Assembly (NCBI RefSeq): GCF_000382125.1
Contig: NZ_KB907547.1
Coordinates: 496,001-560,000, forward strand
Length of the DNA: 64,000 nucleotides
Reading direction: 5' to 3'
From: Eudoraea adriatica DSM 19308
GTDB lineage: Bacteria > Bacteroidota > Bacteroidia > Flavobacteriales > Flavobacteriaceae
In this document: positions 1 to 64,000 of the stretch, one piece after another
Numbering within the stretch: the first letter of the stretch is position 1
Layout of the letters: the number at the start of each line of letters is the position of its first letter
Position numbers and translations under genes: made by a program
Notes under the pieces: generated by a model
What the model was told of the DNA's origin: nothing
Seen by the model: only the letters and a program-made list of their open reading frames with translations
Database searches by the model: none

Positions 1-232
1 AAGTCATGACAACTTTAGCGCAAGAGCCTCGAGTATTTCCAGCCAGGTAAATGCCGAATATGTGGCTGAAAATGTTGCAAAAGATTACCCGGATGCTGCC
101 ACAGCTTTAGAAAATTGGCTTCAGAGTCCTAATCATCGCAAAACTATAGAAGGCGAATTTACTCATACGGCGGTAAGCGTAAAACAAGACGCCAGCGGAA
201 AACTCTATTTTACCCAGTTGTTCTACCGCTAA
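1..232 (+). CDS. CAP (SCP/PR-1) domain protein, C-terminal part only
   Basis: An open frame enters from the left edge (first full codon at base 2) and stops at 230-232, giving 76 residues of a C-terminus. It contains three marks of the CAP superfamily: an early HDNF motif carrying the cavity histidine, an ENVA segment, and a W-x4-PNHR stretch, then a beta strand ending in TQLFYR. Bacterial CAP proteins of the YkwD type are usually secreted or lipid-anchored. The N-terminus, and so any signal peptide, lies outside the window. The substrate and role of these bacterial proteins are mostly unknown, so I assign a fold, not a function. Confidence 0.75.
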   Translation, partial: SHDNFSARASSISSQVNAEYVAENVAKDYPDAATALENWLQSPNHRKTIEGEFTHTAVSVKQDASGKLYFTQLFYR

Positions 233-259
233 TTTTTTATCCGGAAAAATTTCTTTTAG

Positions 260-267
260 TACATTTG
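260..267 (+). promoter_or_regulatory. -7 promoter element (TACATTTG) before the dioxygenase gene
   Basis: TACATTTG matches the Bacteroidota -7 consensus TAnnTTTG exactly and lies 54 nt before the ATG at 322. No clear TTG is found at the -33 position, so the match rests on one box. Confidence 0.45.
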
Positions 268-321
268 ATAGGAGTATTGCTTTTAATACGATCTAAAAAC
301 CTCCTTAATACTTAGAAAAAA

Positions 322-870
322 ATGTCTACAAAACCTCCATTTAATCTTTACAAGTGGATTGAAGAAAACAGAGACTTACTTAAACCCCCCGTTGGAAATA
401 AGAATTTATATAAAGAATCCGGAGACTATATAGTAATGATTGTTGCCGGGCCGAATGCGCGAAAGGATTATCACTACAATGAAACTGAGGAGCTTTTCTT
501 TCAATTGGAAGGCAATATCGAGGTCCATATACAGCAAGACAAACAAAAAAAAACAATGAAACTGGGGCCTGGAGATATCTACCTGCATCCTGCAAAAATT
601 CCACATTCTCCTGTCAGGCATGAGGGTTCCATTGGTTTGGTAATAGAGCGTAAGCGAGATCAAATGCAAATTAAGGACGGCCTCCTTTGGTTTTGCGATA
701 ATTGCAACCACAAACTTTACGAAACATACTTTACATTGCATGACATTGAAAAAGACTTTTTATCGCATTTTAAGTATTTCTATGGTTCTGAAGAGTTAAG
801 GACCTGTGATAATTGTGGAACCGTTATGCCCGTTGACGACAGGTTTACCGCAAAAGAAGAAAGAACATAA
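322..870 (+). CDS. nbaC: 3-hydroxyanthranilate 3,4-dioxygenase
   Basis: This 182-residue cupin opens the ring of 3-hydroxyanthranilate with O2, giving 2-amino-3-carboxymuconate semialdehyde in the kynurenine route of tryptophan breakdown or de novo NAD synthesis. The iron ligands are visible as H51, E57 and H95. The four cysteines of the rubredoxin-like second metal site of the bacterial enzymes are C125, C128, C162 and C165, in two CxxC pairs. Length and residue spacing fit the bacterial family closely. The gene is followed with no gap by a DUF1304 gene (TAA then ATG), so the two are probably cotranscribed. No other kynurenine pathway gene is in the window. The cytosolic location is inferred from the lack of a signal peptide. 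Confidence 0.93.
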   Translation: MSTKPPFNLYKWIEENRDLLKPPVGNKNLYKESGDYIVMIVAGPNARKDYHYNETEELFFQLEGNIEVHIQQDKQKKTMKLGPGDIYLHPAKIPHSPVRHEGSIGLVIERKRDQMQIKDGLLWFCDNCNHKLYETYFTLHDIEKDFLSHFKYFYGSEELRTCDNCGTVMPVDDRFTAKEERT

Positions 871-1239
871 ATGAAACTTACAATTGCCATTTTAACCGGG
901 ATTGTGGCAGTACTGCACTTGTATTTTCTTTGGTTTGAAATGTTTGCCTGGACTACCAGAGGGAAAAAAATATTTAAAAATTTCCCTGAAGATATGTTTG
1001 AGCCAACAAAGTCCCTTGCTGCAAACCAGGGCCTTTACAACGGATTTTTGGCTGCGGGCCTTATATGGGCATTTATAATACAGGATCCTCTATGGAGCAC
1101 AAATATTTCCGTTTTTTTTCTTAGTTGTGTTGCAATTGCCGGCATTTATGGTGCTTTTACGGCAGATAAAAAAATCTTCTTTGTGCAGGGGCTTCCTGCA
1201 TTATTTGCGCTGATCTTAATCTTTATTGATCAGGTCTAA
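871..1239 (+). CDS. DUF1304 family small membrane protein
   Basis: A 122-residue protein with four hydrophobic segments (roughly residues 3-25, 50-72, 77-95 and 100-119), resembling the DUF1304 family of small inner-membrane proteins. A typical family feature is the early loop with conserved EMF and W residues before the second helix. Its function is not known. The start codon directly follows the stop of the dioxygenase gene, suggesting translational coupling, but DUF1304 genes occur in many contexts and I do not infer a role in tryptophan breakdown. Confidence 0.8.
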   Translation: MKLTIAILTGIVAVLHLYFLWFEMFAWTTRGKKIFKNFPEDMFEPTKSLAANQGLYNGFLAAGLIWAFIIQDPLWSTNISVFFLSCVAIAGIYGAFTADKKIFFVQGLPALFALILIFIDQV

Positions 1240-1257
1240 GATTCCACAACTTTCGGG

Positions 1258-1286
1258 TTGCATCATCACTATTATTTGTAGCTTTG
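1258..1286 (+). promoter_or_regulatory. Bacteroidota-type promoter for the ALDH7 gene
   Basis: TTG at 1258-1260, an 18-bp spacer, and TAGCTTTG at 1279-1286 (full match to TAnnTTTG). The start codon of the dehydrogenase is 36 nt downstream. Both boxes fit, so this gene probably has its own promoter rather than depending on the upstream pair. Confidence 0.6.
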
Positions 1287-1322
1287 TCCTAATCTAACAA
1301 ATTATGTTTTAAAAGTTATAAA

Positions 1323-2876
1323 ATGACATTAGTTGCCGTGGATTTTGGAATAGACCAAGCATTGGAAAAATTAGGAATCAAGGAAACCAATAATGGTACC
1401 TCAACAGGATCGGATTATTTTTCCTCCGGGGAAATTATCGATTCTTATTCTCCGGTTGATGGCGCTTTAATTGGTAAAGTAAAAAGCACCTCGCTAAATG
1501 ATTATGAAAAAGTAATTGAAACTGCCACTGAAGCCTTTCAAATCTGGCGAAAAAAACCTGCCCCTCAAAGGGGTGAAATTATTCGTCAGTTTGGTGATAA
1601 ACTACGCGAGCTAAAGGAGCCTTTAGGCAAGCTGGTTTCCTATGAAATGGGGAAATCTTATCAGGAAGGTCTTGGTGAAGTCCAGGAAATGATAGATATA
1701 TGCGATTTTGCTGTTGGCCTTTCACGTCAATTACATGGGCTTACCATGCATTCGGAAAGACCCGGGCATCGTATGTATGAACAATACCATCCTTTGGGAA
1801 TTGTAGGTATAATTTCTGCTTTTAATTTCCCGGTTGCCGTGTGGGCCTGGAATACGGCACTCGCATGGATTTGTGGGGATGTATGCGTATGGAAACCATC
1901 AGAAAAAACGCCACTTTGCGGCATAGCCTGTCAAAATATAGCCGCTGAAGTATTTAAGGCAAATGGACTTCCGGAAGGTATCTCTTGTTTGATAAACGGG
2001 GATTATAAAGTCGGGGAAATGATGACAAATGACAAAAGAGTACCTCTGGTCTCTGCTACGGGTTCTATTCGAATGGGAAAAATTGTTGCACAAGCCGTTG
2101 CTGCAAGACTGGGAAAATCTCTCCTTGAGTTAGGTGGCAATAATGCTATCATAGTTACTCCGGATGCAGATTTAAAAATGACCGTAATAGGAGCCGTTTT
2201 CGGCGCAGTGGGCACTGCTGGTCAGCGGTGTACTTCTACAAGAAGACTTATAATACATGAATCTATTTACAATAAGGTAAAAGAATCTATTGTTACTGCC
2301 TATGAACAACTACGAATTGGAAACCCGCTCGATGAGAATAATCATGTTGGCCCTTTAATAGATAAAGATGCCGTAGCCATGTATAAGGACGCACTTGAAA
2401 AAGTGGTCGATGAAGGCGGAAACCTGATCGTCAAAGGAGGTGTTTTGGAGGGTGAAGGATACGAAAGTGGTTGTTATGTATATCCGGCCATAGCCGAAGC
2501 CGATAATGACTTTAAAATTGTCCAGCATGAAACTTTTGCGCCAATTCTTTATTTGTTAAAATATTCGGGTGATGTAGAAAATGCAATAAAGATTCAGAAT
2601 GACGTTGTTCAGGGACTTTCCTCTGCCATTATGACCAATAATCTGAGAGAGGCCGAGATTTTCCTTTCAGCAGCTGGTAGTGATTGTGGTATAGCCAATG
2701 TTAATATTGGCACTTCAGGTGCTGAGATTGGCGGGGCTTTTGGAGGAGAAAAGGAGACAGGAGGTGGTCGTGAAAGTGGTTCCGATGCCTGGAAAATATA
2801 TATGCGAAGACAAACCAATACAATTAACTATACCACGGAATTACCTCTGGCTCAGGGTATCAAATTTGATCTTTAA
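1323..2876 (+). CDS. ALDH7-family aldehyde dehydrogenase (alpha-aminoadipate semialdehyde dehydrogenase type)
   Basis: A 517-residue NAD(P)-dependent aldehyde dehydrogenase of the antiquitin (ALDH7) class. The catalytic cysteine is C303 in GTAGQRCTS and the general base is E269 in LLELGG. The conserved N168 is in SAFNFP and K191 is in the cofactor region. The segment around residues 141-181 (HSERPGH, then PLGIVG, then the NFPVAVWAWN run) is characteristic of ALDH7. Known members oxidise alpha-aminoadipate semialdehyde in lysine breakdown, and some act on other aldehydes; I infer the lysine role from family only. No saccharopine pathway gene is adjacent. It has its own promoter and lies next to the dioxygenase, but ALDH7 is not the usual aminomuconate semialdehyde dehydrogenase. 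Confidence 0.88.
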   Translation: MTLVAVDFGIDQALEKLGIKETNNGTSTGSDYFSSGEIIDSYSPVDGALIGKVKSTSLNDYEKVIETATEAFQIWRKKPAPQRGEIIRQFGDKLRELKEPLGKLVSYEMGKSYQEGLGEVQEMIDICDFAVGLSRQLHGLTMHSERPGHRMYEQYHPLGIVGIISAFNFPVAVWAWNTALAWICGDVCVWKPSEKTPLCGIACQNIAAEVFKANGLPEGISCLINGDYKVGEMMTNDKRVPLVSATGSIRMGKIVAQAVAARLGKSLLELGGNNAIIVTPDADLKMTVIGAVFGAVGTAGQRCTSTRRLIIHESIYNKVKESIVTAYEQLRIGNPLDENNHVGPLIDKDAVAMYKDALEKVVDEGGNLIVKGGVLEGEGYESGCYVYPAIAEADNDFKIVQHETFAPILYLLKYSGDVENAIKIQNDVVQGLSSAIMTNNLREAEIFLSAAGSDCGIANVNIGTSGAEIGGAFGGEKETGGGRESGSDAWKIYMRRQTNTINYTTELPLAQGIKFDL

Positions 2877-3010
2877 ATAAAATACCGTTGCTATTAATGG
2901 AAGAAATAACAACGGGATTCTTACTAACCAAACTAATTCAAACTAGTCGTAAGCAGCAATAGCCCGCTATTTTGATGCCGGATCCTCATCAGGATAAATA
3001 GGGTTAGCGC

Positions 3011-3232
3011 TTAGTCCTGACAAATATCATAAATGGCTGTATATTTCTGCAACGGGAAGTTATAATTGGCGGTAAAAAATGTATAATCGGTAACTATTGG
3101 TTTATGTGCCGTATTTATCGCAGTGTGGAATATCTCATTAAATACCATGGGATTATCGGGGTTATTCCAGGTATTTAGCCTTATTATATTAGCAAAATTT
3201 AAGATTTTTTTAATACATTGTATTAAGAACGA
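3011..3232 (-). pseudogene. Possible gene remnant, unknown family
   Basis: A 74-codon frame on the minus strand is open from an upstream stop (3233-3235) to a stop at 3011-3013. Its later part reads like real protein, with an even mix of N, P, T, Y, F and I residues (for example TWNNPDNPMVFNEIF), rather than random AT-rich translation. The only in-frame ATG is about 25 codons in, and the product would be tiny. I take it as the C-terminal relic of a lost gene. I do not recognise the family. Confidence 0.35.
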
Positions 3233-3248
3233 CTAATCATCCATTACC

Positions 3249-3341
3249 ATGACAAAAAAGATGACCAACTTGCTTGGGATTATCATTACCATTTTAGCAG
3301 GTATTTATTTTTTTGTAATGTACTGCAGCCAATGTAGCTGA
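3249..3341 (+). pseudogene. 30-residue membrane-anchor ORF, possibly the truncated start of an OmpA-like gene
   Basis: ATG at 3249 begins a 30-residue product with one transmembrane segment (about residues 8-25) and a C-terminal CSQCS, then TGA. Many flavobacterial OmpA-family proteins begin with just such a segment (NLLGI...ILAG) ending in cysteines, and often lie beside a helix-hairpin-helix protein like the gene at 3468. The frame stays open for 25 more codons after the TGA without recognisable OmpA sequence. It is either a truncated relic or a genuine small membrane peptide. The link to OmpA proteins is from memory of the family and was not checked. Confidence 0.4.
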
Positions 3342-3467
3342 GATGATGATCTTGCACTTAAAAGGATGTGCAGTCTTCCATGCAAAAAATGTAAAGGATC
3401 TATAAAAAACCAACGTTAAGAGCAAGGATGGATTATTACTTAAGAACTAATTAAATGATATCAACTT

Positions 3468-3992
3468 ATGAATTTTGAAAGTATAAACATCTGGTGTTGG
3501 ATCATTCCTATTCTTGTAGGTCTTCTTTGCGCTATTTTTGGATATTTATTGGGTAAAGGAGCAAATGCCACCATTGACAATTCTTCTGAGTTAATTGAAT
3601 TAAAAAATCGAAATGCAAAATTAGAAGCTGATCTTGCAGCTTGTACTCAAAAAATGGCCACTGAGAGTTTAGAAATGGTTTCTTCCGAAATTCCTTTTAA
3701 CAAAAGTGCAGCCAAAGCAGCAATGGGCAAAAATGTAAAACAGGATGACCTGAAAATTGTGGAAGGCATTGGCCCTAAGATTGAAGGCCTGTTTCACAAT
3801 TATGATATTAAAACCTGGAAGGCCTTATCCAAAACCACCGTTTCCAAATGCCAGGAAGTACTGGACTCGGGGGGTGATCGTTACAAAGTTCATGATCCGG
3901 CATCCTGGCCAATGCAAGCGAAAATGTGCTATGAAGGCAAGTGGAAAGAATTAAACAAATGGCAAGTAGAACATAAGCATGGTAAATTATAA
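3468..3992 (+). CDS. Membrane-anchored helix-hairpin-helix protein
   Basis: A 174-residue protein with an N-terminal transmembrane helix (about residues 9-29), a short coiled-coil-like stretch (about 43-66), and a C-terminal domain from about residue 95. That domain carries a helix-hairpin-helix-like motif (VEGIGPKIEGL) followed by WKALS and a tryptophan-rich tail. Similar C-terminal modules are frequent in Bacteroidota, alone or behind OmpA-like domains. HhH motifs often bind DNA without sequence specificity, but in a membrane-tethered protein this is uncertain. No partner gene is intact beside it. Function is unknown. Confidence 0.7.
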   Translation: MNFESINIWCWIIPILVGLLCAIFGYLLGKGANATIDNSSELIELKNRNAKLEADLAACTQKMATESLEMVSSEIPFNKSAAKAAMGKNVKQDDLKIVEGIGPKIEGLFHNYDIKTWKALSKTTVSKCQEVLDSGGDRYKVHDPASWPMQAKMCYEGKWKELNKWQVEHKHGKL

Positions 3993-4021
3993 TTCAAAAC
4001 CGGATTATGTCCGGCCCTTAT

Positions 4022-5017
4022 TTATAACATGCCATTGGCCTCTACCCATTTAAATCGGAATTGATCCTCACTCAGCTTCATTCTTTCGGCAATACGCTGT
4101 AAACGATCCGGCATACCTAAAAGATAGTCTCTGGCTTTTTGGGCTTCATCTGAAAGGCTTCTAATAGATTCGAGATCCCAATACTGATTCAATTTATTAA
4201 AGATGTCTATATAATCCTGAGAAGTGTATACTCCCAATCTTTGAGCGCAGTTTGAAAAATTTTCAAATGCAAGTCCCATGCTTTCTCCGGATTCTCTCAA
4301 AAAATGGGCCGGCATTACAATCTTTCTCTTCATCATATCTGCATAGGCAAGCATCATACCATTAGGGTCCTGTCCAAATATGGTCTTCACAAATTCTCTA
4401 TAAGCCAAATGATGGCGCATTTCGTCGCCGGCAATTATACTGCACATTTTACTAAGAAGTGTATTGCCTTTTTTCTTAGCCATCTGACCTACCCTTTTAT
4501 GGGAAATATTGGTAGCCAATTCCTGGAATGAAGTATATACGAAATTCTTATATGGATCTCTGTCTGTTCCTATATCAAAACCATCATTAAGCAGGTATTG
4601 GGTTGAGATCTCGACTTCTCTCATATTTACTCTTCCGGAGAGGTACAAATATTTGTTCAGCACATCGCCATGCCTGTTTTCTTCTGCCGTCCAAGCTCTT
4701 ACCCATTTGGACCAGCCACTTGGTTCTTCTGTGTGCTGATTAATTCCTTCAACATCCATTAACCAGGATTCATACGTTGGTAGCGCTTCTTCCGTAATTG
4801 TATCTGCAACCATGGTCACCCAAAAATCATATCCCAATTCTTTAGATTCCTCTCTGATTTGCTCTACAGCATCAATAAAACCTTCACTACGCGAGTCTGG
4901 AAGAAAGTCGGATGGCTGCCATATTTCTTCAATGGGGATTAAAAATGAATCCATAAATCCGGCAACTTTAGGTTCTATTGCCTGCATAACCTCCAGCCTA
5001 ATATTTTTGGTAGACAT
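4022..5017 (-). CDS. Acyl-ACP desaturase (soluble diiron)
   Basis: A 331-residue member of the soluble fatty-acid desaturase family, which puts a cis double bond into acyl chains carried on acyl carrier protein. The two diiron helices are clear: EENRHG at residues 112-117 and DEMRHH at 198-203, with further ligand glutamates near E77 and E166. The frame is open 20 codons further upstream, but I place the start at 5017 (MSTKNIRLE), because the longer N-terminus is cysteine- and phenylalanine-rich and unlike the family. The next gene on the same strand starts upstream with about 63 bp between. It likely adjusts membrane fluidity. Confidence 0.9.
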   Translation of the reverse strand: MSTKNIRLEVMQAIEPKVAGFMDSFLIPIEEIWQPSDFLPDSRSEGFIDAVEQIREESKELGYDFWVTMVADTITEEALPTYESWLMDVEGINQHTEEPSGWSKWVRAWTAEENRHGDVLNKYLYLSGRVNMREVEISTQYLLNDGFDIGTDRDPYKNFVYTSFQELATNISHKRVGQMAKKKGNTLLSKMCSIIAGDEMRHHLAYREFVKTIFGQDPNGMMLAYADMMKRKIVMPAHFLRESGESMGLAFENFSNCAQRLGVYTSQDYIDIFNKLNQYWDLESIRSLSDEAQKARDYLLGMPDRLQRIAERMKLSEDQFRFKWVEANGML

Positions 5018-5080
5018 ATTAAATTTTCTTGCAAAGTACGACAATAAATTTTTGAAATAATTGCAGAAGCAATTCAAATA

Positions 5081-5806
5081 TCAATTTCTTCCCCTTTCAT
5101 TTGGATAAAAAAGATGAACCGGATCACTTTGCCAAACCTGCTTGGAATCTACGTCCATTATGGATAAAGATCCTTTAAACGCAGCTCCGGTATCCATATT
5201 CCAGACATTTGCTGCCCTATGAGGTTTATTTTTACCAATTCTGGTTACAGGAGTGTGGCCAATATATATTTCATGGTAATTGGTTAGTCTTTGAGGGTAA
5301 AACAAGTCTCTTTCTTCCAATTCAGGATTATGTGCTAATGCCAGTTCCCACAATGTTCTGTCCCAATAAAATATTGCAGGAAAATATTCAAATTCTACCC
5401 CTTTTAAGCTTGTGAAACCTGCATGAACAAAGAGGCGGTTTTTATCATCCAGGTAGTAATTTTCAAGATTATTGTAAAAATCCATATGGACTCTTTGTAA
5501 ACCACCATCAACAGATTCATAGGATGTCTTGCTGGCCATACCCCCATGTTGCAACCACGTAGGGTTATCTTTCCCTGTTTTCAACCAATCATAACAGAGT
5601 TCATCATGGTTTCCCCTTAAAAATATGCATTGGTGTGTTGCTCTTAATTCAATCAGAAAATTGACCGTTTCAACAGCCTGGCTCCAACCATCAACATAAT
5701 CTCCTAAAAAAATTAGAAGATCATCTTCCCTGGCATTGGCTCTCTGCAAAACTTGTTGTAAAGCCTTGAGGCCAGAATGTATATCTCCTATTACCAAAGT
5801 TCTCAT
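5081..5806 (-). CDS. Calcineurin-like metallophosphoesterase (PPP family)
   Basis: A 241-residue phosphoesterase with all the metal-binding blocks of the PPP class: GDIHS (D8, H10), GDYVDG (D36), GNHDE (N66, H67), H128 in FVHAGF and H184 in GHTPV. Related bacterial enzymes act as protein phosphatases or as diadenosine tetraphosphate hydrolases (ApaH/PrpE-like). The sequence alone does not decide which. It lies upstream of the desaturase on the same strand, with no evident functional link. No signal peptide is seen, so it is cytosolic. Confidence 0.88.
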   Translation of the reverse strand: MRTLVIGDIHSGLKALQQVLQRANAREDDLLIFLGDYVDGWSQAVETVNFLIELRATHQCIFLRGNHDELCYDWLKTGKDNPTWLQHGGMASKTSYESVDGGLQRVHMDFYNNLENYYLDDKNRLFVHAGFTSLKGVEFEYFPAIFYWDRTLWELALAHNPELEERDLFYPQRLTNYHEIYIGHTPVTRIGKNKPHRAANVWNMDTGAAFKGSLSIMDVDSKQVWQSDPVHLFYPNERGRN

Positions 5807-6200
5807 TCAGCAAAAATCGGAATAATTCGCAGGATGACAATAATAAAAAGTTTGAGAAGGAATTTATTGTTGCTTTTTCCTCGAAATACAGATGTGCCAT
5901 TATTCTTAATTTCGATCAGACAGGGTTTAAGTCTGATAACATTACTAACTTTGATAGCGTCAATCCATTTTGCAATAGATAGGAATCACCTCTTTTAATT
6001 GTTTTTTTATCTCTTCAAACAGGTTCATATTACAAGATTTTTATTTCAAAGGAAATACAAACAATTATTTCAAACAGACCGGGTGTCTGTAATTTAAAAA
6101 ATGCTTGGCATATTCTAATAACGAACAGAATAAATAGCAGTTATTTTTTGGTGTGACACCTAATTTCTCATTACTTTGGGAATTGCTTAAGTACAGTTCC
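5807..6200. other. 394-bp spacer between divergent genes, with two short hairpins
   Basis: No gene is supported here. Two small inverted repeats share the core CAGAC/GTCTG: ATCAGAC at 5915-5921 with GTCTGAT at 5931-5937, and ACAGAC at 6074-6079 with GTCTGT at 6085-6090. They may be structured leaders or operator-like sites, but nothing else supports that. Confidence 0.4.
6148..6178 (+). promoter_or_regulatory. Likely promoter of the fructokinase-amylosucrase operon
   Basis: TTG at 6148-6150, a 20-bp spacer, and TTACTTTG at 6171-6178, one mismatch from TAnnTTTG. Transcription would begin near 6183, downstream of the earlier in-frame ATG at 6153. This supports the start at 6201. Confidence 0.45.
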
Positions 6201-7145
6201 ATGAAAGAAGTGTTTTGTATAGGTGAGGTACTCATAGATTTTGTTGCTGAAAAACAAGGCAGTGATTTATCCCAGGCCCGTGAATTTACCAAGAAAGCAG
6301 GGGGTGCTCCGGCCAATGTTGCCTGTGCAGTAGCTAAACTGGGAGGGAAAAGCGCATTTATTGGTTGTGTTGGCAACGATCCTTTTGGAACCTTTCTATT
6401 GAATGTTTTAGAAAATGAAGGGGTGGATATTTCTTTAACACAACGATCAGAAATTTTTACAACCCTGGCATTTGTCTCCATAGCTGAAGACGGGGAGCGC
6501 GATTTTGTATTTAGCAGGGGTGCAGATAAGGAACTTAAATACAGTCCCGGAATTAAGAAAAAATTCAATAAAAACATAATTCACTTCGGAGCTGCGACCG
6601 CTCTATTAGGTGGAAGTCTGGAGGAAGCATATGGACGATTTTTATTTGATGCCCTAACTCAAGAAACTTTTATAAGCTTTGACCCAAATTTCAGAGCAGA
6701 CCTGTGGAAAAACAAAACTGAGATCTTTATAAAAAAAAGTATGCCATTTATTGAAAAATCTGCTCTTTGTAAGTTTAGTTTAGAAGAAGCAAAATTGATT
6801 TCAGGGAAGGAAAATATTTCGGAAGCGTGCGAGTTTTTTCATGAAGCAGGCACGGAAATCATTACGATCACATTGGGTTCTGAAGGCACATTTGTAAGTT
6901 GTCAGGGACATTCACGCATTATTCCCAGTATTAGCGTAAAGCCTGTTGATACTACAGGAGCGGGAGATGCATTTATAGGGTGCTTGTTAAAGCAACTTTC
7001 TTCAATCGATAGTATAGAGAGTATTAAAAGCAATCCTGATTTGCTTTTTGAAATGATAGCTATAGCAAATAAAGCAGGGGCTATTACAACTATGAACTAC
7101 GGGGCAATAAAATCATTGCCTTCTCAAACTCAACTTGACCAATAG
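6201..7145 (+). CDS. PfkB-family fructokinase
   Basis: A 314-residue sugar kinase of the PfkB/ribokinase fold. The N-terminal GEVLIDF motif is typical of fructokinases, the GGAPANVA segment (residues 34-41) is the substrate-side signature, and DTTGAGDAF holds the catalytic base D256. An ATG 48 bp upstream (6153) is in frame, but the fold starts at MKEVFCIGE and the likely promoter overlaps the longer version. The gene is followed by an amylosucrase gene starting one base after its stop. Amylosucrase releases fructose from sucrose, so this enzyme most likely phosphorylates that fructose to fructose 6-phosphate for glycolysis. The assignment combines motif and context. Confidence 0.88.
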   Translation: MKEVFCIGEVLIDFVAEKQGSDLSQAREFTKKAGGAPANVACAVAKLGGKSAFIGCVGNDPFGTFLLNVLENEGVDISLTQRSEIFTTLAFVSIAEDGERDFVFSRGADKELKYSPGIKKKFNKNIIHFGAATALLGGSLEEAYGRFLFDALTQETFISFDPNFRADLWKNKTEIFIKKSMPFIEKSALCKFSLEEAKLISGKENISEACEFFHEAGTEIITITLGSEGTFVSCQGHSRIIPSISVKPVDTTGAGDAFIGCLLKQLSSIDSIESIKSNPDLLFEMIAIANKAGAITTMNYGAIKSLPSQTQLDQ

Positions 7146-7146
7146 C

Positions 7147-9087
7147 ATGAACCAGGCCTCATTGCACAGGTTGTTGGCTTCAAGTGAGCTGGATAGCCCT
7201 GAGAAAGCAAATCTTAATAAATTATTCGATTTAAGGTTATCTACCAACCTGCCTATAATACAGAACTTATTCTTGTCGCTATATCCAGAGTCTAATTTAC
7301 CAGATTCCTTTCAAGTCCTGATGGAGCTTTTGCCTGAACTTTTCAGAAAGAGGTCAAGAAACCTTAAAATTCAAGACTTAAAGCGACTGAAAGATGCAAA
7401 TTGGTATCAATCAGAAAAAATGGTCGGCATGCAATTGTATGTGGATCGATTCAATAAGGATTTGAAAGGTGTCGAAACCAAAATTGGATATTTTGAAAAA
7501 TTAGGTGTCAATCTTATTCATATAATGCCGGTCACTACCAGGCCAAAAGGAGAAAATGACGGGGGTTATGCGGTGAACAGTTATACGCAGGTAGACAAGA
7601 AGTATGGAACCAAAGAAGACCTGGTAAATCTGGCAAAAAAACTGCATTCCAAAGATATGCATCTGATGATGGATTTTGTTGTAAACCATACTTCAGATGA
7701 ATTTCCCTGGGCAAAAAAAGCTATGGCGGGTGATAAAAAATATCAGGACTATTATTACACCTACCCGGACAGACAATTACCGGATCAATTCGAAAATTCT
7801 CTTCCAGAAGTGTTTCCCAAAACATCCCCTGGAAACTTCACCTTTAATAAAAAAATGAATAGGTGGGTTATGACGGTGTTTAATGATTATCAATGGGATC
7901 TTAATTATAAAAATCCTTTGGTATTCATGGATATGCTGACCAACCTGACAGATTTAGCCAACCTGGGGGTAGATGTGATTCGATTTGATGCCCTGGCTTT
8001 TCTATGGAAGAAAATGGGCACAGATTCTCAAAACCTTCCTGAAGCACATCGTTTAATTACTTTATTTCGCATGTGCCTCCAAGTCGTTGCTCCCGGGGTT
8101 GTTCTGTTGGCAGAAGCCATTGTTTCTCCTCAGAAAATTATAAAGTATTTTGGAGAAGGCATCTCAAAAGGCAACGAATGTGAACTTGCTTACAATGCTA
8201 CTTTAATGGCATTGCTATGGAATTCTATTGCAACAAAAAAAACCCATCTTTTGTATAAAAATCTGATAAATTTGCCAAGTAAACCCGAAGAGGGAGCCTG
8301 GATAAATTATATCAGATGCCATGACGACATCGGACTTGGTTTTGAAGACCGCTACATATACGAAGTAGGTTGGGATGCATTTGCTCACAGAAAGTTTTTG
8401 CTGGATTACTATGGGCAAAAACTCGATTGGTCTCCCGCCGCAGGACAAATTTTTATGTACAATCCTAAAAATGGTGATGGGCGAATTACCGGAAGTGCAG
8501 CTTCTCTGTTGGGCCTGGAGAAAGGATTAGCACAGAAAAATCATGAATCGATAATAATGTCGGTTAATAAAATCCTGATGCTACATGCCATAATTTTGTC
8601 CTATGGTGGGATTCCCATGATTTATGCCGGTGACGAAATAGGGATGCTGAATGATTATTCTTATCTTAAAAATAAAGACTTAAGAGAAGATAGCAGATGG
8701 GCCAACAGACCCAGACAAGATTGGAAAACCATATCTGAATTAGATAAAGTTGACACCCCTCAATCTCAAATATTTCATTCCCTAAAAAGATTAGTGGAAA
8801 TAAGGCGAAATACTCCGGCATTTGCCGACAAGAACAATTTAAAGCTACATCCTAACGCAAACCCGCATATTTTTATGTTCGAAAGAACAAATGATTTTGG
8901 GAAAGGCGTCCTTGTGATTTGCAATTTTGACGAAACCATTCATATGATTGAAGTCGGAACCCTGACATCCATGGGCTATTCATCAGGAGGCAAATTGAAG
9001 GATCTTGTTTCAGGCAAAAAAATTGTTTTAAAAAGTGGCTTATTAGAAATTAAGCCATACCAAATATTTTGGTTGGTTAAACCTTAA
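7147..9087 (+). CDS. Amylosucrase (GH13)
   Basis: A 646-residue alpha-glucosyl transferase of glycoside hydrolase family 13. It transfers glucose from sucrose to alpha-1,4-glucan and releases fructose. Numbered from the ATG at 7147, the catalytic nucleophile is D281 in VIRFDALAF, the acid/base is E323 in LLAEAIV, and the CHDDIG block supplies the transition-state aspartate. The long helical N-terminal region before the barrel and the DRF motif near residue 100 are typical of amylosucrases rather than sucrose hydrolases. A TTG at 7135 could give four more residues and an 11-base overlap with the kinase gene; I prefer the ATG. No signal peptide is seen, so sucrose must be imported. The 3' end overlaps the convergent gene by 4 bases. 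Confidence 0.92.
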   Translation: MNQASLHRLLASSELDSPEKANLNKLFDLRLSTNLPIIQNLFLSLYPESNLPDSFQVLMELLPELFRKRSRNLKIQDLKRLKDANWYQSEKMVGMQLYVDRFNKDLKGVETKIGYFEKLGVNLIHIMPVTTRPKGENDGGYAVNSYTQVDKKYGTKEDLVNLAKKLHSKDMHLMMDFVVNHTSDEFPWAKKAMAGDKKYQDYYYTYPDRQLPDQFENSLPEVFPKTSPGNFTFNKKMNRWVMTVFNDYQWDLNYKNPLVFMDMLTNLTDLANLGVDVIRFDALAFLWKKMGTDSQNLPEAHRLITLFRMCLQVVAPGVVLLAEAIVSPQKIIKYFGEGISKGNECELAYNATLMALLWNSIATKKTHLLYKNLINLPSKPEEGAWINYIRCHDDIGLGFEDRYIYEVGWDAFAHRKFLLDYYGQKLDWSPAAGQIFMYNPKNGDGRITGSAASLLGLEKGLAQKNHESIIMSVNKILMLHAIILSYGGIPMIYAGDEIGMLNDYSYLKNKDLREDSRWANRPRQDWKTISELDKVDTPQSQIFHSLKRLVEIRRNTPAFADKNNLKLHPNANPHIFMFERTNDFGKGVLVICNFDETIHMIEVGTLTSMGYSSGGKLKDLVSGKKIVLKSGLLEIKPYQIFWLVKP

Positions 9088-10220
9088 CTATATTTTACTT
9101 TTCTTAAAATTCGCAAAGACTCTTTCAGCGATTCATAAATACCCAAATCGTATTTCTTTAATATAGGCCTGGCCGTATCCATAAGATCCTTAGCTTCTTC
9201 AAAACCATTAAAGTGGCATATAAGATAAGTTGCCGGCAATAGTTTCAAATCAAGTTCTTCCGAGCGTTTCAGGGATAACCCCTTTTGAATTTTCTGGAGT
9301 ATCGCATTGTTCGAATTAAAAATATGATGCAAGGTTTTTTTGTCGTATTGAGGGGGTTCAAAAATTAAATCGCTTTGAATTTGATAAGTTCCGTTATCCG
9401 AGAAAAATATATCCACTTTTTCCAAAGGAAAGTACTTTTGTTGATTTCCAAGACCCAACTTCACGTACTCCATAATAGAAAACGATTCATCATTATAACT
9501 TATTGAAATTTCATCGAGCGCAGAATAGAACAGTTTAACCTGCTCATTAATAAGTTCAATATCTACTCTGGAATAAAAAACTTCGTTTTTGACCTTTTTT
9601 TGATTCCCTGCCCAACAAAGCACAAATTGTTCTTTAAAAACCTTATAGCTGCTAATCAGATCCCTGTGTCTGTTATTAATAAAATCTATAACCCCGTCAA
9701 GTGTAAGTTCAATATTATTTCGGGCGTGTTGTTCAATTGTGGCAACGGCATCTGAATTGATATCTTTTAGCACCACATCAAAAGCCTTGGGCATGCTTAT
9801 ACTCCCATCTCTGAAAAAAACAGCTCCGCCATAATATTTCCATATATTGCGCCGCAATGAGCAGACCTTACCATTAGATCGTATGGTTACCAAACCAACT
9901 ACTTTGCCTTCGGGTAAATGTGGAAAAGGAATATTTTCATAAGAAATCAAAGGTGGGTTATCCAAATACGCATTTACCAGGTTTTGAATCTTACTGTCAT
10001 CAAAGAAATCTACCCCAAGGATTTTATTGTCTTCATCCTCGACCCCAACAACGATAAACGAATTGTTATTTGGATTGCTGTTAGCCAGCGCACAGACATG
10101 CTTAAGAAACTTGGCCTTCCCTTCCCGCTTACCTATATTTATAAACCTTTTTTTATCATAAAAACTATTTTCGTCATTATGAGCCAAAAGGTTTTTTACC
10201 AGCAGGCGTTTGTTAATCAT
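9084..10220 (-). CDS. AlbA_2/Schlafen-type putative ATP-binding protein
   Basis: A 378-residue protein whose first 150 residues resemble the AlbA_2 (Schlafen-like) domain: a start of the ENSFYDKK type, the helix FLKHVCALANS, then FIVVGVED and later YYGGAVFFRDGS. In other bacteria this domain occurs in putative transcriptional regulators and in nucleic-acid enzymes. The C-terminal 220 residues match no family I know. Its start overlaps the stop of the SDR gene upstream by 4 bases (shared ATGA), so the two are translationally coupled. It converges on, and overlaps, the amylosucrase gene by 4 bases. Function is unresolved. Confidence 0.7.
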   Translation of the reverse strand: MINKRLLVKNLLAHNDENSFYDKKRFINIGKREGKAKFLKHVCALANSNPNNNSFIVVGVEDEDNKILGVDFFDDSKIQNLVNAYLDNPPLISYENIPFPHLPEGKVVGLVTIRSNGKVCSLRRNIWKYYGGAVFFRDGSISMPKAFDVVLKDINSDAVATIEQHARNNIELTLDGVIDFINNRHRDLISSYKVFKEQFVLCWAGNQKKVKNEVFYSRVDIELINEQVKLFYSALDEISISYNDESFSIMEYVKLGLGNQQKYFPLEKVDIFFSDNGTYQIQSDLIFEPPQYDKKTLHHIFNSNNAILQKIQKGLSLKRSEELDLKLLPATYLICHFNGFEEAKDLMDTARPILKKYDLGIYESLKESLRILRKVKYS

Positions 10221-10972
10221 ATTGTTTTATTCACTATTGTACTGCTTGCCTGAGCAGTGGGCATAACTATAAGATCTGCAATATTCACATGAGCCGGCTG
10301 TGAAATTACAAAGTAAATTATGTTTGCGATATCTTCTGGTTTTAATGGTTGAAATCCCTGGTAAACACTGTTGGCTTTTGTAGCATCTCCTTTAAATCTG
10401 ACATTGCTAAACTCTGTCTCCACCAATCCGGGATTAACGGCTCCAACTCTTATTCCATATGCATTCAAATCAATCCTCATTCCCTGATTAATTGCATCAA
10501 CAGCATGCTTGCTGGCGCAATAAACATTCCCTCTGGGATAAACCTCTTTTCCTGCAGTGGAACCTATATTTATTATCTGTCCCGACCTGCGCTCTACCAT
10601 TTGTGGTAAAATTGCCCTGGATACATATAACAAGCCTTTTACGTTAATGTCCAACATTGCATCCCAATCCTCAAGACTGCCTTTTTCTATGGGGTCCAAG
10701 CCATGGGCATTCCCCGCATTATTAATCAAAATATCAATATGTGTGAATTTCTCCGGTAATGATTCAATTGCTTTTGAAACGGCCTCTTTATTGCGTACGT
10801 CAAAATTCAATGTACAGACTTCAGTTAATGGTTCTAATTGCTTTTTCAATTTAAGCAACCGTTCTTTTCTTCGCCCGCAAAGTATTAATCGAATATCTTT
10901 TGTGGCTAAAAGCATTGCTGTAGCCTTTCCTATGCCACTGGTTGCGCCTGTAATAAATGCTGTTTTTTTCAT
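10217..10972 (-). CDS. Short-chain dehydrogenase/reductase (YdfG-like)
   Basis: A 251-residue classical SDR with the cofactor motif TGATSGIG (residues 8-15), NNAG (84-87) and the catalytic S138, Y151 and K155. The arginines after the second beta strand (CGRRKERL) suggest NADP preference. The overall pattern resembles YdfG-type 3-hydroxy acid or serine dehydrogenases, but substrate cannot be read from sequence. It lies between an aldo-keto reductase gene (upstream, 24 bp) and the AlbA-type gene (downstream, 4-base overlap), so the three probably form one transcript. Confidence 0.87.
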   Translation of the reverse strand: MKKTAFITGATSGIGKATAMLLATKDIRLILCGRRKERLLKLKKQLEPLTEVCTLNFDVRNKEAVSKAIESLPEKFTHIDILINNAGNAHGLDPIEKGSLEDWDAMLDINVKGLLYVSRAILPQMVERRSGQIINIGSTAGKEVYPRGNVYCASKHAVDAINQGMRIDLNAYGIRVGAVNPGLVETEFSNVRFKGDATKANSVYQGFQPLKPEDIANIIYFVISQPAHVNIADLIVMPTAQASSTIVNKTI

Positions 10973-10996
10973 AAGAACTGTTTGGGAGATTATTAA

Positions 10997-11872
10997 TCAG
11001 GGAACCTTATGTCCCTGAGATGCTACTAACAATGAAAACCATTCTTCCAGCTCCAGATCAATTTCAGTAGCTCTTGCCGAAGCTACTAATCTTTCTTTGC
11101 TGGTAGTGCCAACAACAGGGTGTACTTTGGAAGGATGTTTTAAAATCCATGCCAGTAGAATTTGATTGCTATTTGCTTTATATTTTTTCTTAAGTTGTTT
11201 TAGTACTTTTTTTATGCGCTTCTTTCTTTTGTTAGCTTCCCTGAAAAAACTGCCTAAAGGACTCCATGCCATTGCAGTCCGGTTATGAATAATGCAATCA
11301 TCGAAAGTGCCATCAAACATTAACTTTTCAGCTGTTAAGGAAAATTCAACCTGGTTAGCCGATACCGGTATTGCAGACTCCAACAGAGCTATCTGAGAAG
11401 GTGAGAAGTTAGACACGCCAAACTCGCGGATTTTGCCTTCTTTCTGAAGATAAAGAACTGCTTCTGCAATTTCATCTGGTTGCATTAAAGGGCTGGGTCG
11501 GTGAAGTAAAAAAAGGTCCAAATAGTCTGTTTTGAGTTTTTTAAGAGAACGTTCTGCAGACCATACAATGTACTCCCTAGAATAATCATAATGTTTTACC
11601 TTATTATCTCTCGCATTACACACATATTGAATCCCACATTTGGATATGAGCTGTAAATCCTGCCTTTGAGTTGAGCTTTGAAAAAAAGCGTTTCCAAATG
11701 CTTCTTCATTATCATAACCTCCATAAATATCTGCATGGTCAAAAGTTGTTATTCCATTTTCCACACAATAATCAATAAGCCCCGTCATTTCACCTTTTGT
11801 AAGATTCTTCCCCCAACTTCCCCATGTCATGGTCCCAGCAATAATATTTGAATATGTTATCCTGTTTTTCAT
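10997..11872 (-). CDS. Aldo/keto reductase (YdhF-like)
   Basis: A 291-residue NADPH-dependent oxidoreductase of the (beta/alpha)8 aldo-keto reductase family. The tetrad is visible: D45 and Y50 in FDHADIYGG, K78 in ISKCG and H124 in FLLHRP. GVSNFSPSQI and the later SPLGSF segment are family blocks near the cofactor site. Best resemblance is to the YdhF group. It is the first gene of a three-gene minus-strand set. Substrates in this group are broad, so none is named. Confidence 0.87.
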   Translation of the reverse strand: MKNRITYSNIIAGTMTWGSWGKNLTKGEMTGLIDYCVENGITTFDHADIYGGYDNEEAFGNAFFQSSTQRQDLQLISKCGIQYVCNARDNKVKHYDYSREYIVWSAERSLKKLKTDYLDLFLLHRPSPLMQPDEIAEAVLYLQKEGKIREFGVSNFSPSQIALLESAIPVSANQVEFSLTAEKLMFDGTFDDCIIHNRTAMAWSPLGSFFREANKRKKRIKKVLKQLKKKYKANSNQILLAWILKHPSKVHPVVGTTSKERLVASARATEIDLELEEWFSLLVASQGHKVP

Positions 11873-12031
11873 AAGTATGTGAAAATATGAAATAAATCCC
11901 TTAAATACTTCATAAAACTTGGGGTTCTGGCCATTTTTTAACCAATCATTAACAGCACTTATATAAATAAATTTTCAATTTGCGCCGTACTGAGAGACCA
12001 ACTTATTTAAAACAAAAAATAAATCTTTTTA

Positions 12032-13033
12032 ATGGAGGAAAATACTACTGTAGATATTAGTGCTGTTAATGAAAAAATTGCACAGGAAAGTGCTTTTATA
12101 GACCTGCTTGTTATGGAAATGAACAAGGCTATTGTGGGTCAGAAGCATATGATAGAACGATTATTAATCGGGCTTTTAGGACAAGGGCACATTTTGTTGG
12201 AAGGAGTCCCCGGACTTGCAAAAACTCTTGCTATAACCACGCTTTCAAAGGCGGTGAAAGGCAGTTTTAGCCGAATTCAGTTCACTCCCGACCTCTTGCC
12301 GGCAGATGTCGTTGGAACTTTGATATATAATATGAAAGAAAATGATTTCTCAATTAAAAAGGGGCCGATATTCGCCAATTTTGTTTTAGCGGACGAAATT
12401 AACCGTGCCCCGGCAAAAGTTCAGTCCGCACTTTTGGAAGCCATGCAGGAAAAGCAAGTCACAATAGGTGATGAAACTTTTATTCTGGATAAACCATTCC
12501 TCGTTATGGCTACCCAAAACCCTGTAGAACAGGAAGGAACATACCCTCTGCCTGAAGCTCAGGTAGATCGTTTTATGTTAAAAACGGTTATAGACTACCC
12601 AAAGATGAACGAAGAACAGCTAATTATCAGGCAAAATCTTCAGGGTATACTTCAGGATGTTAAACCTGTCATATCACTTAAACAGATTCTAAGTGCACAA
12701 CAGGCCGTAAGAGAAGTCTATATGGACGAGAAAATTGAGAAATATATACTCGATTTGGTCTTCGCTACAAGGTATCCGGAAAAATATGAATTGGCAGATC
12801 TCAAACCGCTCATTAGTTTCGGGGCTTCACCCCGTGGTAGTATTAATCTGGCGAATGCCGCCAAGTGTTATGCTTTCATAAAAAGACGCGGTTATGTGGT
12901 TCCCGAAGATGTCCGTGCCGTTGTGCATGATGTGCTAAGGCATAGAATAGGAATTACTTATGAAGCAGAAGCAGAAAATATTACTTCAGAAGAAATAATC
13001 AACCGGATTGTTAACGAAATTGAAGTCCCTTAA
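12032..13033 (+). CDS. MoxR-family AAA ATPase
   Basis: A 333-residue AAA+ ATPase of the MoxR class. Walker A is GVPGLAKT (residues 58-65), Walker B is VLADEI (D121, E122), followed by the class motif NRAPAKVQSALLEAMQE and the sensor segment ATQNPVEQEGTYPLPEAQ-like. MoxR proteins work with von Willebrand factor A (VWA) domain partners, probably as chaperones that mature or assemble protein complexes. The gene opens an eight-gene operon with a DUF58 gene and Bat genes, the usual partners. There is no membrane segment, so it is cytosolic. Confidence 0.94.
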   Translation: MEENTTVDISAVNEKIAQESAFIDLLVMEMNKAIVGQKHMIERLLIGLLGQGHILLEGVPGLAKTLAITTLSKAVKGSFSRIQFTPDLLPADVVGTLIYNMKENDFSIKKGPIFANFVLADEINRAPAKVQSALLEAMQEKQVTIGDETFILDKPFLVMATQNPVEQEGTYPLPEAQVDRFMLKTVIDYPKMNEEQLIIRQNLQGILQDVKPVISLKQILSAQQAVREVYMDEKIEKYILDLVFATRYPEKYELADLKPLISFGASPRGSINLANAAKCYAFIKRRGYVVPEDVRAVVHDVLRHRIGITYEAEAENITSEEIINRIVNEIEVP

Positions 13034-13100
13034 TAGTTCAACCTATGTAGTTCAATGCTATAAACGCATTTGCTTATATAACTAAAAAGCTTGAACCCGA

Positions 13101-13967
13101 ATGGATACCAAGGAGTTATTAAAAAAAGTTCGCAAGATTGAAATTAAGACCCGTCGTCTTTCAGATCATATATTTGGAGGGGAATACCATTCTACATTTA
13201 AGGGTCGTGGCATGACCTTTAGCGAAGTTCGGCAATATCAGTTTGGAGATGATGTAAGGAGTATAGATTGGAATGTTACAGCGAGGTATAACGAACCTTT
13301 TGTTAAAGTATTCGAGGAAGAAAGGGAACTAACTATGATGTTAATGGTTGATGTTAGTGGCTCTGAACTTTTTGGCACAACGAATAGATTTAAAAAAGAT
13401 ATTATCACAGAAATATCGGCTACACTGGCTTTTTCGGCTCTTCAAAATAACGATAAAATTGGCCTTCTCCTTTTTTCTGATGAAATTGAACTTTTTATTC
13501 CTCCTAAGAAAGGAAAAAGCCATGTGCTGAGAATAATAAGAGAGTTGCTGGAATTTGCGCCTAAAAGCAATAAAACGAATATTGGGGAAGCTCTCAAATA
13601 TTTGACCAACGTCATGAAGAAAAAGGCAATTGTCTTTGTGCTTTCAGATTTTATGGCAACCGATTATGAACAGACACTAAAAATTACCGGTAAAAAGCAC
13701 GATGTTACAGGAATTCGTATTTATGATGAAAAAGAAGAAAAGATCCCAAATTTAGGAGTGGTTCAAATGCTCGATTCGGAAACCGGTTCATTAAAACTTG
13801 TTAATACACAATCTAAGAAGGTTCGCTATGCTTACGGCGAGTATTATAGAAATCGCGTAGAATATTTTAAAGATACATTCAATAAATCGGGATGTGGTAT
13901 TCTGGATTGCCGTGTGGATGAGAGCTATGTCAAGAAATTATTGGGTTATTTTAAGCGAAGAGGATAG
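13101..13967 (+). CDS. DUF58 domain protein with VWA-like fold
   Basis: A 288-residue protein of the DUF58 family. The signature RSIDWNVTARYNEPFVK (about residues 53-69) precedes a VWA-like metal site DVSGS (84-88), then ADSD-like VLSDF strands later. DUF58 proteins are standard partners of MoxR ATPases. It has no transmembrane segment and is presumably a soluble partner for the ATPase. The next gene begins directly after its stop codon (TAG then ATG), so translation is coupled. The molecular task is not established in the family. Confidence 0.92.
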   Translation: MDTKELLKKVRKIEIKTRRLSDHIFGGEYHSTFKGRGMTFSEVRQYQFGDDVRSIDWNVTARYNEPFVKVFEEERELTMMLMVDVSGSELFGTTNRFKKDIITEISATLAFSALQNNDKIGLLLFSDEIELFIPPKKGKSHVLRIIRELLEFAPKSNKTNIGEALKYLTNVMKKKAIVFVLSDFMATDYEQTLKITGKKHDVTGIRIYDEKEEKIPNLGVVQMLDSETGSLKLVNTQSKKVRYAYGEYYRNRVEYFKDTFNKSGCGILDCRVDESYVKKLLGYFKRRG

Positions 13968-15626
13968 ATGTATATGATTTCGACAAAATTAAAACGTATT
14001 AGCAGGACCTGGTCCGGACCGGCCCTGCTTTTATATATTTTATTTTTTGCGAATCCGGTTATCGCTCAGTTGCAGCCCGTCATTCATTCAAAAGCGGATA
14101 CTACGAACATAAAAATTGGTGAACAAATTAAGTTTACCGTTACAGTTGAGGTTGATTCAACTGCTCAGGTTTTCTTCCCTGAAGGGCAAACTTTTTCCCC
14201 CTTGGAAACGGTTGAAGCCTTTAAAACAGATACAACGCGGAAAAAAGACAGGATAACGCTACAAAAAATTTACGCCCTTACACAATTTGATTCAGGATCC
14301 TATGTACTGCCAGCTCAGCGCATTGAAATTAATGGGGATGGCTTTTTCACAGATTCACTTCAGGTAGATGTTGCTACAGTAGCTGTAGATACGGTTAACC
14401 AAAAGATGTATGATATTAAACCTTTGATTAGCGTACAAAAAAGTAATAGTGACTTTTGGAAAATACTCTTGATAGTTTTACTGATTATCGCTATTGCAGG
14501 AGGCCTTATATATTGGTTTATAATTCGAAAAAAACCATTGACCGAAGATGAAAAGGTGGCTTTGCTCCCTCCTTACGATAGGGCTCTTTTAGAATTGAAA
14601 CGATTAGAAAATTCTAAATATTTAATAGAGGACAAATACAAGGTATACTATTCCGAATTAACCGCAATAGTAAGATCCTATCTGGAAGAAGAGGTACATA
14701 TTTCTGCATTGGAAAGTACTACCGGTGAATTAATCGATAAATTGGAAATGCTGCAGGATGCAGGTGAGTTGAAGTTGCAGTACAATACAATCAAGCAATT
14801 TGAAAGTATTTTGCAAACGGCAGATCTTGTGAAATTTGCAAGGTCTAAACCCCCGATAAAAGTAGCCGAACAAGACCGAAAAGCTATTGAGGAGATCGTG
14901 ATTAAAACAAAAGAAGCTCTCCCGGAACCCACAGAAGAAGAGTTGTTGGAGCAGGAAGAATATCAGAAAATTATTGCATTAAAAAACAGGAAGAAGAAAA
15001 TAATTTCAATTACATCTGCTGCTGCAATTGTAATACTGGTTTCCATAGGAGGGCTAATTACCTATTTAGGCCCTTCTTATGTGTGGGATACAATTACTGG
15101 GCACCCTACAAAATCACTTTTAGAAGGAGAGTGGGTTTCGAGTTCATATGGATATCCCCCTATTATAGTTGAAACTCCTGAAGTATTGGTGCGGCAGGAG
15201 GTTAAGCTACCCCCCGAGGCCAAGGCCAATATAAAGGAACTGCAGGCTTTTATGTACAGGAGTGAAAAAGGGTTGTTTACAATTGGCACAACATCAACCA
15301 CGTTAAATAAACCTGAAGAACCGGATTTCAATCAGGTTGTTGAGCAAATTTTGAAAAATTTTGAAGACCAGGGCGCAAAAAATATTATTACGAAACAGGA
15401 AGAATTTGTGACCCTGTCTGGTGTAAAAGGAATTAAAGTATTCGGACGGGGTAATTTTCCATTACCTGATTCAAAAGATTTAGTCAGCGGACAATACACA
15501 ATTATTCTTTTTGGCGGAAATGGATTTCAACAGCAGTTAATCTTATCATGGTTAGATGAGGATGTTTATGCAGAAGAAATTGTAAATCGTATAATTGGTT
15601 CATTAGAAGTTAAAACAGAGGCATAG
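13968..15626 (+). CDS. BatD-like membrane protein of the Bat operon, with C-terminal extension
   Basis: A 552-residue protein with a signal peptide (about residues 1-33, ending near VIAQ), a periplasmic beta-sandwich domain resembling the BatD N-terminus (IKIGEQIKFTVTVEV), a membrane helix at about 163-185, a charged helical region, a second membrane helix at about 342-365, and a further domain of 180 residues. The layout up to the first helix fits the oxygen-tolerance (BatD/DUF4381-like) proteins found between DUF58 and BatA in Bacteroidota. I do not recognise the last domain. Start may be M1 or M3. It is tightly packed with its neighbours (0 bp each side). Confidence 0.75.
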   Translation: MYMISTKLKRISRTWSGPALLLYILFFANPVIAQLQPVIHSKADTTNIKIGEQIKFTVTVEVDSTAQVFFPEGQTFSPLETVEAFKTDTTRKKDRITLQKIYALTQFDSGSYVLPAQRIEINGDGFFTDSLQVDVATVAVDTVNQKMYDIKPLISVQKSNSDFWKILLIVLLIIAIAGGLIYWFIIRKKPLTEDEKVALLPPYDRALLELKRLENSKYLIEDKYKVYYSELTAIVRSYLEEEVHISALESTTGELIDKLEMLQDAGELKLQYNTIKQFESILQTADLVKFARSKPPIKVAEQDRKAIEEIVIKTKEALPEPTEEELLEQEEYQKIIALKNRKKKIISITSAAAIVILVSIGGLITYLGPSYVWDTITGHPTKSLLEGEWVSSSYGYPPIIVETPEVLVRQEVKLPPEAKANIKELQAFMYRSEKGLFTIGTTSTTLNKPEEPDFNQVVEQILKNFEDQGAKNIITKQEEFVTLSGVKGIKVFGRGNFPLPDSKDLVSGQYTIILFGGNGFQQQLILSWLDEDVYAEEIVNRIIGSLEVKTEA

Positions 15627-16625
15627 ATGTTAGACAATATAGAATTTGCAAATCCTCAGCTTTTTTGGTTGCTCTTATTGCTTCCAATTGCTTTGATATG
15701 GCAGCTATTCAAGCGCAAGGAAGAGATTGCAAGTTTGAAGATCCCAAGCGTGGAAGGGTTTTCAACAAATGACTTATTGCCCAGGTTAAAACCAGTATTG
15801 TTTGCGTTTCGTTTGTTGGCATTGACATCAATTATAGTGGCAATGGCACGTCCTCAAACTGAGGATATTTCCACACGGACAAAAACTACAAAAGGCATTG
15901 ATATTGTAATGGCTATTGATGTGTCTTCGAGTATGCTGGCAAGAGATTTAAAGCCTAACAGATTATCGGCCCTTAAAGAAGTGGCCGCAGATTTTATTAG
16001 ACAAAGACCTAATGATAGAATTGGTTTAGTGGTTTATGCCGGGGAAAGCTATACCAAAACGCCAATAACAAGTGACAAATCGATTGTTTTAAATGCCCTT
16101 CAGGAAATTACTTATGGTCAGCTGAATGATGGAACAGCCATTGGAATGGGATTAGCTACTTCCGTTAACAGGTTAAAAGAAAGCAAATCTATAAGTAAGG
16201 TAATTATTTTACTTACGGATGGCGTTAACAATTCGGGGTTTATTGAACCCCAAACGGCTGCTGATCTTGCCGTAGAATTCGATATCAAGACCTACACTAT
16301 TGGTTTGGGGACAAACGGAAATGCGCTCTCACCTGTTGCTTACAATGATGATGGATCCTATAGATATGGGATGAGACAGGTTGAAATAGATGAAGAATTA
16401 CTTAAAGCTATTGCCGATGCAACGGGCGGGCAGTATTTCAGAGCTACAGATAATGAAAAGTTGGAGGCAATTTATGATGAAATAAATAAATTGGAGAAAA
16501 CAGAAGTTGAAGAATTTAAGTATTATAAATATGAGGAGAAATTCAGACCATGGATCCTTTTGGCCGGGGCTTTGCTCCTTGCTGAATGGTTCCTGAGAAA
16601 CACACTCTTCAGGAGTTTTATTTAG
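15627..16625 (+). CDS. batA: BatA: membrane VWA protein
   Basis: A 332-residue membrane protein with two N-terminal hydrophobic helices (about residues 11-27 and 56-75), a VWA domain with an intact metal site (D98-V-S-S-S in AIDVSSSM, plus LLTDGVNNSG) and a C-terminal helix (about 308-325). This is the BatA layout named from Bacteroides fragilis aerotolerance genes. The VWA domain, placed between the helices, should face the periplasm. BatA and BatB are thought to act together with MoxR. The biochemical function of Bat proteins is still unclear; roles in stress resistance and envelope integrity have been proposed. Confidence 0.93.
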   Translation: MLDNIEFANPQLFWLLLLLPIALIWQLFKRKEEIASLKIPSVEGFSTNDLLPRLKPVLFAFRLLALTSIIVAMARPQTEDISTRTKTTKGIDIVMAIDVSSSMLARDLKPNRLSALKEVAADFIRQRPNDRIGLVVYAGESYTKTPITSDKSIVLNALQEITYGQLNDGTAIGMGLATSVNRLKESKSISKVIILLTDGVNNSGFIEPQTAADLAVEFDIKTYTIGLGTNGNALSPVAYNDDGSYRYGMRQVEIDEELLKAIADATGGQYFRATDNEKLEAIYDEINKLEKTEVEEFKYYKYEEKFRPWILLAGALLLAEWFLRNTLFRSFI

Positions 16626-16628
16626 AAT

Positions 16629-17675
16629 ATGATTCAATTAGACGAGAAAATATATTTCTATCTTCTAACCATTATTCCGATAATGGTGGTAGTTTACGTA
16701 TTATTGCAAATTTGGAAAAAAAGAACCCAAAAGAAATTTGCCACGCCTGATTTGTTGAAAAGATTATCCCCCAATAAGTCTAAATTCAAATCAATATTAA
16801 AATTAATTTTTCTTTTAATAGGGATTTCATTTCTGGTTTTAGGTCTTGTAAATCCGAAAATTGGAACAAAATTAGAGACAGTAAAACGAGAAGGGGTTGA
16901 TATTGTTTTTGCCATCGACGTTTCAAAAAGTATGTTGGCAGAAGATATTGCTCCAAACAGATTAGAGAAGTCCAAACGCCTGGTTTCCGAAATTATCAAT
17001 CAATTAGCCAGCGATAGAATAGGTATAATAGCGTATGCAGGACAGGCTTTTCCTCAGCTACCAATAACCACAGATTATGGTGCAGCAAAAATGTTCCTCC
17101 AAAGCATGAATACAGATATGCTTTCATCACAAGGAACGGCGATTAATGAAGCCATAGAGCTGGCGTCTACTTATTTTAATGATGAGGAACAAACAAATCG
17201 GGTTTTATTCATAGTTTCAGATGGCGAGGACCATTCTGAGGGCACAACCCTGGATGCTGTGGAATTGGCGGTTGACGAAGGAATACGAATTTTTACAATT
17301 GGTGTTGGAAAGACAAAAGGCAGTCCTATTCCCATTAAAAGAAACGGAATCGTAGAAAGTTTGAAAAAAGATTCTCAGGGAGAAGTGGTTATCACAAGAC
17401 TAAATGAAGATATCTTAGAGGAAATTGCTGACGAGGGTAATGGGGAATATGTAGACGGATCAAATACGGATGATGCCGTAGAGTTCATCAAAGCAGAATT
17501 AAACCAAATGGATAAGCAGGAATTTGAAGCCAAACAATTTGCAGAATACAAAGACCAGTTCCAATGGTTCCTCGGCATTGGGCTATTGTTTCTGTTTTTG
17601 GAAATTTTCTTGCTGGATCGAAAAACCAAATGGCTCAAAAAAATGAATTTATTTAACGAGAAGGAGGTTCACTAA
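16629..17675 (+). CDS. batB: BatB: membrane VWA protein
   Basis: A 348-residue paralogue of BatA three bases downstream. It has N-terminal helices (about residues 9-28 and 56-74), a VWA domain with D97-V-S-K-S and IVSDGEDHSEG, and a C-terminal helix followed by a basic tail. The order BatA-BatB-BatC and tight spacing support the name. The metal-binding residues of the VWA site are intact in both paralogues, so neither looks degenerate. Confidence 0.93.
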   Translation: MIQLDEKIYFYLLTIIPIMVVVYVLLQIWKKRTQKKFATPDLLKRLSPNKSKFKSILKLIFLLIGISFLVLGLVNPKIGTKLETVKREGVDIVFAIDVSKSMLAEDIAPNRLEKSKRLVSEIINQLASDRIGIIAYAGQAFPQLPITTDYGAAKMFLQSMNTDMLSSQGTAINEAIELASTYFNDEEQTNRVLFIVSDGEDHSEGTTLDAVELAVDEGIRIFTIGVGKTKGSPIPIKRNGIVESLKKDSQGEVVITRLNEDILEEIADEGNGEYVDGSNTDDAVEFIKAELNQMDKQEFEAKQFAEYKDQFQWFLGIGLLFLFLEIFLLDRKTKWLKKMNLFNEKEVH

Positions 17676-17676
17676 A

Positions 17677-18528
17677 ATGAAAAAGATAGTTTTATTTACT
17701 CTACTAATAAGCGCTGCAGTTTTTTCTCAAGATGATTCGAAAGAGAAGGAAAAAGCACTTAAAGCCTCAACGGATATTACCTTTGAAGCTAATAAGGACT
17801 TAGCTGATAACGATTTTATTGATGCGGAAGTGAATTACAGAAGGGCCATTTCCAAAAGTGATGAGAATACAGCGGCACCATACAATTTAGGAAATGCTTA
17901 CTATAACAAAGAAAGTTTTTCTGAGGCTTTTGGTCGATTTAAGCAGGCAGGAGAATTGGCGTCAGAAAAGCCTGTCAAGCATAAAGCATTTCATAATATG
18001 GGCAATGTATTCATGAAAAATAAAGAATATGCCAAAGCAGTTGAAGCTTATAAAGAAGCATTGCGAAATGATCCGTCCGATGAAGAAACTCGCTATAATC
18101 TGGCACTGGCCAAAGAACTCTTAAAAAAAGACAAGAACAATCAGAATAACGACAATAATAAAGAGAATCAGGATCAGGAAGATAAAAAAGACCAAAACCA
18201 GGATCAACAGGAACAGGGAGATAATAATGACGAAAACAAAGGCGATCCTAAAAACGAAGAAAACGATAAAGAAAATAATGAAGGAGATAAAGGAGAGGAG
18301 GAAAAAGAAGAGAATAAAAAAGGAGAAGGCGATGAAAAAAAAGAAGAAAAAAAGCAGCCTGAGCAGGGAGATCAACAAGAGCAGAAGCAACCCAGACCTA
18401 ATCAGTTGTCTCAGCAACAAATAAAAAATTTACTTGAGGCAATGGAAAATGAAGAGAAAAAAGTTAAAGAAAAAATGGACGCCAAGAAAGTTAAAGGTGT
18501 CAAATCAAAAAATGAAAAAGACTGGTGA
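17677..18528 (+). CDS. batC: BatC: TPR protein with a long charged tail
   Basis: A 283-residue protein with a signal peptide (about residues 1-17), about three TPR units (roughly residues 30-145, for example APYNLGNAYY and AFHNMGNVFM), then a very unusual tail from about residue 147 to 250 made almost only of K, E, D, N, Q and G. The tail ends in a helical piece QQIKNLLEAMENEEKKV. Such tails are common in BatC proteins and probably disordered. The stop codon overlaps the GTG start of the next gene (GTGA). The low-complexity DNA explains the spurious long frame on the opposite strand. Confidence 0.9.
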   Translation: MKKIVLFTLLISAAVFSQDDSKEKEKALKASTDITFEANKDLADNDFIDAEVNYRRAISKSDENTAAPYNLGNAYYNKESFSEAFGRFKQAGELASEKPVKHKAFHNMGNVFMKNKEYAKAVEAYKEALRNDPSDEETRYNLALAKELLKKDKNNQNNDNNKENQDQEDKKDQNQDQQEQGDNNDENKGDPKNEENDKENNEGDKGEEEKEENKKGEGDEKKEEKKQPEQGDQQEQKQPRPNQLSQQQIKNLLEAMENEEKKVKEKMDAKKVKGVKSKNEKDW

Positions 18529-20315
18529 TATTTAATAAACTTAAATATTTTTTCTTTTGTATATCTTTTCTATTACTGGCCTTCGGCCATGCAATAGCAC
18601 AAGATAAAGAAGCTATTACTTTTGAAGTAAAACTAAGCAAAAGCAAGTTGGGAATAAATGAGCGTCTTAGGGTAGATTTTGCCATGAACAAAGACGGCGA
18701 TAATTTTACACCTCCTGATTTTGAAGGCTTCAGAGTACTCATAGGACCTTTTCAGTCTATTAGTTCTTCCTGGATTAATGGTGTAAGAAGCTATTCCAAA
18801 ACATATTCCTATACCTTAGCTCCGACTTCGAGAGGGAAATTTACAATCAAACAGGCCACTATTACAATTGATGGGAAAGTATATAAATCCTTATCAAAAA
18901 CTGTAGAGGTAACGGCGGCAGTAGATAAACCAAATGACCAGATGTCTGTAGAAGACTTTGCTGATGATAATTTACATTTGGTAGCAGAAGTTTCCAAAAC
19001 CAGTCCGTACCTCAATGAGGCCATCAGTGTTGTTTACAAATTATATGTGAGCCCCACTATTAATGTTTCCAATTTTAGACCACTGGACAATCCTAAATAC
19101 AATAATTTCTGGAGTCAGGATATGCCATTCACGAGATATGATGTTCAAAATGGCACTTATGAGGGAAAGGCTTATCGTTATGTAGTTCTTAAAAGAGTTG
19201 TGCTCTATCCTCAAAAAAGCGGTAAATTAACTATTGAGCCTCTTTCTTTAGATGTATCATTGGAAGTGCCTACTAACAAACGCGACTTTTTTGGAGGAAG
19301 AATATATACGCAAACCAATAAAACAGTATCTGCAGGAAAGCGTGTTATAAATGTAAAACCCTTACCATCAGAAGGGAGGCCCGCAGATTTTGGTGGTGCT
19401 GTAGGCAATTTTGAGTTTTCCGTCTCCACGAGCAAAACAACATTAAATGCTTCAGAGTCATTACAAGCAATAATTACAGTAAAAGGGGACGGCAATTTAA
19501 AACTCTTTCAATTACCCGAACCTTCGCTTCCTGGAGCCCTGGAAGTTTATGAACCTGAATTTAATGAAGACGTAAGAACAACGCTATCCGGCATGAAGGG
19601 GCAAGTGAGCAATAATTACACCATAGTACCGTCCTTCAGAGGAAAATACCCCATACCCAGTATTTCATTCAGCTATTTTGATCCGGAAGCAGAGCGCTAT
19701 AAATCATTAAGTTCTGATGAAATTATGATCAATGTCATGGAAGGTCCATTAGGATCCGGGACAATAGCGAATAATCCTTCTGCACAAAATAAACAAATGG
19801 TTATTACCTCAAATGATCAATTTAATTTTATTAAACTTAAACCAAACTTAACTGCCATTGGCACAAATTATTTCTTTGGTTCTACAAAGTTTTATTTATG
19901 GTTGATTTCGCCATTTTTACTCATACCAATTGCCGTACTGTTTGGTAAAAGGCGTGAAGCTATTGCCAGTGACGTAGCGGGCAATAAAATCAAGAAAGCT
20001 AATAAACTGGCCAAGAAATATCTATATGAGGCCAAAAAAGCTCTTGGTAACAAGGATGCATTCTATATAGCACTTGAAAAAGCTTTACATAACTACCTGA
20101 AAGCGAAGTTAAAAATAGAAACCTCTGAGTTTAGCAAAGATAAAATAGCCTCCCTGTTGTCCGAAAAAGAAATAGACGAAACTACAAACCACGCATTCGT
20201 AGATCTGCTTAAGAATTGTGAAATGGCTCGCTACAGCCCTTTCTCTGATGTTCAAATGAAACAGGATTACAATAAAGCCAGCGAAACAATTTCATCAATA
20301 GACAAAAAGCTTTAG
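18525..20315 (+). CDS. batD: BatD: oxygen-tolerance family protein
   Basis: A 596-residue protein starting at GTG, which overlaps the batC stop by 4 bases. It has a signal peptide (about residues 1-25, ending AIAQ), several immunoglobulin-like beta domains in the periplasm, a transmembrane helix at about 452-470 and a cytoplasmic helical end. The N-terminal block LGINERLRVDFAM and the repeat of the same module near residue 310 (LNASESLQAIITV) fit the BatD family. Its role is presumably in the Bat membrane complex, inferred from conserved clustering only. Confidence 0.9.
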   Translation: MIFNKLKYFFFCISFLLLAFGHAIAQDKEAITFEVKLSKSKLGINERLRVDFAMNKDGDNFTPPDFEGFRVLIGPFQSISSSWINGVRSYSKTYSYTLAPTSRGKFTIKQATITIDGKVYKSLSKTVEVTAAVDKPNDQMSVEDFADDNLHLVAEVSKTSPYLNEAISVVYKLYVSPTINVSNFRPLDNPKYNNFWSQDMPFTRYDVQNGTYEGKAYRYVVLKRVVLYPQKSGKLTIEPLSLDVSLEVPTNKRDFFGGRIYTQTNKTVSAGKRVINVKPLPSEGRPADFGGAVGNFEFSVSTSKTTLNASESLQAIITVKGDGNLKLFQLPEPSLPGALEVYEPEFNEDVRTTLSGMKGQVSNNYTIVPSFRGKYPIPSISFSYFDPEAERYKSLSSDEIMINVMEGPLGSGTIANNPSAQNKQMVITSNDQFNFIKLKPNLTAIGTNYFFGSTKFYLWLISPFLLIPIAVLFGKRREAIASDVAGNKIKKANKLAKKYLYEAKKALGNKDAFYIALEKALHNYLKAKLKIETSEFSKDKIASLLSEKEIDETTNHAFVDLLKNCEMARYSPFSDVQMKQDYNKASETISSIDKKL

Positions 20316-20317
20316 CT

Positions 20318-21079
20318 ATGAAGAATTTAGTCTTATTATTAGTAGTAGTACTTCATTCCCTTGCGGCTATTGCTCAAAACGAAGCTCTTTTTAACAGGGC
20401 AACAACCTACTATAATGAAGGTGAATATGAAAAAGCTACCGAGAATTACTTTAAAATTATAGAAAATGGCGAGCATTCGGCGGAAGTCTACTATAACCTG
20501 GGTAACTGCTACTACAAATTAAACCAAATAGCCCCCAGTATATACTATTATGAGAAAGCTTTGCTACTTAAACCCAATGATAGAGAAATCAAAAACAACC
20601 TGGCATATGCTCAAAACATGACTTTGGATGCTTTTGAGCCTCTTCCGGAGACAAGTCTGTCAAAACTGTACAAAAACATAACCGGGTTACTATCTTTTGA
20701 TCAATGGTCCTATGCAGGTGTTCTCTTCGTTTTCCTCTTTGTTCTGGCCTATATTTTATTTTATTACCTTAGGTATTCCACGCATAAACGAATAGCTTTT
20801 ATCACCAGCATTGTTTCTCTTTTCATTGCAATCTTCTGCATAGTATTGGCAATGATTCAATTCCAGGATTTTGAGGCAGATATGCCGGCTATCGTTTTTT
20901 CGGAAGAATTAATAGTCAAATCTGAACCAAATAATAGAAGTACACAGGCATTCCTTCTGCATGAGGGGACTAAAGTGTTTGTATTGGATGAGTTGGACGA
21001 TTGGAAAAAAATAGAACTAAAAGATGGGAAAACAGGCTGGGTTCCATCTGGCGAAATTAAACTGTTAAAGGATTTTTAA
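20318..21079 (+). CDS. batE: BatE: TPR and SH3-like protein
   Basis: A 253-residue protein, last of the Bat operon. It has a signal peptide (residues 1-19, ending AIAQ), two to three TPR units (about 20-100; YYNLGNCYYKL and YYYEKALLL), two membrane helices (about 127-147 and 154-176), and a C-terminal SH3-like domain (about 187-253) with the pattern VKSEPN...KVFVLDE...WKKIEL...GWVPSGEI. This domain layout is the BatE standard. SH3-like domains of this type often bind peptides or cell-wall material, but the ligand is unknown here. Confidence 0.9.
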   Translation: MKNLVLLLVVVLHSLAAIAQNEALFNRATTYYNEGEYEKATENYFKIIENGEHSAEVYYNLGNCYYKLNQIAPSIYYYEKALLLKPNDREIKNNLAYAQNMTLDAFEPLPETSLSKLYKNITGLLSFDQWSYAGVLFVFLFVLAYILFYYLRYSTHKRIAFITSIVSLFIAIFCIVLAMIQFQDFEADMPAIVFSEELIVKSEPNNRSTQAFLLHEGTKVFVLDELDDWKKIELKDGKTGWVPSGEIKLLKDF

Positions 21080-21113
21080 TTTTTATTTAACTATAATTCG
21101 TTGATGTTCCATT

Positions 21114-21121
21114 TATATTTG
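21114..21121 (+). promoter_or_regulatory. -7 promoter element (TATATTTG)
   Basis: Exact match to TAnnTTTG, 18 nt before the ATG at 21140. The only nearby TTG (21101-21103) is too close (10 bp) to be a proper -33 box, so support is partial. Confidence 0.4.
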
Positions 21122-21139
21122 TTTTAAACCAATTTAATA

Positions 21140-21451
21140 ATGACCAGAACTGCAATTATAACATCCCTAATTACTTTTTGGCTGTTCTCCATAGTTGCTC
21201 CATCTGTTATTTCATTGGTAAATAATGAGGAAAGCATTATAGTTTCTTTGAATTTAAATGAAGAAGAGCAGCAGGAATCGTCTAAAAAAGACGACAATGA
21301 AGAAAAAATAATTCTGGAAAATTGGCTTGCACAGAATCAATTCTCCCTTCATGAAAAATCGCAATATTTAGAGATAGAAAAGATAAATTTTTCTTCTCAT
21401 TCCATTGAAATTCCATTACCTCCTCCGGAATTTATGGCTCATAACGCATAA
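21140..21451 (+). CDS. Small hypothetical secreted or anchored protein
   Basis: A 103-residue protein with an N-terminal hydrophobic segment (about residues 5-25), followed by a short acidic region (EEEQQESSKKDDNEE) and a C-terminus ending in PLPPPEFMAHNA. The segment could be a signal anchor. I recognise no domain. Small proteins of this type occur between the Bat operon and other genes in flavobacteria. It probably has its own promoter and is 66 bp before the SulP gene. Confidence 0.6.
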   Translation: MTRTAIITSLITFWLFSIVAPSVISLVNNEESIIVSLNLNEEEQQESSKKDDNEEKIILENWLAQNQFSLHEKSQYLEIEKINFSSHSIEIPLPPPEFMAHNA

Positions 21452-21516
21452 ATTAATTTACCTTTCAGTTTCTAATCAATCTTTAATAATTTCTTAAGGA
21501 CCATATATTTATAATT

Positions 21517-23097
21517 ATGTTCAAATATTTGAAAAACGACGTACCAGCCAGCATTGTAGTTTTCTTTGTGGCACTTCCATTGTGTTTGGGTATAGCCCTG
21601 GCCAGTGGCGCACCATTGTTTTCAGGATTAATTTCCGGTATAGTAGGTGGTATTATAGTAGGGTCACTTAGTGGCTCGCATATAGGAGTCAGCGGTCCGG
21701 CAGCGGGATTAGCAGCCATTGTATTGACCGCAATTGGTGCCCTTGGAGGATATGAAAACTTTTTAGTGGCGGTTGTTCTGGGCGGTGCCATTCAAATCAT
21801 ATTTAGTATTCTTAGGGCGGGTATTATCGCCTATTATTTTCCTTCTTCGGTCATTAAAGGGATGCTTACGGGTATCGGAATCATCATAATTCTAAAACAA
21901 ATTCCTCACTTTTTTGGATATGATTCAGATCCTGAAGGTGATTTTGCTTTTTTTCAGGTAGATGGACAAAATACAATATCCGAGATCATTAATACAGTTA
22001 ATTATATAAGTCCGGGTGCTGCCCTTATAGCTTTTCTTGCTCTGGGGATATTAATTTTGTGGGATAAGGTTCTTACTAAAAAAGCTAAAATTTTTCAACT
22101 AATTCAAGGCCCTCTGGTAGCCGTTTTCGTTGGGATACTATTTTATAACCTTACAAAGGATAGTGCCGTATGGAACATCTCTTCAGAACATCTTGTGAGT
22201 GTTCCAATACCGGACACTATAGATTCTTTTATTGGCCAGTTTAGCTTTCCAAATTTTCAGGTTATAGCCCGTCCGGAAATATGGATAACAGCCTTTACAA
22301 TTGCTTTGGTAGCAAGTCTTGAAACGCTTTTATGTGTTGAAGCTACAGACAAACTGGATCCTCGAAAAAGAGTAACACCAACAAACAAAGAGCTGATGGC
22401 CCAGGGAACCGGAAATATTGTTTCAGGACTTATAGGAGGTTTGCCCATTACCCAGGTAATAGTCAGGAGTTCTGCTAATATTCAATCTGGAGCAAGATCA
22501 AAAATGTCTGCTATTATTCATGGTTTTTTGCTGTTAATCTCTGTAATTCTCATTCCCAGATTATTAAACATGATACCTCTTTCTGTTCTTGCGGCCATTT
22601 TGCTAATTGTAGGTTATAAATTGGCGAAGCCCGCGCTTTTTCAAAAAATGTATCAGCTAGGTTGGAAACAGTTTGTACCCTTTACGGTAACCGTTGTTGG
22701 TATAATTTTTACAGACCTGCTTATTGGTATAGGTTTGGGATTAGGAGTTGGAATTGCAGTTATTCTAATTAAGAGCTATCAAAATTCGCATTTCCTGCAT
22801 ATTGAAGATAAAAGCAATGGTAAGCATAAAATAAAAATGACTCTGGCCGAAGAGGTTACTTTCTTTAACAAAGGTGCAATCCTTAAAGAACTTGATGCCA
22901 TTCCAAAAAATTCCTATCTTGAATTGGATGTTTCCAAAACCAGATATCTGGATAATGATATTATTGAAATTCTTGAAGAGTTTGCCGGAAAAGCCTTCAA
23001 TAGAAATATCGATATTAAACTAATTTCTGAAAGGGGAGTTGTAGAAAATCCTGATAGTTATATTGAGTTTTTTAAGTTGAGACCAAAGTTGGGATAA
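21517..23097 (+). CDS. SulP-family anion transporter with STAS-like end
   Basis: A 526-residue inner-membrane transporter of the SulP (SLC26) family with about 10-12 hydrophobic helices up to residue 425. The early block ALPLCLGIALASGAPLFSGL and SGPAAGLAAIV are family marks, and GLIGGLPITQVIVRSSANI lies before the helix-10 region. The last 100 residues form a degenerate STAS-like domain (LELDVSKTRYLDNDIIEIL). It is followed at 37 bp by a beta carbonic anhydrase gene, which suggests bicarbonate as substrate, although sulfate cannot be excluded from sequence. Confidence 0.9.
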   Translation: MFKYLKNDVPASIVVFFVALPLCLGIALASGAPLFSGLISGIVGGIIVGSLSGSHIGVSGPAAGLAAIVLTAIGALGGYENFLVAVVLGGAIQIIFSILRAGIIAYYFPSSVIKGMLTGIGIIIILKQIPHFFGYDSDPEGDFAFFQVDGQNTISEIINTVNYISPGAALIAFLALGILILWDKVLTKKAKIFQLIQGPLVAVFVGILFYNLTKDSAVWNISSEHLVSVPIPDTIDSFIGQFSFPNFQVIARPEIWITAFTIALVASLETLLCVEATDKLDPRKRVTPTNKELMAQGTGNIVSGLIGGLPITQVIVRSSANIQSGARSKMSAIIHGFLLLISVILIPRLLNMIPLSVLAAILLIVGYKLAKPALFQKMYQLGWKQFVPFTVTVVGIIFTDLLIGIGLGLGVGIAVILIKSYQNSHFLHIEDKSNGKHKIKMTLAEEVTFFNKGAILKELDAIPKNSYLELDVSKTRYLDNDIIEILEEFAGKAFNRNIDIKLISERGVVENPDSYIEFFKLRPKLG

Positions 23098-23134
23098 TTA
23101 TCATAACTTAAACTAAATTTTAAACAACAAACAA

Positions 23135-23761
23135 ATGAACTTAAATAAAGTATTTGAAAATAATAAAAAGTGGATAAGTGGTAAACTCTCCGAGAAAGAG
23201 GATTATTTTGAAGAATTAGGGAAGGGGCAAAGTCCTGAATTATTATATATAGGCTGTTCGGACAGTCGGGTAACAGCCGAAGATTTAATGGGCATGGGAC
23301 CCGGAGAAGTTTTTGTGCACAGAAATATTGCCAATATGGTGATCAGCATTGATTTGAATGCAATGTCTGTGGTAAACTATGCGGTAGAGCACCTAAAAGT
23401 TAATCATGTGGTTGTCTGTGGCCACTATGCATGCGGAGGGGTTAAAGCGGCAATGCAATCTGCAGACCTGGGCATTTTAAATCCATGGTTAAGAAATATC
23501 AGAGATGTATATCGACTGCATAAAAATGAGCTCAATGCCATAGAAAATGAGGATAAGAAATATGACCGTTTGGTAGAGCTTAATGTTCAGGAGCAATGTG
23601 TTAACCTCATAAAAACAGCCGCAATACAAAAAGCCTATCGCGATCGGAATTTGAAGGTACATGGTTGGGTATTTGATGTTCATACAGGTAAACTAATTGA
23701 CTTAGAAATAGATTTCGAGGGTATTTTAAAGAATATTATGGAGATCTATCATCTTGATTAA
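23135..23761 (+). CDS. Beta-class carbonic anhydrase
   Basis: A 208-residue zinc enzyme interconverting CO2 and bicarbonate. The ligands are C41, H97 and C100 (CSDSR and HYACGG), with the D43-R45 pair beside the active site. It has no signal peptide, so it is cytosolic. It sits between two SulP genes. The likely partnership is uptake or export of bicarbonate by SulP with conversion to CO2 (or the reverse) for carboxylation reactions and pH balance. A strong rho-independent terminator follows directly, so it ends the first transcript. Confidence 0.93.
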   Translation: MNLNKVFENNKKWISGKLSEKEDYFEELGKGQSPELLYIGCSDSRVTAEDLMGMGPGEVFVHRNIANMVISIDLNAMSVVNYAVEHLKVNHVVVCGHYACGGVKAAMQSADLGILNPWLRNIRDVYRLHKNELNAIENEDKKYDRLVELNVQEQCVNLIKTAAIQKAYRDRNLKVHGWVFDVHTGKLIDLEIDFEGILKNIMEIYHLD

Positions 23762-23780
23762 GGTTTAATTTGGAAATAAA

Positions 23781-23813
23781 AAAAGGCCGGTGCAAAGTGT
23801 ACCGGCCTTTTTT
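23781..23813 (+). terminator. Rho-independent terminator after the carbonic anhydrase gene
   Basis: Stem AAAAGGCCGGT (23781-23791) pairs with ACCGGCCTTTT (23801-23811) across a 9-nt loop, followed by T residues. It falls inside the in-frame upstream extension of the next SulP gene, which argues for that gene starting at 23860. Confidence 0.9.
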
Positions 23814-23859
23814 GTTCTTAAATTATTCTATCTTGTTAGTGTGTAAATTGTTATTAAAA

Positions 23860-25728
23860 ATGAAAACCCTTTTTTCAAATTTTAAGGGAGATTTTTTTGG
23901 CGGATTAACAGCGGGGATTGTAGCACTTCCATTAGCGCTGGCTTTTGGTGTTTCATCAGGACTGGGCCCAAGTGCAGGTTTGTATGGTGCTATTTTTATA
24001 AGTTTTTTTGCCGCTATTTTTGGTGGTACAAGCACTCAGATTTCCGGGCCAACAGCCCCTATGACAGCCGTTAGTATGGTTATTATTGCTGGTATTATAG
24101 CAATTTACGATGGTAGCGTAGAAAAAGCACTGCCAGCAATACTGAGTGTTTTTCTCCTGGCAGGACTCTTTCAAATTGGCTTAGGAGTCCTGGGAATAGG
24201 TAGATATATACGATATATACCTTATCCTGTTGTATCAGGATTTATGACAGCAATTGGAGCAATAATAATAATTACACAAATTCTTCCTGCCGTTGGCTAT
24301 TACCCGAGAGAAGACTCAACTTTTGTGAATCAGTTTAAACCCGAAGCGGAAGAGCTGATTCTTGAAAATATTTTAAGAGAAGAAGCAGGAGAGGGTATCC
24401 TGGTCCTTGAAGATTTTGAAGAGACAATCAACAGATCAAATGAAATAACTGCAAAAGCAATATTGGATGAAGCAAGGACACTTGCATCCTGGGAAGCATC
24501 CGGGGTTTTAGGGGTTTTAAAAATACTTCCCAAGGCCATTGAAAATATCAAGTGGCTCGAACTTATCCTTGCTTTGGCAACTATCTTTATTATCTACGGT
24601 TTTAAAAAAATCACCACAATTATTCCCAGTACTTTGGTATCCCTGATTGTAGTATCAGGAATTGCCTTCGGATTTGATTTGGAATACAGGACCATTGAAA
24701 AAATTCCGGAGGGATTTCCAGTGCTAAATCTGGAAATTTTTACCAGCTTTAAATATTCAGCAGTATCGCCCTACATTTTTACTGCACTTACGCTAGCCTT
24801 ATTGGGAGCTATTGATTCGTTATTAACTTCCGTTGTTGCTGATAATATGACTAAAACGAAGCATAATCCAAACAAGGAACTGGTTGGGCAGGGCATTGGC
24901 AACAGTATTGCCGCAATTTTTGGGGGTTTGCCGGGTGCAGGAGCAACAATCAGAACTGTAGTAAATATAAATTCAGGAGGAAAAACTAAACTGTCCGGAA
25001 TGCTGGCTGGAATTATTTTATTGATAGTTCTACTAGTACTGGGCCCGGTTGCTTCACAAATACCTGCGGCCGTTCTTGCAGGAATTTTAATTACTGTTGG
25101 AATAAGTGTTATGGATTATAAAGGGTTAAGGGCAATTCCAAGCTTGCCAAGAGATATAAAATTAGGTCCCCTTAGTCTAAGTTCTGAAGTATTGGTTATG
25201 TTGGTCGTTCTGGTGCTTTCCACAGTCTGGAATCTGGTCTATGCCGTAGGAATAGGCCTGATTATTGCTTCCCTGATGTTTATGAAAAAAATGGGGGATC
25301 TTACAGCAGAGCGGTCCGATGTAAAACCCTTGCTAAAAGAAGCTGCTTGGCCGGATGAGAAAGATTTTCCAAAAAGTTTAAAACGCGAGGTTTTTATAAA
25401 GCACATAAAGGGACCTTTATTTTTTGGGACTACAAGTGATTTTCAACAACTCGCAGAACAAATTCCCAAAACGGCAAGCATAGTTATCCTGCGCCTTGGT
25501 CGTATGCAGTATATGGACCAATCCGGCCTTTACGCCATGGAAGAAGTTCTTCTGGAATTGAGAAAACACCAAATCTTACCCCTTTTTGTGGATGTTTTAG
25601 ACCAACCGCGTTATATGATGGAGCGCATTGATATTATACCTGATCTGGTACCGGCAGAACACATTTTTGAGAATTTTAAGAAATGTGTCCGGTGGATTGA
25701 AGAGACAGAGCTAATTGACAAGGCATAA
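23860..25728 (+). CDS. SulP-family anion transporter with STAS domain
   Basis: A 622-residue SulP transporter, more typical than its neighbour: KGDFFGGLTAGIVALPLALAF is the helix-1 signature in pieces, SGPTAPMTAV follows, and a full C-terminal STAS domain (about residues 525-620, with VILRLGRMQYMDQSGLYAM) ends the protein. An insertion of about 75 residues rich in acidic and helical sequence (about 155-240) sits between membrane helices. The frame is open for 30 more codons upstream, but a strong terminator lies there, so I use 23860. The substrate may be bicarbonate or sulfate; proximity to carbonic anhydrase favours the first. Confidence 0.9.
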   Translation: MKTLFSNFKGDFFGGLTAGIVALPLALAFGVSSGLGPSAGLYGAIFISFFAAIFGGTSTQISGPTAPMTAVSMVIIAGIIAIYDGSVEKALPAILSVFLLAGLFQIGLGVLGIGRYIRYIPYPVVSGFMTAIGAIIIITQILPAVGYYPREDSTFVNQFKPEAEELILENILREEAGEGILVLEDFEETINRSNEITAKAILDEARTLASWEASGVLGVLKILPKAIENIKWLELILALATIFIIYGFKKITTIIPSTLVSLIVVSGIAFGFDLEYRTIEKIPEGFPVLNLEIFTSFKYSAVSPYIFTALTLALLGAIDSLLTSVVADNMTKTKHNPNKELVGQGIGNSIAAIFGGLPGAGATIRTVVNINSGGKTKLSGMLAGIILLIVLLVLGPVASQIPAAVLAGILITVGISVMDYKGLRAIPSLPRDIKLGPLSLSSEVLVMLVVLVLSTVWNLVYAVGIGLIIASLMFMKKMGDLTAERSDVKPLLKEAAWPDEKDFPKSLKREVFIKHIKGPLFFGTTSDFQQLAEQIPKTASIVILRLGRMQYMDQSGLYAMEEVLLELRKHQILPLFVDVLDQPRYMMERIDIIPDLVPAEHIFENFKKCVRWIEETELIDKA

Positions 25729-25777
25729 TTCTATGGCGCTTTTGAGTTAATTATGTTTCCTTGATGGATAATTGTTA

Positions 25778-25785
25778 TAAATTTG
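25778..25785 (+). promoter_or_regulatory. -7 promoter element (TAAATTTG) for pheS
   Basis: Exact match to TAnnTTTG, 54 nt before the ATG. A TTG at 25761-25763 is only 14 bp upstream, shorter than usual, so the -33 box is uncertain. Confidence 0.45.
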
Positions 25786-25839
25786 CCTTTTCTTGGGCAT
25801 ATGCTTTGCTCAAAAATTTTTATTTATTACAAATAGAAA

Positions 25840-26859
25840 ATGATAGACCAACTAAAAAAACACCTGGCCGAAGTAGCTGATTTTTCGTCAGATAATCCAA
25901 AGGAAATTGAGGCTTTCCGAATTAAATACCTTGGTAAAAAAGGTCTTTTGAGTCAATTCTTTTCTGAATTCAAAAATATTCCTACTGAAGAGAAAAAAGA
26001 ATTTGGTCAAACAATAAACGAACTTAAAAGTAAGGCCACAGAAAAAGTAAATCTGCTTAAAAAAGCAATCGAACAAGACAAGCCCGGAAAGAATATATAT
26101 AATGACCTTACAAGGCCTTCTGAACCTCTGGAACTAGGGGCACGCCACCCTATTTCAATAGTAAAAAACCAAATCATAGATATTTTTTCGAGAATAGGTT
26201 TCAACGTTTCCGAAGGACCTGAAATTGAAGATGACTGGCATAACTTCACTGCTTTAAACTTGCCGAAACACCATCCTGCCAGGGATATGCAGGACACCTT
26301 TTTTATTCAGACCAATCCGGATGTGCTCTTACGCACGCATACTTCATCCGTGCAGGTTCGGTATATGGAAAACAATAAACCGCCAATCCGAACTATCTCT
26401 CCGGGGAGGGTGTATAGAAATGAGGCAATTTCTGCCAGATCGCATTGTTTTTTTCATCAGGTAGAGGGGCTATATATTGATAAGAAAGTATCTTTTGCAG
26501 ATTTAAAGCAAACACTGCAGTTTTTTACTACCGAGCTTTTTGGGAAGTCCAAAATCAGACTTCGACCATCTTATTTTCCGTTCACCGAGCCCAGTGCCGA
26601 AGTTGATGTTTATTGGGGGCTGGAATCAGAAACAGATTACAAGATGACGAAAGGAACCGGCTGGTTAGAAATAATGGGATGTGGCATGGTAGATCCAAAT
26701 GTATTGGACAATTGTGGGATCGATAGTGAAACCTATACCGGTTTTGCATTTGGAATGGGCATCGATCGCATTGCCTTACTTCTTCATCAAATTTCAGATA
26801 TCCGCTTACTCAGCGAAAATGACGTAAGATTCCTGGAACAGTTTAAAAGTGCTTTATAA
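25840..26859 (+). CDS. pheS: Phenylalanine-tRNA ligase alpha subunit
   Basis: A 339-residue class II aminoacyl-tRNA synthetase subunit. The N-terminal 90 residues form the helical arm that binds tRNA (FRIKYLGKKGLL...). The catalytic core has motif 2 (ISPGRVYRNEAISARSHCFFHQVEGL in pieces) and motif 3 (GFAFGMGIDRIALL). The FTEPSAEVDV block shapes the phenylalanine pocket. The beta subunit gene is not adjacent, which is common in Bacteroidota. The stop is followed by a terminator hairpin, so it is transcribed alone. Confidence 0.97.
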   Translation: MIDQLKKHLAEVADFSSDNPKEIEAFRIKYLGKKGLLSQFFSEFKNIPTEEKKEFGQTINELKSKATEKVNLLKKAIEQDKPGKNIYNDLTRPSEPLELGARHPISIVKNQIIDIFSRIGFNVSEGPEIEDDWHNFTALNLPKHHPARDMQDTFFIQTNPDVLLRTHTSSVQVRYMENNKPPIRTISPGRVYRNEAISARSHCFFHQVEGLYIDKKVSFADLKQTLQFFTTELFGKSKIRLRPSYFPFTEPSAEVDVYWGLESETDYKMTKGTGWLEIMGCGMVDPNVLDNCGIDSETYTGFAFGMGIDRIALLLHQISDIRLLSENDVRFLEQFKSAL

Positions 26860-26892
26860 GTACTGTTCTTCACAATAATAGTACTCTTTTTT
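26859..26892 (+). terminator. Terminator of pheS
   Basis: AGTACTGTT (26859-26867) pairs with AATAGTACT (26877-26885), 9 bp with one G-U, then C and six T. Confidence 0.7.
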
Positions 26893-26900
26893 ATTCCCGG

Positions 26901-26926
26901 AGTGCGTTCAAAGCACTATCTTTTTT
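26901..26926 (+). terminator. Second weaker terminator-like hairpin
   Basis: AGTGC (26901-26905) pairs with GCACT (26913-26917), followed after three bases by six T. It may back up the pheS terminator. Confidence 0.4.
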
Positions 26927-27009
26927 GATCTTTTAAGTTTGATTACATAGCACCTTCAGGACCAGAGATTATAAGAAAGTAGTGCAATTAAGTCTGGTTA
27001 GAAATTCAA

Positions 27010-27492
27010 TTAAGTATTTGAGCCCTGCCATTCATTAAAGGGGTTTTTGCTCAGTTGAGAGTTGTAATATTTGATATCCCCGGTTACTTCCAATCCTATC
27101 CAGGATGGTACTTCGATTTTATCATCTTCATTTTCAATTTCAATTTCTGCTATTACCAACCCCTGGTTTGAACCAAGAAATTCATCTACTTCAATAATAA
27201 GGGGCCCTATACTTACACAATAACGGATTTTCTCTAAAATATCCTTTTCACATAGCTCTAAAAGTAGCTTGGCCTCTGCAACTGGTATCTTTTTTTCCCA
27301 TTCAAATCTGGTGGTGCCCGCAAGGTTGGATCTGCCTTTCACTGTCAAAAAAGCATTGTCATCCGTTATTCTTACCCGTACTACCCTATCGGGATGTGAA
27401 TTTAAAAACCCCTGAACAATATGTGCTTTAGAATAGGCTAAAGATCTGTAATCGCTTGAATTCACCAGAAATTTTCTTTCTATTTCTATCAT
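27010..27492 (-). CDS. CYTH domain protein (triphosphate tunnel metalloenzyme)
   Basis: A 160-residue protein of the CYTH superfamily, whose members hydrolyse triphosphates (inorganic triphosphate, nucleotides, thiamine triphosphate) inside a beta-barrel tunnel. The hallmark ExExK is E3, E5 and K7. Basic and acidic residues lining the tunnel follow in alternating strands (VVRVRI, FLTVKG, FEWEKKI, IIEVDEF, IAEIEIE). Bacterial single-domain CYTH proteins are most often triphosphatases; the substrate here is not determined. The gene is 36 bp downstream of an NAD(P)-binding protein gene on the same strand. Confidence 0.88.
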   Translation of the reverse strand: MIEIERKFLVNSSDYRSLAYSKAHIVQGFLNSHPDRVVRVRITDDNAFLTVKGRSNLAGTTRFEWEKKIPVAEAKLLLELCEKDILEKIRYCVSIGPLIIEVDEFLGSNQGLVIAEIEIENEDDKIEVPSWIGLEVTGDIKYYNSQLSKNPFNEWQGSNT

Positions 27493-27528
27493 ATTTATTA
27501 AGTCTTAAGCACAAAATCTGGCGTTCTC

Positions 27529-28197
27529 TTAGTTCTCCATCTCTCCCAGCTGTACTATCTTATCGGAGGGAATTTTTACTCTTTCATAGGCATTATTTGC
27601 CAGCCATACCATGCAGTGGGCTATCTTTTCCGGATGTACAGATCTGTATTTTCTGAATGGCCCTGCCAAAATAGCGTTTAGAACAAGAAATACTTTTTTT
27701 GCAAACCATTCTCCTGGTCTGTTTTCCTGCCTATAGCCCCCAATGAGTGATGGTTGTAGAATATGAATTTTTGGAATTCCAATGGAAATCACCGCATTTT
27801 CCATTTGCCCCTTTAGTTTATTATAGAAGATGCGGCTCTCAGCATTTGCTCCTAATGCAGAAATTACTATAAATGTCCCTATTTTATTTTTTTTGCACAA
27901 TGCTGCAGCACTAACAGGAATTCCAAAATCAATTTTTTTGTAAAGGTCTTTATCCGGGGTTTTGGCTTTTGTGGTCCCTATACAGCAAAAAACTTCATCT
28001 GCCAGGAAATCATCTTCATGGTCAGATAATTTTAGTAAGTCAATAAGGTGTTCCTCTAACTTTTTATGTTTTATTCCTGCTGATTTTCTGGAAAATAACT
28101 TTAGTTTCCTATACCTCTTGTCTTTAAGAAGTATCTGCAATAGTTTGCTTCCGCATAAACCAGTGGCCCCTAAAATAATAGCTGATTTTTGTGCCAT
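27529..28197 (-). CDS. NAD(P)-binding Rossmann protein (atypical SDR, HTATIP2-like)
   Basis: A 222-residue protein with the atypical SDR cofactor motif GATGLCGSKLL (residues 10-20), FSRKSAG after strand 2 (NADP preference), VFCCIGTTKAKT and a YNKLKGQME segment holding the YxxxK pair. It resembles the HTATIP2/Yml family of nucleoside-sugar epimerase-like proteins. The substrate is unknown. It is divergent from dinB with 33 bp between the start codons, so their promoters overlap. Confidence 0.82.
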   Translation of the reverse strand: MAQKSAIILGATGLCGSKLLQILLKDKRYRKLKLFSRKSAGIKHKKLEEHLIDLLKLSDHEDDFLADEVFCCIGTTKAKTPDKDLYKKIDFGIPVSAAALCKKNKIGTFIVISALGANAESRIFYNKLKGQMENAVISIGIPKIHILQPSLIGGYRQENRPGEWFAKKVFLVLNAILAGPFRKYRSVHPEKIAHCMVWLANNAYERVKIPSDKIVQLGEMEN

Positions 28198-28219
28198 ATC
28201 AATTACACTAAATATACCT

Positions 28220-28227
28220 TAAATTTG
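28220..28227 (+). promoter_or_regulatory. -7 promoter element right before dinB
   Basis: TAAATTTG matches TAnnTTTG exactly. It ends only 3 nt before the dinB ATG at 28231, so a transcript started here would have no or almost no leader. No clear -33 TTG is seen. Confidence 0.4.
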
Positions 28228-28230
28228 AAT

Positions 28231-29331
28231 ATGCTCAATGAATTCTCTTTGCGAAAAATAATACACGTAGACATGGATGCATTTTATGCCTCGGTTGAGC
28301 AATTAGATAATCATGATCTTAGGGGTAAGCCGGTTGCTGTAGGTGGAAGTGAAAAAAGAGGGGTAGTATCTGCAGCTAGCTACGAGGCTAGAAAATTTGG
28401 GGTTAAAAGTGCCATGAGCGGTTATTTGGCAAGACAAAATTGTCCGAATATCATATTCGTGAAACCACGTTTTCATAGATACAAAGAAGTATCGTTACAA
28501 ATTAGAAAGATCTTCCTGGACTATACAGATATGGTAGAACCTCTTTCACTGGACGAGGCCTATCTTGATGTTACTTTTAACAAGAAAGGCAACCCTTCCG
28601 CTACCCTGATTGCCCGGGAAATAAGGCAGCGGATTTTTAATGAAATTGGTTTAACTGCTTCGGCAGGAATATCTATAAATAAATTTGTAGCCAAAATAGC
28701 CAGCGATTATAACAAACCCAATGGACAAAAAACAGTGAATCCGGAGGAAGTAGTTCAATTCCTTGAAGATTTGGAAATAAGAAAGTTCTATGGTGTTGGT
28801 AAAGTTACCGCCGATAAAATGTATAAGCTTGGGGTTTTTACTGGTAAAGATCTGAAAAGAAAATCGCTTGAATTTCTGGAAAGTCATTTTGGAAAGAGTG
28901 GGAAACACTACTACTACGTGGTTAGAGGTATTCATAATAGTGCGGTAAAGGCTGAGCGTATTCCCAAATCTGTAGGCGCCGAACGTACTTTTAGCGAAAA
29001 CCTTAGTAGTGAGATTTTTATGTTAGAACGATTAGATCATATTGCCCGGGAACTGGAGGGCAGGTTAAAGAAGTCTGAAATAGCGGGTAAAACAATAACG
29101 TTAAAAATAAAATACAGTGATTTTACCCTGCAGACACGGAGTAAAACTTTACCCTATTTTGTGGCAGATAAAAATCTGATTTTAGAGACTGCCAAGGAAT
29201 TATTATATCAGGAAAAACTGGAAAACTCTGTTCGTTTGTTAGGTCTTTCGCTTTCTAATTTAAATACAGATATCAGGGAACGGGATAAGGTAAAAAACGT
29301 TGTTACAGTTCAACTCAGTTTTGAGTTCTAA
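28231..29331 (+). CDS. dinB: DNA polymerase IV (Y family)
   Basis: A 366-residue translesion polymerase. The palm motif HVDMDAFYASVEQ and the catalytic SLDEAYLDVT are intact, SAGISINKFVAKIASD and GVGKVTADKM (HhH) follow, and the little-finger domain ends in QLSFEF, which resembles the beta-clamp binding peptide. An earlier in-frame ATG (28189) would add 14 residues with no family match, so I use 28231. It copies past damaged bases and extends mismatched ends with low fidelity. No LexA box was recognised upstream. Confidence 0.95.
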   Translation: MLNEFSLRKIIHVDMDAFYASVEQLDNHDLRGKPVAVGGSEKRGVVSAASYEARKFGVKSAMSGYLARQNCPNIIFVKPRFHRYKEVSLQIRKIFLDYTDMVEPLSLDEAYLDVTFNKKGNPSATLIAREIRQRIFNEIGLTASAGISINKFVAKIASDYNKPNGQKTVNPEEVVQFLEDLEIRKFYGVGKVTADKMYKLGVFTGKDLKRKSLEFLESHFGKSGKHYYYVVRGIHNSAVKAERIPKSVGAERTFSENLSSEIFMLERLDHIARELEGRLKKSEIAGKTITLKIKYSDFTLQTRSKTLPYFVADKNLILETAKELLYQEKLENSVRLLGLSLSNLNTDIRERDKVKNVVTVQLSFEF

Positions 29332-29646
29332 TCCGCAATTTTGTTCATTTAAGATCCGGTTTATTTAAAATCTTGCTTTTACCAGGACAAGATCATTAAG
29401 CAATATTGGGACCATCTGTATAGAAAATAATTATTTTTTTGTTTAAAGTTGAGTAGTAAAAACTGCCATGTCCATGGCTATTATTAAACAAAACTGTTAA
29501 TAGTTCATTTGAATTTTTTCCCTTAACTATCTTTTAGTAGTATTGAATAAAATTGCAATAAGAAAGAAAGTTTTTAATTCCTTTTTGGGAAGGAATATAA
29601 CTTTCCTAATTCAAAATTTTAATCGTCTTTAAAAGAATTAGAATTA
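29332..29646. other. 315-bp spacer before the PAS gene
   Basis: No gene is seen. It holds a 7-bp hairpin (ATTCCTT at 29577-29583, AAGGAAT at 29590-29596, 6-nt loop) and a weaker one (ATCTTG 29370-29375 with CAAGAT 29388-29393). A 22-nt block at 29612-29633 recurs with one mismatch at 39202-39223, upstream of the second small-RNA cassette. Its distance from the start codon at 29647 suggests a leader or promoter region. Confidence 0.4.
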
Positions 29647-30168
29647 ATGAAGGAATTTAAAAATTTTGATAACGCTGTCTCAGGTTTCTATAAAAACAGC
29701 CGGGCCAAAATCCTCCCTATTTTATCCTGGGATCTTGCAGGATCTTATTTTGATAAGACCTGCAAAGATTTTGACGATCTCAGAGTACTAAAAGGCTTAG
29801 CCTTAAGGAACCGCTGGTTGTATAAAGATACTTTCAATGAAGAATTTCTGGAGAAGGAACAAGTTATTGTTGTCACTGACCCTGAATTGAAAATTGTATA
29901 TGCCACGAATAATATTTTTAACATGAATGGGTATACCTTGGATGAGATAAAAGATAAGACTCCAAAAATCTTTCAGGGTAAAAAAACCAACAGCAAAATT
30001 AATGCTGCTATTTCCAAAGCCATTAAAAACAGGGAAGCCTTTGAAGCTACCGTAGTTAATTACAGAAAAGATGGCTCAACGTATAACTGTTGGATAAAAG
30101 GGGAACCCATTTTCAACAAAAAGGGAAAAATTGTAAATTTTATAGCCTACGAACGAGAAGTGGCGTAA
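29647..30168 (+). CDS. PAS domain protein, LOV-like but without the flavin cysteine
   Basis: A 173-residue soluble protein: an N-terminal helical part (residues 1-70) and one PAS domain with its PAC end (about 71-173). The PAS core reads like LOV photoreceptors: VTDPELKIVYAT, then GYTLDEI, then KIFQGKKTN and NYRKDGSTYNCWI. In LOV domains the block GRNCRFLQG carries the cysteine that bonds flavin in light; here the matching residue is P106 (TPKIFQG). It is thus unlikely to perform the light reaction, though it may still bind a ligand. No output domain is attached, so any signal must pass to a partner protein. Confidence 0.8.
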   Translation: MKEFKNFDNAVSGFYKNSRAKILPILSWDLAGSYFDKTCKDFDDLRVLKGLALRNRWLYKDTFNEEFLEKEQVIVVTDPELKIVYATNNIFNMNGYTLDEIKDKTPKIFQGKKTNSKINAAISKAIKNREAFEATVVNYRKDGSTYNCWIKGEPIFNKKGKIVNFIAYEREVA

Positions 30169-30199
30169 AAATTTCTAACTGATAATTCTGTAAATTTAT

Positions 30200-31642
30200 C
30201 TAGAAAGCACAGGTTTCTATTTCTGTTACCCTTAGCGTATTTACCATCCCCTTGCTCTTAATTGGCATTGCAGCCAAACTTATAAGCATATCACCGACAT
30301 CTAAAAAACCTTTTTTACATGCTATGGCGTTTACATCTTCGATAGTCTCATCTGTTGAAACAAACTTATCATAGTAAAATGTTTTCACTCCCCATAGCAG
30401 GTTCAGCTGTGTTAAAATTCTTTTATTTGATGTAAAAACCAAAATATGAGCACGTGGTCGCCATGCTGAAATCTGGAAGGCTGTATAACCACTATTTGTA
30501 AGGGTGGATATGGCTTTGGCCTTAATTTCATTCGCCATTATGGCCGCATGATAACAAACAGACTTGGTAATATACCTTTTTGTCCGAATATGAGGCGGCT
30601 CCTGGGGAACTTGAATTAGTTCAGATCCTTCAACACTATGCAGAATACTGGCCATTTTTTGTATTACTTCAACCGGATAATTACCTACAGAAGTCTCCCC
30701 CGAAAGCATTACCGCATCAGCACCATCCATTACAGAGTTTGCAACATCATTTACCTCAGCCCTTGTAGGTGTAAGAGATGTAATCATGGTTTCCATCATC
30801 TGAGTGGCGATAATTACAGGAATCCTGGCTTTTTTAGCTCTTAACACCAATTTCTTTTGGATAAGCGGAACCTCCTGAGCAGGAACTTCGACACCAAGAT
30901 CTCCCCGTGCAACCATAATCCCATCGCAATAGGAAACAATTTTATCTATATTTTTTACTGCTTCTGGTTTTTCAATCTTTGCAATAATTGGAATTTTCTC
31001 TTTAGAATGTTCTCTGATTAAATTTTGAAGATCAATAAGATCCTGACTAAATCTAACAAAAGACAGGGCAATCCAATCAACATGGAGGGAAATTGCGAAA
31101 ATGGCATCCTCTATATCCTTTTCAGTAAGAGCAGGCAAACTAATGTTGGTGTTTGGAAGGTTAACCCCTTTCTTCGATTTCAAGGGCCCTCCCTGAATTA
31201 CTTTTGCCCTTACTTCGTTTTCCCTGTTAGTAGTAAGGACTTCAAACATTAGTTTTCCGTCGTCCAGCAAAATACGTTCCCCCGGGTTTACGTCTTTTGG
31301 AAAGCTCGAATAATTCATATACACTTTATCGGCATTTCCTTCGAATGGATCACCTGTAACAAAAGTTATCTCATCGTCCGGAGCAACAATAACTTCGCCC
31401 CCCATAACTCCTACTCTCAACTTCGGGCCTTGTAAGTCTGCAAGAATGGCTGTATACATGCCCATTTCCTCGTTGAGTGATCGAATCATTTCGACGCGCT
31501 TGGTAACATCCTCATAATCGGCATGAGAAAAATTAATCCTAAAGACATCTACTCCAGATTCTATCATTTTCTTCAGGACCTCTCTTTTGCTTGTTGCCGG
31601 CCCCAAAGTGGCTACAATTTTTGTCTTTTTTGTATCGGGCAT
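30200..31642 (-). CDS. pyk: Pyruvate kinase
   Basis: A 480-residue glycolytic enzyme making pyruvate and ATP from phosphoenolpyruvate and ADP. The N-terminal TKIVATLGPAT, FRINFSH, the catalytic-loop IIAKIEKPEAV with its lysine, MVARGDLGVEVP, and IATQMMETMI followed by TRAEVNDVANSVMDGADAVMLS are all present. It is the last gene of the minus-strand block acpP-fabF-rnc-IPExxxVDY-pyk, with 4 bp between it and the upstream gene. The shared block suggests that its expression follows growth and lipid synthesis. Confidence 0.97.
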   Translation of the reverse strand: MPDTKKTKIVATLGPATSKREVLKKMIESGVDVFRINFSHADYEDVTKRVEMIRSLNEEMGMYTAILADLQGPKLRVGVMGGEVIVAPDDEITFVTGDPFEGNADKVYMNYSSFPKDVNPGERILLDDGKLMFEVLTTNRENEVRAKVIQGGPLKSKKGVNLPNTNISLPALTEKDIEDAIFAISLHVDWIALSFVRFSQDLIDLQNLIREHSKEKIPIIAKIEKPEAVKNIDKIVSYCDGIMVARGDLGVEVPAQEVPLIQKKLVLRAKKARIPVIIATQMMETMITSLTPTRAEVNDVANSVMDGADAVMLSGETSVGNYPVEVIQKMASILHSVEGSELIQVPQEPPHIRTKRYITKSVCYHAAIMANEIKAKAISTLTNSGYTAFQISAWRPRAHILVFTSNKRILTQLNLLWGVKTFYYDKFVSTDETIEDVNAIACKKGFLDVGDMLISLAAMPIKSKGMVNTLRVTEIETCAF

Positions 31643-31646
31643 ACTT

Positions 31647-32111
31647 CTATATAATTAAGTTTTGCTTGGATTTTAATTTATCGGTTTCAATCTGGTATGC
31701 AGTAATTATCTTGGGAATTTCAAGAATAGAATCGAGCATACTACTATCCACTTCATCTTCTTCCTGTTCTATTTTTAACAAATAATCAACATCCTTGTAT
31801 TCCGGCAATACGTGATATGCAGTAGAAGATGTTTCATTGCTAAAAAGATCATGAACTTCCAAATATTCTTCTTTAACGCTGGTATTAACGATTAAAGTCC
31901 AATTCCTTTCATTTAGTTTATCTTTCCATTCATAAATAGGAAAGGAGGTTCTATTAGATATATCGAGATCTGTCTTTGATCTTTTTAAATTTATTTTAAG
32001 CGCCATATTCAATCCATAGGCCAAAGCATAATCTTCCAAACCACAATGTAAGGCAATGAGAACATAGTTTTCTTCACAAAAATCATCAGAAAATTTATGC
32101 AATGTGATCAT
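31647..32111 (-). CDS. IPExxxVDY family protein
   Basis: A 154-residue protein of a family restricted to Bacteroidota and named after a short motif, here LPEYKDVDY. It starts MITLHKFSDDF and has no signal peptide or membrane segment. Its function is unknown. It almost always lies between rnc and pyk in flavobacteria, as here (30 bp after rnc, 4 bp before pyk), hinting at a role tied to RNA or central metabolism, but that is only context. Confidence 0.88.
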   Translation of the reverse strand: MITLHKFSDDFCEENYVLIALHCGLEDYALAYGLNMALKINLKRSKTDLDISNRTSFPIYEWKDKLNERNWTLIVNTSVKEEYLEVHDLFSNETSSTAYHVLPEYKDVDYLLKIEQEEDEVDSSMLDSILEIPKIITAYQIETDKLKSKQNLII

Positions 32112-32141
32112 TTCTTTGTGTAAAATGTAAATATAAGATTA

Positions 32142-32885
32142 TTATATCTGTATCCTTCCCATTTTGTCCTGAAGGGCAAAAAATGCCCTTTTAGATGCTT
32201 TTTCTTCAGCTTTCTTTTTTGAAGTAGCTCTGGCCTTGGCCATTACTCTTTCATCTATGGAAAGTTTAACGGCAAAATGCTTTAAAGGGTCCTTTCCCGT
32301 ATCTTCATATACCTTGTATTGGAATTCTTTTTTCTGCTTTTGACACCATTCAATCACAAGACTTTTATAGCTTATTACTTTACCTTCCAGCTGCTCAATG
32401 TCTACATAGGGCTCAATTACTCTAGTGTTAATAAACTTCTCACAATATTTATATCCCCTGTCTAAATAAATTGCACCAATGAGTGCTTCAAAAACATTTC
32501 CATGAATATTATCTCCAAAATGCGATTTGGGAATTCTACTTTCTACATAGGAGATCAGATTCAAATCCTTTCCTAATTCATTTAAATGTTTCCTGCTTAC
32601 TATTTTAGAGCGCATTTTAGTTAAGTATCCTTCATCCCCGTTAGGTACTTCGTTATACAGGTATCTAGAAATAATGGTGCCTAACATGGAATCGCCAAGA
32701 AATTCCAGTCTCTCATAATTTAATGGCAAGCCATTTTTATCTTTTTTGTTAGCAGACCTGTGAAGGAAAGCTTTTTTATAAACACTGAGCTTTTTGGGTT
32801 TAAACCCTAATATTTTTGAAATCCCTAAAAAAAAATCCCCATCCTCTTTAGGATGGGAATTGAATATATTTGAAGGAAAATTCAT
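32142..32885 (-). CDS. rnc: Ribonuclease III
   Basis: A 247-residue endonuclease for double-stranded RNA, used for rRNA processing and mRNA turnover. The catalytic signature ERLEFLGDSMLG (E61, D65) and the second metal-binding block NVFEALIGAIYLD lie in the nuclease domain. A double-stranded RNA-binding domain fills residues about 170-240 (KKAEEKASKRAF near the end). It is 8 bp downstream of fabF, in the operon order usual for flavobacteria. Confidence 0.95.
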   Translation of the reverse strand: MNFPSNIFNSHPKEDGDFFLGISKILGFKPKKLSVYKKAFLHRSANKKDKNGLPLNYERLEFLGDSMLGTIISRYLYNEVPNGDEGYLTKMRSKIVSRKHLNELGKDLNLISYVESRIPKSHFGDNIHGNVFEALIGAIYLDRGYKYCEKFINTRVIEPYVDIEQLEGKVISYKSLVIEWCQKQKKEFQYKVYEDTGKDPLKHFAVKLSIDERVMAKARATSKKKAEEKASKRAFFALQDKMGRIQI

Positions 32886-32893
32886 TTTGCTTA

Positions 32894-34144
32894 TTAGCTA
32901 TATTTCTTAAAAACCACACATGCGTTATGTCCGCCAAAACCAAAGGTATTACTCATTGCTACCTTAACCTCTCTTTTCTGGGCCTTATTTAGCGTTAAAT
33001 TAAGCTTTGGATCTATATTTTCGTCTACCACGGAATGATTTATCGTAGGTGGCACAAGGTTATGATTCATCGCCAAAATAGACGCAATTGCTTCAATAGC
33101 ACCAGCAGCACCTAATAAATGACCTGTCATTGATTTTGTAGAATTAATATTTATGTCCGGAGCATGCTCACCAAAAACCTGACTGATTGCTTTTAATTCA
33201 GCAACATCACCCAACGGGGTAGCTGTACCATGCGTATTGATCGCATCAACATCTTCAGGTTTAAGATTTGCATCACGCAAACAGTTTTCCATTACCTTTA
33301 CCACCCCAATACCTTCAGGGTGTGGTGCAGTCATATGGTATGCGTCACTCGATAGTCCTCCACCAACTAATTCTGCATATATTTTGGCTCCCCGTGCTTT
33401 GGCATGTTCTAATTCTTCCAGAATTAACGCCCCGGCACCTTCCCCAAGCACAAAACCATCTCTGGTTGCATCAAAAGGTCTTGATGCCGTTGCCGGACTG
33501 TCATTTCGGGTAGACAAAGCATGCATAGCATTAAAACCTCCCATCCCCGCAATCGTGACTGCTGCCTCACTACCTCCGGAGACAACCATATCGCAATAGC
33601 CCAATCTGATATAATTTAGTGCATCAATCATGGCATTGGCAGAAGAAGCACAAGCAGATACCGTAGTATAATTTGGGCCCATAAAACCATGCTTAATTGA
33701 GATATTACCTGGGGCAATATCAGCGATCATTTTAGGTATAAAAAAAGGATTGAATCTTGGAGTTCCATCACCGCTGGCAAAGTTTAAAACCTCATTTTGG
33801 AAGGTTTCCAAACCGCCAATCCCAGCACCCCAGATAACACCTACTCTAAATTTATCTATTTTTTCCAGATCTAAACCAGAATCTATAATAGCTTCATCTG
33901 AAGAAATCAAGGCATACTGGGCAAATTTATCTAATTTACGCGCTTCCTTTCTGTCAAAGTAGTTCTGTGAATCAAAGTTTTTTAATTCACAGGCAAATTT
34001 AGTTTTGAATTTTTCTGTATCGAAATATGTTATAGGCGCGGACCCACTTTTGCCTTCCTTTAAACCATCCCAATATTGTTCAATATTATTACCAATAGGT
34101 GTTAAGGCACCAATACCTGTAACCACAACTCTTTTTAATTGCAT
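32894..34144 (-). CDS. fabF: 3-oxoacyl-ACP synthase II
   Basis: A 416-residue ketoacyl-ACP synthase that extends fatty acids by two carbons. The active site cysteine is C165 in VSACASSANAM; the two histidines are in NTHGTATPLGD and SMTGHLLGAAG. Full-length and typical of FabF/KAS II. It follows acpP on the same strand with a 110-bp gap that contains a terminator hairpin, so part of its transcription comes by read-through from acpP. Confidence 0.97.
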   Translation of the reverse strand: MQLKRVVVTGIGALTPIGNNIEQYWDGLKEGKSGSAPITYFDTEKFKTKFACELKNFDSQNYFDRKEARKLDKFAQYALISSDEAIIDSGLDLEKIDKFRVGVIWGAGIGGLETFQNEVLNFASGDGTPRFNPFFIPKMIADIAPGNISIKHGFMGPNYTTVSACASSANAMIDALNYIRLGYCDMVVSGGSEAAVTIAGMGGFNAMHALSTRNDSPATASRPFDATRDGFVLGEGAGALILEELEHAKARGAKIYAELVGGGLSSDAYHMTAPHPEGIGVVKVMENCLRDANLKPEDVDAINTHGTATPLGDVAELKAISQVFGEHAPDININSTKSMTGHLLGAAGAIEAIASILAMNHNLVPPTINHSVVDENIDPKLNLTLNKAQKREVKVAMSNTFGFGGHNACVVFKKYS

Positions 34145-34183
34145 TTAACCAAATTTTAAATTGATGTCTAACCCAAGTGTAAA

Positions 34184-34227
34184 TTAAAAAAAATTATCCA
34201 TGCAGCACGATTACCGCATGGATAATT
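34184..34227 (-). terminator. Intrinsic terminator between acpP and fabF
   Basis: On the minus strand a 12-bp stem (34216-34227 with 34192-34203) with a 12-nt loop is followed by a run of T (34184-34193). It should stop most transcripts after acpP, letting the carrier protein be made in excess over fabF. Confidence 0.8.
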
Positions 34228-34254
34228 ATAAATCTTTATTAAGAAATCATAAAT

Positions 34255-34488
34255 TTATTTGGCTTCTTCTATATAACTAATAGCCTGGCCAACTGTTGCT
34301 ATATTTTCTGCTTGATCATCAGGGATTTGAATATCAAATTCTTTTTCAAATTCCATTATCAACTCAACAGTATCCAATGAATCTGCCCCTAAGTCGTTGG
34401 TAAAACTAGCTTCGGCCACAACTTCGTTTTCATCTACTCCTAATTTATCAACGATGATAGCTTTTACTCTTGATGCAATGTCTGACAT
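34255..34488 (-). CDS. acpP: Acyl carrier protein
   Basis: A 77-residue acidic carrier. S37 in [11 protein letters not shown] is the 4'-phosphopantetheine attachment site. It shuttles acyl chains among fatty-acid enzymes, including the FabF made by the next gene and probably the desaturase at 4.0 kb. The -7 element at 34522-34529 lies 34 nt upstream. Confidence 0.97.
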
Positions 34489-34521
34489 AATAATTTTGGT
34501 TTTTAAAATTTAAATCGTTGG

Positions 34522-34529
34522 CAAAAATA
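34522..34529 (-). promoter_or_regulatory. -7 element of the acpP promoter
   Basis: On the minus strand TATTTTTG matches TAnnTTTG exactly, 33 nt before the acpP start codon. A clear -33 TTG is not seen. Confidence 0.5.
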
Positions 34530-34742
34530 AAAAACTTATAATGTAATAACACTATTTGTCATAAAAATGTATCGTAATTTAAGAAATTTAAATACAAGAA
34601 TATTAGTTTAGACATAAATTTTCTGTCCTGGAAATGGTTAAACCCTATATAAAAAGAGATTTTCTCGACTTTTTTTTATGATTTATTAAAGGTAGTCGAT
34701 CATCATGCATTTAATAATCCTAGGACTTAATTTCAAAAAGAA

Positions 34743-34750
34743 TATTTTTG
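34743..34750 (+). promoter_or_regulatory. -7 element abutting purN
   Basis: TATTTTTG, an exact TAnnTTTG match, ends 5 nt before the purN ATG. Transcription would begin at or near the start codon, giving a leaderless mRNA. No -33 TTG at the usual distance. Confidence 0.4.
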
Positions 34751-34755
34751 CTTAA

Positions 34756-35325
34756 ATGAAACGAATTGTTCTTCTTGCTTCGGGCTCCGGCACTAATGTT
34801 GAAAACATTATCCATTATTTTTCTGACAACAAAGAAGTTGAAATTGTTGCTGTCTTAACAAACAGAAAAGACGCTAAAGTTTTAGAGCGGTGTGCACGAC
34901 TCAATGTTAGTGCTATATATTTTAACAGACACGCTTTTATTGAAACTGACCTAATTTCTGATTTTTTAAATGGTCTTAATCTCGACTTAATAGTACTCGC
35001 AGGATTCCTGTGGCGTATCCCAAAAAGTTTAATTGATCATTTTCCAGATAGAATTATAAATATTCATCCTGCCTTACTTCCTAAGTATGGTGGTAAAGGA
35101 ATGTATGGCATGAAGGTTCACGAAGCTGTAAAGGAGAATTTAGACCCCGAAACAGGCATTACCATTCATTATGTTAATGAACATTATGATGAGGGTACAA
35201 TTATTACACAGGTAAGAATCTTTGTAGATGCCGCTGATACTCCCGAAACTATAGCTCAAAAAGTCCACAGTCTTGAATATGAACATTTTCCACGGGTAAT
35301 TGAAAAACTGTTATTTAAAGGATAA
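34756..35325 (+). CDS. purN: Phosphoribosylglycinamide formyltransferase
   Basis: A 189-residue enzyme of purine synthesis, transferring a formyl group from 10-formyl-tetrahydrofolate to GAR. The phosphate-binding GSGTNVENI (residues 9-17), the catalytic region IINIHPALLPKY and the aspartate in YDEGTIITQ are all present. Its stop overlaps the start of the RNase H gene by one base (TAATG). A PurF-like amidotransferase lies three genes downstream, so the region may be a small purine-related cluster. Confidence 0.95.
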   Translation: MKRIVLLASGSGTNVENIIHYFSDNKEVEIVAVLTNRKDAKVLERCARLNVSAIYFNRHAFIETDLISDFLNGLNLDLIVLAGFLWRIPKSLIDHFPDRIINIHPALLPKYGGKGMYGMKVHEAVKENLDPETGITIHYVNEHYDEGTIITQVRIFVDAADTPETIAQKVHSLEYEHFPRVIEKLLFKG

Positions 35326-35960
35326 TGGCAAAAAAGAATAAATTTTACGTGGTTTGGAAAGGCAAGAGACCGGGTATTTACGAAAGTTGGGATGATTGCA
35401 AAGCTGCAATATCTGGTGCCAAAGGAGCCCAGTATATGTCATTCCCCAATTTTGAAATGGCCAAAAAAGCTTATGACAGTAATTACGACGCGTATAAGGG
35501 GAAAAAGAAAAAGAGTCCTCAGCTTTCCTCTCAGGATCTTATAAAAATTGGAGAGCCAAATTATCATTCTATTGCTGTAGATGCAGCATCCAGTGGAAAT
35601 CCGGGGATTATGGAATACCAGGGGGTAGATACTAAAACTGGTAAAAGACTATTTAAACAAGGACCCTTTCCGGAAGGCACCAATAATATTGGTGAGTTTC
35701 TTGCAATAGTTCATGGACTGGCTTATTTAAAGCAGAGAAACAGCGATCGGATTATTTATTCAGATTCAAGGATTGCTATTAGCTGGGTGAGAAAAAAAAG
35801 CTGTAATACCAGGCTTTCGGAAAACAATAAAAATAATCCATTGTTTGATCTCATTCGAAGGGCGGTTGAATGGTTGAAAAACAATTCATACAATACCCCT
35901 ATAGTGAAATGGGAAACCAAAGCATGGGGAGAAATTCCTGCTGATTTTGGCAGGAAATAA
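35325..35960 (+). CDS. rnhA: Ribonuclease H with N-terminal hybrid-binding domain
   Basis: A 211-residue type 1 RNase H with a viroplasmin-like N-terminal domain (about residues 4-50; FYVVWKGKRPGIY and YMSFPNFEMAKKAY) that binds RNA/DNA hybrids in eukaryotic RNase H1. The catalytic domain has D in VDAASSGNPG, E in NIGEFLAIVHGL, D in IIYSDSRIAI and a last D in PADFGRK. It removes RNA from RNA/DNA hybrids during replication and transcription. The gene is coupled to purN. Confidence 0.92.
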   Translation: MAKKNKFYVVWKGKRPGIYESWDDCKAAISGAKGAQYMSFPNFEMAKKAYDSNYDAYKGKKKKSPQLSSQDLIKIGEPNYHSIAVDAASSGNPGIMEYQGVDTKTGKRLFKQGPFPEGTNNIGEFLAIVHGLAYLKQRNSDRIIYSDSRIAISWVRKKSCNTRLSENNKNNPLFDLIRRAVEWLKNNSYNTPIVKWETKAWGEIPADFGRK

Positions 35961-36010
35961 ATATACGGCTTTTTAGTTTTTAAATCCCATTATTTGGACT
36001 TTCAAAAGCG

Positions 36011-36018
36011 TATATTTG
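36011..36018 (+). promoter_or_regulatory. -7 element before the PfkB gene
   Basis: TATATTTG is an exact TAnnTTTG match 23 nt before the ATG at 36042. The nearest TTG upstream is only 14 bp away. Confidence 0.45.
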
Positions 36019-36041
36019 CACCTTATTTTAAAATCTAAATT

Positions 36042-36968
36042 ATGGGAAAGCTTTTAATTGTTGGCACTGTTGCTTTTGATGCTATAGAAACGCCTTTTGG
36101 GAAAACGGATAAAATTCTGGGCGGAGCTGCAACATTTATTGGTCTGGCGGCTTCACAGTTCGATACAGATTCGGCAATTGTTTCAGTAGTAGGAGATGAT
36201 ATGCCCTATGAACATCTGCAATTTCTGGAGGATAGAAATATTGATATTTCGGCTATAGAAATTGTAAAAGGAGGTAAGACCTTCTTCTGGAGTGGCAAGT
36301 ATCGTAACGATCTCAATACCAGGGACACCCTCAGTACGGAACTGAATGTGCTGGCAGATTTTAATCCGGTAGTACCTGAAAACTACAGAAACGCAGATGT
36401 GGTTATGTTAGGAAATCTGCATCCCGGCATCCAAATGAGCGTCATAAATCAAATGGCGAAAAAGCCAAAGTTAATTGTTTTGGATACAATGAACTATTGG
36501 ATGAATAATACTTCGAAAGAATTAGAAGAGGTTATAAAGCATACTGATATTATAACCATAAATGATGAAGAGGCACGACAACTTACCAATGAATATTCTT
36601 TAGTAAAAGCTGCAGTAAAAATTCATACCATGGGACCAAGATATGTGGTCATAAAGAAAGGTGAACACGGTGCTTTACTTTTCCATAATGAAAATATTTT
36701 CTTTGCTCCGGCCCTTCCTCTGGAAGAAGTTTTTGATCCTACCGGTGCAGGTGATACCTTTGCAGGAGGATTTGTAGGTTATCTGTCGGAGACCGAAAAC
36801 CTATCGTTCAACAATTTAAGAAATGCGGTTATCCATGGATCTAATCTGGCTTCATTTTGTGTAGAACGTTTTGGTACAGAAAGAATGGCAAATTTAAAGA
36901 AAGAAGAAATAGATAGGAGATTACGTCAATTCAGAGAATTGACACAATTTGATATTGAATTACAATAA
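36042..36968 (+). CDS. PfkB-family carbohydrate or nucleoside kinase
   Basis: A 308-residue kinase of the ribokinase fold. The GGAATFIGLAAS block (about residues 27-38) and the anion-hole DPTGAGDTFAGGF (catalytic aspartate about residue 235) are intact. It differs from the fructokinase at 6.2 kb in both signature regions, so the substrate may be another sugar or a nucleoside. It lies directly before a PurF-like gene (46 bp, terminator between), a neighbourhood I recall as conserved in flavobacteria, which suggests a sugar-phosphate or nucleotide role. Confidence 0.85.
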   Translation: MGKLLIVGTVAFDAIETPFGKTDKILGGAATFIGLAASQFDTDSAIVSVVGDDMPYEHLQFLEDRNIDISAIEIVKGGKTFFWSGKYRNDLNTRDTLSTELNVLADFNPVVPENYRNADVVMLGNLHPGIQMSVINQMAKKPKLIVLDTMNYWMNNTSKELEEVIKHTDIITINDEEARQLTNEYSLVKAAVKIHTMGPRYVVIKKGEHGALLFHNENIFFAPALPLEEVFDPTGAGDTFAGGFVGYLSETENLSFNNLRNAVIHGSNLASFCVERFGTERMANLKKEEIDRRLRQFRELTQFDIELQ

Positions 36969-36976
36969 TAAAACAT

Positions 36977-37000
36977 GCCTCGTACTTTCGGGGCTTTTTT
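36977..37000 (+). terminator. Terminator after the PfkB gene
   Basis: GCCTCG (36977-36982) pairs with CGGGGC (36989-36994) over a 6-nt loop, followed by six T. It separates the kinase gene from the PurF-like gene. Confidence 0.8.
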
Positions 37001-37014
37001 AATTCATTTTAATA

Positions 37015-38913
37015 ATGAGTGATGCCATTAAACACGAATGTGGAATATCTTTAATACGGCTATTAAAGCCGTTAGATTACTATAAGGAAAAATACGGCAG
37101 TATTTTTTATGGAGTGAACAAGATGTATTTAATGATGGAAAAACAGCATAATCGTGGTCAGGATGGTGCAGGTTTTGCCAGTATTAAATTAGACATGGCC
37201 CCTGGAGAGCGCTATATGAGCAGAGTTCGTTCTGTGGAGTCGCAACCAATACAAGACATTTTTGCTCAGATTAATGACCGTATAAACTCGGCCTTAAAAG
37301 AAAACCCTGAATATATAGGCAATACAGATTTGCAAAAACGGAACATCCCATATATAGGCGAAGTACTTCTTGGGCATGTCCGATATGGTACATTTGGAAA
37401 GAATAGTATTGAAAGTGTACATCCTTTCCTCAGGCAAAATAACTGGATGCATAGAAATCTTATCGTTGCCGGGAATTTTAATATGACAAATGTTGATGAG
37501 CTCTTTGATAATTTGATACAATTGGGTCAGCATCCAAAAGAAATGGCAGATACAGTTACTGTAATGGAAAAAATCGGCCATTTTCTTGATGATGCAGTAG
37601 CCAAGCTATACAGGCAAATAAAAAAAGAAGGCCATAACAAAATGGAGGCTTCTCCATTGATTGCCGAAAGATTAAAAGTCGCAAAAATTCTTAAAAAAGC
37701 AGCAAAGAATTGGGATGGTGGATATACAATGGCCGGTATGTTTGGGCATGGAGACGCTTTTGTGCTCAGAGATCCTTCAGGTATTAGGCCTGCCTATTAT
37801 TTTAAAAACGATGAGGTAGTCGTGGTCGCCTCTGAAAGGGCTGCAATTCAAACGGTTTTTAATGTTGTATATGAAGATGTTCAGGAACTCGATCCGGGCA
37901 ATGCCTTAATTATAAAGAAAAACGGAAGTGTTAATGCAACTGAAATTTTAGAGCCAAAGGAAAGAAAGGCGTGCTCTTTTGAAAGAATTTACTTTTCGAG
38001 GGGTAGCGATAAAGAAATTTATCAGGAGCGAAAAGAATTAGGAAAATTGATTTTTCCTCAAATATTGTCCGCTATTGACGGAGATATAAAGAATACCGTT
38101 TTTTCATATATCCCTAATACTGCTGAGACTTCCTATTTGGGGATGATCAGAGAAGCGCAAAATTATTTGAACAAGAAAAAAGAAGAGCAAATATTAAAAT
38201 TAGGATCGAATATTACCAGAGAGGAATTAAATAAGATATTAGATGTCAGGCCCAGGATTGAGAAAGTAGCCATTAAAGATGCAAAACTAAGAACATTTAT
38301 AACTCAGGATAGTAGCAGAGATGACCTTGTAGCACACGTCTATGACATCTCTTATGGCTCTGTAAACAAGGATGATAATCTTGTTATTATAGATGACAGC
38401 ATTGTTAGGGGCACTACTTTAAAGAAGAGTATTTTAAGAATATTAGACAGGTTATCCCCCAGGAAAATTATTGTTGTTTCTTCTGCACCACAAATTCGTT
38501 ATCCTGATTGTTATGGCATTGATATGGCAAAACTGGAAGATTTTATAGCCTTTAAAGCCACTCTAGCATTGCACAAGGAGCATAATTCCATGAAGTTGGT
38601 AGATGAAATCTATCAGAAGTGTTTACAACAAATTCAATCGGCAGATAAGGATATCATTAATTATGTAAAAGATTTTTATCAGCCATTTAGTGCAAGTCAG
38701 ATATCTAAAAAAATTGGTGAACTGCTAAGTCCGCCCGATATTAGAGCTGAAGTACAAATAATTTACCAAACAATAGAAAGTTTACATCAGGCCTGCCCAA
38801 AGAATCTCGGCGATTGGTATTTCACAGGAGATTACCCAACCCCGGGAGGAAATAAAGTTGTAAACAGGGCTTTTATAAACTTTTATGAAGGTAAAAATGA
38901 AAGGGCTTATTAA
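37015..38913 (+). CDS. PurF-like amidophosphoribosyltransferase paralogue
   Basis: A 632-residue protein, longer than canonical PurF (about 470-500). The N-terminal glutamine amidotransferase has the nucleophile C9 after an eight-residue leader, then RGQDGAGFAS, GHVRYGT and HPFL. The phosphoribosyltransferase part has the PRPP loop VIIDDSIVRGTTL (about residues 458-470). Canonical PurF has HNGN at the oxyanion hole; here the block reads VAGN (A152, G153), so the usual asparagine is absent. No cysteines for a 4Fe-4S cluster are evident. The C-terminal 120 residues extend past the PurF core. It probably uses PRPP and glutamine or ammonia, but may not be the main purine enzyme. Confidence 0.82.
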   Translation: MSDAIKHECGISLIRLLKPLDYYKEKYGSIFYGVNKMYLMMEKQHNRGQDGAGFASIKLDMAPGERYMSRVRSVESQPIQDIFAQINDRINSALKENPEYIGNTDLQKRNIPYIGEVLLGHVRYGTFGKNSIESVHPFLRQNNWMHRNLIVAGNFNMTNVDELFDNLIQLGQHPKEMADTVTVMEKIGHFLDDAVAKLYRQIKKEGHNKMEASPLIAERLKVAKILKKAAKNWDGGYTMAGMFGHGDAFVLRDPSGIRPAYYFKNDEVVVVASERAAIQTVFNVVYEDVQELDPGNALIIKKNGSVNATEILEPKERKACSFERIYFSRGSDKEIYQERKELGKLIFPQILSAIDGDIKNTVFSYIPNTAETSYLGMIREAQNYLNKKKEEQILKLGSNITREELNKILDVRPRIEKVAIKDAKLRTFITQDSSRDDLVAHVYDISYGSVNKDDNLVIIDDSIVRGTTLKKSILRILDRLSPRKIIVVSSAPQIRYPDCYGIDMAKLEDFIAFKATLALHKEHNSMKLVDEIYQKCLQQIQSADKDIINYVKDFYQPFSASQISKKIGELLSPPDIRAEVQIIYQTIESLHQACPKNLGDWYFTGDYPTPGGNKVVNRAFINFYEGKNERAY

Positions 38914-38918
38914 CATTT

Positions 38919-38958
38919 TTATCGATGAAATACACATATTTGTGCATTTCATCGATAA
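38919..38958. repeat. Long imperfect inverted repeat downstream of the PurF-like gene
   Basis: Bases 38919-38936 pair with 38941-38958 at 17 of 18 positions (one A-C mismatch) around a 4-nt loop. It begins 6 nt after the stop codon. No T-run follows on either strand, so it is not a classical terminator. It may protect the mRNA 3' end, act as a factor-dependent terminator, or be a protein-binding site. Confidence 0.7.
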
Positions 38959-39004
38959 TTTACGCTATTCATCGGCTTTTTAATAACAGCGAACGAAAGG
39001 CGGT

Positions 39005-39012
39005 TACTTTAG
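39005..39012 (+). promoter_or_regulatory. -7 element of small-RNA cassette 1
   Basis: TACTTTAG, one mismatch from TAnnTTTG, ends exactly 7 nt before the conserved ATAGCATAAG. No TTG is seen at -33. Confidence 0.5.
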
Positions 39013-39019
39013 ACCTGCC

Positions 39020-39088
39020 ATAGCATAAGTAGGTTAAGTTCATGGTAAGATTTGGGGCAAAAAAGGTGGAGACTTCTCCACCTTTTTT
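39020..39088 (+). ncRNA. Small RNA cassette, copy 1 of 4
   Basis: A predicted transcript of about 69 nt: the conserved segment from ATAGCATAAG to ATTTGGGG, a short A-rich linker and a terminator hairpin. The conserved segment differs from copy 2 only after TTTGGGG and from copies 3 and 4 by one C/T change. The promoter-like box sits at the same distance as in the other copies. No gene overlaps it on either strand. An RNA product is inferred from promoter, terminator and repetition; the function is unknown. The segment contains ATGGTAAGATTTGGG, so a short peptide (28 codons here) is a less likely alternative because the terminator would cut its frame. Confidence 0.6.
39059..39088 (+). terminator. 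Terminator of cassette 1
   Basis: GGTGGAG (39065-39071), loop ACTT, CTCCACC (39076-39082), flanked by A6 and T6. Confidence 0.85.
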
Positions 39089-39232
39089 ATTTGATTACCG
39101 TTTATATTTTATTTTACTTCACATTTAATACGACTTTTCCTCACCTTATATAGTATAATATCCGGCGAAGGGTATTTCAACCAATTAAAAAGAATTTTAG
39201 CCAAAATTTTAATCGACTTTAAAGCAATAACC

Positions 39233-39240
39233 TACATTTG
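39233..39240 (+). promoter_or_regulatory. -7 element of small-RNA cassette 2
   Basis: TACATTTG, an exact TAnnTTTG match, ends 7 nt before ATAGCATAAG. No TTG at -33; a block at 39202-39223 shared with 29612-29633 lies just upstream. Confidence 0.55.
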
Positions 39241-39247
39241 AGGAACC

Positions 39248-39313
39248 ATAGCATAAGTAGGTTAAGTTCATGGTAAGATTTGGGGAAAAAGGCAGGTGCA
39301 AACCTGCCTTTTT
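39248..39313 (+). ncRNA. Small RNA cassette, copy 2 of 4
   Basis: Predicted transcript of about 66 nt with the same conserved segment as copy 1 and a different terminator stem. It lies 228 bp downstream of copy 1. The region upstream of its -7 element is unrelated to copies 3 and 4, so only the transcript and the -7 spacing are conserved. A 61-codon frame starting MVRFGEKGRC begins inside it at 39270 and runs through the terminator; I consider that frame incidental. Confidence 0.6.
39286..39313 (+). terminator. Terminator of cassette 2
   Basis: GGCAGGT (39291-39297), loop GCAA, ACCTGCC (39302-39308), with A5 before and T5 after. Confidence 0.85.
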
Positions 39314-39366
39314 ATTTTATACCCCTATCCCTAACATCATATTTCATTTTCTCAATTCTTACGCAA

Positions 39367-39488
39367 ATTCCAAAATAAGCTTCATTGGTAAGCCTAAAAT
39401 TTACCTAAATTTCTTTGTTATTTCTCACAATACCAGTAATTTAGTAATGCCATAGCATAAGTAGGTTAAGTTTATGGTAAGATTTGGG
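39367..39488 (+). repeat. 122-bp direct repeat, first copy
   Basis: Identical base for base to 39571-39692, offset 204 bp. It spans upstream sequence, promoter and conserved segment of cassette 3 and stops before the terminator. Confidence 0.95.
39415..39444 (+). promoter_or_regulatory. Promoter of small-RNA cassette 3
   Basis: TTG (39415-39417), a 19-bp spacer, and TAATTTAG (39437-39444; one mismatch from TAnnTTTG), 7 nt before ATAGCATAAG. Confidence 0.6.
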
Positions 39489-39518
39489 GAAAAAGGCAGG
39501 TGCAAACCTGCCTTTTTT
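39452..39518 (+). ncRNA. Small RNA cassette, copy 3 of 4
   Basis: Predicted transcript of about 67 nt. The conserved segment has T where copies 1 and 2 have C (GTTTATGG instead of GTTCATGG), which allows a 5-bp internal stem CATAA/TTATG. The terminator stem is the same as in copy 2. Promoter boxes at both -33 and -7 are present. Confidence 0.62.
39490..39518 (+). terminator. Terminator of cassette 3
   Basis: GGCAGGT (39495-39501), loop GCAA, ACCTGCC (39506-39512), then T6. Confidence 0.85.
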
Positions 39519-39570
39519 ATTTCTGATTATCAGTAAATTATATCCATTATTACGAATATATTTCTTCCCC

Positions 39571-39692
39571 ATTCCAAAATAAGCTTCATTGGTAAGCCTA
39601 AAATTTACCTAAATTTCTTTGTTATTTCTCACAATACCAGTAATTTAGTAATGCCATAGCATAAGTAGGTTAAGTTTATGGTAAGATTTGGG
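39571..39692 (+). repeat. 122-bp direct repeat, second copy
   Basis: Identical to 39367-39488. The complete identity, including non-transcribed bases, points to a recent tandem duplication or gene conversion. Confidence 0.95.
39619..39648 (+). promoter_or_regulatory. Promoter of small-RNA cassette 4
   Basis: TTG (39619-39621), 19-bp spacer, TAATTTAG (39641-39648), 7 nt before ATAGCATAAG; identical to cassette 3. Confidence 0.6.
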
Positions 39693-39723
39693 ACGAAAAG
39701 GGTGGAGGCTTCTCCGCCCTTTT
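39656..39723 (+). ncRNA. Small RNA cassette, copy 4 of 4
   Basis: Predicted transcript of about 68 nt. The conserved segment equals copy 3 through ATTTGGG, then diverges (ACGAAAAG). The terminator stem is of the copy 1 type but one pair longer, with T-G in place of one T-A pair. The next gene on the plus strand is more than 800 bp away, so the cassette ends on its own. Confidence 0.62.
39696..39723 (+). terminator. Terminator of cassette 4
   Basis: GGGTGGAG (39700-39707), loop GCTT, CTCCGCCC (39712-39719), one T-G wobble, then TTTT. Confidence 0.8.
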
Positions 39724-39735
39724 CTATATAACAAA

Positions 39736-39765
39736 AAAACCTTCCTATTTAAATAGGAAGGTTTT
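39736..39765. terminator. Perfect 30-bp palindrome, terminator of sodA
   Basis: Bases 39736-39750 are the exact reverse complement of 39751-39765, with A-runs and T-runs at the ends. It lies 37 bp past the sodA stop on the minus strand and can work in both directions, also closing the small-RNA array. Confidence 0.8.
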
Positions 39766-39802
39766 ATTTTTAATAAAAACCGGACTAAAGTTTAATCGTC
39801 AT

Positions 39803-40411
39803 TTACTTATTGGAACTGTATAACTCAGCAACTTTATCCCAGTTTATAATATTAAAAAAGGCATTAATGTAATCTGGTCTTCTGTTTTGATAATTTAAAT
39901 AATAAGCGTGTTCCCATACATCCAATCCTAAAATCGGATGGCCACCACAACCGGTTCCCGGCATTAATGAATTATCCTGATTTGGGGTAGAACAAACTTT
40001 TAAGCTCCCTCCTTTATGTACACAAAGCCATGCCCAACCAGAACCAAATCTGGTTGCTGCAGCATTACTAAAAACATCCTTGAAAGCATCAAATGAGTCA
40101 AAGGCATCATTTATAGCTGCAGCAAGATCTCCTGTTGGCTCGCCGCCACCATCCGGAGACATTATTTCCCAAAATAAGGCATGATTGTAATAACCTCCTC
40201 CATTATTTCGGACGGCCATATTAGACATGTCTAAGTTTTTTAATATCTCCGTAATAGATTTGTTTTCAAGATCTGTGTTTGCAATAGCCGCGTTAAGCTT
40301 GGTAATATAGCCATTGTGATGCTTTGTATGGTGTATCTCCATAGTTCTTGCGTCAATATAAGGTGTTAATGCATCATAAGCATAGGGTAGTTTTGGTAGT
40401 TCAAAAGCCAT
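39803..40411 (-). CDS. sodA: Superoxide dismutase (Mn/Fe)
   Basis: A 202-residue enzyme that turns superoxide into O2 and H2O2. Metal ligands are H27 (EIHHTKHH), H77 ([11 protein letters not shown]), D164 and H168 (DVWEHAYY). The GGGYYNH block and Q145 in STPNQDNS fit the manganese or cambialistic class rather than strict iron enzymes. There is no signal peptide, so it is cytosolic. It is transcribed alone, from a -7 element at 40446-40453 to the palindromic terminator. Confidence 0.95.
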
Positions 40412-40445
40412 TTCTAAACGTTTTAAGTTAATAATTAGAGTGACT

Positions 40446-40453
40446 CAAAGTTA
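40446..40453 (-). promoter_or_regulatory. -7 element of the sodA promoter
   Basis: On the minus strand TAACTTTG matches TAnnTTTG exactly, 34 nt before the sodA ATG. The -33 box is not clear. Confidence 0.5.
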
Positions 40454-40529
40454 CTCTTTTTAACATTTATATTGGCCTAATTATTTGTTAAGAACTCTTT
40501 AAGATTATGTAATTTGCAATAAAAAGTTA

Positions 40530-43500
40530 GTGCAGCACAGTTCATTTAATATATATAATGCTTCAGCAGGATCCGGGAAAACCTTTAAGCTGGTGCAGGA
40601 ATATCTTAAAATTGTACTTTCTACAGAAAATTCAACTGTTTTTAATCAAATACTGGCAATCACTTTTACCAATAAGGCTGCCAATGAGATGAAAAGTCGG
40701 ATTCTTGACAGCCTGTTTGAATTTAGTCATCCTGAAAATCCGAAAAAACCTTCCGCCTTATTTCTATTATTGGCAAAAGACCTGAATATAGAACACGAAA
40801 ATTTACGTAAGAGATCAAATATTGCACTAAAACAAATCCTACATAATTACGCTTTTTTTGATATTTCAACCATTGACAAATTTACGCACCGACTTATTAG
40901 AACTTTTGCCAAAGAACTAAAAATTCCTCAGAATTTTGAAGTAGTATTGGACACAGACCTTTTATTGGACGAAGGAATAGATCGGCTAATTAATAAAGCC
41001 GGAACGGATAAGGTGTTAACAAAAGTTCTGATTGATTTTGCTTTGGAAAAAATACAGGACGATAAAAGCTGGGATATTGCTTATGACCTTACGAAAATCG
41101 GTAAATTAACTTTTGAGGAAAATCAATCCTACCACCTTGAAAATCTCAAGAATAAAAATCCCGAAGATTTTTTAGTACTTAAAAAATTAATTCAAAAAAA
41201 AATCCTCCTTATTGAAGGTGAAGTTGCAGACCTGGCAAAAAAAGCTTTAGAGACTATTTCGCAGTCTGGTGTAGAATTGGAAGTATTTCCCAGGCAAACG
41301 CTACCAAACCATTTTGCTAAAATTTGTGATTTTATTTTTAATCCAACCAAGCTTTACAATAACCAGTTAGAAAAAAATCTACTCGAAGGTAAAATCTTTA
41401 AATCCGGGATTCAACCGCCTGATCCAGAATTTGTATTAGCACTTAAAAAGTGTTTCTTAGATATTAAAAAGAGAATCTATCAGAGATCCTTTTTAAGGAA
41501 TTCCTATTTAAATATCGTGCCTTTAACGGTTTTAAATGCCATCCAACAGGAAATAAAAGCAATTGAGCTAGAGCGCGATCAGATTCCAATATCCTCATTT
41601 AATAAGATTATATCGGAAGAAATTCGGAACCAACCCGCCCCTTATATTTATGAAAGGCTTGGGGAAAAATATCGTCATTATTTTATTGATGAATTTCAGG
41701 ATACTTCACAAATGCAATGGGATAACCTTGTTCCATTAATTGGTAATGCCCTGGAAAGTGTGGATGAACAAGGTAATATGGGATCCCTCTTGTTGGTAGG
41801 AGATATTAAGCAAGCCATATACAGGTGGCGGGGTGGCGAGGCCGAACAATTTTTGAGTCTGGTTAATAAGGAAACCAATCCTTTTGTTGTAGAACCCCAT
41901 ATCAAATCTCTTGAAACAAATTACAGAAGCCGGGAAGAACTAATAAAATTCAACAATGCTTTTTTTACCGCCACATGCCCTTTCCTTGGCAGTCCAAATT
42001 ACAATTTGCTCTTTATGGATGGGAATAAGCAAAATTCTAATGATAAAGTCGGTGGATCGGTGGATTTAAATTTTATCAAAATGCCTCAGGAGAATAAAGA
42101 TTTGGCATATTGTACTGAGGTATTGAATGCAATCAAAAATGCGCTGACAAATAAGTATAATTATGCCGATATCTGTATTCTCACAAGAAAACGAAAGCAT
42201 GGAATTATTTTAGCCGATTTTCTTATTGAACAAAATATTCCAATAATTTCTTCCGAGACACTTTTGCTAAGGAATAATCCCAAAGTCAACTTTCTGATCA
42301 ATTTATTAAAGCATATTAATGCTCCGGAGGATTCAGAAATTTGTTATGAGATATTGTATTTTCTTGCTACAAACAGAAAAAACAAACATGCATTTATTCA
42401 AAAGTATTTAACCGATTTGCCTTCTGCATTAAAAGAAGTTTACAATTTTAATATAGGCGAGCTAAAGTATAATTCTTTGCCTGATGGCCTGGAATATGCT
42501 GTAAAACAATTCCATTTAGTTGAACATTCAGATGCCTACATTACTTATTTTATGGATGAAGTAATTGATTTGGAACAAAAAGAAGATGGCAGTATTACTT
42601 CGTTTATAGACTATTGGGAAAAGAAAAAAGAGAGACTTAGTATTGTAGCTCCTGAAAATCTTAATGCCGTGCAGATAATGACAATTCACAAAGCAAAGGG
42701 ATTAGAATTCCCAATTGTCATTTACCCTTTTGCCAATACGAAAATTTATGATGAACTAGAACCGAAATTGTGGTTGCCTGTTGAAGATTTTGGAGAATTT
42801 AAAGAAGTTCTCATAAATAAGAAATCTGAAGTGGTACATTATGGGGAAACAGCGAAAACAATCTATGAACAGGAACAGCACAGACTGGAATTGGATGCAT
42901 TTAACATATTATATGTGGCGCTTACGAGGGCAGTGGACAGGTTGGTTATAATAACTGAAATGGTTCTTAATGCCAAAAGTGAATTTAAATCGGATAATTA
43001 CTCCGGGTTATTTATCCACTTTTTGAAAACACAGGGAATCTGGGATGAAAATAAAACAAGCTTTTCCTTTGGGTCAACTGAATGCAAAGCCCAGGAACAA
43101 GCTCTCCCCAAAGCGCAACCCAATATACCTTTTATATCTACACAAAAGGATAGTGCCAATTTTAATATTGTAGCACTGTCTGATAATCTTTGGGACAGCA
43201 AAAGAGAAGAAGCAATAAAAAAGGGTAATGTAATACACCATATAATGGGACTTATTGTAACCGAGAGCGATATTGAACCGGCGATTGCGCATATGATAAG
43301 AAAAGGAGATCTTAAAGCCGAAGAAGGTCCTCAAATTAAAGAAGTAGTGCTGCAAATCATTTCACACCCTAAACTTAAGTCATTTTATACTTCGGAGAAT
43401 ACAGTTAAGAATGAATGTGAAATTATAGCCGAAAATGGCCTAATTTTGCGTCCGGATCGCATGGTATTTAATAATAACAGGGTGGCAATAATTGATTATA

Positions 43501-43634
43501 AAACGGGCAAAAAAGCTCAAAAATATTACGAACAGCTACATACCTATGGCGATGCGCTGAATACAATGGGATATTTGGTTGAAAAAAAGATAATAGTCTA
43601 TATAGATAAAAAAATAACCCCAGAATTCATTTAG
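40530..43634 (+). CDS. AddA/RecB-like helicase-nuclease
   Basis: A 1034-residue UvrD-family helicase with a C-terminal nuclease, starting at GTG. Walker A is ASAGSGKTF (residues 11-19), motif II is DEFQD (387-391), later helicase motifs include [14 protein letters not shown] and [13 protein letters not shown], and [12 protein letters not shown] is motif VI. The nuclease core of the PD-(D/E)xK type ends in IIDYKTGKK (D989, K991). It presumably joins the AddB-like protein (46.4 kb) to process double-strand breaks for recombination. The GTG is supported because the P-loop begins only 10 residues later and no ATG precedes it. Confidence 0.9.
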
Positions 43635-43639
43635 TAATT

Positions 43640-44833
43640 ATGTACGGAAAAATTAAAGAATATCTAAAAGAAGAGCTTAACAGAATAAAAGAAGCCGGTC
43701 TCTATAAAGAAGAACGGATAATTACTTCTGCCCAGGGAGCTGTAATCAAAGTTTCAGGCGGACAGGAGGTAATTAATTTTTGTGCAAACAATTATCTGGG
43801 ATTATCGGCGCATCCCAAAATTATAAAGGCAGCTAAAGAAACCCTGGATACCCATGGCTTTGGAATGTCGTCTGTGCGCTTTATTTGTGGCACACAGGAT
43901 ATTCATAAGGAACTGGAGCATAGAATTGCAAAATTTTATGGAACGGAAGACACTATATTATATGCGGCAGCCTTTGATGCCAATGGAGGGGTATTTGAAC
44001 CGTTGTTATCAGCTGAAGACGCAATTATATCGGATGCTTTAAACCACGCCTCTATTATTGATGGTGTAAGGTTATGCAAGGCTAAACGCTATAGGTATGC
44101 CAATAGTGATATGGTTGATCTCGAAGAAAAATTAGTCGAAGCCAATAAAGATAAAGCCCGGTTTAAAATAATTGTTACCGATGGTGTGTTTTCTATGGAT
44201 GGATTATTGGCCCCCTTGGATAAAATATGTGATCTGGCAGATAAATATGATGCTATGGTAATGATAGATGAGTGCCATGCAACGGGATTTATAGGTGAAA
44301 CCGGAAGGGGCACATTAGAGGAAAAAGGTGTTATGAACAGGATAGATATAATTACAGGAACACTGGGGAAAGCATTAGGCGGAGCCATGGGCGGTTATAC
44401 TACGGGTAAGAAAGAGATTATCGATATGTTAAGACAACGGTCGAGACCATATTTGTTTTCCAATTCTCTTGCCCCCGTTATTGTTGGCGCATCTATAAAA
44501 GTATTTGATTTGCTTGAAAATGATACGTCCCTGAGAGATAAACTTGAAAAAAATACAAAATATTTTAAACAAGGCATGCAGAATGCCGGTTTTGATATCA
44601 TTGATGGGGATTCAGCAATAGTACCTGTAATGCTCTATGATGCTAAATTATCGCAAAAGATGGCAAATATGTTGCTGGAAGAAGGCATCTATGTCATTGG
44701 TTTCTTTTATCCTGTAGTTCCCAGGGATAAGGCAAGAATACGGGTGCAATTATCTGCTGCTCACGAAATTGAGCATTTAGACAAAGCTATCAATGCATTT
44801 ATTAAGGTAGGCAAAGAGTTAAAAATTATCTGA
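43640..44833 (+). CDS. kbl: Glycine C-acetyltransferase (2-amino-3-ketobutyrate CoA ligase)
   Basis: A 397-residue PLP enzyme of the alpha-oxoamine synthase family. It splits 2-amino-3-ketobutyrate with CoA into glycine and acetyl-CoA in threonine breakdown. The PLP lysine is K244 in [10 protein letters not shown], at the same number as in the E. coli enzyme; [21 protein letters not shown] and DECHATGF are further family blocks. It starts 6 bp after the helicase gene stop and is probably cotranscribed. The threonine dehydrogenase gene is not in the window. Confidence 0.93.
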
Positions 44834-44882
44834 ATACTGGTTTTTACCTAATAAAAGGACTAAAAAAAATAGGAAATTGATT

Positions 44883-44912
44883 TTGTTAATAATTTTTAAC
44901 AACTTACATTTG
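44883..44912 (+). promoter_or_regulatory. Promoter of the OmpA gene
   Basis: TTG (44883-44885), a 19-bp spacer, and TACATTTG (44905-44912). Both boxes are perfect. The start codon lies 36 nt downstream, which suits a strongly expressed outer-membrane protein. Confidence 0.75.
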
Positions 44913-44947
44913 CAGCTAAATAAACACTTAAACTTAAAATTTTGAAC

Positions 44948-46291
44948 ATGAAACAGCTTAGCAGATTATTAGTTGTTAGCCTATTAGTACTGGCGTCTAA
45001 CAACATACAAGCGCAAGATGAAGATAATCCTTGGCAAATTGGTTTTGGGGTTAACGCAGTTGACTTCTTTCCTACGGGTGATGTAAGTTCCTTCGGAAAT
45101 CAATTTTTCAATGCCAATGATCATTGGAATATCCTGCCTTCGGTATCTTATGTTGGGATTAGCCGATTTATTGGGGATGGTATCTCAGTTGGCGTTAGAG
45201 GTTCTTTAAACCGCATCGAAAAAGTTGGAGACCTGGAAGTTGATGACTGGTCGTACTACGGACTTGATGGAACCATTAAATACAATTTCTTAAAGAACAC
45301 AACTATTGATCCATTCGCTGAAATTGGTGGTGGTTATACTTGGGTTAGAGATATTGGAGCAGGAACTATTAATGGTGGTATTGGTGCTAATGTTTGGTTC
45401 AATGATAATATTGGTTTGACTCTTCAAACACAATACAAGCATGCATTTGAGGATTATTTAACATCTCACTTCCAGCATATGTTGGGTCTTTCCATAAAAT
45501 TCGGTGGATCTGATACAGATGGCGATGGTATTTATGACAAAGATGACGCTTGCCCGGAAGTACCTGGTTTAGAAGCATTCAATGGTTGTCCTGATTCTGA
45601 TGGTGATGGTATTGAAGACAGCAAAGATGCTTGTCCGAATGAAGCTGGTCCTAAAGAATTGAATGGTTGCCCAGATTCTGATGGTGATGGAATTGCCGAT
45701 AAAGATGATGCATGTCCAAACGAAGCCGGATTAGCTGCCTTAGCTGGTTGTCCAGATGCAGACGGTGATGGAATTGCTGACAAAGATGATCAGTGTCCAA
45801 ACGAAGCAGGTCCTGCTGAGAATAATGGATGCCCATGGCCAGATAGAGATGGAGATGGTGTATTAGACAAAGATGATTTATGTCCTGACTTACCAGGTGT
45901 AGTAGCAAATAAAGGTTGTCCAGAACTTACTGAAGCAGTTCGTAAGTCATTAAACGACTACGCTAAAACTATCTTATTTGATACGGGTAAAGCAACTATC
46001 AAAGAACGTTCAGAAGAAGTATTGAAAAATATAGTAGCGATTCTTGAGGAGTACTCTTATGCAAGATTTAGCATAGATGGTCATACGGATAGTACTGGTA
46101 GTGCTTCTTTAAACCAAAAGCTTTCTGAAGAAAGAGCTTATTCCGTAATGAATTACTTAATTGAGAACGGTATTGCCTCTAACAGATTGGAAGCTACAGG
46201 TTATGGTGAAGACAGACCATTGGCAGACAACGGTACCGCTTCCGGAAGGAAAACGAATCGTAGAGTTGAAATTAACTTGATAAGAGAATAA
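44948..46291 (+). CDS. OmpA-family outer membrane protein with thrombospondin type 3 repeats
   Basis: A 447-residue protein with a signal peptide (residues 1-22, ending IQAQ), an N-terminal beta-barrel domain (about 25-185), five calcium-binding TSP3-type repeats (about 188-325; pattern DxDGDGIxDxDDxCP), and a C-terminal OmpA domain (about 340-447) with [13 protein letters not shown] and [24 protein letters not shown] in pieces, including the peptidoglycan-binding D and R. It likely links the outer membrane to the cell wall. A TTG six bases upstream is also in frame, but the ATG is better. The promoter is strong and a terminator follows. Confidence 0.93.
45512..45921 (+). repeat. Tandem coding repeats (TSP3 units)
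   Basis: About five imperfect units of 66-84 bp encode the calcium-binding DxDGDG loops of the OmpA protein. Units two to four are most alike. Such repeats can expand or contract by recombination. Confidence 0.85.
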
Positions 46292-46314
46292 GGTTTTAAA
46301 CTTAATATAATAGA

Positions 46315-46346
46315 AAAAGGCTCCGCAAATGCGGGGCTTTTTTTAT
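46315..46346 (+). terminator. Terminator of the OmpA gene
   Basis: AGGCTCCGC pairs with GCGGGGCTT (two G-U pairs) over loop AAAT, followed by a T-run. It lies only 9 nt before the start of the AddB-like gene, which must then rely on read-through or an unseen promoter. Confidence 0.8.
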
Positions 46347-46354
46347 TTTTAGAT

Positions 46355-49105
46355 ATGCAGAGTTTTTTAAATCGGGTTATTGAAGAATTATGGGAAAAGA
46401 ATGCATCATTTGATAATCTTGTTTTTGTACTCCCCGGTAAACGCGCTGGAACTTTTCTTAAAAATGGCATATCCAATATAGTCAGTAAAACAATTTTTGC
46501 TCCGGAAATCTATAGTGTTGAATCATTTGTTGAGATGATTTCCGGTCTTTCTTATGCATCCAGTACCCAGCAATTATTTGAACTGTATAGTTCCTATTTA
46601 CAAACGGGCACAGATGAAAAGGAATCCTTTTATTCCTTTTCCAAATGGGGACAGATCCTGTTGCAGGATTTCAACGAAATTGACCGGTATTTGGTACCTG
46701 CTGATAAACTTTTTTCATACCTGTCGGTTATACAGGAAATGAACCAATGGCACCTGAAACCAGGTAAGACCAAATTAATTGAAGATTACCTCAGTTTTTG
46801 GAATAATCTGGAAGAATTGCATACCATCTTTAATTCTAAACTTTTAGAAAATAGCCTGGGTCATCAGGGTTTGGTTTACAGGGAAGCATGTAACAATTTA
46901 TCCAATTACATTAATAGAACTAAAAGTAAAAAGCACATTTTTATTGGTTTTAATGCTTTAAACAAAGCAGAAGTTTTCATAATTACGGAATTCTTAAATA
47001 AAGGAAATGCCGATATCTATTGGGATATAGATTCTGATTTTCTTGAAGATAAAATCCATGATGCGGGATTTTTTATTAGGCAGTACCTAAAGGAGTGGAA
47101 CTACTTCAGAACCCATCCAATAAAAGGTCTTAGTGCATATTATGGCAAACCCAAAAATATCCAAATTACCGGAGTGCCTAAAAAAATCTCCCAGGCAAAA
47201 TATGTAGGGGATTTAATTTCGAAAATAAATAAGGAGGAGCCGAATCAAATTAAGAATACGGCAGTTGTGCTGGGAGATGAAACATTATTAAACCCCATAT
47301 TAAACTCACTACCCGTTGAAATAAATAAGGTAAATATTACAATGGGATATCCTTTGGGCAAAACCCCTCTTGCCGGAATGTTTAACCAGCTTTTCAATCT
47401 TTATATTCAAAAAGATTCACGTGGATGGTTTTATAGGGCCTTGGTATCATTCCTGGCACATCCTTATGTTCAGAAAATACTTTCCACCGATGAGCTGGAT
47501 GTAGTTGCCGGACTAAAAGCAGAAATAAATAAGGGTAACTGGATTTATATAACTCCTACTAAATTAAAATCAATCTTACCTGAAAATTCTGAAGGATTAG
47601 TTCTGCTTTTTTCAGATGAAGATTATGCCCCTTCACGATTTATTGACAAGGCAATTGCAATTGTTGAATTGTTAAAAGTAAAATTTCAATCAGATGAAAA
47701 CAATTTAGAATTGGAGTATCTATATAACTTTTATACCATATTTAATGAGTTAAAATTACTTTCCGTAAAATATTCCTTTTTAAAGAATTTAAAGGATTTG
47801 CAAAGTATCTATAAGGATCTAATAGCAACTGAAAAAGTGAACTTCAGAGGAGAACCTCTTGAAGGCCTTCAGATTATGGGGATGTTAGAAAGCAGAAACC
47901 TGGATTTTGAAACTGTAATAATAACATCTGTAAATGAAGGTATCCTGCCTGCCGGCAAGACCAATAATTCATTTATACCCTTCGATGTAAAAAGAGAATT
48001 TAGTTTGCCAGCCTTTAAAGAAAAAGATGCGGTCTATACCTACCATTTTTACAGACTGTTGCAACGCGCTAAAAACATCTATCTAATCTATAATACGGAA
48101 CCTGATGTTATAGAGGGGGGCGAGAAAAGCAGGTTTATTTCACAACTACTTACAGATGAAAATCATCGGGAGAATATACACACAAAAATTGCAGTTCCTC
48201 AAATTAACGCTGTGCCCAATACCCCGGTTATTATTGAAAAGGATAATGATATAATAAACAAAATAAGTGACGTGTTAACAAAAGGCCTTTCCCCCTCTTC
48301 ATTAACCAACTATATTAAAAACCCAATTAATTTCTACAAGCAAAAGATTTTAAAATTAGAAGAAGTTTTAGAAGTGGAAGAGACCATTGCTTCCAATACC
48401 TTTGGGACGGTTTTACATAAGGCAATGGAAACTCTGTACAAGCCATTCCTGGGTTCTTTCCTGTCAGGAGATAAATTAAAGGATCAATTGCATAAAATAA
48501 GAGCAGTTGTTAAAAATGAACTACTAAAAATTTATGCGGAAGAAGATATAATGAGGGGCAAAAATCTCATCGCCTTCAACGTTATCGTGGCTTATATTAA
48601 TAACTTCATTGTAAAGGAAATTCAGGATATTAAACATCATAGGATCAAAATAATAGCCCTGGAAAATGAACTTTCTATTAAGTTTGATGTCCCCGGCATA
48701 GAGATCCCTGTTAATTTAAAGGGAACATTAGACAGGATTGATGAAAAAGATGGCATACTTAGAATACTTGATTATAAGACTGGTAATGTTATAAATTCGA
48801 ATGTAGAAATAGTTCTATGGGATGAAATCATTGAAAATTATGACAATAGTAAAGCATTTCAGCTTCTGTGTTATTCTTTTATTTATCAAATTATGAATCC
48901 CATTGAGAAAATGCACGCTGGAATTATTTCCTTTAAGAATTTGAGTTCCGGACCGTTTTATTTTTCGACCAAAAACAGCAGAACCAGCAGAAATAAGGAT
49001 CTCGACATTACGAAAGAAACCCTTGATCTTTTTCAGGAACAGCTAATAAAACTTATTCAGGAAATTGCAAACCCTGCGATTCCATTTATTGCTAAAGAAG
49101 ATTAA
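46355..49105 (+). CDS. AddB-like PD-(D/E)xK nuclease
   Basis: A 916-residue protein. The N-terminal two thirds are a helicase-like scaffold without intact ATP motifs (VFVLPGKRAGTFL replaces a P-loop), as in AddB/RexB proteins. The C-terminal nuclease has RIDEKDGILRILDYKTG with D806 and K808 of the PD-(D/E)xK site. With the AddA-like protein it should form a helicase-nuclease that resects DNA breaks. No cluster-binding cysteine set, as found in B. subtilis AddB, is evident. The two subunit genes are separated by kbl and the OmpA gene, unlike the adjacent addBA of Firmicutes. Confidence 0.85.
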   Translation: MQSFLNRVIEELWEKNASFDNLVFVLPGKRAGTFLKNGISNIVSKTIFAPEIYSVESFVEMISGLSYASSTQQLFELYSSYLQTGTDEKESFYSFSKWGQILLQDFNEIDRYLVPADKLFSYLSVIQEMNQWHLKPGKTKLIEDYLSFWNNLEELHTIFNSKLLENSLGHQGLVYREACNNLSNYINRTKSKKHIFIGFNALNKAEVFIITEFLNKGNADIYWDIDSDFLEDKIHDAGFFIRQYLKEWNYFRTHPIKGLSAYYGKPKNIQITGVPKKISQAKYVGDLISKINKEEPNQIKNTAVVLGDETLLNPILNSLPVEINKVNITMGYPLGKTPLAGMFNQLFNLYIQKDSRGWFYRALVSFLAHPYVQKILSTDELDVVAGLKAEINKGNWIYITPTKLKSILPENSEGLVLLFSDEDYAPSRFIDKAIAIVELLKVKFQSDENNLELEYLYNFYTIFNELKLLSVKYSFLKNLKDLQSIYKDLIATEKVNFRGEPLEGLQIMGMLESRNLDFETVIITSVNEGILPAGKTNNSFIPFDVKREFSLPAFKEKDAVYTYHFYRLLQRAKNIYLIYNTEPDVIEGGEKSRFISQLLTDENHRENIHTKIAVPQINAVPNTPVIIEKDNDIINKISDVLTKGLSPSSLTNYIKNPINFYKQKILKLEEVLEVEETIASNTFGTVLHKAMETLYKPFLGSFLSGDKLKDQLHKIRAVVKNELLKIYAEEDIMRGKNLIAFNVIVAYINNFIVKEIQDIKHHRIKIIALENELSIKFDVPGIEIPVNLKGTLDRIDEKDGILRILDYKTGNVINSNVEIVLWDEIIENYDNSKAFQLLCYSFIYQIMNPIEKMHAGIISFKNLSSGPFYFSTKNSRTSRNKDLDITKETLDLFQEQLIKLIQEIANPAIPFIAKED

Positions 49106-49108
49106 TTC

Positions 49109-49822
49109 CTATTTTTTATCTGGTCTGCTTGGTCTTACCTCTATTTTACTTGGCAACGTCCTTGGATGCATATTGAGCAGATCATTTACCAGCTGACCTA
49201 TATCCTCAGGTTGTATTTTCCAGGCATCCTTTGGAGAAGGTTCGTTATTATTAAAATGAGTAGCTACTGAACCGGGCATAATGGTAGACACCTTAATATC
49301 ATATTTACGCAGGTCTAACATCGCCGCCTGGGTAAATCCAACAACGCCAAACTTTGTAGCATTGTAACCGGCTCCCATGGGGAAAAAATTAGTGCCGGCC
49401 AAACTTGCAATAGTTATAAAGTACCCTTTTGATATTTTTAGTGCCTCAACGGACGCCTTCAAAGTATGAAAAGCCCCGGTAAGATTTGTATCAATCATTT
49501 GATGCCAGTTGGTTTCAGATAATTCATCAATTGGCGCAAAATGTCCAACGCCGGCATTTGCCACAACAACATCAAGCTTTCCCCATTTTTCCAAAATTTG
49601 TGCAATAGCGTTCTGTTCATTTTCAAGATTTGTGACATCACTCAAAAGGGCCAGAATGTTTGGTCCGGCACCTAATTGCTTTGTAGCTGCCTCCAAACTT
49701 GTTTTATTTCTGCCGCTTATGGCAACTTTCATACCCGAGTCCAGTAATTTCTTTGCCACACCAAACCCTATCCCTTTGGAGCCGCCAGTAATATAGGCAA
49801 CCACGCCTGTTAAATCTCTCAT
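49109..49822 (-). CDS. Short-chain dehydrogenase/reductase
   Basis: A 237-residue classical SDR with TGGSKGIG (residues 12-19), ANAGVG (88-93), and the catalytic S140, Y153 and K157. ISGRN after strand 2 suggests NADPH use. It resembles 3-ketoacyl-ACP reductase-like or sepiapterin reductase-like members, which the sequence does not separate. It converges on the AddB-like gene with 3 bp between stops. Confidence 0.87.
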   Translation of the reverse strand: MRDLTGVVAYITGGSKGIGFGVAKKLLDSGMKVAISGRNKTSLEAATKQLGAGPNILALLSDVTNLENEQNAIAQILEKWGKLDVVVANAGVGHFAPIDELSETNWHQMIDTNLTGAFHTLKASVEALKISKGYFITIASLAGTNFFPMGAGYNATKFGVVGFTQAAMLDLRKYDIKVSTIMPGSVATHFNNNEPSPKDAWKIQPEDIGQLVNDLLNMHPRTLPSKIEVRPSRPDKK

Positions 49823-49888
49823 ATCAATTGAAGTTTCTATAATTTACTACACAAATACTTAAATATTAGAAAGTGCCATAAATTAAAA

Positions 49889-49999
<111 letters not shown>

Positions 50000-50069
50000 G
50001 ACTTTTAAGGAAGGTCAAAGGAACTACTTTTTGAATAAGTTTCAAAATTCCTCCGTATAAATTTATCCC

Positions 50070-50867
50070 CTAATCCTTCTTGACACTTAAAACCAGGACA
50101 GGTATACGTACAGAGAATTCAGACTTGGGAATGGCATTTTTCTCCCATAAATTTTTAAAAAATCCCCGTTTCCTTCTAAATACACAAAGTAAATCCGGAT
50201 TTGTGGATTGAAAATGCTCCAAAACCCCTAAATAGGTTGTAGCATTCTCCGTAATTGTTAAATGTGAACACAAATCCATTAAAGAAGTATTTATTTTGAG
50301 ATCTTCATCTGAATAACCCGGAGTCTTCACCAGAAGTAAATTTACCTTTGATTTAAATTTTTTCTTTATGACTTTTAATGGCTCAAGAATCCTCCTTTGA
50401 CTTAAAATTCCGGATTTAAATGCTGTTAGAATATTTTTAATTGGTTTAAAAACAGTGCCTCTGGGCACAATTAAAGTGGGAATGTCGGTTCTTTTAACTA
50501 TTCTCCCGGTTGTATGCCCCAAATATAATTCTTCTTTAATATCATTGCACCTTGGGGCAATAATAATAAGATCTATACCAAGTTCTTGGTCTATTTCCTT
50601 TAGTCCGTCTATTAGATCACCATTATAAGTGACTATCTTCAAATCTATGTTCCTGGAATCAACTTTTTCAATAACTTCCTTAACATGATTCTTAATGCTT
50701 TCCGCTACTTTCTCTGATATATTTTTCAAATCCCCTGCACCTGCCTTAGCTGAAAATACACCCATGACATATACCCTGGATGAAAATTCCGATGCGAAGT
50801 CAATAGCATATTGTAAAGTCTCATGGGCATTAGGAGAAGTTCCTATGGGCACCAATATGTTATTCAT
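50070..50867 (-). CDS. Universal stress protein (UspA family)
   Basis: A 265-residue protein with a well-formed N-terminal UspA domain (about residues 1-140; ILVPIGTSPNAHETL, then the nucleotide-loop region GHTTGRIVKRTDIPTLIVP) and a second, weaker UspA-like domain (about 145-265) ending in VLVLSVKKD. Tandem-domain Usp proteins often bind ATP and help in stress survival. The glycines of the first-domain loop are partly kept. It is divergent from the acetyltransferase gene with 50 bp between. Confidence 0.85.
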   Translation of the reverse strand: MNNILVPIGTSPNAHETLQYAIDFASEFSSRVYVMGVFSAKAGAGDLKNISEKVAESIKNHVKEVIEKVDSRNIDLKIVTYNGDLIDGLKEIDQELGIDLIIIAPRCNDIKEELYLGHTTGRIVKRTDIPTLIVPRGTVFKPIKNILTAFKSGILSQRRILEPLKVIKKKFKSKVNLLLVKTPGYSDEDLKINTSLMDLCSHLTITENATTYLGVLEHFQSTNPDLLCVFRRKRGFFKNLWEKNAIPKSEFSVRIPVLVLSVKKD

Positions 50868-50917
50868 AAGGTTTGGTATTATTAAATTAAATTTACAACT
50901 TATTCAATAAATAATAT

Positions 50918-51418
50918 ATGATTAGCTGTGCAAAGATACTCGAAATCCCTGACATTCTTGAACTTACCAAAGCCTGCGCTAAACAAATGGAAAAAACAGG
51001 GATATTTCAATGGAATGAGGCGTACCCATCAAGGGCGGCTTTTGAAAAAGATATTTCCAGAAAAGAGTTATTTGTTCTAAAATCAGAGAATAGTATTATA
51101 GGCTGCATAACCATTACGTCCTTTATGGATGACGAATATTTACCTGTAAAATGGCTGACACCAAATGAAAATAATATCTATATTCACAGACTTGCAATAC
51201 AACCCGAATACCAGGGTAAAGGCCATGCGCAACAGTTAATGCATTTTGCTGAAAATTTTGCGCGCGAGAACAGGTATATCTCTATACGTTTGGATACATT
51301 TAGTCAAAATAAAAGGAATCAAAAATTTTATGAACAACGAGGGTATCAAAAACTTGAAAATATCTATTTCCCCAAACAAAGTGATTATCCTTTCTACTGT
51401 TATGAACTTGTATTGTAA
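50918..51418 (+). CDS. GNAT-family N-acetyltransferase
   Basis: A 166-residue acyltransferase with the acetyl-CoA motif RLAIQPEYQGKGHAQQLM (about residues 91-108) and the C-terminal RNQKFYEQRGYQKL. It moves an acetyl group from acetyl-CoA to an amine; the substrate cannot be told. It lies 12 bp before the MATE gene, with which it may share a transcript. Confidence 0.87.
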   Translation: MISCAKILEIPDILELTKACAKQMEKTGIFQWNEAYPSRAAFEKDISRKELFVLKSENSIIGCITITSFMDDEYLPVKWLTPNENNIYIHRLAIQPEYQGKGHAQQLMHFAENFARENRYISIRLDTFSQNKRNQKFYEQRGYQKLENIYFPKQSDYPFYCYELVL

Positions 51419-51430
51419 TCCGTTTAATAT

Positions 51431-52765
51431 TTGAAAACTGTTGTTAGCCTCAAAACAATTAATAGCCTGGCTATTCCTGCAACCATAGCTGGGATAGCAG
51501 AACCTGTATTGTCTATTACGGATACTGCAATTGTTGGCAACATTGAAACATTCGGTTTGGAATCACTTGCGGCTGTTGGGATTGTTGGTTCCTTTTTATC
51601 AATGCTGATATGGATACTAGGCCAAACCAGAAGTGCCATATCAGCAATAATCTCTCAATATTTAGGAGCGGGAAAGCTAGATGAGGTAAAGAATTTGCCT
51701 GCCCAGGCAATATTCTTTAATATAACACTGAGCGTTTTAGTTCTGCTTTCTACAATATTCATTGTAGAGGAGATTTTTGAATTATTAAATGCCTCCGGGA
51801 AAATATTAGAATTCTGTGTGATGTATTACTCCATTCGTGTTTGGGGATTTCCTTTAACTCTTTTCGTTTTTGCTGTTATGGGAATTTTCAGAGGATTACA
51901 AAACACATTTTGGCCCATGCTAATAGCAATTACGGGCGCATTGTTAAACATTGTACTAGACTTTATACTGGTTTACGGTATATCTGATTTAATTCCCGCC
52001 TTAAACCTGGAGGGCGCTGCCTGGGCAAGCTTAATTTCACAAGGGGTTATGGCCATAATGGCCTTTATTCTCTTACAACTTAAAACCAATATCAGTTTAA
52101 TTCCCAGATTTCCAATACACAGGGAGCTGGGGCGCCTGGCTATAATGAGTTTTAATCTTTTTATACGTGCAATAGCACTTAATATTGCACTTATTCTTGC
52201 AGTTCGAGAAGCAGCTGCGCTGGGCGATAGATATATCGGTGCACATACCATAGCTATAAATCTTTGGCTATTTGCTGCTTTTTTTATTGACGGATATGGC
52301 GCTGCAGGTAATATAATGGGGGGTAGGTTACTTGGAGCTAAAGATTACAATACCCTATGGAGGTTGGCAAAAAAAATTGCTTTGTATGGGGGAATGGTGA
52401 GTTTGTTTTTAATGGTTAGTGGTTTTTTATTCTACAGACCTTTAGGGCGTCTTTTTTCAAATGATGCCATGGTTTTGGAATCTTTCTATTCAATTTTCTT
52501 TATTCTTATCCTGGGATTCCCCATGAATTCTATTGCTTTTGTTTTTGATGGTTTGTTTAAGGGTTTGGGTGAAATGAAATTTCTCAGAAACGTCTTGTTG
52601 ATAGCTACTTTTTTGGGTTTTGCCCCTTTGCTATACATAGGCAAAGCCTTTGATTTTGGTCTGCAGGGAATTTGGATTGCACTAACCTTGTGGATGATAA
52701 TCAGAGGTGGTGCCCTAATCTGGAAGTTCCGCAGAAAATTTCGCCCACTATTACAAAAGGTTTAA
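51431..52765 (+). CDS. MATE-family efflux transporter
   Basis: A 444-residue inner-membrane protein with 12 hydrophobic helices in two halves, typical of MATE drug/cation antiporters. LAIPATIAGIAEPVLSITDT (early helix 1) and the corresponding helix-7 region FNLFIRAIALNIALILAVREAA mark the two bundles. It starts at TTG, since no ATG occurs before the conserved helix 1. Closest in pattern to the DinF/plant-like MATE group. The pumped substrate is unknown. Confidence 0.88.
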   Translation: MKTVVSLKTINSLAIPATIAGIAEPVLSITDTAIVGNIETFGLESLAAVGIVGSFLSMLIWILGQTRSAISAIISQYLGAGKLDEVKNLPAQAIFFNITLSVLVLLSTIFIVEEIFELLNASGKILEFCVMYYSIRVWGFPLTLFVFAVMGIFRGLQNTFWPMLIAITGALLNIVLDFILVYGISDLIPALNLEGAAWASLISQGVMAIMAFILLQLKTNISLIPRFPIHRELGRLAIMSFNLFIRAIALNIALILAVREAAALGDRYIGAHTIAINLWLFAAFFIDGYGAAGNIMGGRLLGAKDYNTLWRLAKKIALYGGMVSLFLMVSGFLFYRPLGRLFSNDAMVLESFYSIFFILILGFPMNSIAFVFDGLFKGLGEMKFLRNVLLIATFLGFAPLLYIGKAFDFGLQGIWIALTLWMIIRGGALIWKFRRKFRPLLQKV

Positions 52766-52785
52766 TTTTACAGAAAATAATCCAA

Positions 52786-53553
52786 ATGGGCACGAACAGA
52801 CCCTCAGGGAGTCTTTATACCAAAATTGAAAACAGAACGGCCATTATAGAATTTGGCCATCCTGCCAGTAATTCATTTGTAACTGAACTTTTAGACAGAT
52901 TAACTGATGAACTTAGAAAAGTTTCCTCCAATAAAGATGTTTCACTAATAGTATTAAAATCTGAAGGAGAAAAGGCTTTTTGTGCAGGCGCTTCTTATGA
53001 TGAATTGCTGGCTATATCCAGCCCTGATGAAGGAACATCCTTTTTTAGTGGTTTTGCCAATGTCATCAATGCTATGCGAGAATGTACACAACCAATTATT
53101 GGCAGAATACAGGGGAAAGCAGTCGGTGGTGGTGTTGGACTTATCGCGGCGTGCGATTATGTCTTCGCTTGCGAAGCTGCCGCAGTCAGGCTTTCTGAAC
53201 TTTCCATAGGGATAGCTCCTCTGGTCATTGCACCTGCAGTTCAACGTAAAATTGGAATAGCCGGTTTTTCAGAATTAGCAATGTCTCCTAAGGAATGGAA
53301 AAATGCTTATTGGGCACTGGAAAAAGGACTATATTCTAAAGTTTATAATTCCATAAAAGAAATGGATAAAGAGTTAGACTTTTTTAATTCGGCTATGGCA
53401 TCTTATAATCCGGAAGCCTTAAGAGCAATTAAAAAGATCCTTTGGGAAGGCACAACATCCTGGAACCAATTATTGGCGAATAGAGCTGAGATTTCAGGCA
53501 AATTAGCACTTATGCCGGCCAGTAAGGCAATATTAACGAGCTTCAAAAAGTAA
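52786..53553 (+). CDS. Enoyl-CoA hydratase/isomerase family protein
   Basis: A 255-residue crotonase-fold protein. The oxyanion-hole blocks are KAFCAGASYDEL (about residues 64-75) and IQGKAVGGGVGLIAACDYVFA (about 107-127, given in pieces here as QGKAVGGG and GLIAACD). The second catalytic glutamate region (ELSIGIAPLVIAPAV) is present. It may hydrate enoyl-CoA in fatty-acid or amino-acid breakdown; the family also includes isomerases. The frame extends 38 codons upstream into the MATE gene, but I place the start at the ATG at 52786, beyond the MATE stop, because the fold begins soon after. Confidence 0.87.
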   Translation: MGTNRPSGSLYTKIENRTAIIEFGHPASNSFVTELLDRLTDELRKVSSNKDVSLIVLKSEGEKAFCAGASYDELLAISSPDEGTSFFSGFANVINAMRECTQPIIGRIQGKAVGGGVGLIAACDYVFACEAAAVRLSELSIGIAPLVIAPAVQRKIGIAGFSELAMSPKEWKNAYWALEKGLYSKVYNSIKEMDKELDFFNSAMASYNPEALRAIKKILWEGTTSWNQLLANRAEISGKLALMPASKAILTSFKK

Positions 53554-53557
53554 TACT

Positions 53558-53671
53558 ATGAAAATTCTGGAGTTACTCAATGGTGATCTTCTTTTTCCAA
53601 TGCTCGCTCTTTTGGTAGTAGTCATATATCTTTATAATAGAATCCGAAACAAGAGAAAATTTAAAAAATAG
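53558..53671 (+). CDS. 37-residue single-pass membrane peptide
   Basis: A small frame starting 4 nt after the hydratase stop: MKILELLNGDLLFPMLALLV, then further hydrophobic residues and a strongly basic tail ending KRKFKK. The pattern of a hydrophobic helix (about residues 10-25) plus a positive C-terminus predicts a single membrane helix with the tail inside. It is in the same orientation as, and directly downstream of, the hydratase. The function is unknown; it may be a real small protein or a chance frame. Confidence 0.5.
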   Translation: MKILELLNGDLLFPMLALLVVVIYLYNRIRNKRKFKK

Positions 53672-53744
53672 TGTACAGGGCGTACAATTATTTATTAAAT
53701 ACTCAATACTCCTTGGTAAAGATTAAATACGAAATAAGCAGATA

Positions 53745-54203
53745 ATGAAAGGCAAACACAGAATAAGAATTACCAAACAGTTCACTTTTGAAACCGGACA
53801 TGCACTTTATGGCTACGATGGCAAATGCAGAAATGTTCATGGCCATAGTTACAAACTTTCGGTTACCGTAATTGGTGTGCCTATTGTTGATACCTCCAAT
53901 GTGAAACTTGGAATGGTAATAGATTTTGGCGACTTAAAAAAAATAGTCAAAGAAGAAATTGTAGACCCATTTGATCATGCTACCGTGTTTAATAAAAATA
54001 CGCCTCATATGGAATTGGCAAAAGAGTTAAAAGATCGCGGACACAAAGTAATACTGGCAGATTATCAGCCCACAAGTGAAAACATGGTCATAGATTTCGC
54101 AGCTAAAATCAAATCCCGTTTATCAGAAGAAATAAAGTTACATTCAATAAAACTTCGAGAAACAGAAACTGCATACGCCGAATGGCACGCCAGTGATAAC
54201 TAG
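53745..54203 (+). CDS. queD: 6-carboxytetrahydropterin synthase
   Basis: A 152-residue enzyme of the QueD/PTPS family, making 6-carboxy-tetrahydropterin from 7,8-dihydroneopterin triphosphate on the path to queuosine. Zinc ligands are H19, H32 and H34 (GHALYG and NVHGHSY), with the catalytic C28 in GKCRN. A later DHATVF block and the ETETAYAEW end are typical. The 3' end overlaps an upstream extension of the next gene, whose true start is 26 bp downstream of the stop. Confidence 0.92.
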   Translation: MKGKHRIRITKQFTFETGHALYGYDGKCRNVHGHSYKLSVTVIGVPIVDTSNVKLGMVIDFGDLKKIVKEEIVDPFDHATVFNKNTPHMELAKELKDRGHKVILADYQPTSENMVIDFAAKIKSRLSEEIKLHSIKLRETETAYAEWHASDN

Positions 54204-54228
54204 GTTGCTTTATGTATCTTTACACCAA

Positions 54229-54996
54229 ATGAAAAGCATCACTGTCCCAATAGGTAAAAAGGTATATTTTGCCAGCGATAACCATTTAGGTGCCCCAACA
54301 CAGGAATTAAGTCTTCCCAGGGAAAAAAAATTTGTTGCATGGTTGGATAGGGTGAAGGATGATGCTGCGGCAATTTTCCTGCTGGGAGATTTATTTGATT
54401 TCTGGTTTGAGTATAAAACCGTTGTACCCAAAGGATTTACCCGAACTTTAGGTAAACTTGCTGAAATTACCGACTCAGGCATTCCTATTTATTACTTTGT
54501 TGGCAATCATGATCTATGGATGAATGGGTATTTTGAAAAAGAACTCAATATTCCTGTCTACCATAAACCCGAACAATTCAAAATCAATAATACCACCTTT
54601 TTTGTAGGTCACGGAGATGGATTAGGACCCGGTGATAAGGGGTACAAGCGAATGAAAAAACTTTTCACAAACAGGATTGCCCAATGGTGCTTCCGTTGGC
54701 TGCATCCTGATTTAGGGGTTAGGCTAGCTCAATATTTCTCTATTAATAACAAATTGATCTCTGGTGAGGAAGACATTCACTTTTTAGGTAACGATAAAGA
54801 ATGGCTCGTCCAATATTCCAGGAGAAAATTAATAGAAAAACACTCCGATTACTTCATATTCGGCCATAGGCATTTACCTCTTGAAATCTCACTAAGTGAA
54901 ACTTCTTCCTACATAAATCTCGGCGACTGGATTTCCTATTATACCTATGGCGAATTTGATGGAACCAACTTCTCGCTGGAAACTTTTGGAAAGTAG
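54229..54996 (+). CDS. lpxH: UDP-2,3-diacylglucosamine hydrolase
   Basis: A 255-residue calcineurin-fold enzyme of lipid A synthesis that cuts UDP-2,3-diacylglucosamine to lipid X and UMP. The metal-binding blocks are ASDNHLGAP (D17, H19), LLGDLFDFWFE, FVGNHDLWM, GHGDGLGPGD and FGHRHLP. The DLFDFWFEY and GDGLGPGDKGYK pieces separate LpxH from other phosphoesterases. I use the ATG at 54229; the earlier frame lies inside queD. It converges on recJ with 6 bp between. Confidence 0.9.
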   Translation: MKSITVPIGKKVYFASDNHLGAPTQELSLPREKKFVAWLDRVKDDAAAIFLLGDLFDFWFEYKTVVPKGFTRTLGKLAEITDSGIPIYYFVGNHDLWMNGYFEKELNIPVYHKPEQFKINNTTFFVGHGDGLGPGDKGYKRMKKLFTNRIAQWCFRWLHPDLGVRLAQYFSINNKLISGEEDIHFLGNDKEWLVQYSRRKLIEKHSDYFIFGHRHLPLEISLSETSSYINLGDWISYYTYGEFDGTNFSLETFGK

Positions 54997-55002
54997 CTTG
55001 CT

Positions 55003-56691
55003 TTATCTTAAATCCTTCACCTTTAATTGTAAGCTTACCCTGCCATTCCACTGATTTTCGTCCAAAGAGAACACAGCGCTAAATGGTTTTCCATTTTGAA
55101 CCACTGAAAGCTTATTTCCTAAATTAAATCCAATGGCTCCTACCGGTCCAGTACCATTTTGAGTTACCGATAATTTCAGATGTTTACTGTCTTCTCCAAC
55201 TCCTTTGGCATATCCGGTATCCCTAAGATTTTCTGTCATGAAAAGGGGTGTCATATTACCCGGACCAAAAGGTGCAAATTGTTTCATTATGCGATAAAGT
55301 TTTGGACTTATCTGATCCAAATCGAGTTTCCCATCGATGATGATCTCCGGAGTTAATAGATTTGGATCTATTGTTTCCGCGACTACGCTTTCGAATTGCG
55401 ACTTAAATATTTCATATTGTTCTTCAACCATGGTCAGGCCTGCCGCATATTTATGCCCCCCAAACTGCTCAATAGAATCAGCACAACGTTCTAAGGCATT
55501 GTAAACATCAAAACCTCTTACTGACCTTGCAGATGCCGCAAGTTTATCTCCGCTTTTAGTAAAAACTAAAGTAGGTCTGTAGTAAGTCTCAGTAAGTCTT
55601 GAAGCAACTATTCCAATAACCCCTTTGTGCCAGGTGTCCTTATAAACAACAGAAGTATATCTATTTTCCTCCTTATTTTGCAGGATCATTTCAAGGGCCT
55701 CATCCGTAATCTCCTTGTCCAATCCCTTTCTGTTAGTATTGAATTCTTCAATTTCCGAAGCATATATAACTGCCTGCTCCATATTGTTCTCTGTCAATAA
55801 ATTAACTGCATGTTGACCATGTTTCATACGGCCTGCTGCGTTTATTCTTGGGGCAATTATAAAAACGACATCTGTTATGGTAAGTTCCTTCTTTTGAAGG
55901 TTATCAATTATTGCTTTAAACCCTATTCTTGGTGCTGAATTAATTACTTCAAGTCCAAAATAGGCCAATACCCTGTTTTCCCCTGTAATTGGAACAATAT
56001 CTGCCCCTATAGCCGTAGCCACAAGATCCAGGTAAGGAATTAGTTTATCAAAACTATATTCCCTGTTTGAATTTAGGGCCTGGATAAGCTTAAAACCAAT
56101 ACCGCACCCGCATAATTCATCATAAGGGTAATTGCAATCCTCTCTTTTTGGATCAAGGACCGCTATTGCATCCGGTATTTTTTTTCCCGGCCTGTGGTGG
56201 TCACAGATAATGAAATCAATTCCTTTTTCGCTGGCATATGTTACTTTTTCTATTGCTTTTATGCCACAATCCAATGCTATAATAAGTGTAAAACCATTGT
56301 CGTCCGCAAAGTCAATTCCTGAATATGATATTCCATATCCTTCCTTGTATCTGTCTGGAATATAAGTTGCCACATTAGGGTATAGAGTTAATAAATAAGA
56401 TGACAGCAAAGCTACCGCAGTGGTTCCATCAACATCATAGTCTCCATAAACAAGAATGTTTTCATTTGCCTGTATGGCATTTTCTATCCGCTTCACAGCT
56501 AATTCCATATCCGTCATAAGAAATGGGTCATGCAGGTCGGAAAGTTGTGGCCTAAAGAATTTTTTAGCCTCTTCGTATGAAGTAATCCCGCGCTGCAACA
56601 ATAATTGTGCAATCATCCGATCTACCTTAAGTATTTCGGCTAAAGCCATTACTTGCTCATCATCATGTGTTGGTTTTAATGTCCAGCGCAT
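55003..56691 (-). CDS. recJ: Single-stranded-DNA-specific exonuclease RecJ
   Basis: A 562-residue DHH-family 5'-3' exonuclease acting in recombination and mismatch repair. Motifs are VYGDYDVDGTTA (about residues 80-91), the DHH block FIICDHHRPGKKIPD (about 163), a third block ALDCG, and the DHHA1 domain with GGHKYAAGL near residue 420. An OB-fold-like end closes the protein. Full-length for the Bacteroidota group. It is read alone, facing lpxH. Confidence 0.95.
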   Translation of the reverse strand: MRWTLKPTHDDEQVMALAEILKVDRMIAQLLLQRGITSYEEAKKFFRPQLSDLHDPFLMTDMELAVKRIENAIQANENILVYGDYDVDGTTAVALLSSYLLTLYPNVATYIPDRYKEGYGISYSGIDFADDNGFTLIIALDCGIKAIEKVTYASEKGIDFIICDHHRPGKKIPDAIAVLDPKREDCNYPYDELCGCGIGFKLIQALNSNREYSFDKLIPYLDLVATAIGADIVPITGENRVLAYFGLEVINSAPRIGFKAIIDNLQKKELTITDVVFIIAPRINAAGRMKHGQHAVNLLTENNMEQAVIYASEIEEFNTNRKGLDKEITDEALEMILQNKEENRYTSVVYKDTWHKGVIGIVASRLTETYYRPTLVFTKSGDKLAASARSVRGFDVYNALERCADSIEQFGGHKYAAGLTMVEEQYEIFKSQFESVVAETIDPNLLTPEIIIDGKLDLDQISPKLYRIMKQFAPFGPGNMTPLFMTENLRDTGYAKGVGEDSKHLKLSVTQNGTGPVGAIGFNLGNKLSVVQNGKPFSAVFSLDENQWNGRVSLQLKVKDLR

Positions 56692-56802
56692 TGTACTTCC
56701 TTATCAATCTGTTGTAAGATAAAACGAATTCGTGCAACCTGATTGCAGGAACACTTATTTTATTTCTATTATAACGAATATGTTCCCCCTGAAGAAGGGG
56801 TA

Positions 56803-57231
56803 TTATCCTTTATGGAAAATTGTTTTAGTATTAATACTGGCAAACTGCCTGAACATTTCCATAACCCCACAATACTTTTCAACCGAAAGATCTATAGCCC
56901 GCTGCAACTTTTTCTCGTTGAGGTTATTTCCCCAAAAGTGATACTCAATGGTTACAGCATCGTAATATTTGGGATGTTCGTCTGTTAGGTTGGCAGAAGT
57001 TTCTATTGTGAATTCCTCCACATCGAGCTTCATTTTCTTAATGAGCATTGCAATATCAAGACCAGAGCACCCTGCCAAAGCGGATAACATAAGGGCTTTA
57101 GGCCTTAATCCTTTGCCTTCCCCCCCTGCATCGGGACCTGCATCTATCGTTAAATTCAATCCGGAAGGATTAGTGCTCTCAAAGGCCATGTTTCCCATCC
57201 ATTTGGTTGTAATTTGATTTGTCGTGCTCAT
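56803..57231 (-). CDS. OsmC/Ohr-family protein
   Basis: A 142-residue redox protein with the two cysteines of the family: C55 in ALAGCSGLD and C121 in EKYCGVM. OsmC-type proteins reduce organic hydroperoxides. An in-frame start 54 bp upstream adds a basic stretch not found in the family, so I use 57231. A promoter on the minus strand (57255-57285) lies directly in front. It is divergent from an AhpD-like gene, and the two may act in the same stress response. Confidence 0.88.
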   Translation of the reverse strand: MSTTNQITTKWMGNMAFESTNPSGLNLTIDAGPDAGGEGKGLRPKALMLSALAGCSGLDIAMLIKKMKLDVEEFTIETSANLTDEHPKYYDAVTIEYHFWGNNLNEKKLQRAIDLSVEKYCGVMEMFRQFASINTKTIFHKG

Positions 57232-57254
57232 AATTTTTCGTTTCTTGTAGAGTA

Positions 57255-57285
57255 CAAAAATACGACCACTATGGCACTTGTACAA
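57255..57285 (-). promoter_or_regulatory. Promoter of the OsmC gene
   Basis: On the minus strand TTG (57285-57283), a 20-bp spacer, and TATTTTTG (57262-57255). Both boxes match. It overlaps the start codon region of the divergent AhpD-like gene. Confidence 0.65.
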
Positions 57286-57861
57286 CCACTAGATCCCAAT
57301 CATGATCCACAAACCAGAGAACTCGCAGAATTTTTCAATGAAACCCTTGGTTTTTGCCCAAATTCTGTTCTCACTATGCAACATAGACCGGCGATATCCA
57401 AGGCGTTTATCAACCTAAACAAGGCGGTTATGGCCAATGAGGGAAGGGTAACTTCTGCCCTTAAACGAATGATTGCCTGGGTTAGCAGCAATGCCACGGG
57501 TTGTCGCTATTGCCAGGCCCATGCCATACGAGCCGCGGAACGTTACGGTGCAGAACAGGAGCAACTGGATAATATTTGGGAGTACAGAACCCATGCTGCC
57601 TTTTCGGAAGCTGAACGTGCTGCACTCGATTTTTCCCTTGCTGCTTCGCAGGTTCCCAATGCTGTTGACGAAAAAATCAAAGGTCAATTGTACAGGCATT
57701 GGAATGAGGGCGAAATTGTTGAAATGCTGGGGGTAATTTCTCTTTTTGGGTATCTAAACCGCTGGAATGATTCTATGGGCACCACTATTGAGGATGGCGC
57801 TGTAGAAAGTGGCGAGCTCTATTTGGGCAAATATGGATGGGAAAAAGGCAAACATAAGTAA
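57271..57861 (+). CDS. AhpD-like carboxymuconolactone decarboxylase family protein
   Basis: A 196-residue protein with the AhpD-type core: GCRYCQAH holds C78, C81 and H84, the CxxC plus histidine used for disulfide and peroxide chemistry in this fold. The usual family member of this shape is an alkylhydroperoxidase-like protein. I choose ATG 57271; the upstream frame has no family sequence and overlaps the divergent gene. The short divergent spacer with the OsmC gene supports an oxidative-stress setting. Confidence 0.85.
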   Translation: MALVQPLDPNHDPQTRELAEFFNETLGFCPNSVLTMQHRPAISKAFINLNKAVMANEGRVTSALKRMIAWVSSNATGCRYCQAHAIRAAERYGAEQEQLDNIWEYRTHAAFSEAERAALDFSLAASQVPNAVDEKIKGQLYRHWNEGEIVEMLGVISLFGYLNRWNDSMGTTIEDGAVESGELYLGKYGWEKGKHK

Positions 57862-57889
57862 GCTTTCCAGCATGGTAAAGCGGTGTTGA

Positions 57890-58567
57890 TTATTTTTTTC
57901 CCGAGACAACAATTACAAACTCTCCTTTAGGAGGTATTCTTTCAAAATGTGACAGGAGTTCCGATGTTGTACCCCTAAGGGTCTCTTCATACATCTTGGT
58001 AAGTTCTCTGGATACAGAAATTGGTCTGTCAGGGCCAAAATAAGTTACAAACTGTGTTAAGGTTTTTAGAAGCTTATGCGGCGACTCATAGAATACCATG
58101 GTTCGGGGTTCTTTTGCTAAAACTTCCAGCCTGGTTTGCCTGCCTTTTTTTAGTGGCAGAAAGCCTTCAAAGACAAAGCGGTCGTTGGGAAGTCCACTAA
58201 TAACGAGAGCAGGAACAAAAGCAGTGGCCCCCGGAAGACATTCAATTTCTATTCCATGTTCAATGCTGGCCCGGCATAGCAAAAACCCCGGATCGGAAAT
58301 AGCCGGAGTACCGGCATCAGAAATAAGTGCAATTTGTTCTCCACTTTTAAGTCTTTGCAAAATACCATCTACCGTTTTATGTTCATTATGCATATGATGG
58401 CTTTGCATTGGAGTAATTATATCGTAATGCTGCAAAAGTTTTTTACTTGTGCGGGTATCTTCAGCCAGTATTAAAGTTACTTCCTTTAGAACTTTTATCG
58501 CCCTAAAGGTAATATCCTCCAAATTTCCAATAGGTGTTGGAACAATAAATAACTTACCTGTCAGCAC
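57890..58567 (-). CDS. rsmI: 16S rRNA 2'-O-ribose C1402 methyltransferase
   Basis: A 225-residue SAM-dependent methyltransferase of the tetrapyrrole-methylase fold. The N-terminal LFIVPTPIGNLEDITFRA, the AEDTRTSKKLL segment, and ISDAGTPAISDPGF are the RsmI signatures. It methylates the ribose of C1402 in the decoding centre. It is convergent with the AhpD-like gene (28 bp between). Slightly shorter than the E. coli enzyme, as in other Bacteroidota, lacking its last domain. Confidence 0.93.
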   Translation of the reverse strand: MLTGKLFIVPTPIGNLEDITFRAIKVLKEVTLILAEDTRTSKKLLQHYDIITPMQSHHMHNEHKTVDGILQRLKSGEQIALISDAGTPAISDPGFLLCRASIEHGIEIECLPGATAFVPALVISGLPNDRFVFEGFLPLKKGRQTRLEVLAKEPRTMVFYESPHKLLKTLTQFVTYFGPDRPISVSRELTKMYEETLRGTTSELLSHFERIPPKGEFVIVVSGKK

Positions 58568-58647
58568 TATTTTGTGATGTTACCTTTTTATTTAGGCAGT
58601 ATGAGCAATTTGCAAATAATTTATCCTGGCAAATCCCACATTAGAAT

Positions 58648-59343
58648 TTATGTGAATCTTCGCTCTATAAGGGCATAAAACCTGGATTCATATTCCTCTT
58701 TTCCTGACCACTGATTGTAATCTGGCTTAACCATATTCTCAATAAAGGCTATAGAACGTTCATGAGAATCAATGGTATTAAGCTGGGAAATTACCCTATT
58801 GAAATCTTCGGTGCTATCATTGAAAAGGTGTTTAACAAAAGCAAGTCTGTCATTTAAACCTACTGTTATTTCCTTGTTAGAAAGTTTGTCATTCAAGGAT
58901 TTAGGCGCAGAGGCTCCCTTTATTTCCGGAGACATTTGTCCTGAGGTTTTATTATTATCAGCCTGGTTACCCGGGGGCTTTGCAACAAATTCAACAAATA
59001 GTCTGTCATTGTCCTCACTATTTGGCATTTCAGACACCATTCCCTTAATGGTTTCAATTCCCTGGGTAATAATATCTTCTTCGTGCGGATTATTTTCAGG
59101 AACCAGTTTATTTTCATTTATTACAGCATTCGCCATTTTTTCAAAACGGGTTGCCAGAACATTTTTTGATACGTCTATTTCAATATCGTTTAGCTTTTCA
59201 TCTATAAATTTAAGAACAGCCAATTTCTCATACAGACTTCTCGCAGCTTCATATAATTGCGGTATCTCCTTCTCCTCAAGACTCTTTGAGGTTATAATAT
59301 CTGTAGATATCTTAATTAATTCCTCTTTCAGTTTTCGCTTCAT
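58648..59343 (-). CDS. Conserved hypothetical protein, Bacteroidota type
   Basis: A 231-residue, highly charged, soluble protein. The N-terminal 85 residues look alpha-helical, with alternating K and E (EELIKISTDII, LYEKLAVLKF); a proline/serine/asparagine-rich linker (about residues 85-150) follows; the C-terminal 80 residues (LNDRLAFVKHLFNDSTEDFNRVISQL, and later GKEEYESRFYALIERRF) form a second helical block. I recognise no domain. Similar proteins occur beside rsmI and tdk in flavobacteria. It is not secreted. Function unknown. Confidence 0.7.
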   Translation of the reverse strand: MKRKLKEELIKISTDIITSKSLEEKEIPQLYEAARSLYEKLAVLKFIDEKLNDIEIDVSKNVLATRFEKMANAVINENKLVPENNPHEEDIITQGIETIKGMVSEMPNSEDNDRLFVEFVAKPPGNQADNNKTSGQMSPEIKGASAPKSLNDKLSNKEITVGLNDRLAFVKHLFNDSTEDFNRVISQLNTIDSHERSIAFIENMVKPDYNQWSGKEEYESRFYALIERRFT

Positions 59344-59450
59344 TTCTTTTTATTTAGACTAAACAGTAAAGGTCTATCTTTTTTAATACTTTTATATTTA
59401 GTTATCATGGATAAGGTCATTGTAGCCTTATTATGGATTAAAATTACAAA

Positions 59451-60101
59451 ATGTTTCTCGAAAACACTGTTAATCATAAGGAACAATTCGGTTGGATAGA
59501 AGTTATCTGTGGCTCAATGTTTTCAGGGAAAACGGAAGAATTAATTCGCAGACTTAAAAGAGCCCAGTTTGCAAAGCAAAAAGTAGAAATATTTAAGCCC
59601 ATTGTAGACACCAGATATCATGAAGAAAAGGTAATCTCTCATGATGAAAATGAAATTCGTTCCACACCGGTACCAGCGGCGGCGAATATCCGACTTCTTG
59701 CAGACGACTGTGATGTAGTTGGGATTGATGAAGCCCAGTTCTTTGATGATGAAATTGTCACAGTTTGCAATGACCTGGCAAATATGGGAATACGAGTTGT
59801 CGTTGCAGGACTGGATATGGATTTTAAAGGCAATCCTTTCGGGCCTATGCCTGCTTTAATGGCTACAGCTGAATACGTAACCAAAGTTCATGCCATCTGC
59901 ACGCGTACAGGCAATCTTGCCAATTATAGTTATAGAAAATCTAACAATGATAAATTGGTCCTGCTGGGCGAAACAGAAGAGTATGAGCCCTTAAGTCGTG
60001 CGGCTTTTTACAAGGCTATGCTTAAAGAAAAAATTTATAATATGAAGGTAGAAGCGGTAGAGGTTAAACAAGCTAAAAAGGATACTAATGCCAAGGGCTG
60101 A
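59451..60101 (+). CDS. tdk: Thymidine kinase (type II)
   Basis: A 216-residue salvage kinase making dTMP from thymidine. P-loop GSMFSGKT (residues 21-28), Walker B-like [11 protein letters not shown] with the catalytic glutamate, and [14 protein letters not shown] near the thymidine site. Later residues ([16 protein letters not shown]) correspond to the zinc and lasso region, but only one cysteine is left of the usual four, so the zinc site is probably lost. The 3' end overlaps alr by 14 bases. Confidence 0.92.
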
Positions 60102-61197
60102 AGAAACTACATTGGAATTGGATCTGGCTGCTTTAGAACATAACTACAATTATATAAAATCTAAACTTCATCCTTCAACAAGGTTATTGGCTGTTGTCAA
60201 GGCCTTTGCTTATGGCAGCGATTCGGTAATTATCGCAAAAAAACTGGAGAAAATGGATGTAGATTATTTGGCGGTAGCCTATGCCCGCGAAGGGATGGTT
60301 TTAAGGGAGGCCGGGATAAAAACACCAATTCTTGTTTTGCATGCACAGCCCTTGAATTATTCCATGGTTATTAAATATTGCCTGGAACCCAGTCTATATT
60401 CCCCAAGGGTGTTCCGCGAATTCCTCAAAGCGGCCAGGGCCGAAAAGCAAAAAGCATATCCTGTGCATTTAAAATTTAATACAGGCCTTAACAGGCTTGG
60501 GTTTTCTGAAAATGATATCGACTATATAGCAGATACGATTTTGGACAGGGACGAATTGAAAATAAAATCAATATTTTCTCATTTAGCGGCGTCTGAAGAC
60601 AAATCTGAGGAAAGCTTTAGTAATGATCAAATAAATTGCTTTATAAAGATTGCCGAGGAATTTACGGCCAAATTAAGAGTTAATCCTTTTATGCATATTT
60701 TAAATACCTCCGGGATATTAAATTTTCCTGAAGCGCAATTTCAAATGGTGCGAACTGGAATAGGCCTTTATGGCTACGGAAATGAAGCCAGGTTTGATTC
60801 TGAATTACTGCCTGTGGCAACATTAAAAACGACAATCTCACAAATACACTACATAGAACCGAATGAAAGCGTAGGTTACAACCGGGCTTTTAGGTCTGAA
60901 GGATACCAAAAAACTGCAACACTGCCGCTTGGACATGCCGATGGAATAGGCAGACAATACGGAAATGGAAAAGGATCTGTTTTAATTAATGGTAAGAAGG
61001 CGCCAATTATTGGAAACGTTTGCATGGATATGATCATGATTGATGTGTCAAATATTGAATGTAATGAAGGTGATGAAGTCATACTATTTGGTAAAGGACA
61101 TTCCGCAGAAACTTTTGCAGCCGGAGCAAATACCATTTCCTATGAAGTTTTAAGTGGCATTTCTCAAAGAGTTAAAAGGGTGATTATAGGAACCTGA
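60088..61197 (+). CDS. alr: Alanine racemase
   Basis: A 369-residue PLP enzyme that makes D-alanine for peptidoglycan. K38 in [11 protein letters not shown] binds PLP; the usual KANAYG reads KAFAYG, as in many Bacteroidota. The opposite-face tyrosine lies in SVGYNRAFR, and GLYGYGN and [11 protein letters not shown] are further family blocks. Its start overlaps tdk by 14 bases, so the two are cotranscribed. The linked genes (tdk, alr, mscL, asd) share cell growth as theme; mscL and asd appear to have separate signals. Confidence 0.94.
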
Positions 61198-61283
61198 CGG
61201 TATTATTAACATCTTGTTAAGAATACATATTTTTGAGTATCTTGTTCCTGCATTTATTATCTAACCATTTAAAAACGAATGAC

Positions 61284-61685
61284 ATGCTAAAAGAATTTAA
61301 GAATTTTATTATGACCGGCAATGTAATTGATTTTGCAGTTGCCGTTATTATGGCCGGGGCCATGGGCCTTGTTATTAATGGCTTTGTTGTGGACATTATT
61401 ATGCCAATAGTAGGGGAATTTGCAGGAGGTGTTGATTTTGCCAATTTGAAATATATCCTCACGGAGGCTTCAGGGACTGAAGGAGAACCGGGCTATGTAG
61501 CCGAAAATGCCATTCGATGGGGAGCATGGGTAAACACCATTGTTAATCTCATTATCGTGGGGTTCGTAATGTTTATTATTGTCAAGGCTTATAACAAAAC
61601 AAAAACACCTCCGCCACCACCGGCACCTTCAGGGCCAAGTCAGGAAGAACTGTTAACCCAAATCAGAGATTTACTGAAAAAATAA
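61284..61685 (+). CDS. mscL: Large-conductance mechanosensitive channel
   Basis: A 133-residue channel protein that opens under membrane tension and releases solutes during hypo-osmotic shock. The N-terminal MLKEFKNFIMTGNVIDFAV and the pore helix GNVIDFAVAVIMAG-GLVINGFVVDIIMPIVG region match the family. A second helix (about residues 85-105) and a cytoplasmic end with the proline run PPPPPAPS and a short helix follow. An in-frame start 51 bp upstream is possible but lies before the conserved N-terminus. Confidence 0.94.
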   Translation: MLKEFKNFIMTGNVIDFAVAVIMAGAMGLVINGFVVDIIMPIVGEFAGGVDFANLKYILTEASGTEGEPGYVAENAIRWGAWVNTIVNLIIVGFVMFIIVKAYNKTKTPPPPPAPSGPSQEELLTQIRDLLKK

Positions 61686-61741
61686 TTATAAATAAAACTT
61701 CCACTACGGGAGTTACCGCTGCATTACTAAACTAACTTAAA

Positions 61742-61785
61742 GGCCACCATTTAGATTTCGCAAACTGAATAGGTGGCCATTTTTT
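61742..61785 (+). terminator. Terminator of mscL
   Basis: GGCCACC (61742-61748) pairs with GGTGGCC (61772-61778) over a 23-nt loop, then A and six T. Confidence 0.8.
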
Positions 61786-61788
61786 ATA

Positions 61789-61835
61789 TTTGTTGTTATT
61801 GTAACAATTTGTTATATTTTTATAATAACAACAAA
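61789..61835. repeat. Inverted repeat upstream of the asd promoter
   Basis: A 12-bp stem (61789-61800 with 61824-61835) around a 23-nt loop that contains a smaller TAACAA/TTGTTA pair. It lies directly before the -33 box of asd and could be an operator or part of the mscL 3' end. Confidence 0.5.
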
Positions 61836-61840
61836 AAGTC

Positions 61841-61871
61841 TTGTACTTCAACACTGGTTGCAATACCTTTG
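61841..61871 (+). promoter_or_regulatory. Promoter of asd
   Basis: TTG (61841-61843), a 20-bp spacer, and TACCTTTG (61864-61871). The ATG is 19 nt downstream. Both boxes match the consensus. Confidence 0.7.
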
Positions 61872-61890
61872 AGTACTAAATAATAAAAAC

Positions 61891-62880
61891 ATGAAGGTAG
61901 CTGTAGTCGGCGCAACCGGAATGGTTGGCGAAGTAATGCTAAAAGTGCTCAAGGAGCGGGATTTTCCAATAACTGAACTATTATTGGTGGCATCCGAGCG
62001 ATCTGTTGGAAAAAAGATGTCCTATAACGGAAAATTAATTACCGTAATTGGCCTTGAGGATGCTGTAGCAGCGCGTCCGGATCTGGCAATTTTTTCTGCC
62101 GGAGGAGATACATCGCTGACATGGGCTCCCAAATTTGCAGCGGTTGGCACAACCGTAGTTGATAATTCTTCTGCCTGGCGCATGGATCCTGAAAAAAAAC
62201 TGGTGGTTCCGGAAATCAATGCAAATACATTGACGAAAGAGGACAAAATAATTGCCAATCCCAATTGTTCTACAATCCAGTTGGTTATGGTACTTGCGCC
62301 CCTGCATGCAAAATATAAAATGAAACGGGTGGTAGTTTCAACATATCAATCTGTTTCAGGGACCGGAGTAAAAGCTGTAAAGCAGTTGGAGAATGAAATG
62401 GCCGGAATTCAAGGTGAAATGGCTTATCCTTATCCCATAAACAGGAATGCCTTGCCTCATTGCGACACTTTTATGGAAAATGGGTATACGAAAGAAGAAA
62501 TGAAATTGGCAAGGGAACCTCAGAAGATACTTAACGACCGTACATTTTCTATCTCGGCAACTGCTGTGCGTATTCCTACTGCAGGCGGACATTCTGAATC
62601 GGTTAATGTTGAATTTGAAACTGACTTTGAACTTAATGAGGTAAGACAAATTCTGAATAATACTCCTGGGGTTGTGGTCCAGGATAATCCTGATACAAAC
62701 ACTTACCCAATGCCGGTTTATGCCCATGATAAGGATGATGTTTTTGTGGGTCGGATACGAAGGGATGAAACACAGCGTAACACTTTAAATATGTGGATAG
62801 TTGCGGATAATCTGAGAAAAGGTGCGGCCACCAATGCAGTCCAGATAGCCGAATATCTGGTGCACAAAGAACTTATCTGA
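61891..62880 (+). CDS. asd: Aspartate-semialdehyde dehydrogenase
   Basis: A 329-residue NADP enzyme making aspartate 4-semialdehyde for lysine, diaminopimelate, threonine and methionine. The NADP motif VGATGMVGE (residues 6-14) and the active-site C126 in IANPNCSTIQ are clear; VRIPTAGGHSE carries the catalytic histidine region. It has its own promoter and terminator. Confidence 0.95.
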   Translation: MKVAVVGATGMVGEVMLKVLKERDFPITELLLVASERSVGKKMSYNGKLITVIGLEDAVAARPDLAIFSAGGDTSLTWAPKFAAVGTTVVDNSSAWRMDPEKKLVVPEINANTLTKEDKIIANPNCSTIQLVMVLAPLHAKYKMKRVVVSTYQSVSGTGVKAVKQLENEMAGIQGEMAYPYPINRNALPHCDTFMENGYTKEEMKLAREPQKILNDRTFSISATAVRIPTAGGHSESVNVEFETDFELNEVRQILNNTPGVVVQDNPDTNTYPMPVYAHDKDDVFVGRIRRDETQRNTLNMWIVADNLRKGAATNAVQIAEYLVHKELI

Positions 62881-62901
62881 CAGCAGTATCATAAAATCTG
62901 T

Positions 62902-62938
62902 TAAAACCTTCGACTCAATGGGCTCCTAAAGGTTTTTT
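62902..62938 (+). terminator. Terminator of asd
   Basis: AAAACCTT (62903-62910) pairs with AAGGTTTT (62929-62936), then TT. The stem is AT-rich and so modest. Confidence 0.55.
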
Positions 62939-62942
62939 ATGG

Positions 62943-62950
62943 TAATTTTG
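62943..62950 (+). promoter_or_regulatory. -7 element before the S9 peptidase gene
   Basis: TAATTTTG, an exact TAnnTTTG match, ends 22 nt before the ATG at 62973. No -33 TTG is evident. Confidence 0.4.
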
Positions 62951-62972
62951 ATCTTCATAAATTTTTATAGCC

Positions 62973-64000
62973 ATGAAAAATACAGGTATACTATTACTTC
63001 TTATTTTAATTAATATTTCTTGCCAGAAATCAGATAAAAAAGATGCCATTGCCGTGAATTATCCAGTGACCAAAAAAGCAGATACCGTTGATGATTATTT
63101 TGGAAATACCGTACAGGATCCTTACCGTTGGTTAGAAGACGACCGTAGCGAAGAAACGGAAAAATGGGTAAAAGAAGAAAATGCTGTTACTTTTGGTTAT
63201 TTAGAAAAAATCCCTTTCAGGAAAGATCTGAAAAACAGATTAGAACAACTTTGGAATTATGAGAAGCTAAGCACGCCTTTCAATGAGGGTGGTTATACCT
63301 ATTTTTATAAGAACGACGGGCTTCAAAACCAATATGTCCTATACCGTCAGAAAGAGAATCAGGAAGCTGAAGTTTTTCTAGATCCCAATAGTTTTTCTGA
63401 AGATGGAACAACCTCGCTTATGGGTCTGAGTTTCACAAAGGATGGTTCTATGGCTGCCTATGCCATTTCCGAGGGTGGAAGTGACTGGAGAAAGGTAATT
63501 GTAATGGAGACTGAAAATAAAACCATTGTTGAGGATACCCTAATTGATGTAAAATTTAGTGGTTTATCCTGGTACAAGAATCAAGGTTTATATTATTCCA
63601 GTTATGATAAACCTGAAGGAAGTGAACTCTCTGCCAAGACAGACCAGCATAAACTATATTACCATGAGCTGGGTACCCCTCAAAGTTCAGATGAATTAAT
63701 TTTTGGAGGTGTTCCTGATCAAAAACACAGGTATGTAGGTGCAAGTGTGACAGAGGATAATAAGTACCTTCTTATTTCAGCCGCTAATTCTACTGCAGGT
63801 AATCAGCTTTATTTAAAAGATTTAACAAAGCCGGAAAGTAAACTCATAACAATATTAGACCATGAAGATTCAGATACGGACCTCATTGAAAATATGGGCT
63901 CAAAACTTTACCTGGTTACCAATTTAGATGCCCCTAATAAGAAGATCATTGCTGTAGATGCTTCAGACCCAAGTCCGGAAAACTGGAAGGATATTATACC
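62973..64000 (+). CDS. Prolyl oligopeptidase family (S9) lipoprotein, N-terminal part
   Basis: The first 342 residues of a serine peptidase; the gene runs off the right edge. A lipoprotein signal peptide ends in NISCQKS, with the cysteine near residue 16. Then comes the S9A start, DDYFGNTVQDPYRWLEDD, followed by beta-propeller blades (for example FYKNDGLQNQYVLYR). The catalytic Ser-Asp-His triad lies downstream of the window. It likely cuts proline-containing peptides in the periplasm or at the cell surface. Confidence 0.88.
   Translation, partial: MKNTGILLLLILINISCQKSDKKDAIAVNYPVTKKADTVDDYFGNTVQDPYRWLEDDRSEETEKWVKEENAVTFGYLEKIPFRKDLKNRLEQLWNYEKLSTPFNEGGYTYFYKNDGLQNQYVLYRQKENQEAEVFLDPNSFSEDGTTSLMGLSFTKDGSMAAYAISEGGSDWRKVIVMETENKTIVEDTLIDVKFSGLSWYKNQGLYYSSYDKPEGSELSAKTDQHKLYYHELGTPQSSDELIFGGVPDQKHRYVGASVTEDNKYLLISAANSTAGNQLYLKDLTKPESKLITILDHEDSDTDLIENMGSKLYLVTNLDAPNKKIIAVDASDPSPENWKDII

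Follow-up and report, generated by a model that had tools for sequence, protein, structure and literature searches.

Tandem sibling small-RNA genes in Eudoraea adriatica: a putative Flavobacteriaceae RNA family with a candidate LytTR-type regulator

To our knowledge, regulation by small RNAs (sRNAs) is almost uncharted in the Flavobacteriaceae, a family of importance in sea and soil. A 64,000-nt stretch of contig NZ_KB907547.1 of Eudoraea adriatica DSM 19308 (hereafter, the window) raises a simple question: what are the short units that stand in a row between a purF-like and a sodA-like gene, and what might control them? The original prediction, made from the letters of the window, proposed four small-RNA cassettes with no gene between. 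This is borne out: an 83-nt unit occurs at 39005, 39233, 39437 and 39641 (spacing 228, 204 and 204 nt) with no credible gene between the cassettes, the 61-aa open reading frame at 39270 crossing a terminator. Each unit has the claimed layout of a TAnnTTTG-type box, exactly 7 nt and then ATAGCATAAG. Because the flavobacterial sigma-A -7 box TAnnTTTG occupies -12 to -5 (PMC9723704), we place +1 at the purine of A/GCC (39017, 39245, 39449 and 39653). The starts first proposed were thus 3 nt late, and conservation begins exactly at this purine. The four predicted transcripts are ~70–72 nt long (Table 1).

Across the 3.9-Mb genome, the core of these RNAs occurs at the four array sites only (0 for a reversed-pattern control), and a 19-nt piece of it, with up to 3 mismatches allowed, gave 4 matches compared to 0.04 expected in shuffles. 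Copies 3 and 4 are identical over 122 nt, promoters included. In a same-genus genome (L005), copy 3 carries a promoter of the other class and this identity is not shared, which makes a recent conversion or duplication in the E. adriatica genome the likely origin.

Table 1 Features of the array and its flanks (window coordinate = G000:C2 coordinate minus 496000)
Feature	Start	End	Strand	Basis or remark
sRNA copy 1, predicted transcript	39017	39088	+	R1 covariance model match (G000:C2:535017-535088); +1 from -7 box geometry
sRNA copy 2, predicted transcript	39245	39314	+	R1 match
sRNA copy 3, predicted transcript	39449	39518	+	R1 match
sRNA copy 4, predicted transcript	39653	39724	+	R1 match; 'last-copy' type (GTTTATGG + GGGA)
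-7 promoter box, copy 1	39005	39012	+	TACTTTAG
-7 promoter box, copy 2	39233	39240	+	TACATTTG
-7 promoter box, copy 3	39437	39444	+	TAATTTAG
-7 promoter box, copy 4	39641	39648	+	TAATTTAG
Rho-independent terminator, copy 1	39059	39088	+	
Rho-independent terminator, copy 2	39286	39313	+	
Rho-independent terminator, copy 3	39490	39518	+	
Rho-independent terminator, copy 4	39696	39724	+	
122-nt stretch, copy 3 core and promoter	39367	39488	+	Identical to 39571-39692; no direct repeat
122-nt stretch, copy 4 core and promoter	39571	39692	+	Twin of 39367-39488; no direct repeat; TTTG-TTATTT-CACAATACCAG-TAATTTAG
Direct repeat at -69/-49 of copy 1	38948	38973	+	TTCATC-N14-TTCATC; proposed LytTR regulator site
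Direct repeat at -69/-49 of copy 2	39176	39201	+	TTCAAC-N14-TTTAGC; proposed LytTR regulator site
purF-like gene	37015	38913	+	Conserved left neighbour
Fe/Mn superoxide dismutase gene (sodA-like)	39803	40411	-	Conserved right neighbour
Inverted repeat, 18-nt arms	38919	38958	+	Directly 3' of purF

Homologs are present in the same genus and in many other genera of the family, as a search of flavobacterial genomes, called for by the original prediction, revealed. A pattern scan of genome contigs matched at least 117 stretches, with Maribacter, Zobellia, Muricauda, Robiginitalea, Winogradskyella, Aquimarina, Flavobacterium, Salegentibacter and others among the matches listed, while the same pattern had no match in viral contigs, plasmids or phages. 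The covariance model R1 detected the RNA in 100 of 394 genomes of the order, all of them Flavobacteriaceae (~120 sampled), compared to 0 of 274 genomes of the order outside this family, although divergent members may have escaped its scan filters; in a sample of the phylum, R1 found nothing convincing outside Flavobacteriaceae, with one marginal match (E = 0.006). Copy number ranges from 1 to 6 per genome, Zobellia uliginosa (L045) having six, and the location is almost always between purF and sodA: among the matches listed, purF lies beside the copies in 102 of 117 loci and sodA in 92 of 117, many loci being incomplete. With the core recurring from +1 in more than 230 copies, each with its own promoter and terminator and in conserved synteny, the proposal of a multi-copy small-RNA family is strongly supported. 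The cassettes appear to be sibling genes of a ~70-nt RNA family confined to Flavobacteriaceae in the samples searched. Weak R1 matches in the sRNA-negative genomes L212, L224 and L213 fell inside the purF coding sequence and were rejected. Two genomes of genus g32 contain weak second matches (33–35 bits) off the main array (G112:C35:7155-7225 and G117:C5:134574-134649), possibly diverged paralogs.

The array matches no Rfam family. Flavo-1, singled out earlier for comparison, and the other flavobacterial Rfam families have the host group in common with the array, and none matched at the gathering threshold or at E ≤ 10; the sub-threshold matches at E ≤ 10 were terminator-like or chance-like in appearance. 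The loop sequence was not found printed in the literature searched, and papers joining LytTR, sRNA, Bacteroidetes and response regulators held incidental mentions only. The family is apparently undescribed, although one of its transcripts may already be catalogued among Rfp1-89, the sRNAs mapped in another member of the family, Flavobacterium psychrophilum (PMC9723704); one Rfp RNA may be a homolog of the array RNAs.

The 41-nt core from the predicted +1 is nearly invariant, whereas promoter and terminator sequences drift, the terminators keeping their structure as the sequence changes. Over 236 copies the core reads [A/G]CCATA[A/G]CATAAGTAGGTTAAGTT[C/T]ATGGTA(A)GATTTGGG; 24 of its nucleotides served as search bait and are hence selected, yet the unbaited RCC, linker and -7 box are conserved too. 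The predicted array RNA, of which TAAGTAGGTTAAG is a segment, consists of a 5' hairpin, a G-rich linker and the terminator. In the predicted hairpin, RCCAU pairs with AUGGU and inner pairs are added, leaving single-stranded the apical loop (invariant UAAGUAGGUUA) and the linker (invariant AGAUUUGGG). With so little sequence variation, alignment A3 shows weak covariation in the hairpin, and the predicted fold of the core by itself is just marginally more stable than that of shuffled sequences (z about -1). Despite this weak alignment support, paired substitutions preserve the hairpin in divergent members: A-U becomes G-C in L067 and L092, and C-G becomes A-U twice in G201.

Upstream of the transcripts, two classes of promoter can be distinguished. 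In most copies across the family, TTTnAnC occurs twice with a period of 20 bp, in columns -58 to -52 and -38 to -32 relative to the 5' base of the -7 box, or about -70/-50 from +1. Self-matching of 120 non-redundant upstream regions is strongest when they are shifted by 20 bp (0.46 versus 0.25–0.33 at other shifts), a peak not found for last-type copies. The pattern TTYRNC-N14-TTYRNC is present in 101 of 238 promoters, compared to 0–22 for other spacings. When the loci of 22 genomes were fetched by covariance model and not by pattern, TTnnnC occurred twice at period 20 in 40 of the 53 promoters, almost all at -69/-70. The last copy of many arrays has no repeat and instead a strongly conserved promoter, TTT(G/T)TTATTT..CACAATACCAGTA(A/T)TTTAG. 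Within the window, copies 1 and 2 belong to the repeat class and copies 3 and 4 to the last class, and the 'last-copy' type of copy 4 is conserved across genera. The surroundings of copies 1 and 2, initially described as unrelated, are so only in part, as both hold a degenerate direct repeat of 20-bp period at -69/-49. That first description had also missed the putative regulator sites, the division of promoters into two classes, the hairpin at the 5' end and the breadth of conservation.

LytTR sites are made of two 9–11-nt repeats with an 11–13-nt spacer, and YpdB of E. coli binds GGCATTTCAT twice (PMC4847170). The -69/-49 repeat with its period of 20 has this architecture, and the array box GCATTTCATCGAT is comparable to that of YpdB. 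Based on the common motif and on the co-occurrence described below, we propose the repeat as a putative LytTR binding site. A regulon search using a fixed repeat-plus-promoter pattern returned six places, two of them the array, compared to two in the reversed control, and we therefore claim no further regulon members.

The E. adriatica genome encodes ten LytTR proteins. In a first comparison of 11 genomes chosen by sRNA status, the ortholog group of one of these (L235/P0001) fitted best. P0001 has REC and LytTR domains above the Pfam cutoffs (PF00072, 65 bits; PF04397, 74 bits), and its best NCBIfam match, BtsR, reaches 119 bits against a cutoff of 246; the gene lies between priA and rpsF-rpsR-rplI (G000:C1:740109-740369 and upstream). 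A second search covered 60 genomes, of which G052, G268, G060 and G403 repeat the first comparison. Across both, the ortholog was present in all 47 sRNA-positive genomes tested (6/6 and 41/41) and absent from 18 of 20 sRNA-negative genomes, which are not 20 independent events because they form about seven genus-level groups, with at least 10 in one genus, so that the counts are not phylogenetically independent. Negatives of the second search were without the regulator except for G376 of genus g11 and G201. The latter, left aside from the 20, is negative by model search, yet it has the regulator as well as a divergent sRNA whose promoter contains the repeat. Both g11 genomes (G019 and G376) keep the ortholog with no detectable sRNA, while G237 and G403 of genus g32 are without both and other members of that genus keep both. 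The promoters of the LytTR orthologs themselves contain the repeat at period 20 in 17 of 50 cases and at period 21 in 9 of 50, compared to 0 of 85 and 1 of 85 for paralogous LytTR genes; those of genus g32 have no obvious repeat. One clade has a short, ultraconserved leader before the LytTR gene (GATTTAACCCCACAAATC..ATG); a second clade has CTTAACC..AATGTTATG.

The best explanation, and one we regard as probable, is a set of LytTR-activated sibling sRNAs with a box-free basal copy of the last type, which base-pair in trans without Hfq or an RRM protein. An orphan-looking REC-LytTR regulator would bind the two boxes at about -69/-49 and activate most copies; last-type copies, which lack the box but conserve a -33-like element, would provide a basal level; and the RNA would act in trans, pairing by its loop, its linker or both. 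Hfq was not found in the E. adriatica genome, nor did RRM_1 (PF00076) match there, while a control in a Bacteroides matched. Given the invariant loop and linker, the several copies and the response regulator, a base-pairing sRNA is the simplest and most likely mode by analogy with Qrr and FopS. The sequences themselves show the family, its synteny, the promoter classes, the repeat at its fixed position, the co-occurrence with the LytTR gene and the recurrence of the repeat in many promoters of that gene, whereas we infer transcription, activation as the direction of control, control by phosphorylation and base-pairing as the mode of action. A two-part module, in which an orphan REC-LytTR protein has as its main output sibling sRNAs that pair with its own mRNA leader and with other targets, again with a box-free basal copy, seems doubtful.

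Could the direct repeat instead be bound by another activator, for example one of the AraC type, with the LytTR gene co-occurring for another reason? Direct repeats spaced by about two helical turns are recognised by AraC-type proteins as well, the box sequences are degenerate and the g32 LytTR promoters lack the repeat. Set against this are the period-20 repeat in promoters of LytTR orthologs but not of their paralogs, the loss of the LytTR gene together with the sRNA, and the fit of box sequence and spacing to published LytTR sites (PMC4847170), and we judge another activator to be distinctly unlikely. As an extension of the preferred LytTR-activated reading, the sRNA might pair with the leader of its own regulator as main target, giving negative feedback. 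We entertain this possibility tentatively, and the regulator mRNA as a target is speculative. Matches of at least 8 nt to the invariant loop occur in 24% of LytTR ortholog leaders versus 0.8% of 502 control leaders, and matches of at least 7 nt in 9 of 24 non-redundant leaders versus 7%; one clade has two segments complementary to the RNA in the right order, CTTAACC(TA) near -24 and AUGUUAUG overlapping the start codon. However, TTAACC is similar to the DNA box of the regulator itself and may therefore represent an operator, and the energies of the complete duplexes are little better than those of shuffles (mean z -1.3), for which reasons we treat feedback only as a hypothesis; in addition, g32 leaders have no loop match though the sRNA is conserved.

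A decoy that titrates a protein in the manner of CsrB/RsmY or 6S, in place of mRNA pairing, is unlikely: no known sponge partner was found, the Hfq and RRM_1 families being absent from the genome search, and no binding motif is repeated inside one RNA, although the invariant loop and linker are much longer than a usual seed and several identical copies would raise dosage. The nearly constant location between purF and sodA, in the orientation of purF, might point to a cis-acting element of either gene, such as a 3' UTR or attenuator. Every copy has a promoter and terminator of its own, however, in numbers from one to six; in G015, G016 and G023, copies lie on separate contigs, at long distances from each other or in opposite orientations; and purF and sodA are still adjacent where the sRNA has been lost (L212, L220 and L224), which leaves a cis element very improbable. 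A leader peptide, mobile repeat or assembly artefact has a negligible chance of being correct and is refuted as far as sequence can do so. An AUG lies within the core and copies 3 and 4 have 122 nt in common, but a 1-nt linker indel (AAG/AG) shifts the frame between genera, one L111 copy has lost the AUG, searches of plasmids, phages and viral contigs gave no match and the syntenic site is the same throughout the family. The longer coding or mobile repeat against which the original prediction had warned is likewise not what we observed, the unit having neither character.

Among known systems, FopS of Bacteroides thetaiotaomicron (RF04319) comprises paralogous multi-copy sRNAs of ~65–70 nt with TAnnTTTG-type promoters, an unstructured seed and a partner RRM protein, RbpB (PMC11697453). 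The array is alike in being a set of multi-copy Bacteroidota sRNAs of this length with such promoters, a conserved 5' part and a terminator, but its RNAs score 18–20 bits (E 2–6) against a gathering threshold of 56, and local alignment of the R1' seed GTGTTTTTCATAGTATTAGATTTAAGGTTAACAAA to the array core gives p = 0.03–0.19 against shuffles. Unlike FopS, the array genes stand in tandem at a single conserved locus and are associated with a regulator, in a genome where no RRM_1 relative was found. A likeness seen by eye (TTCATrGTA..AGATTTrrGG) was not significant by model or alignment, and homology to FopS was rejected. As to SusC-type targets, suggested by the FopS analogy, only five SusC proteins in the genome were over the cut-off.

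LuxO of Vibrio is of the sigma-54/NtrC type, and the Qrr RNAs use Hfq. The array is similar to Qrr/LuxO in its several copies of sibling sRNAs, probable drive by a response regulator and possible feedback (for Qrr, PMC2680268), and differs in its LytTR type, its tandem order and the Hfq not found; no sequence relation is claimed. By analogy, response-regulator-driven sibling sRNAs as in Qrr/LuxO, here with a LytTR regulator, are the best reading of the array system. AgrA-RNAIII of Staphylococcus is a LytTR-controlled system whose output is also an RNA. YpdB-yhjX of E. coli has, like the proposed array system, two direct-repeat boxes upstream of the promoter and a REC-LytTR regulator (PMC4847170). 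Compared to YpdB and AgrA, the array system has a candidate regulator of another subfamily, a period of 20 and not 21, and a sibling sRNA family as its output.

Several features of the window surround the array. The PurF-like protein is divergent (TIGR01134, 132.8 bits versus a cutoff of 350). The inverted repeat 3' of its gene contains the first box of copy 1 in its right arm and the same box reversed in its left arm, and may be a purF terminator, an operator or both; a similar repeat, TCGATGAAATGCA..TGCATTTCATCGA, precedes copy 1 in Maribacter, Zobellia and others. A UvrD-like helicase with a PD-(D/E)XK nuclease domain (AddA-like, GTG start) is encoded at 40530-43634, and the sole tRNA of the window, tRNA-Ala (GGC), is on the minus strand at 49925-49999.

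If the proposed circuit is true, it would be a previously undescribed regulatory module of Flavobacteriaceae, independent of Hfq/RRM chaperones. The analysis provides an sRNA family of deep conservation, a named candidate for its regulator, predictions of where transcripts start, two promoter classes to compare and joint natural losses; the candidate regulator, the comparison of promoter classes and the joint losses make the circuit directly testable.
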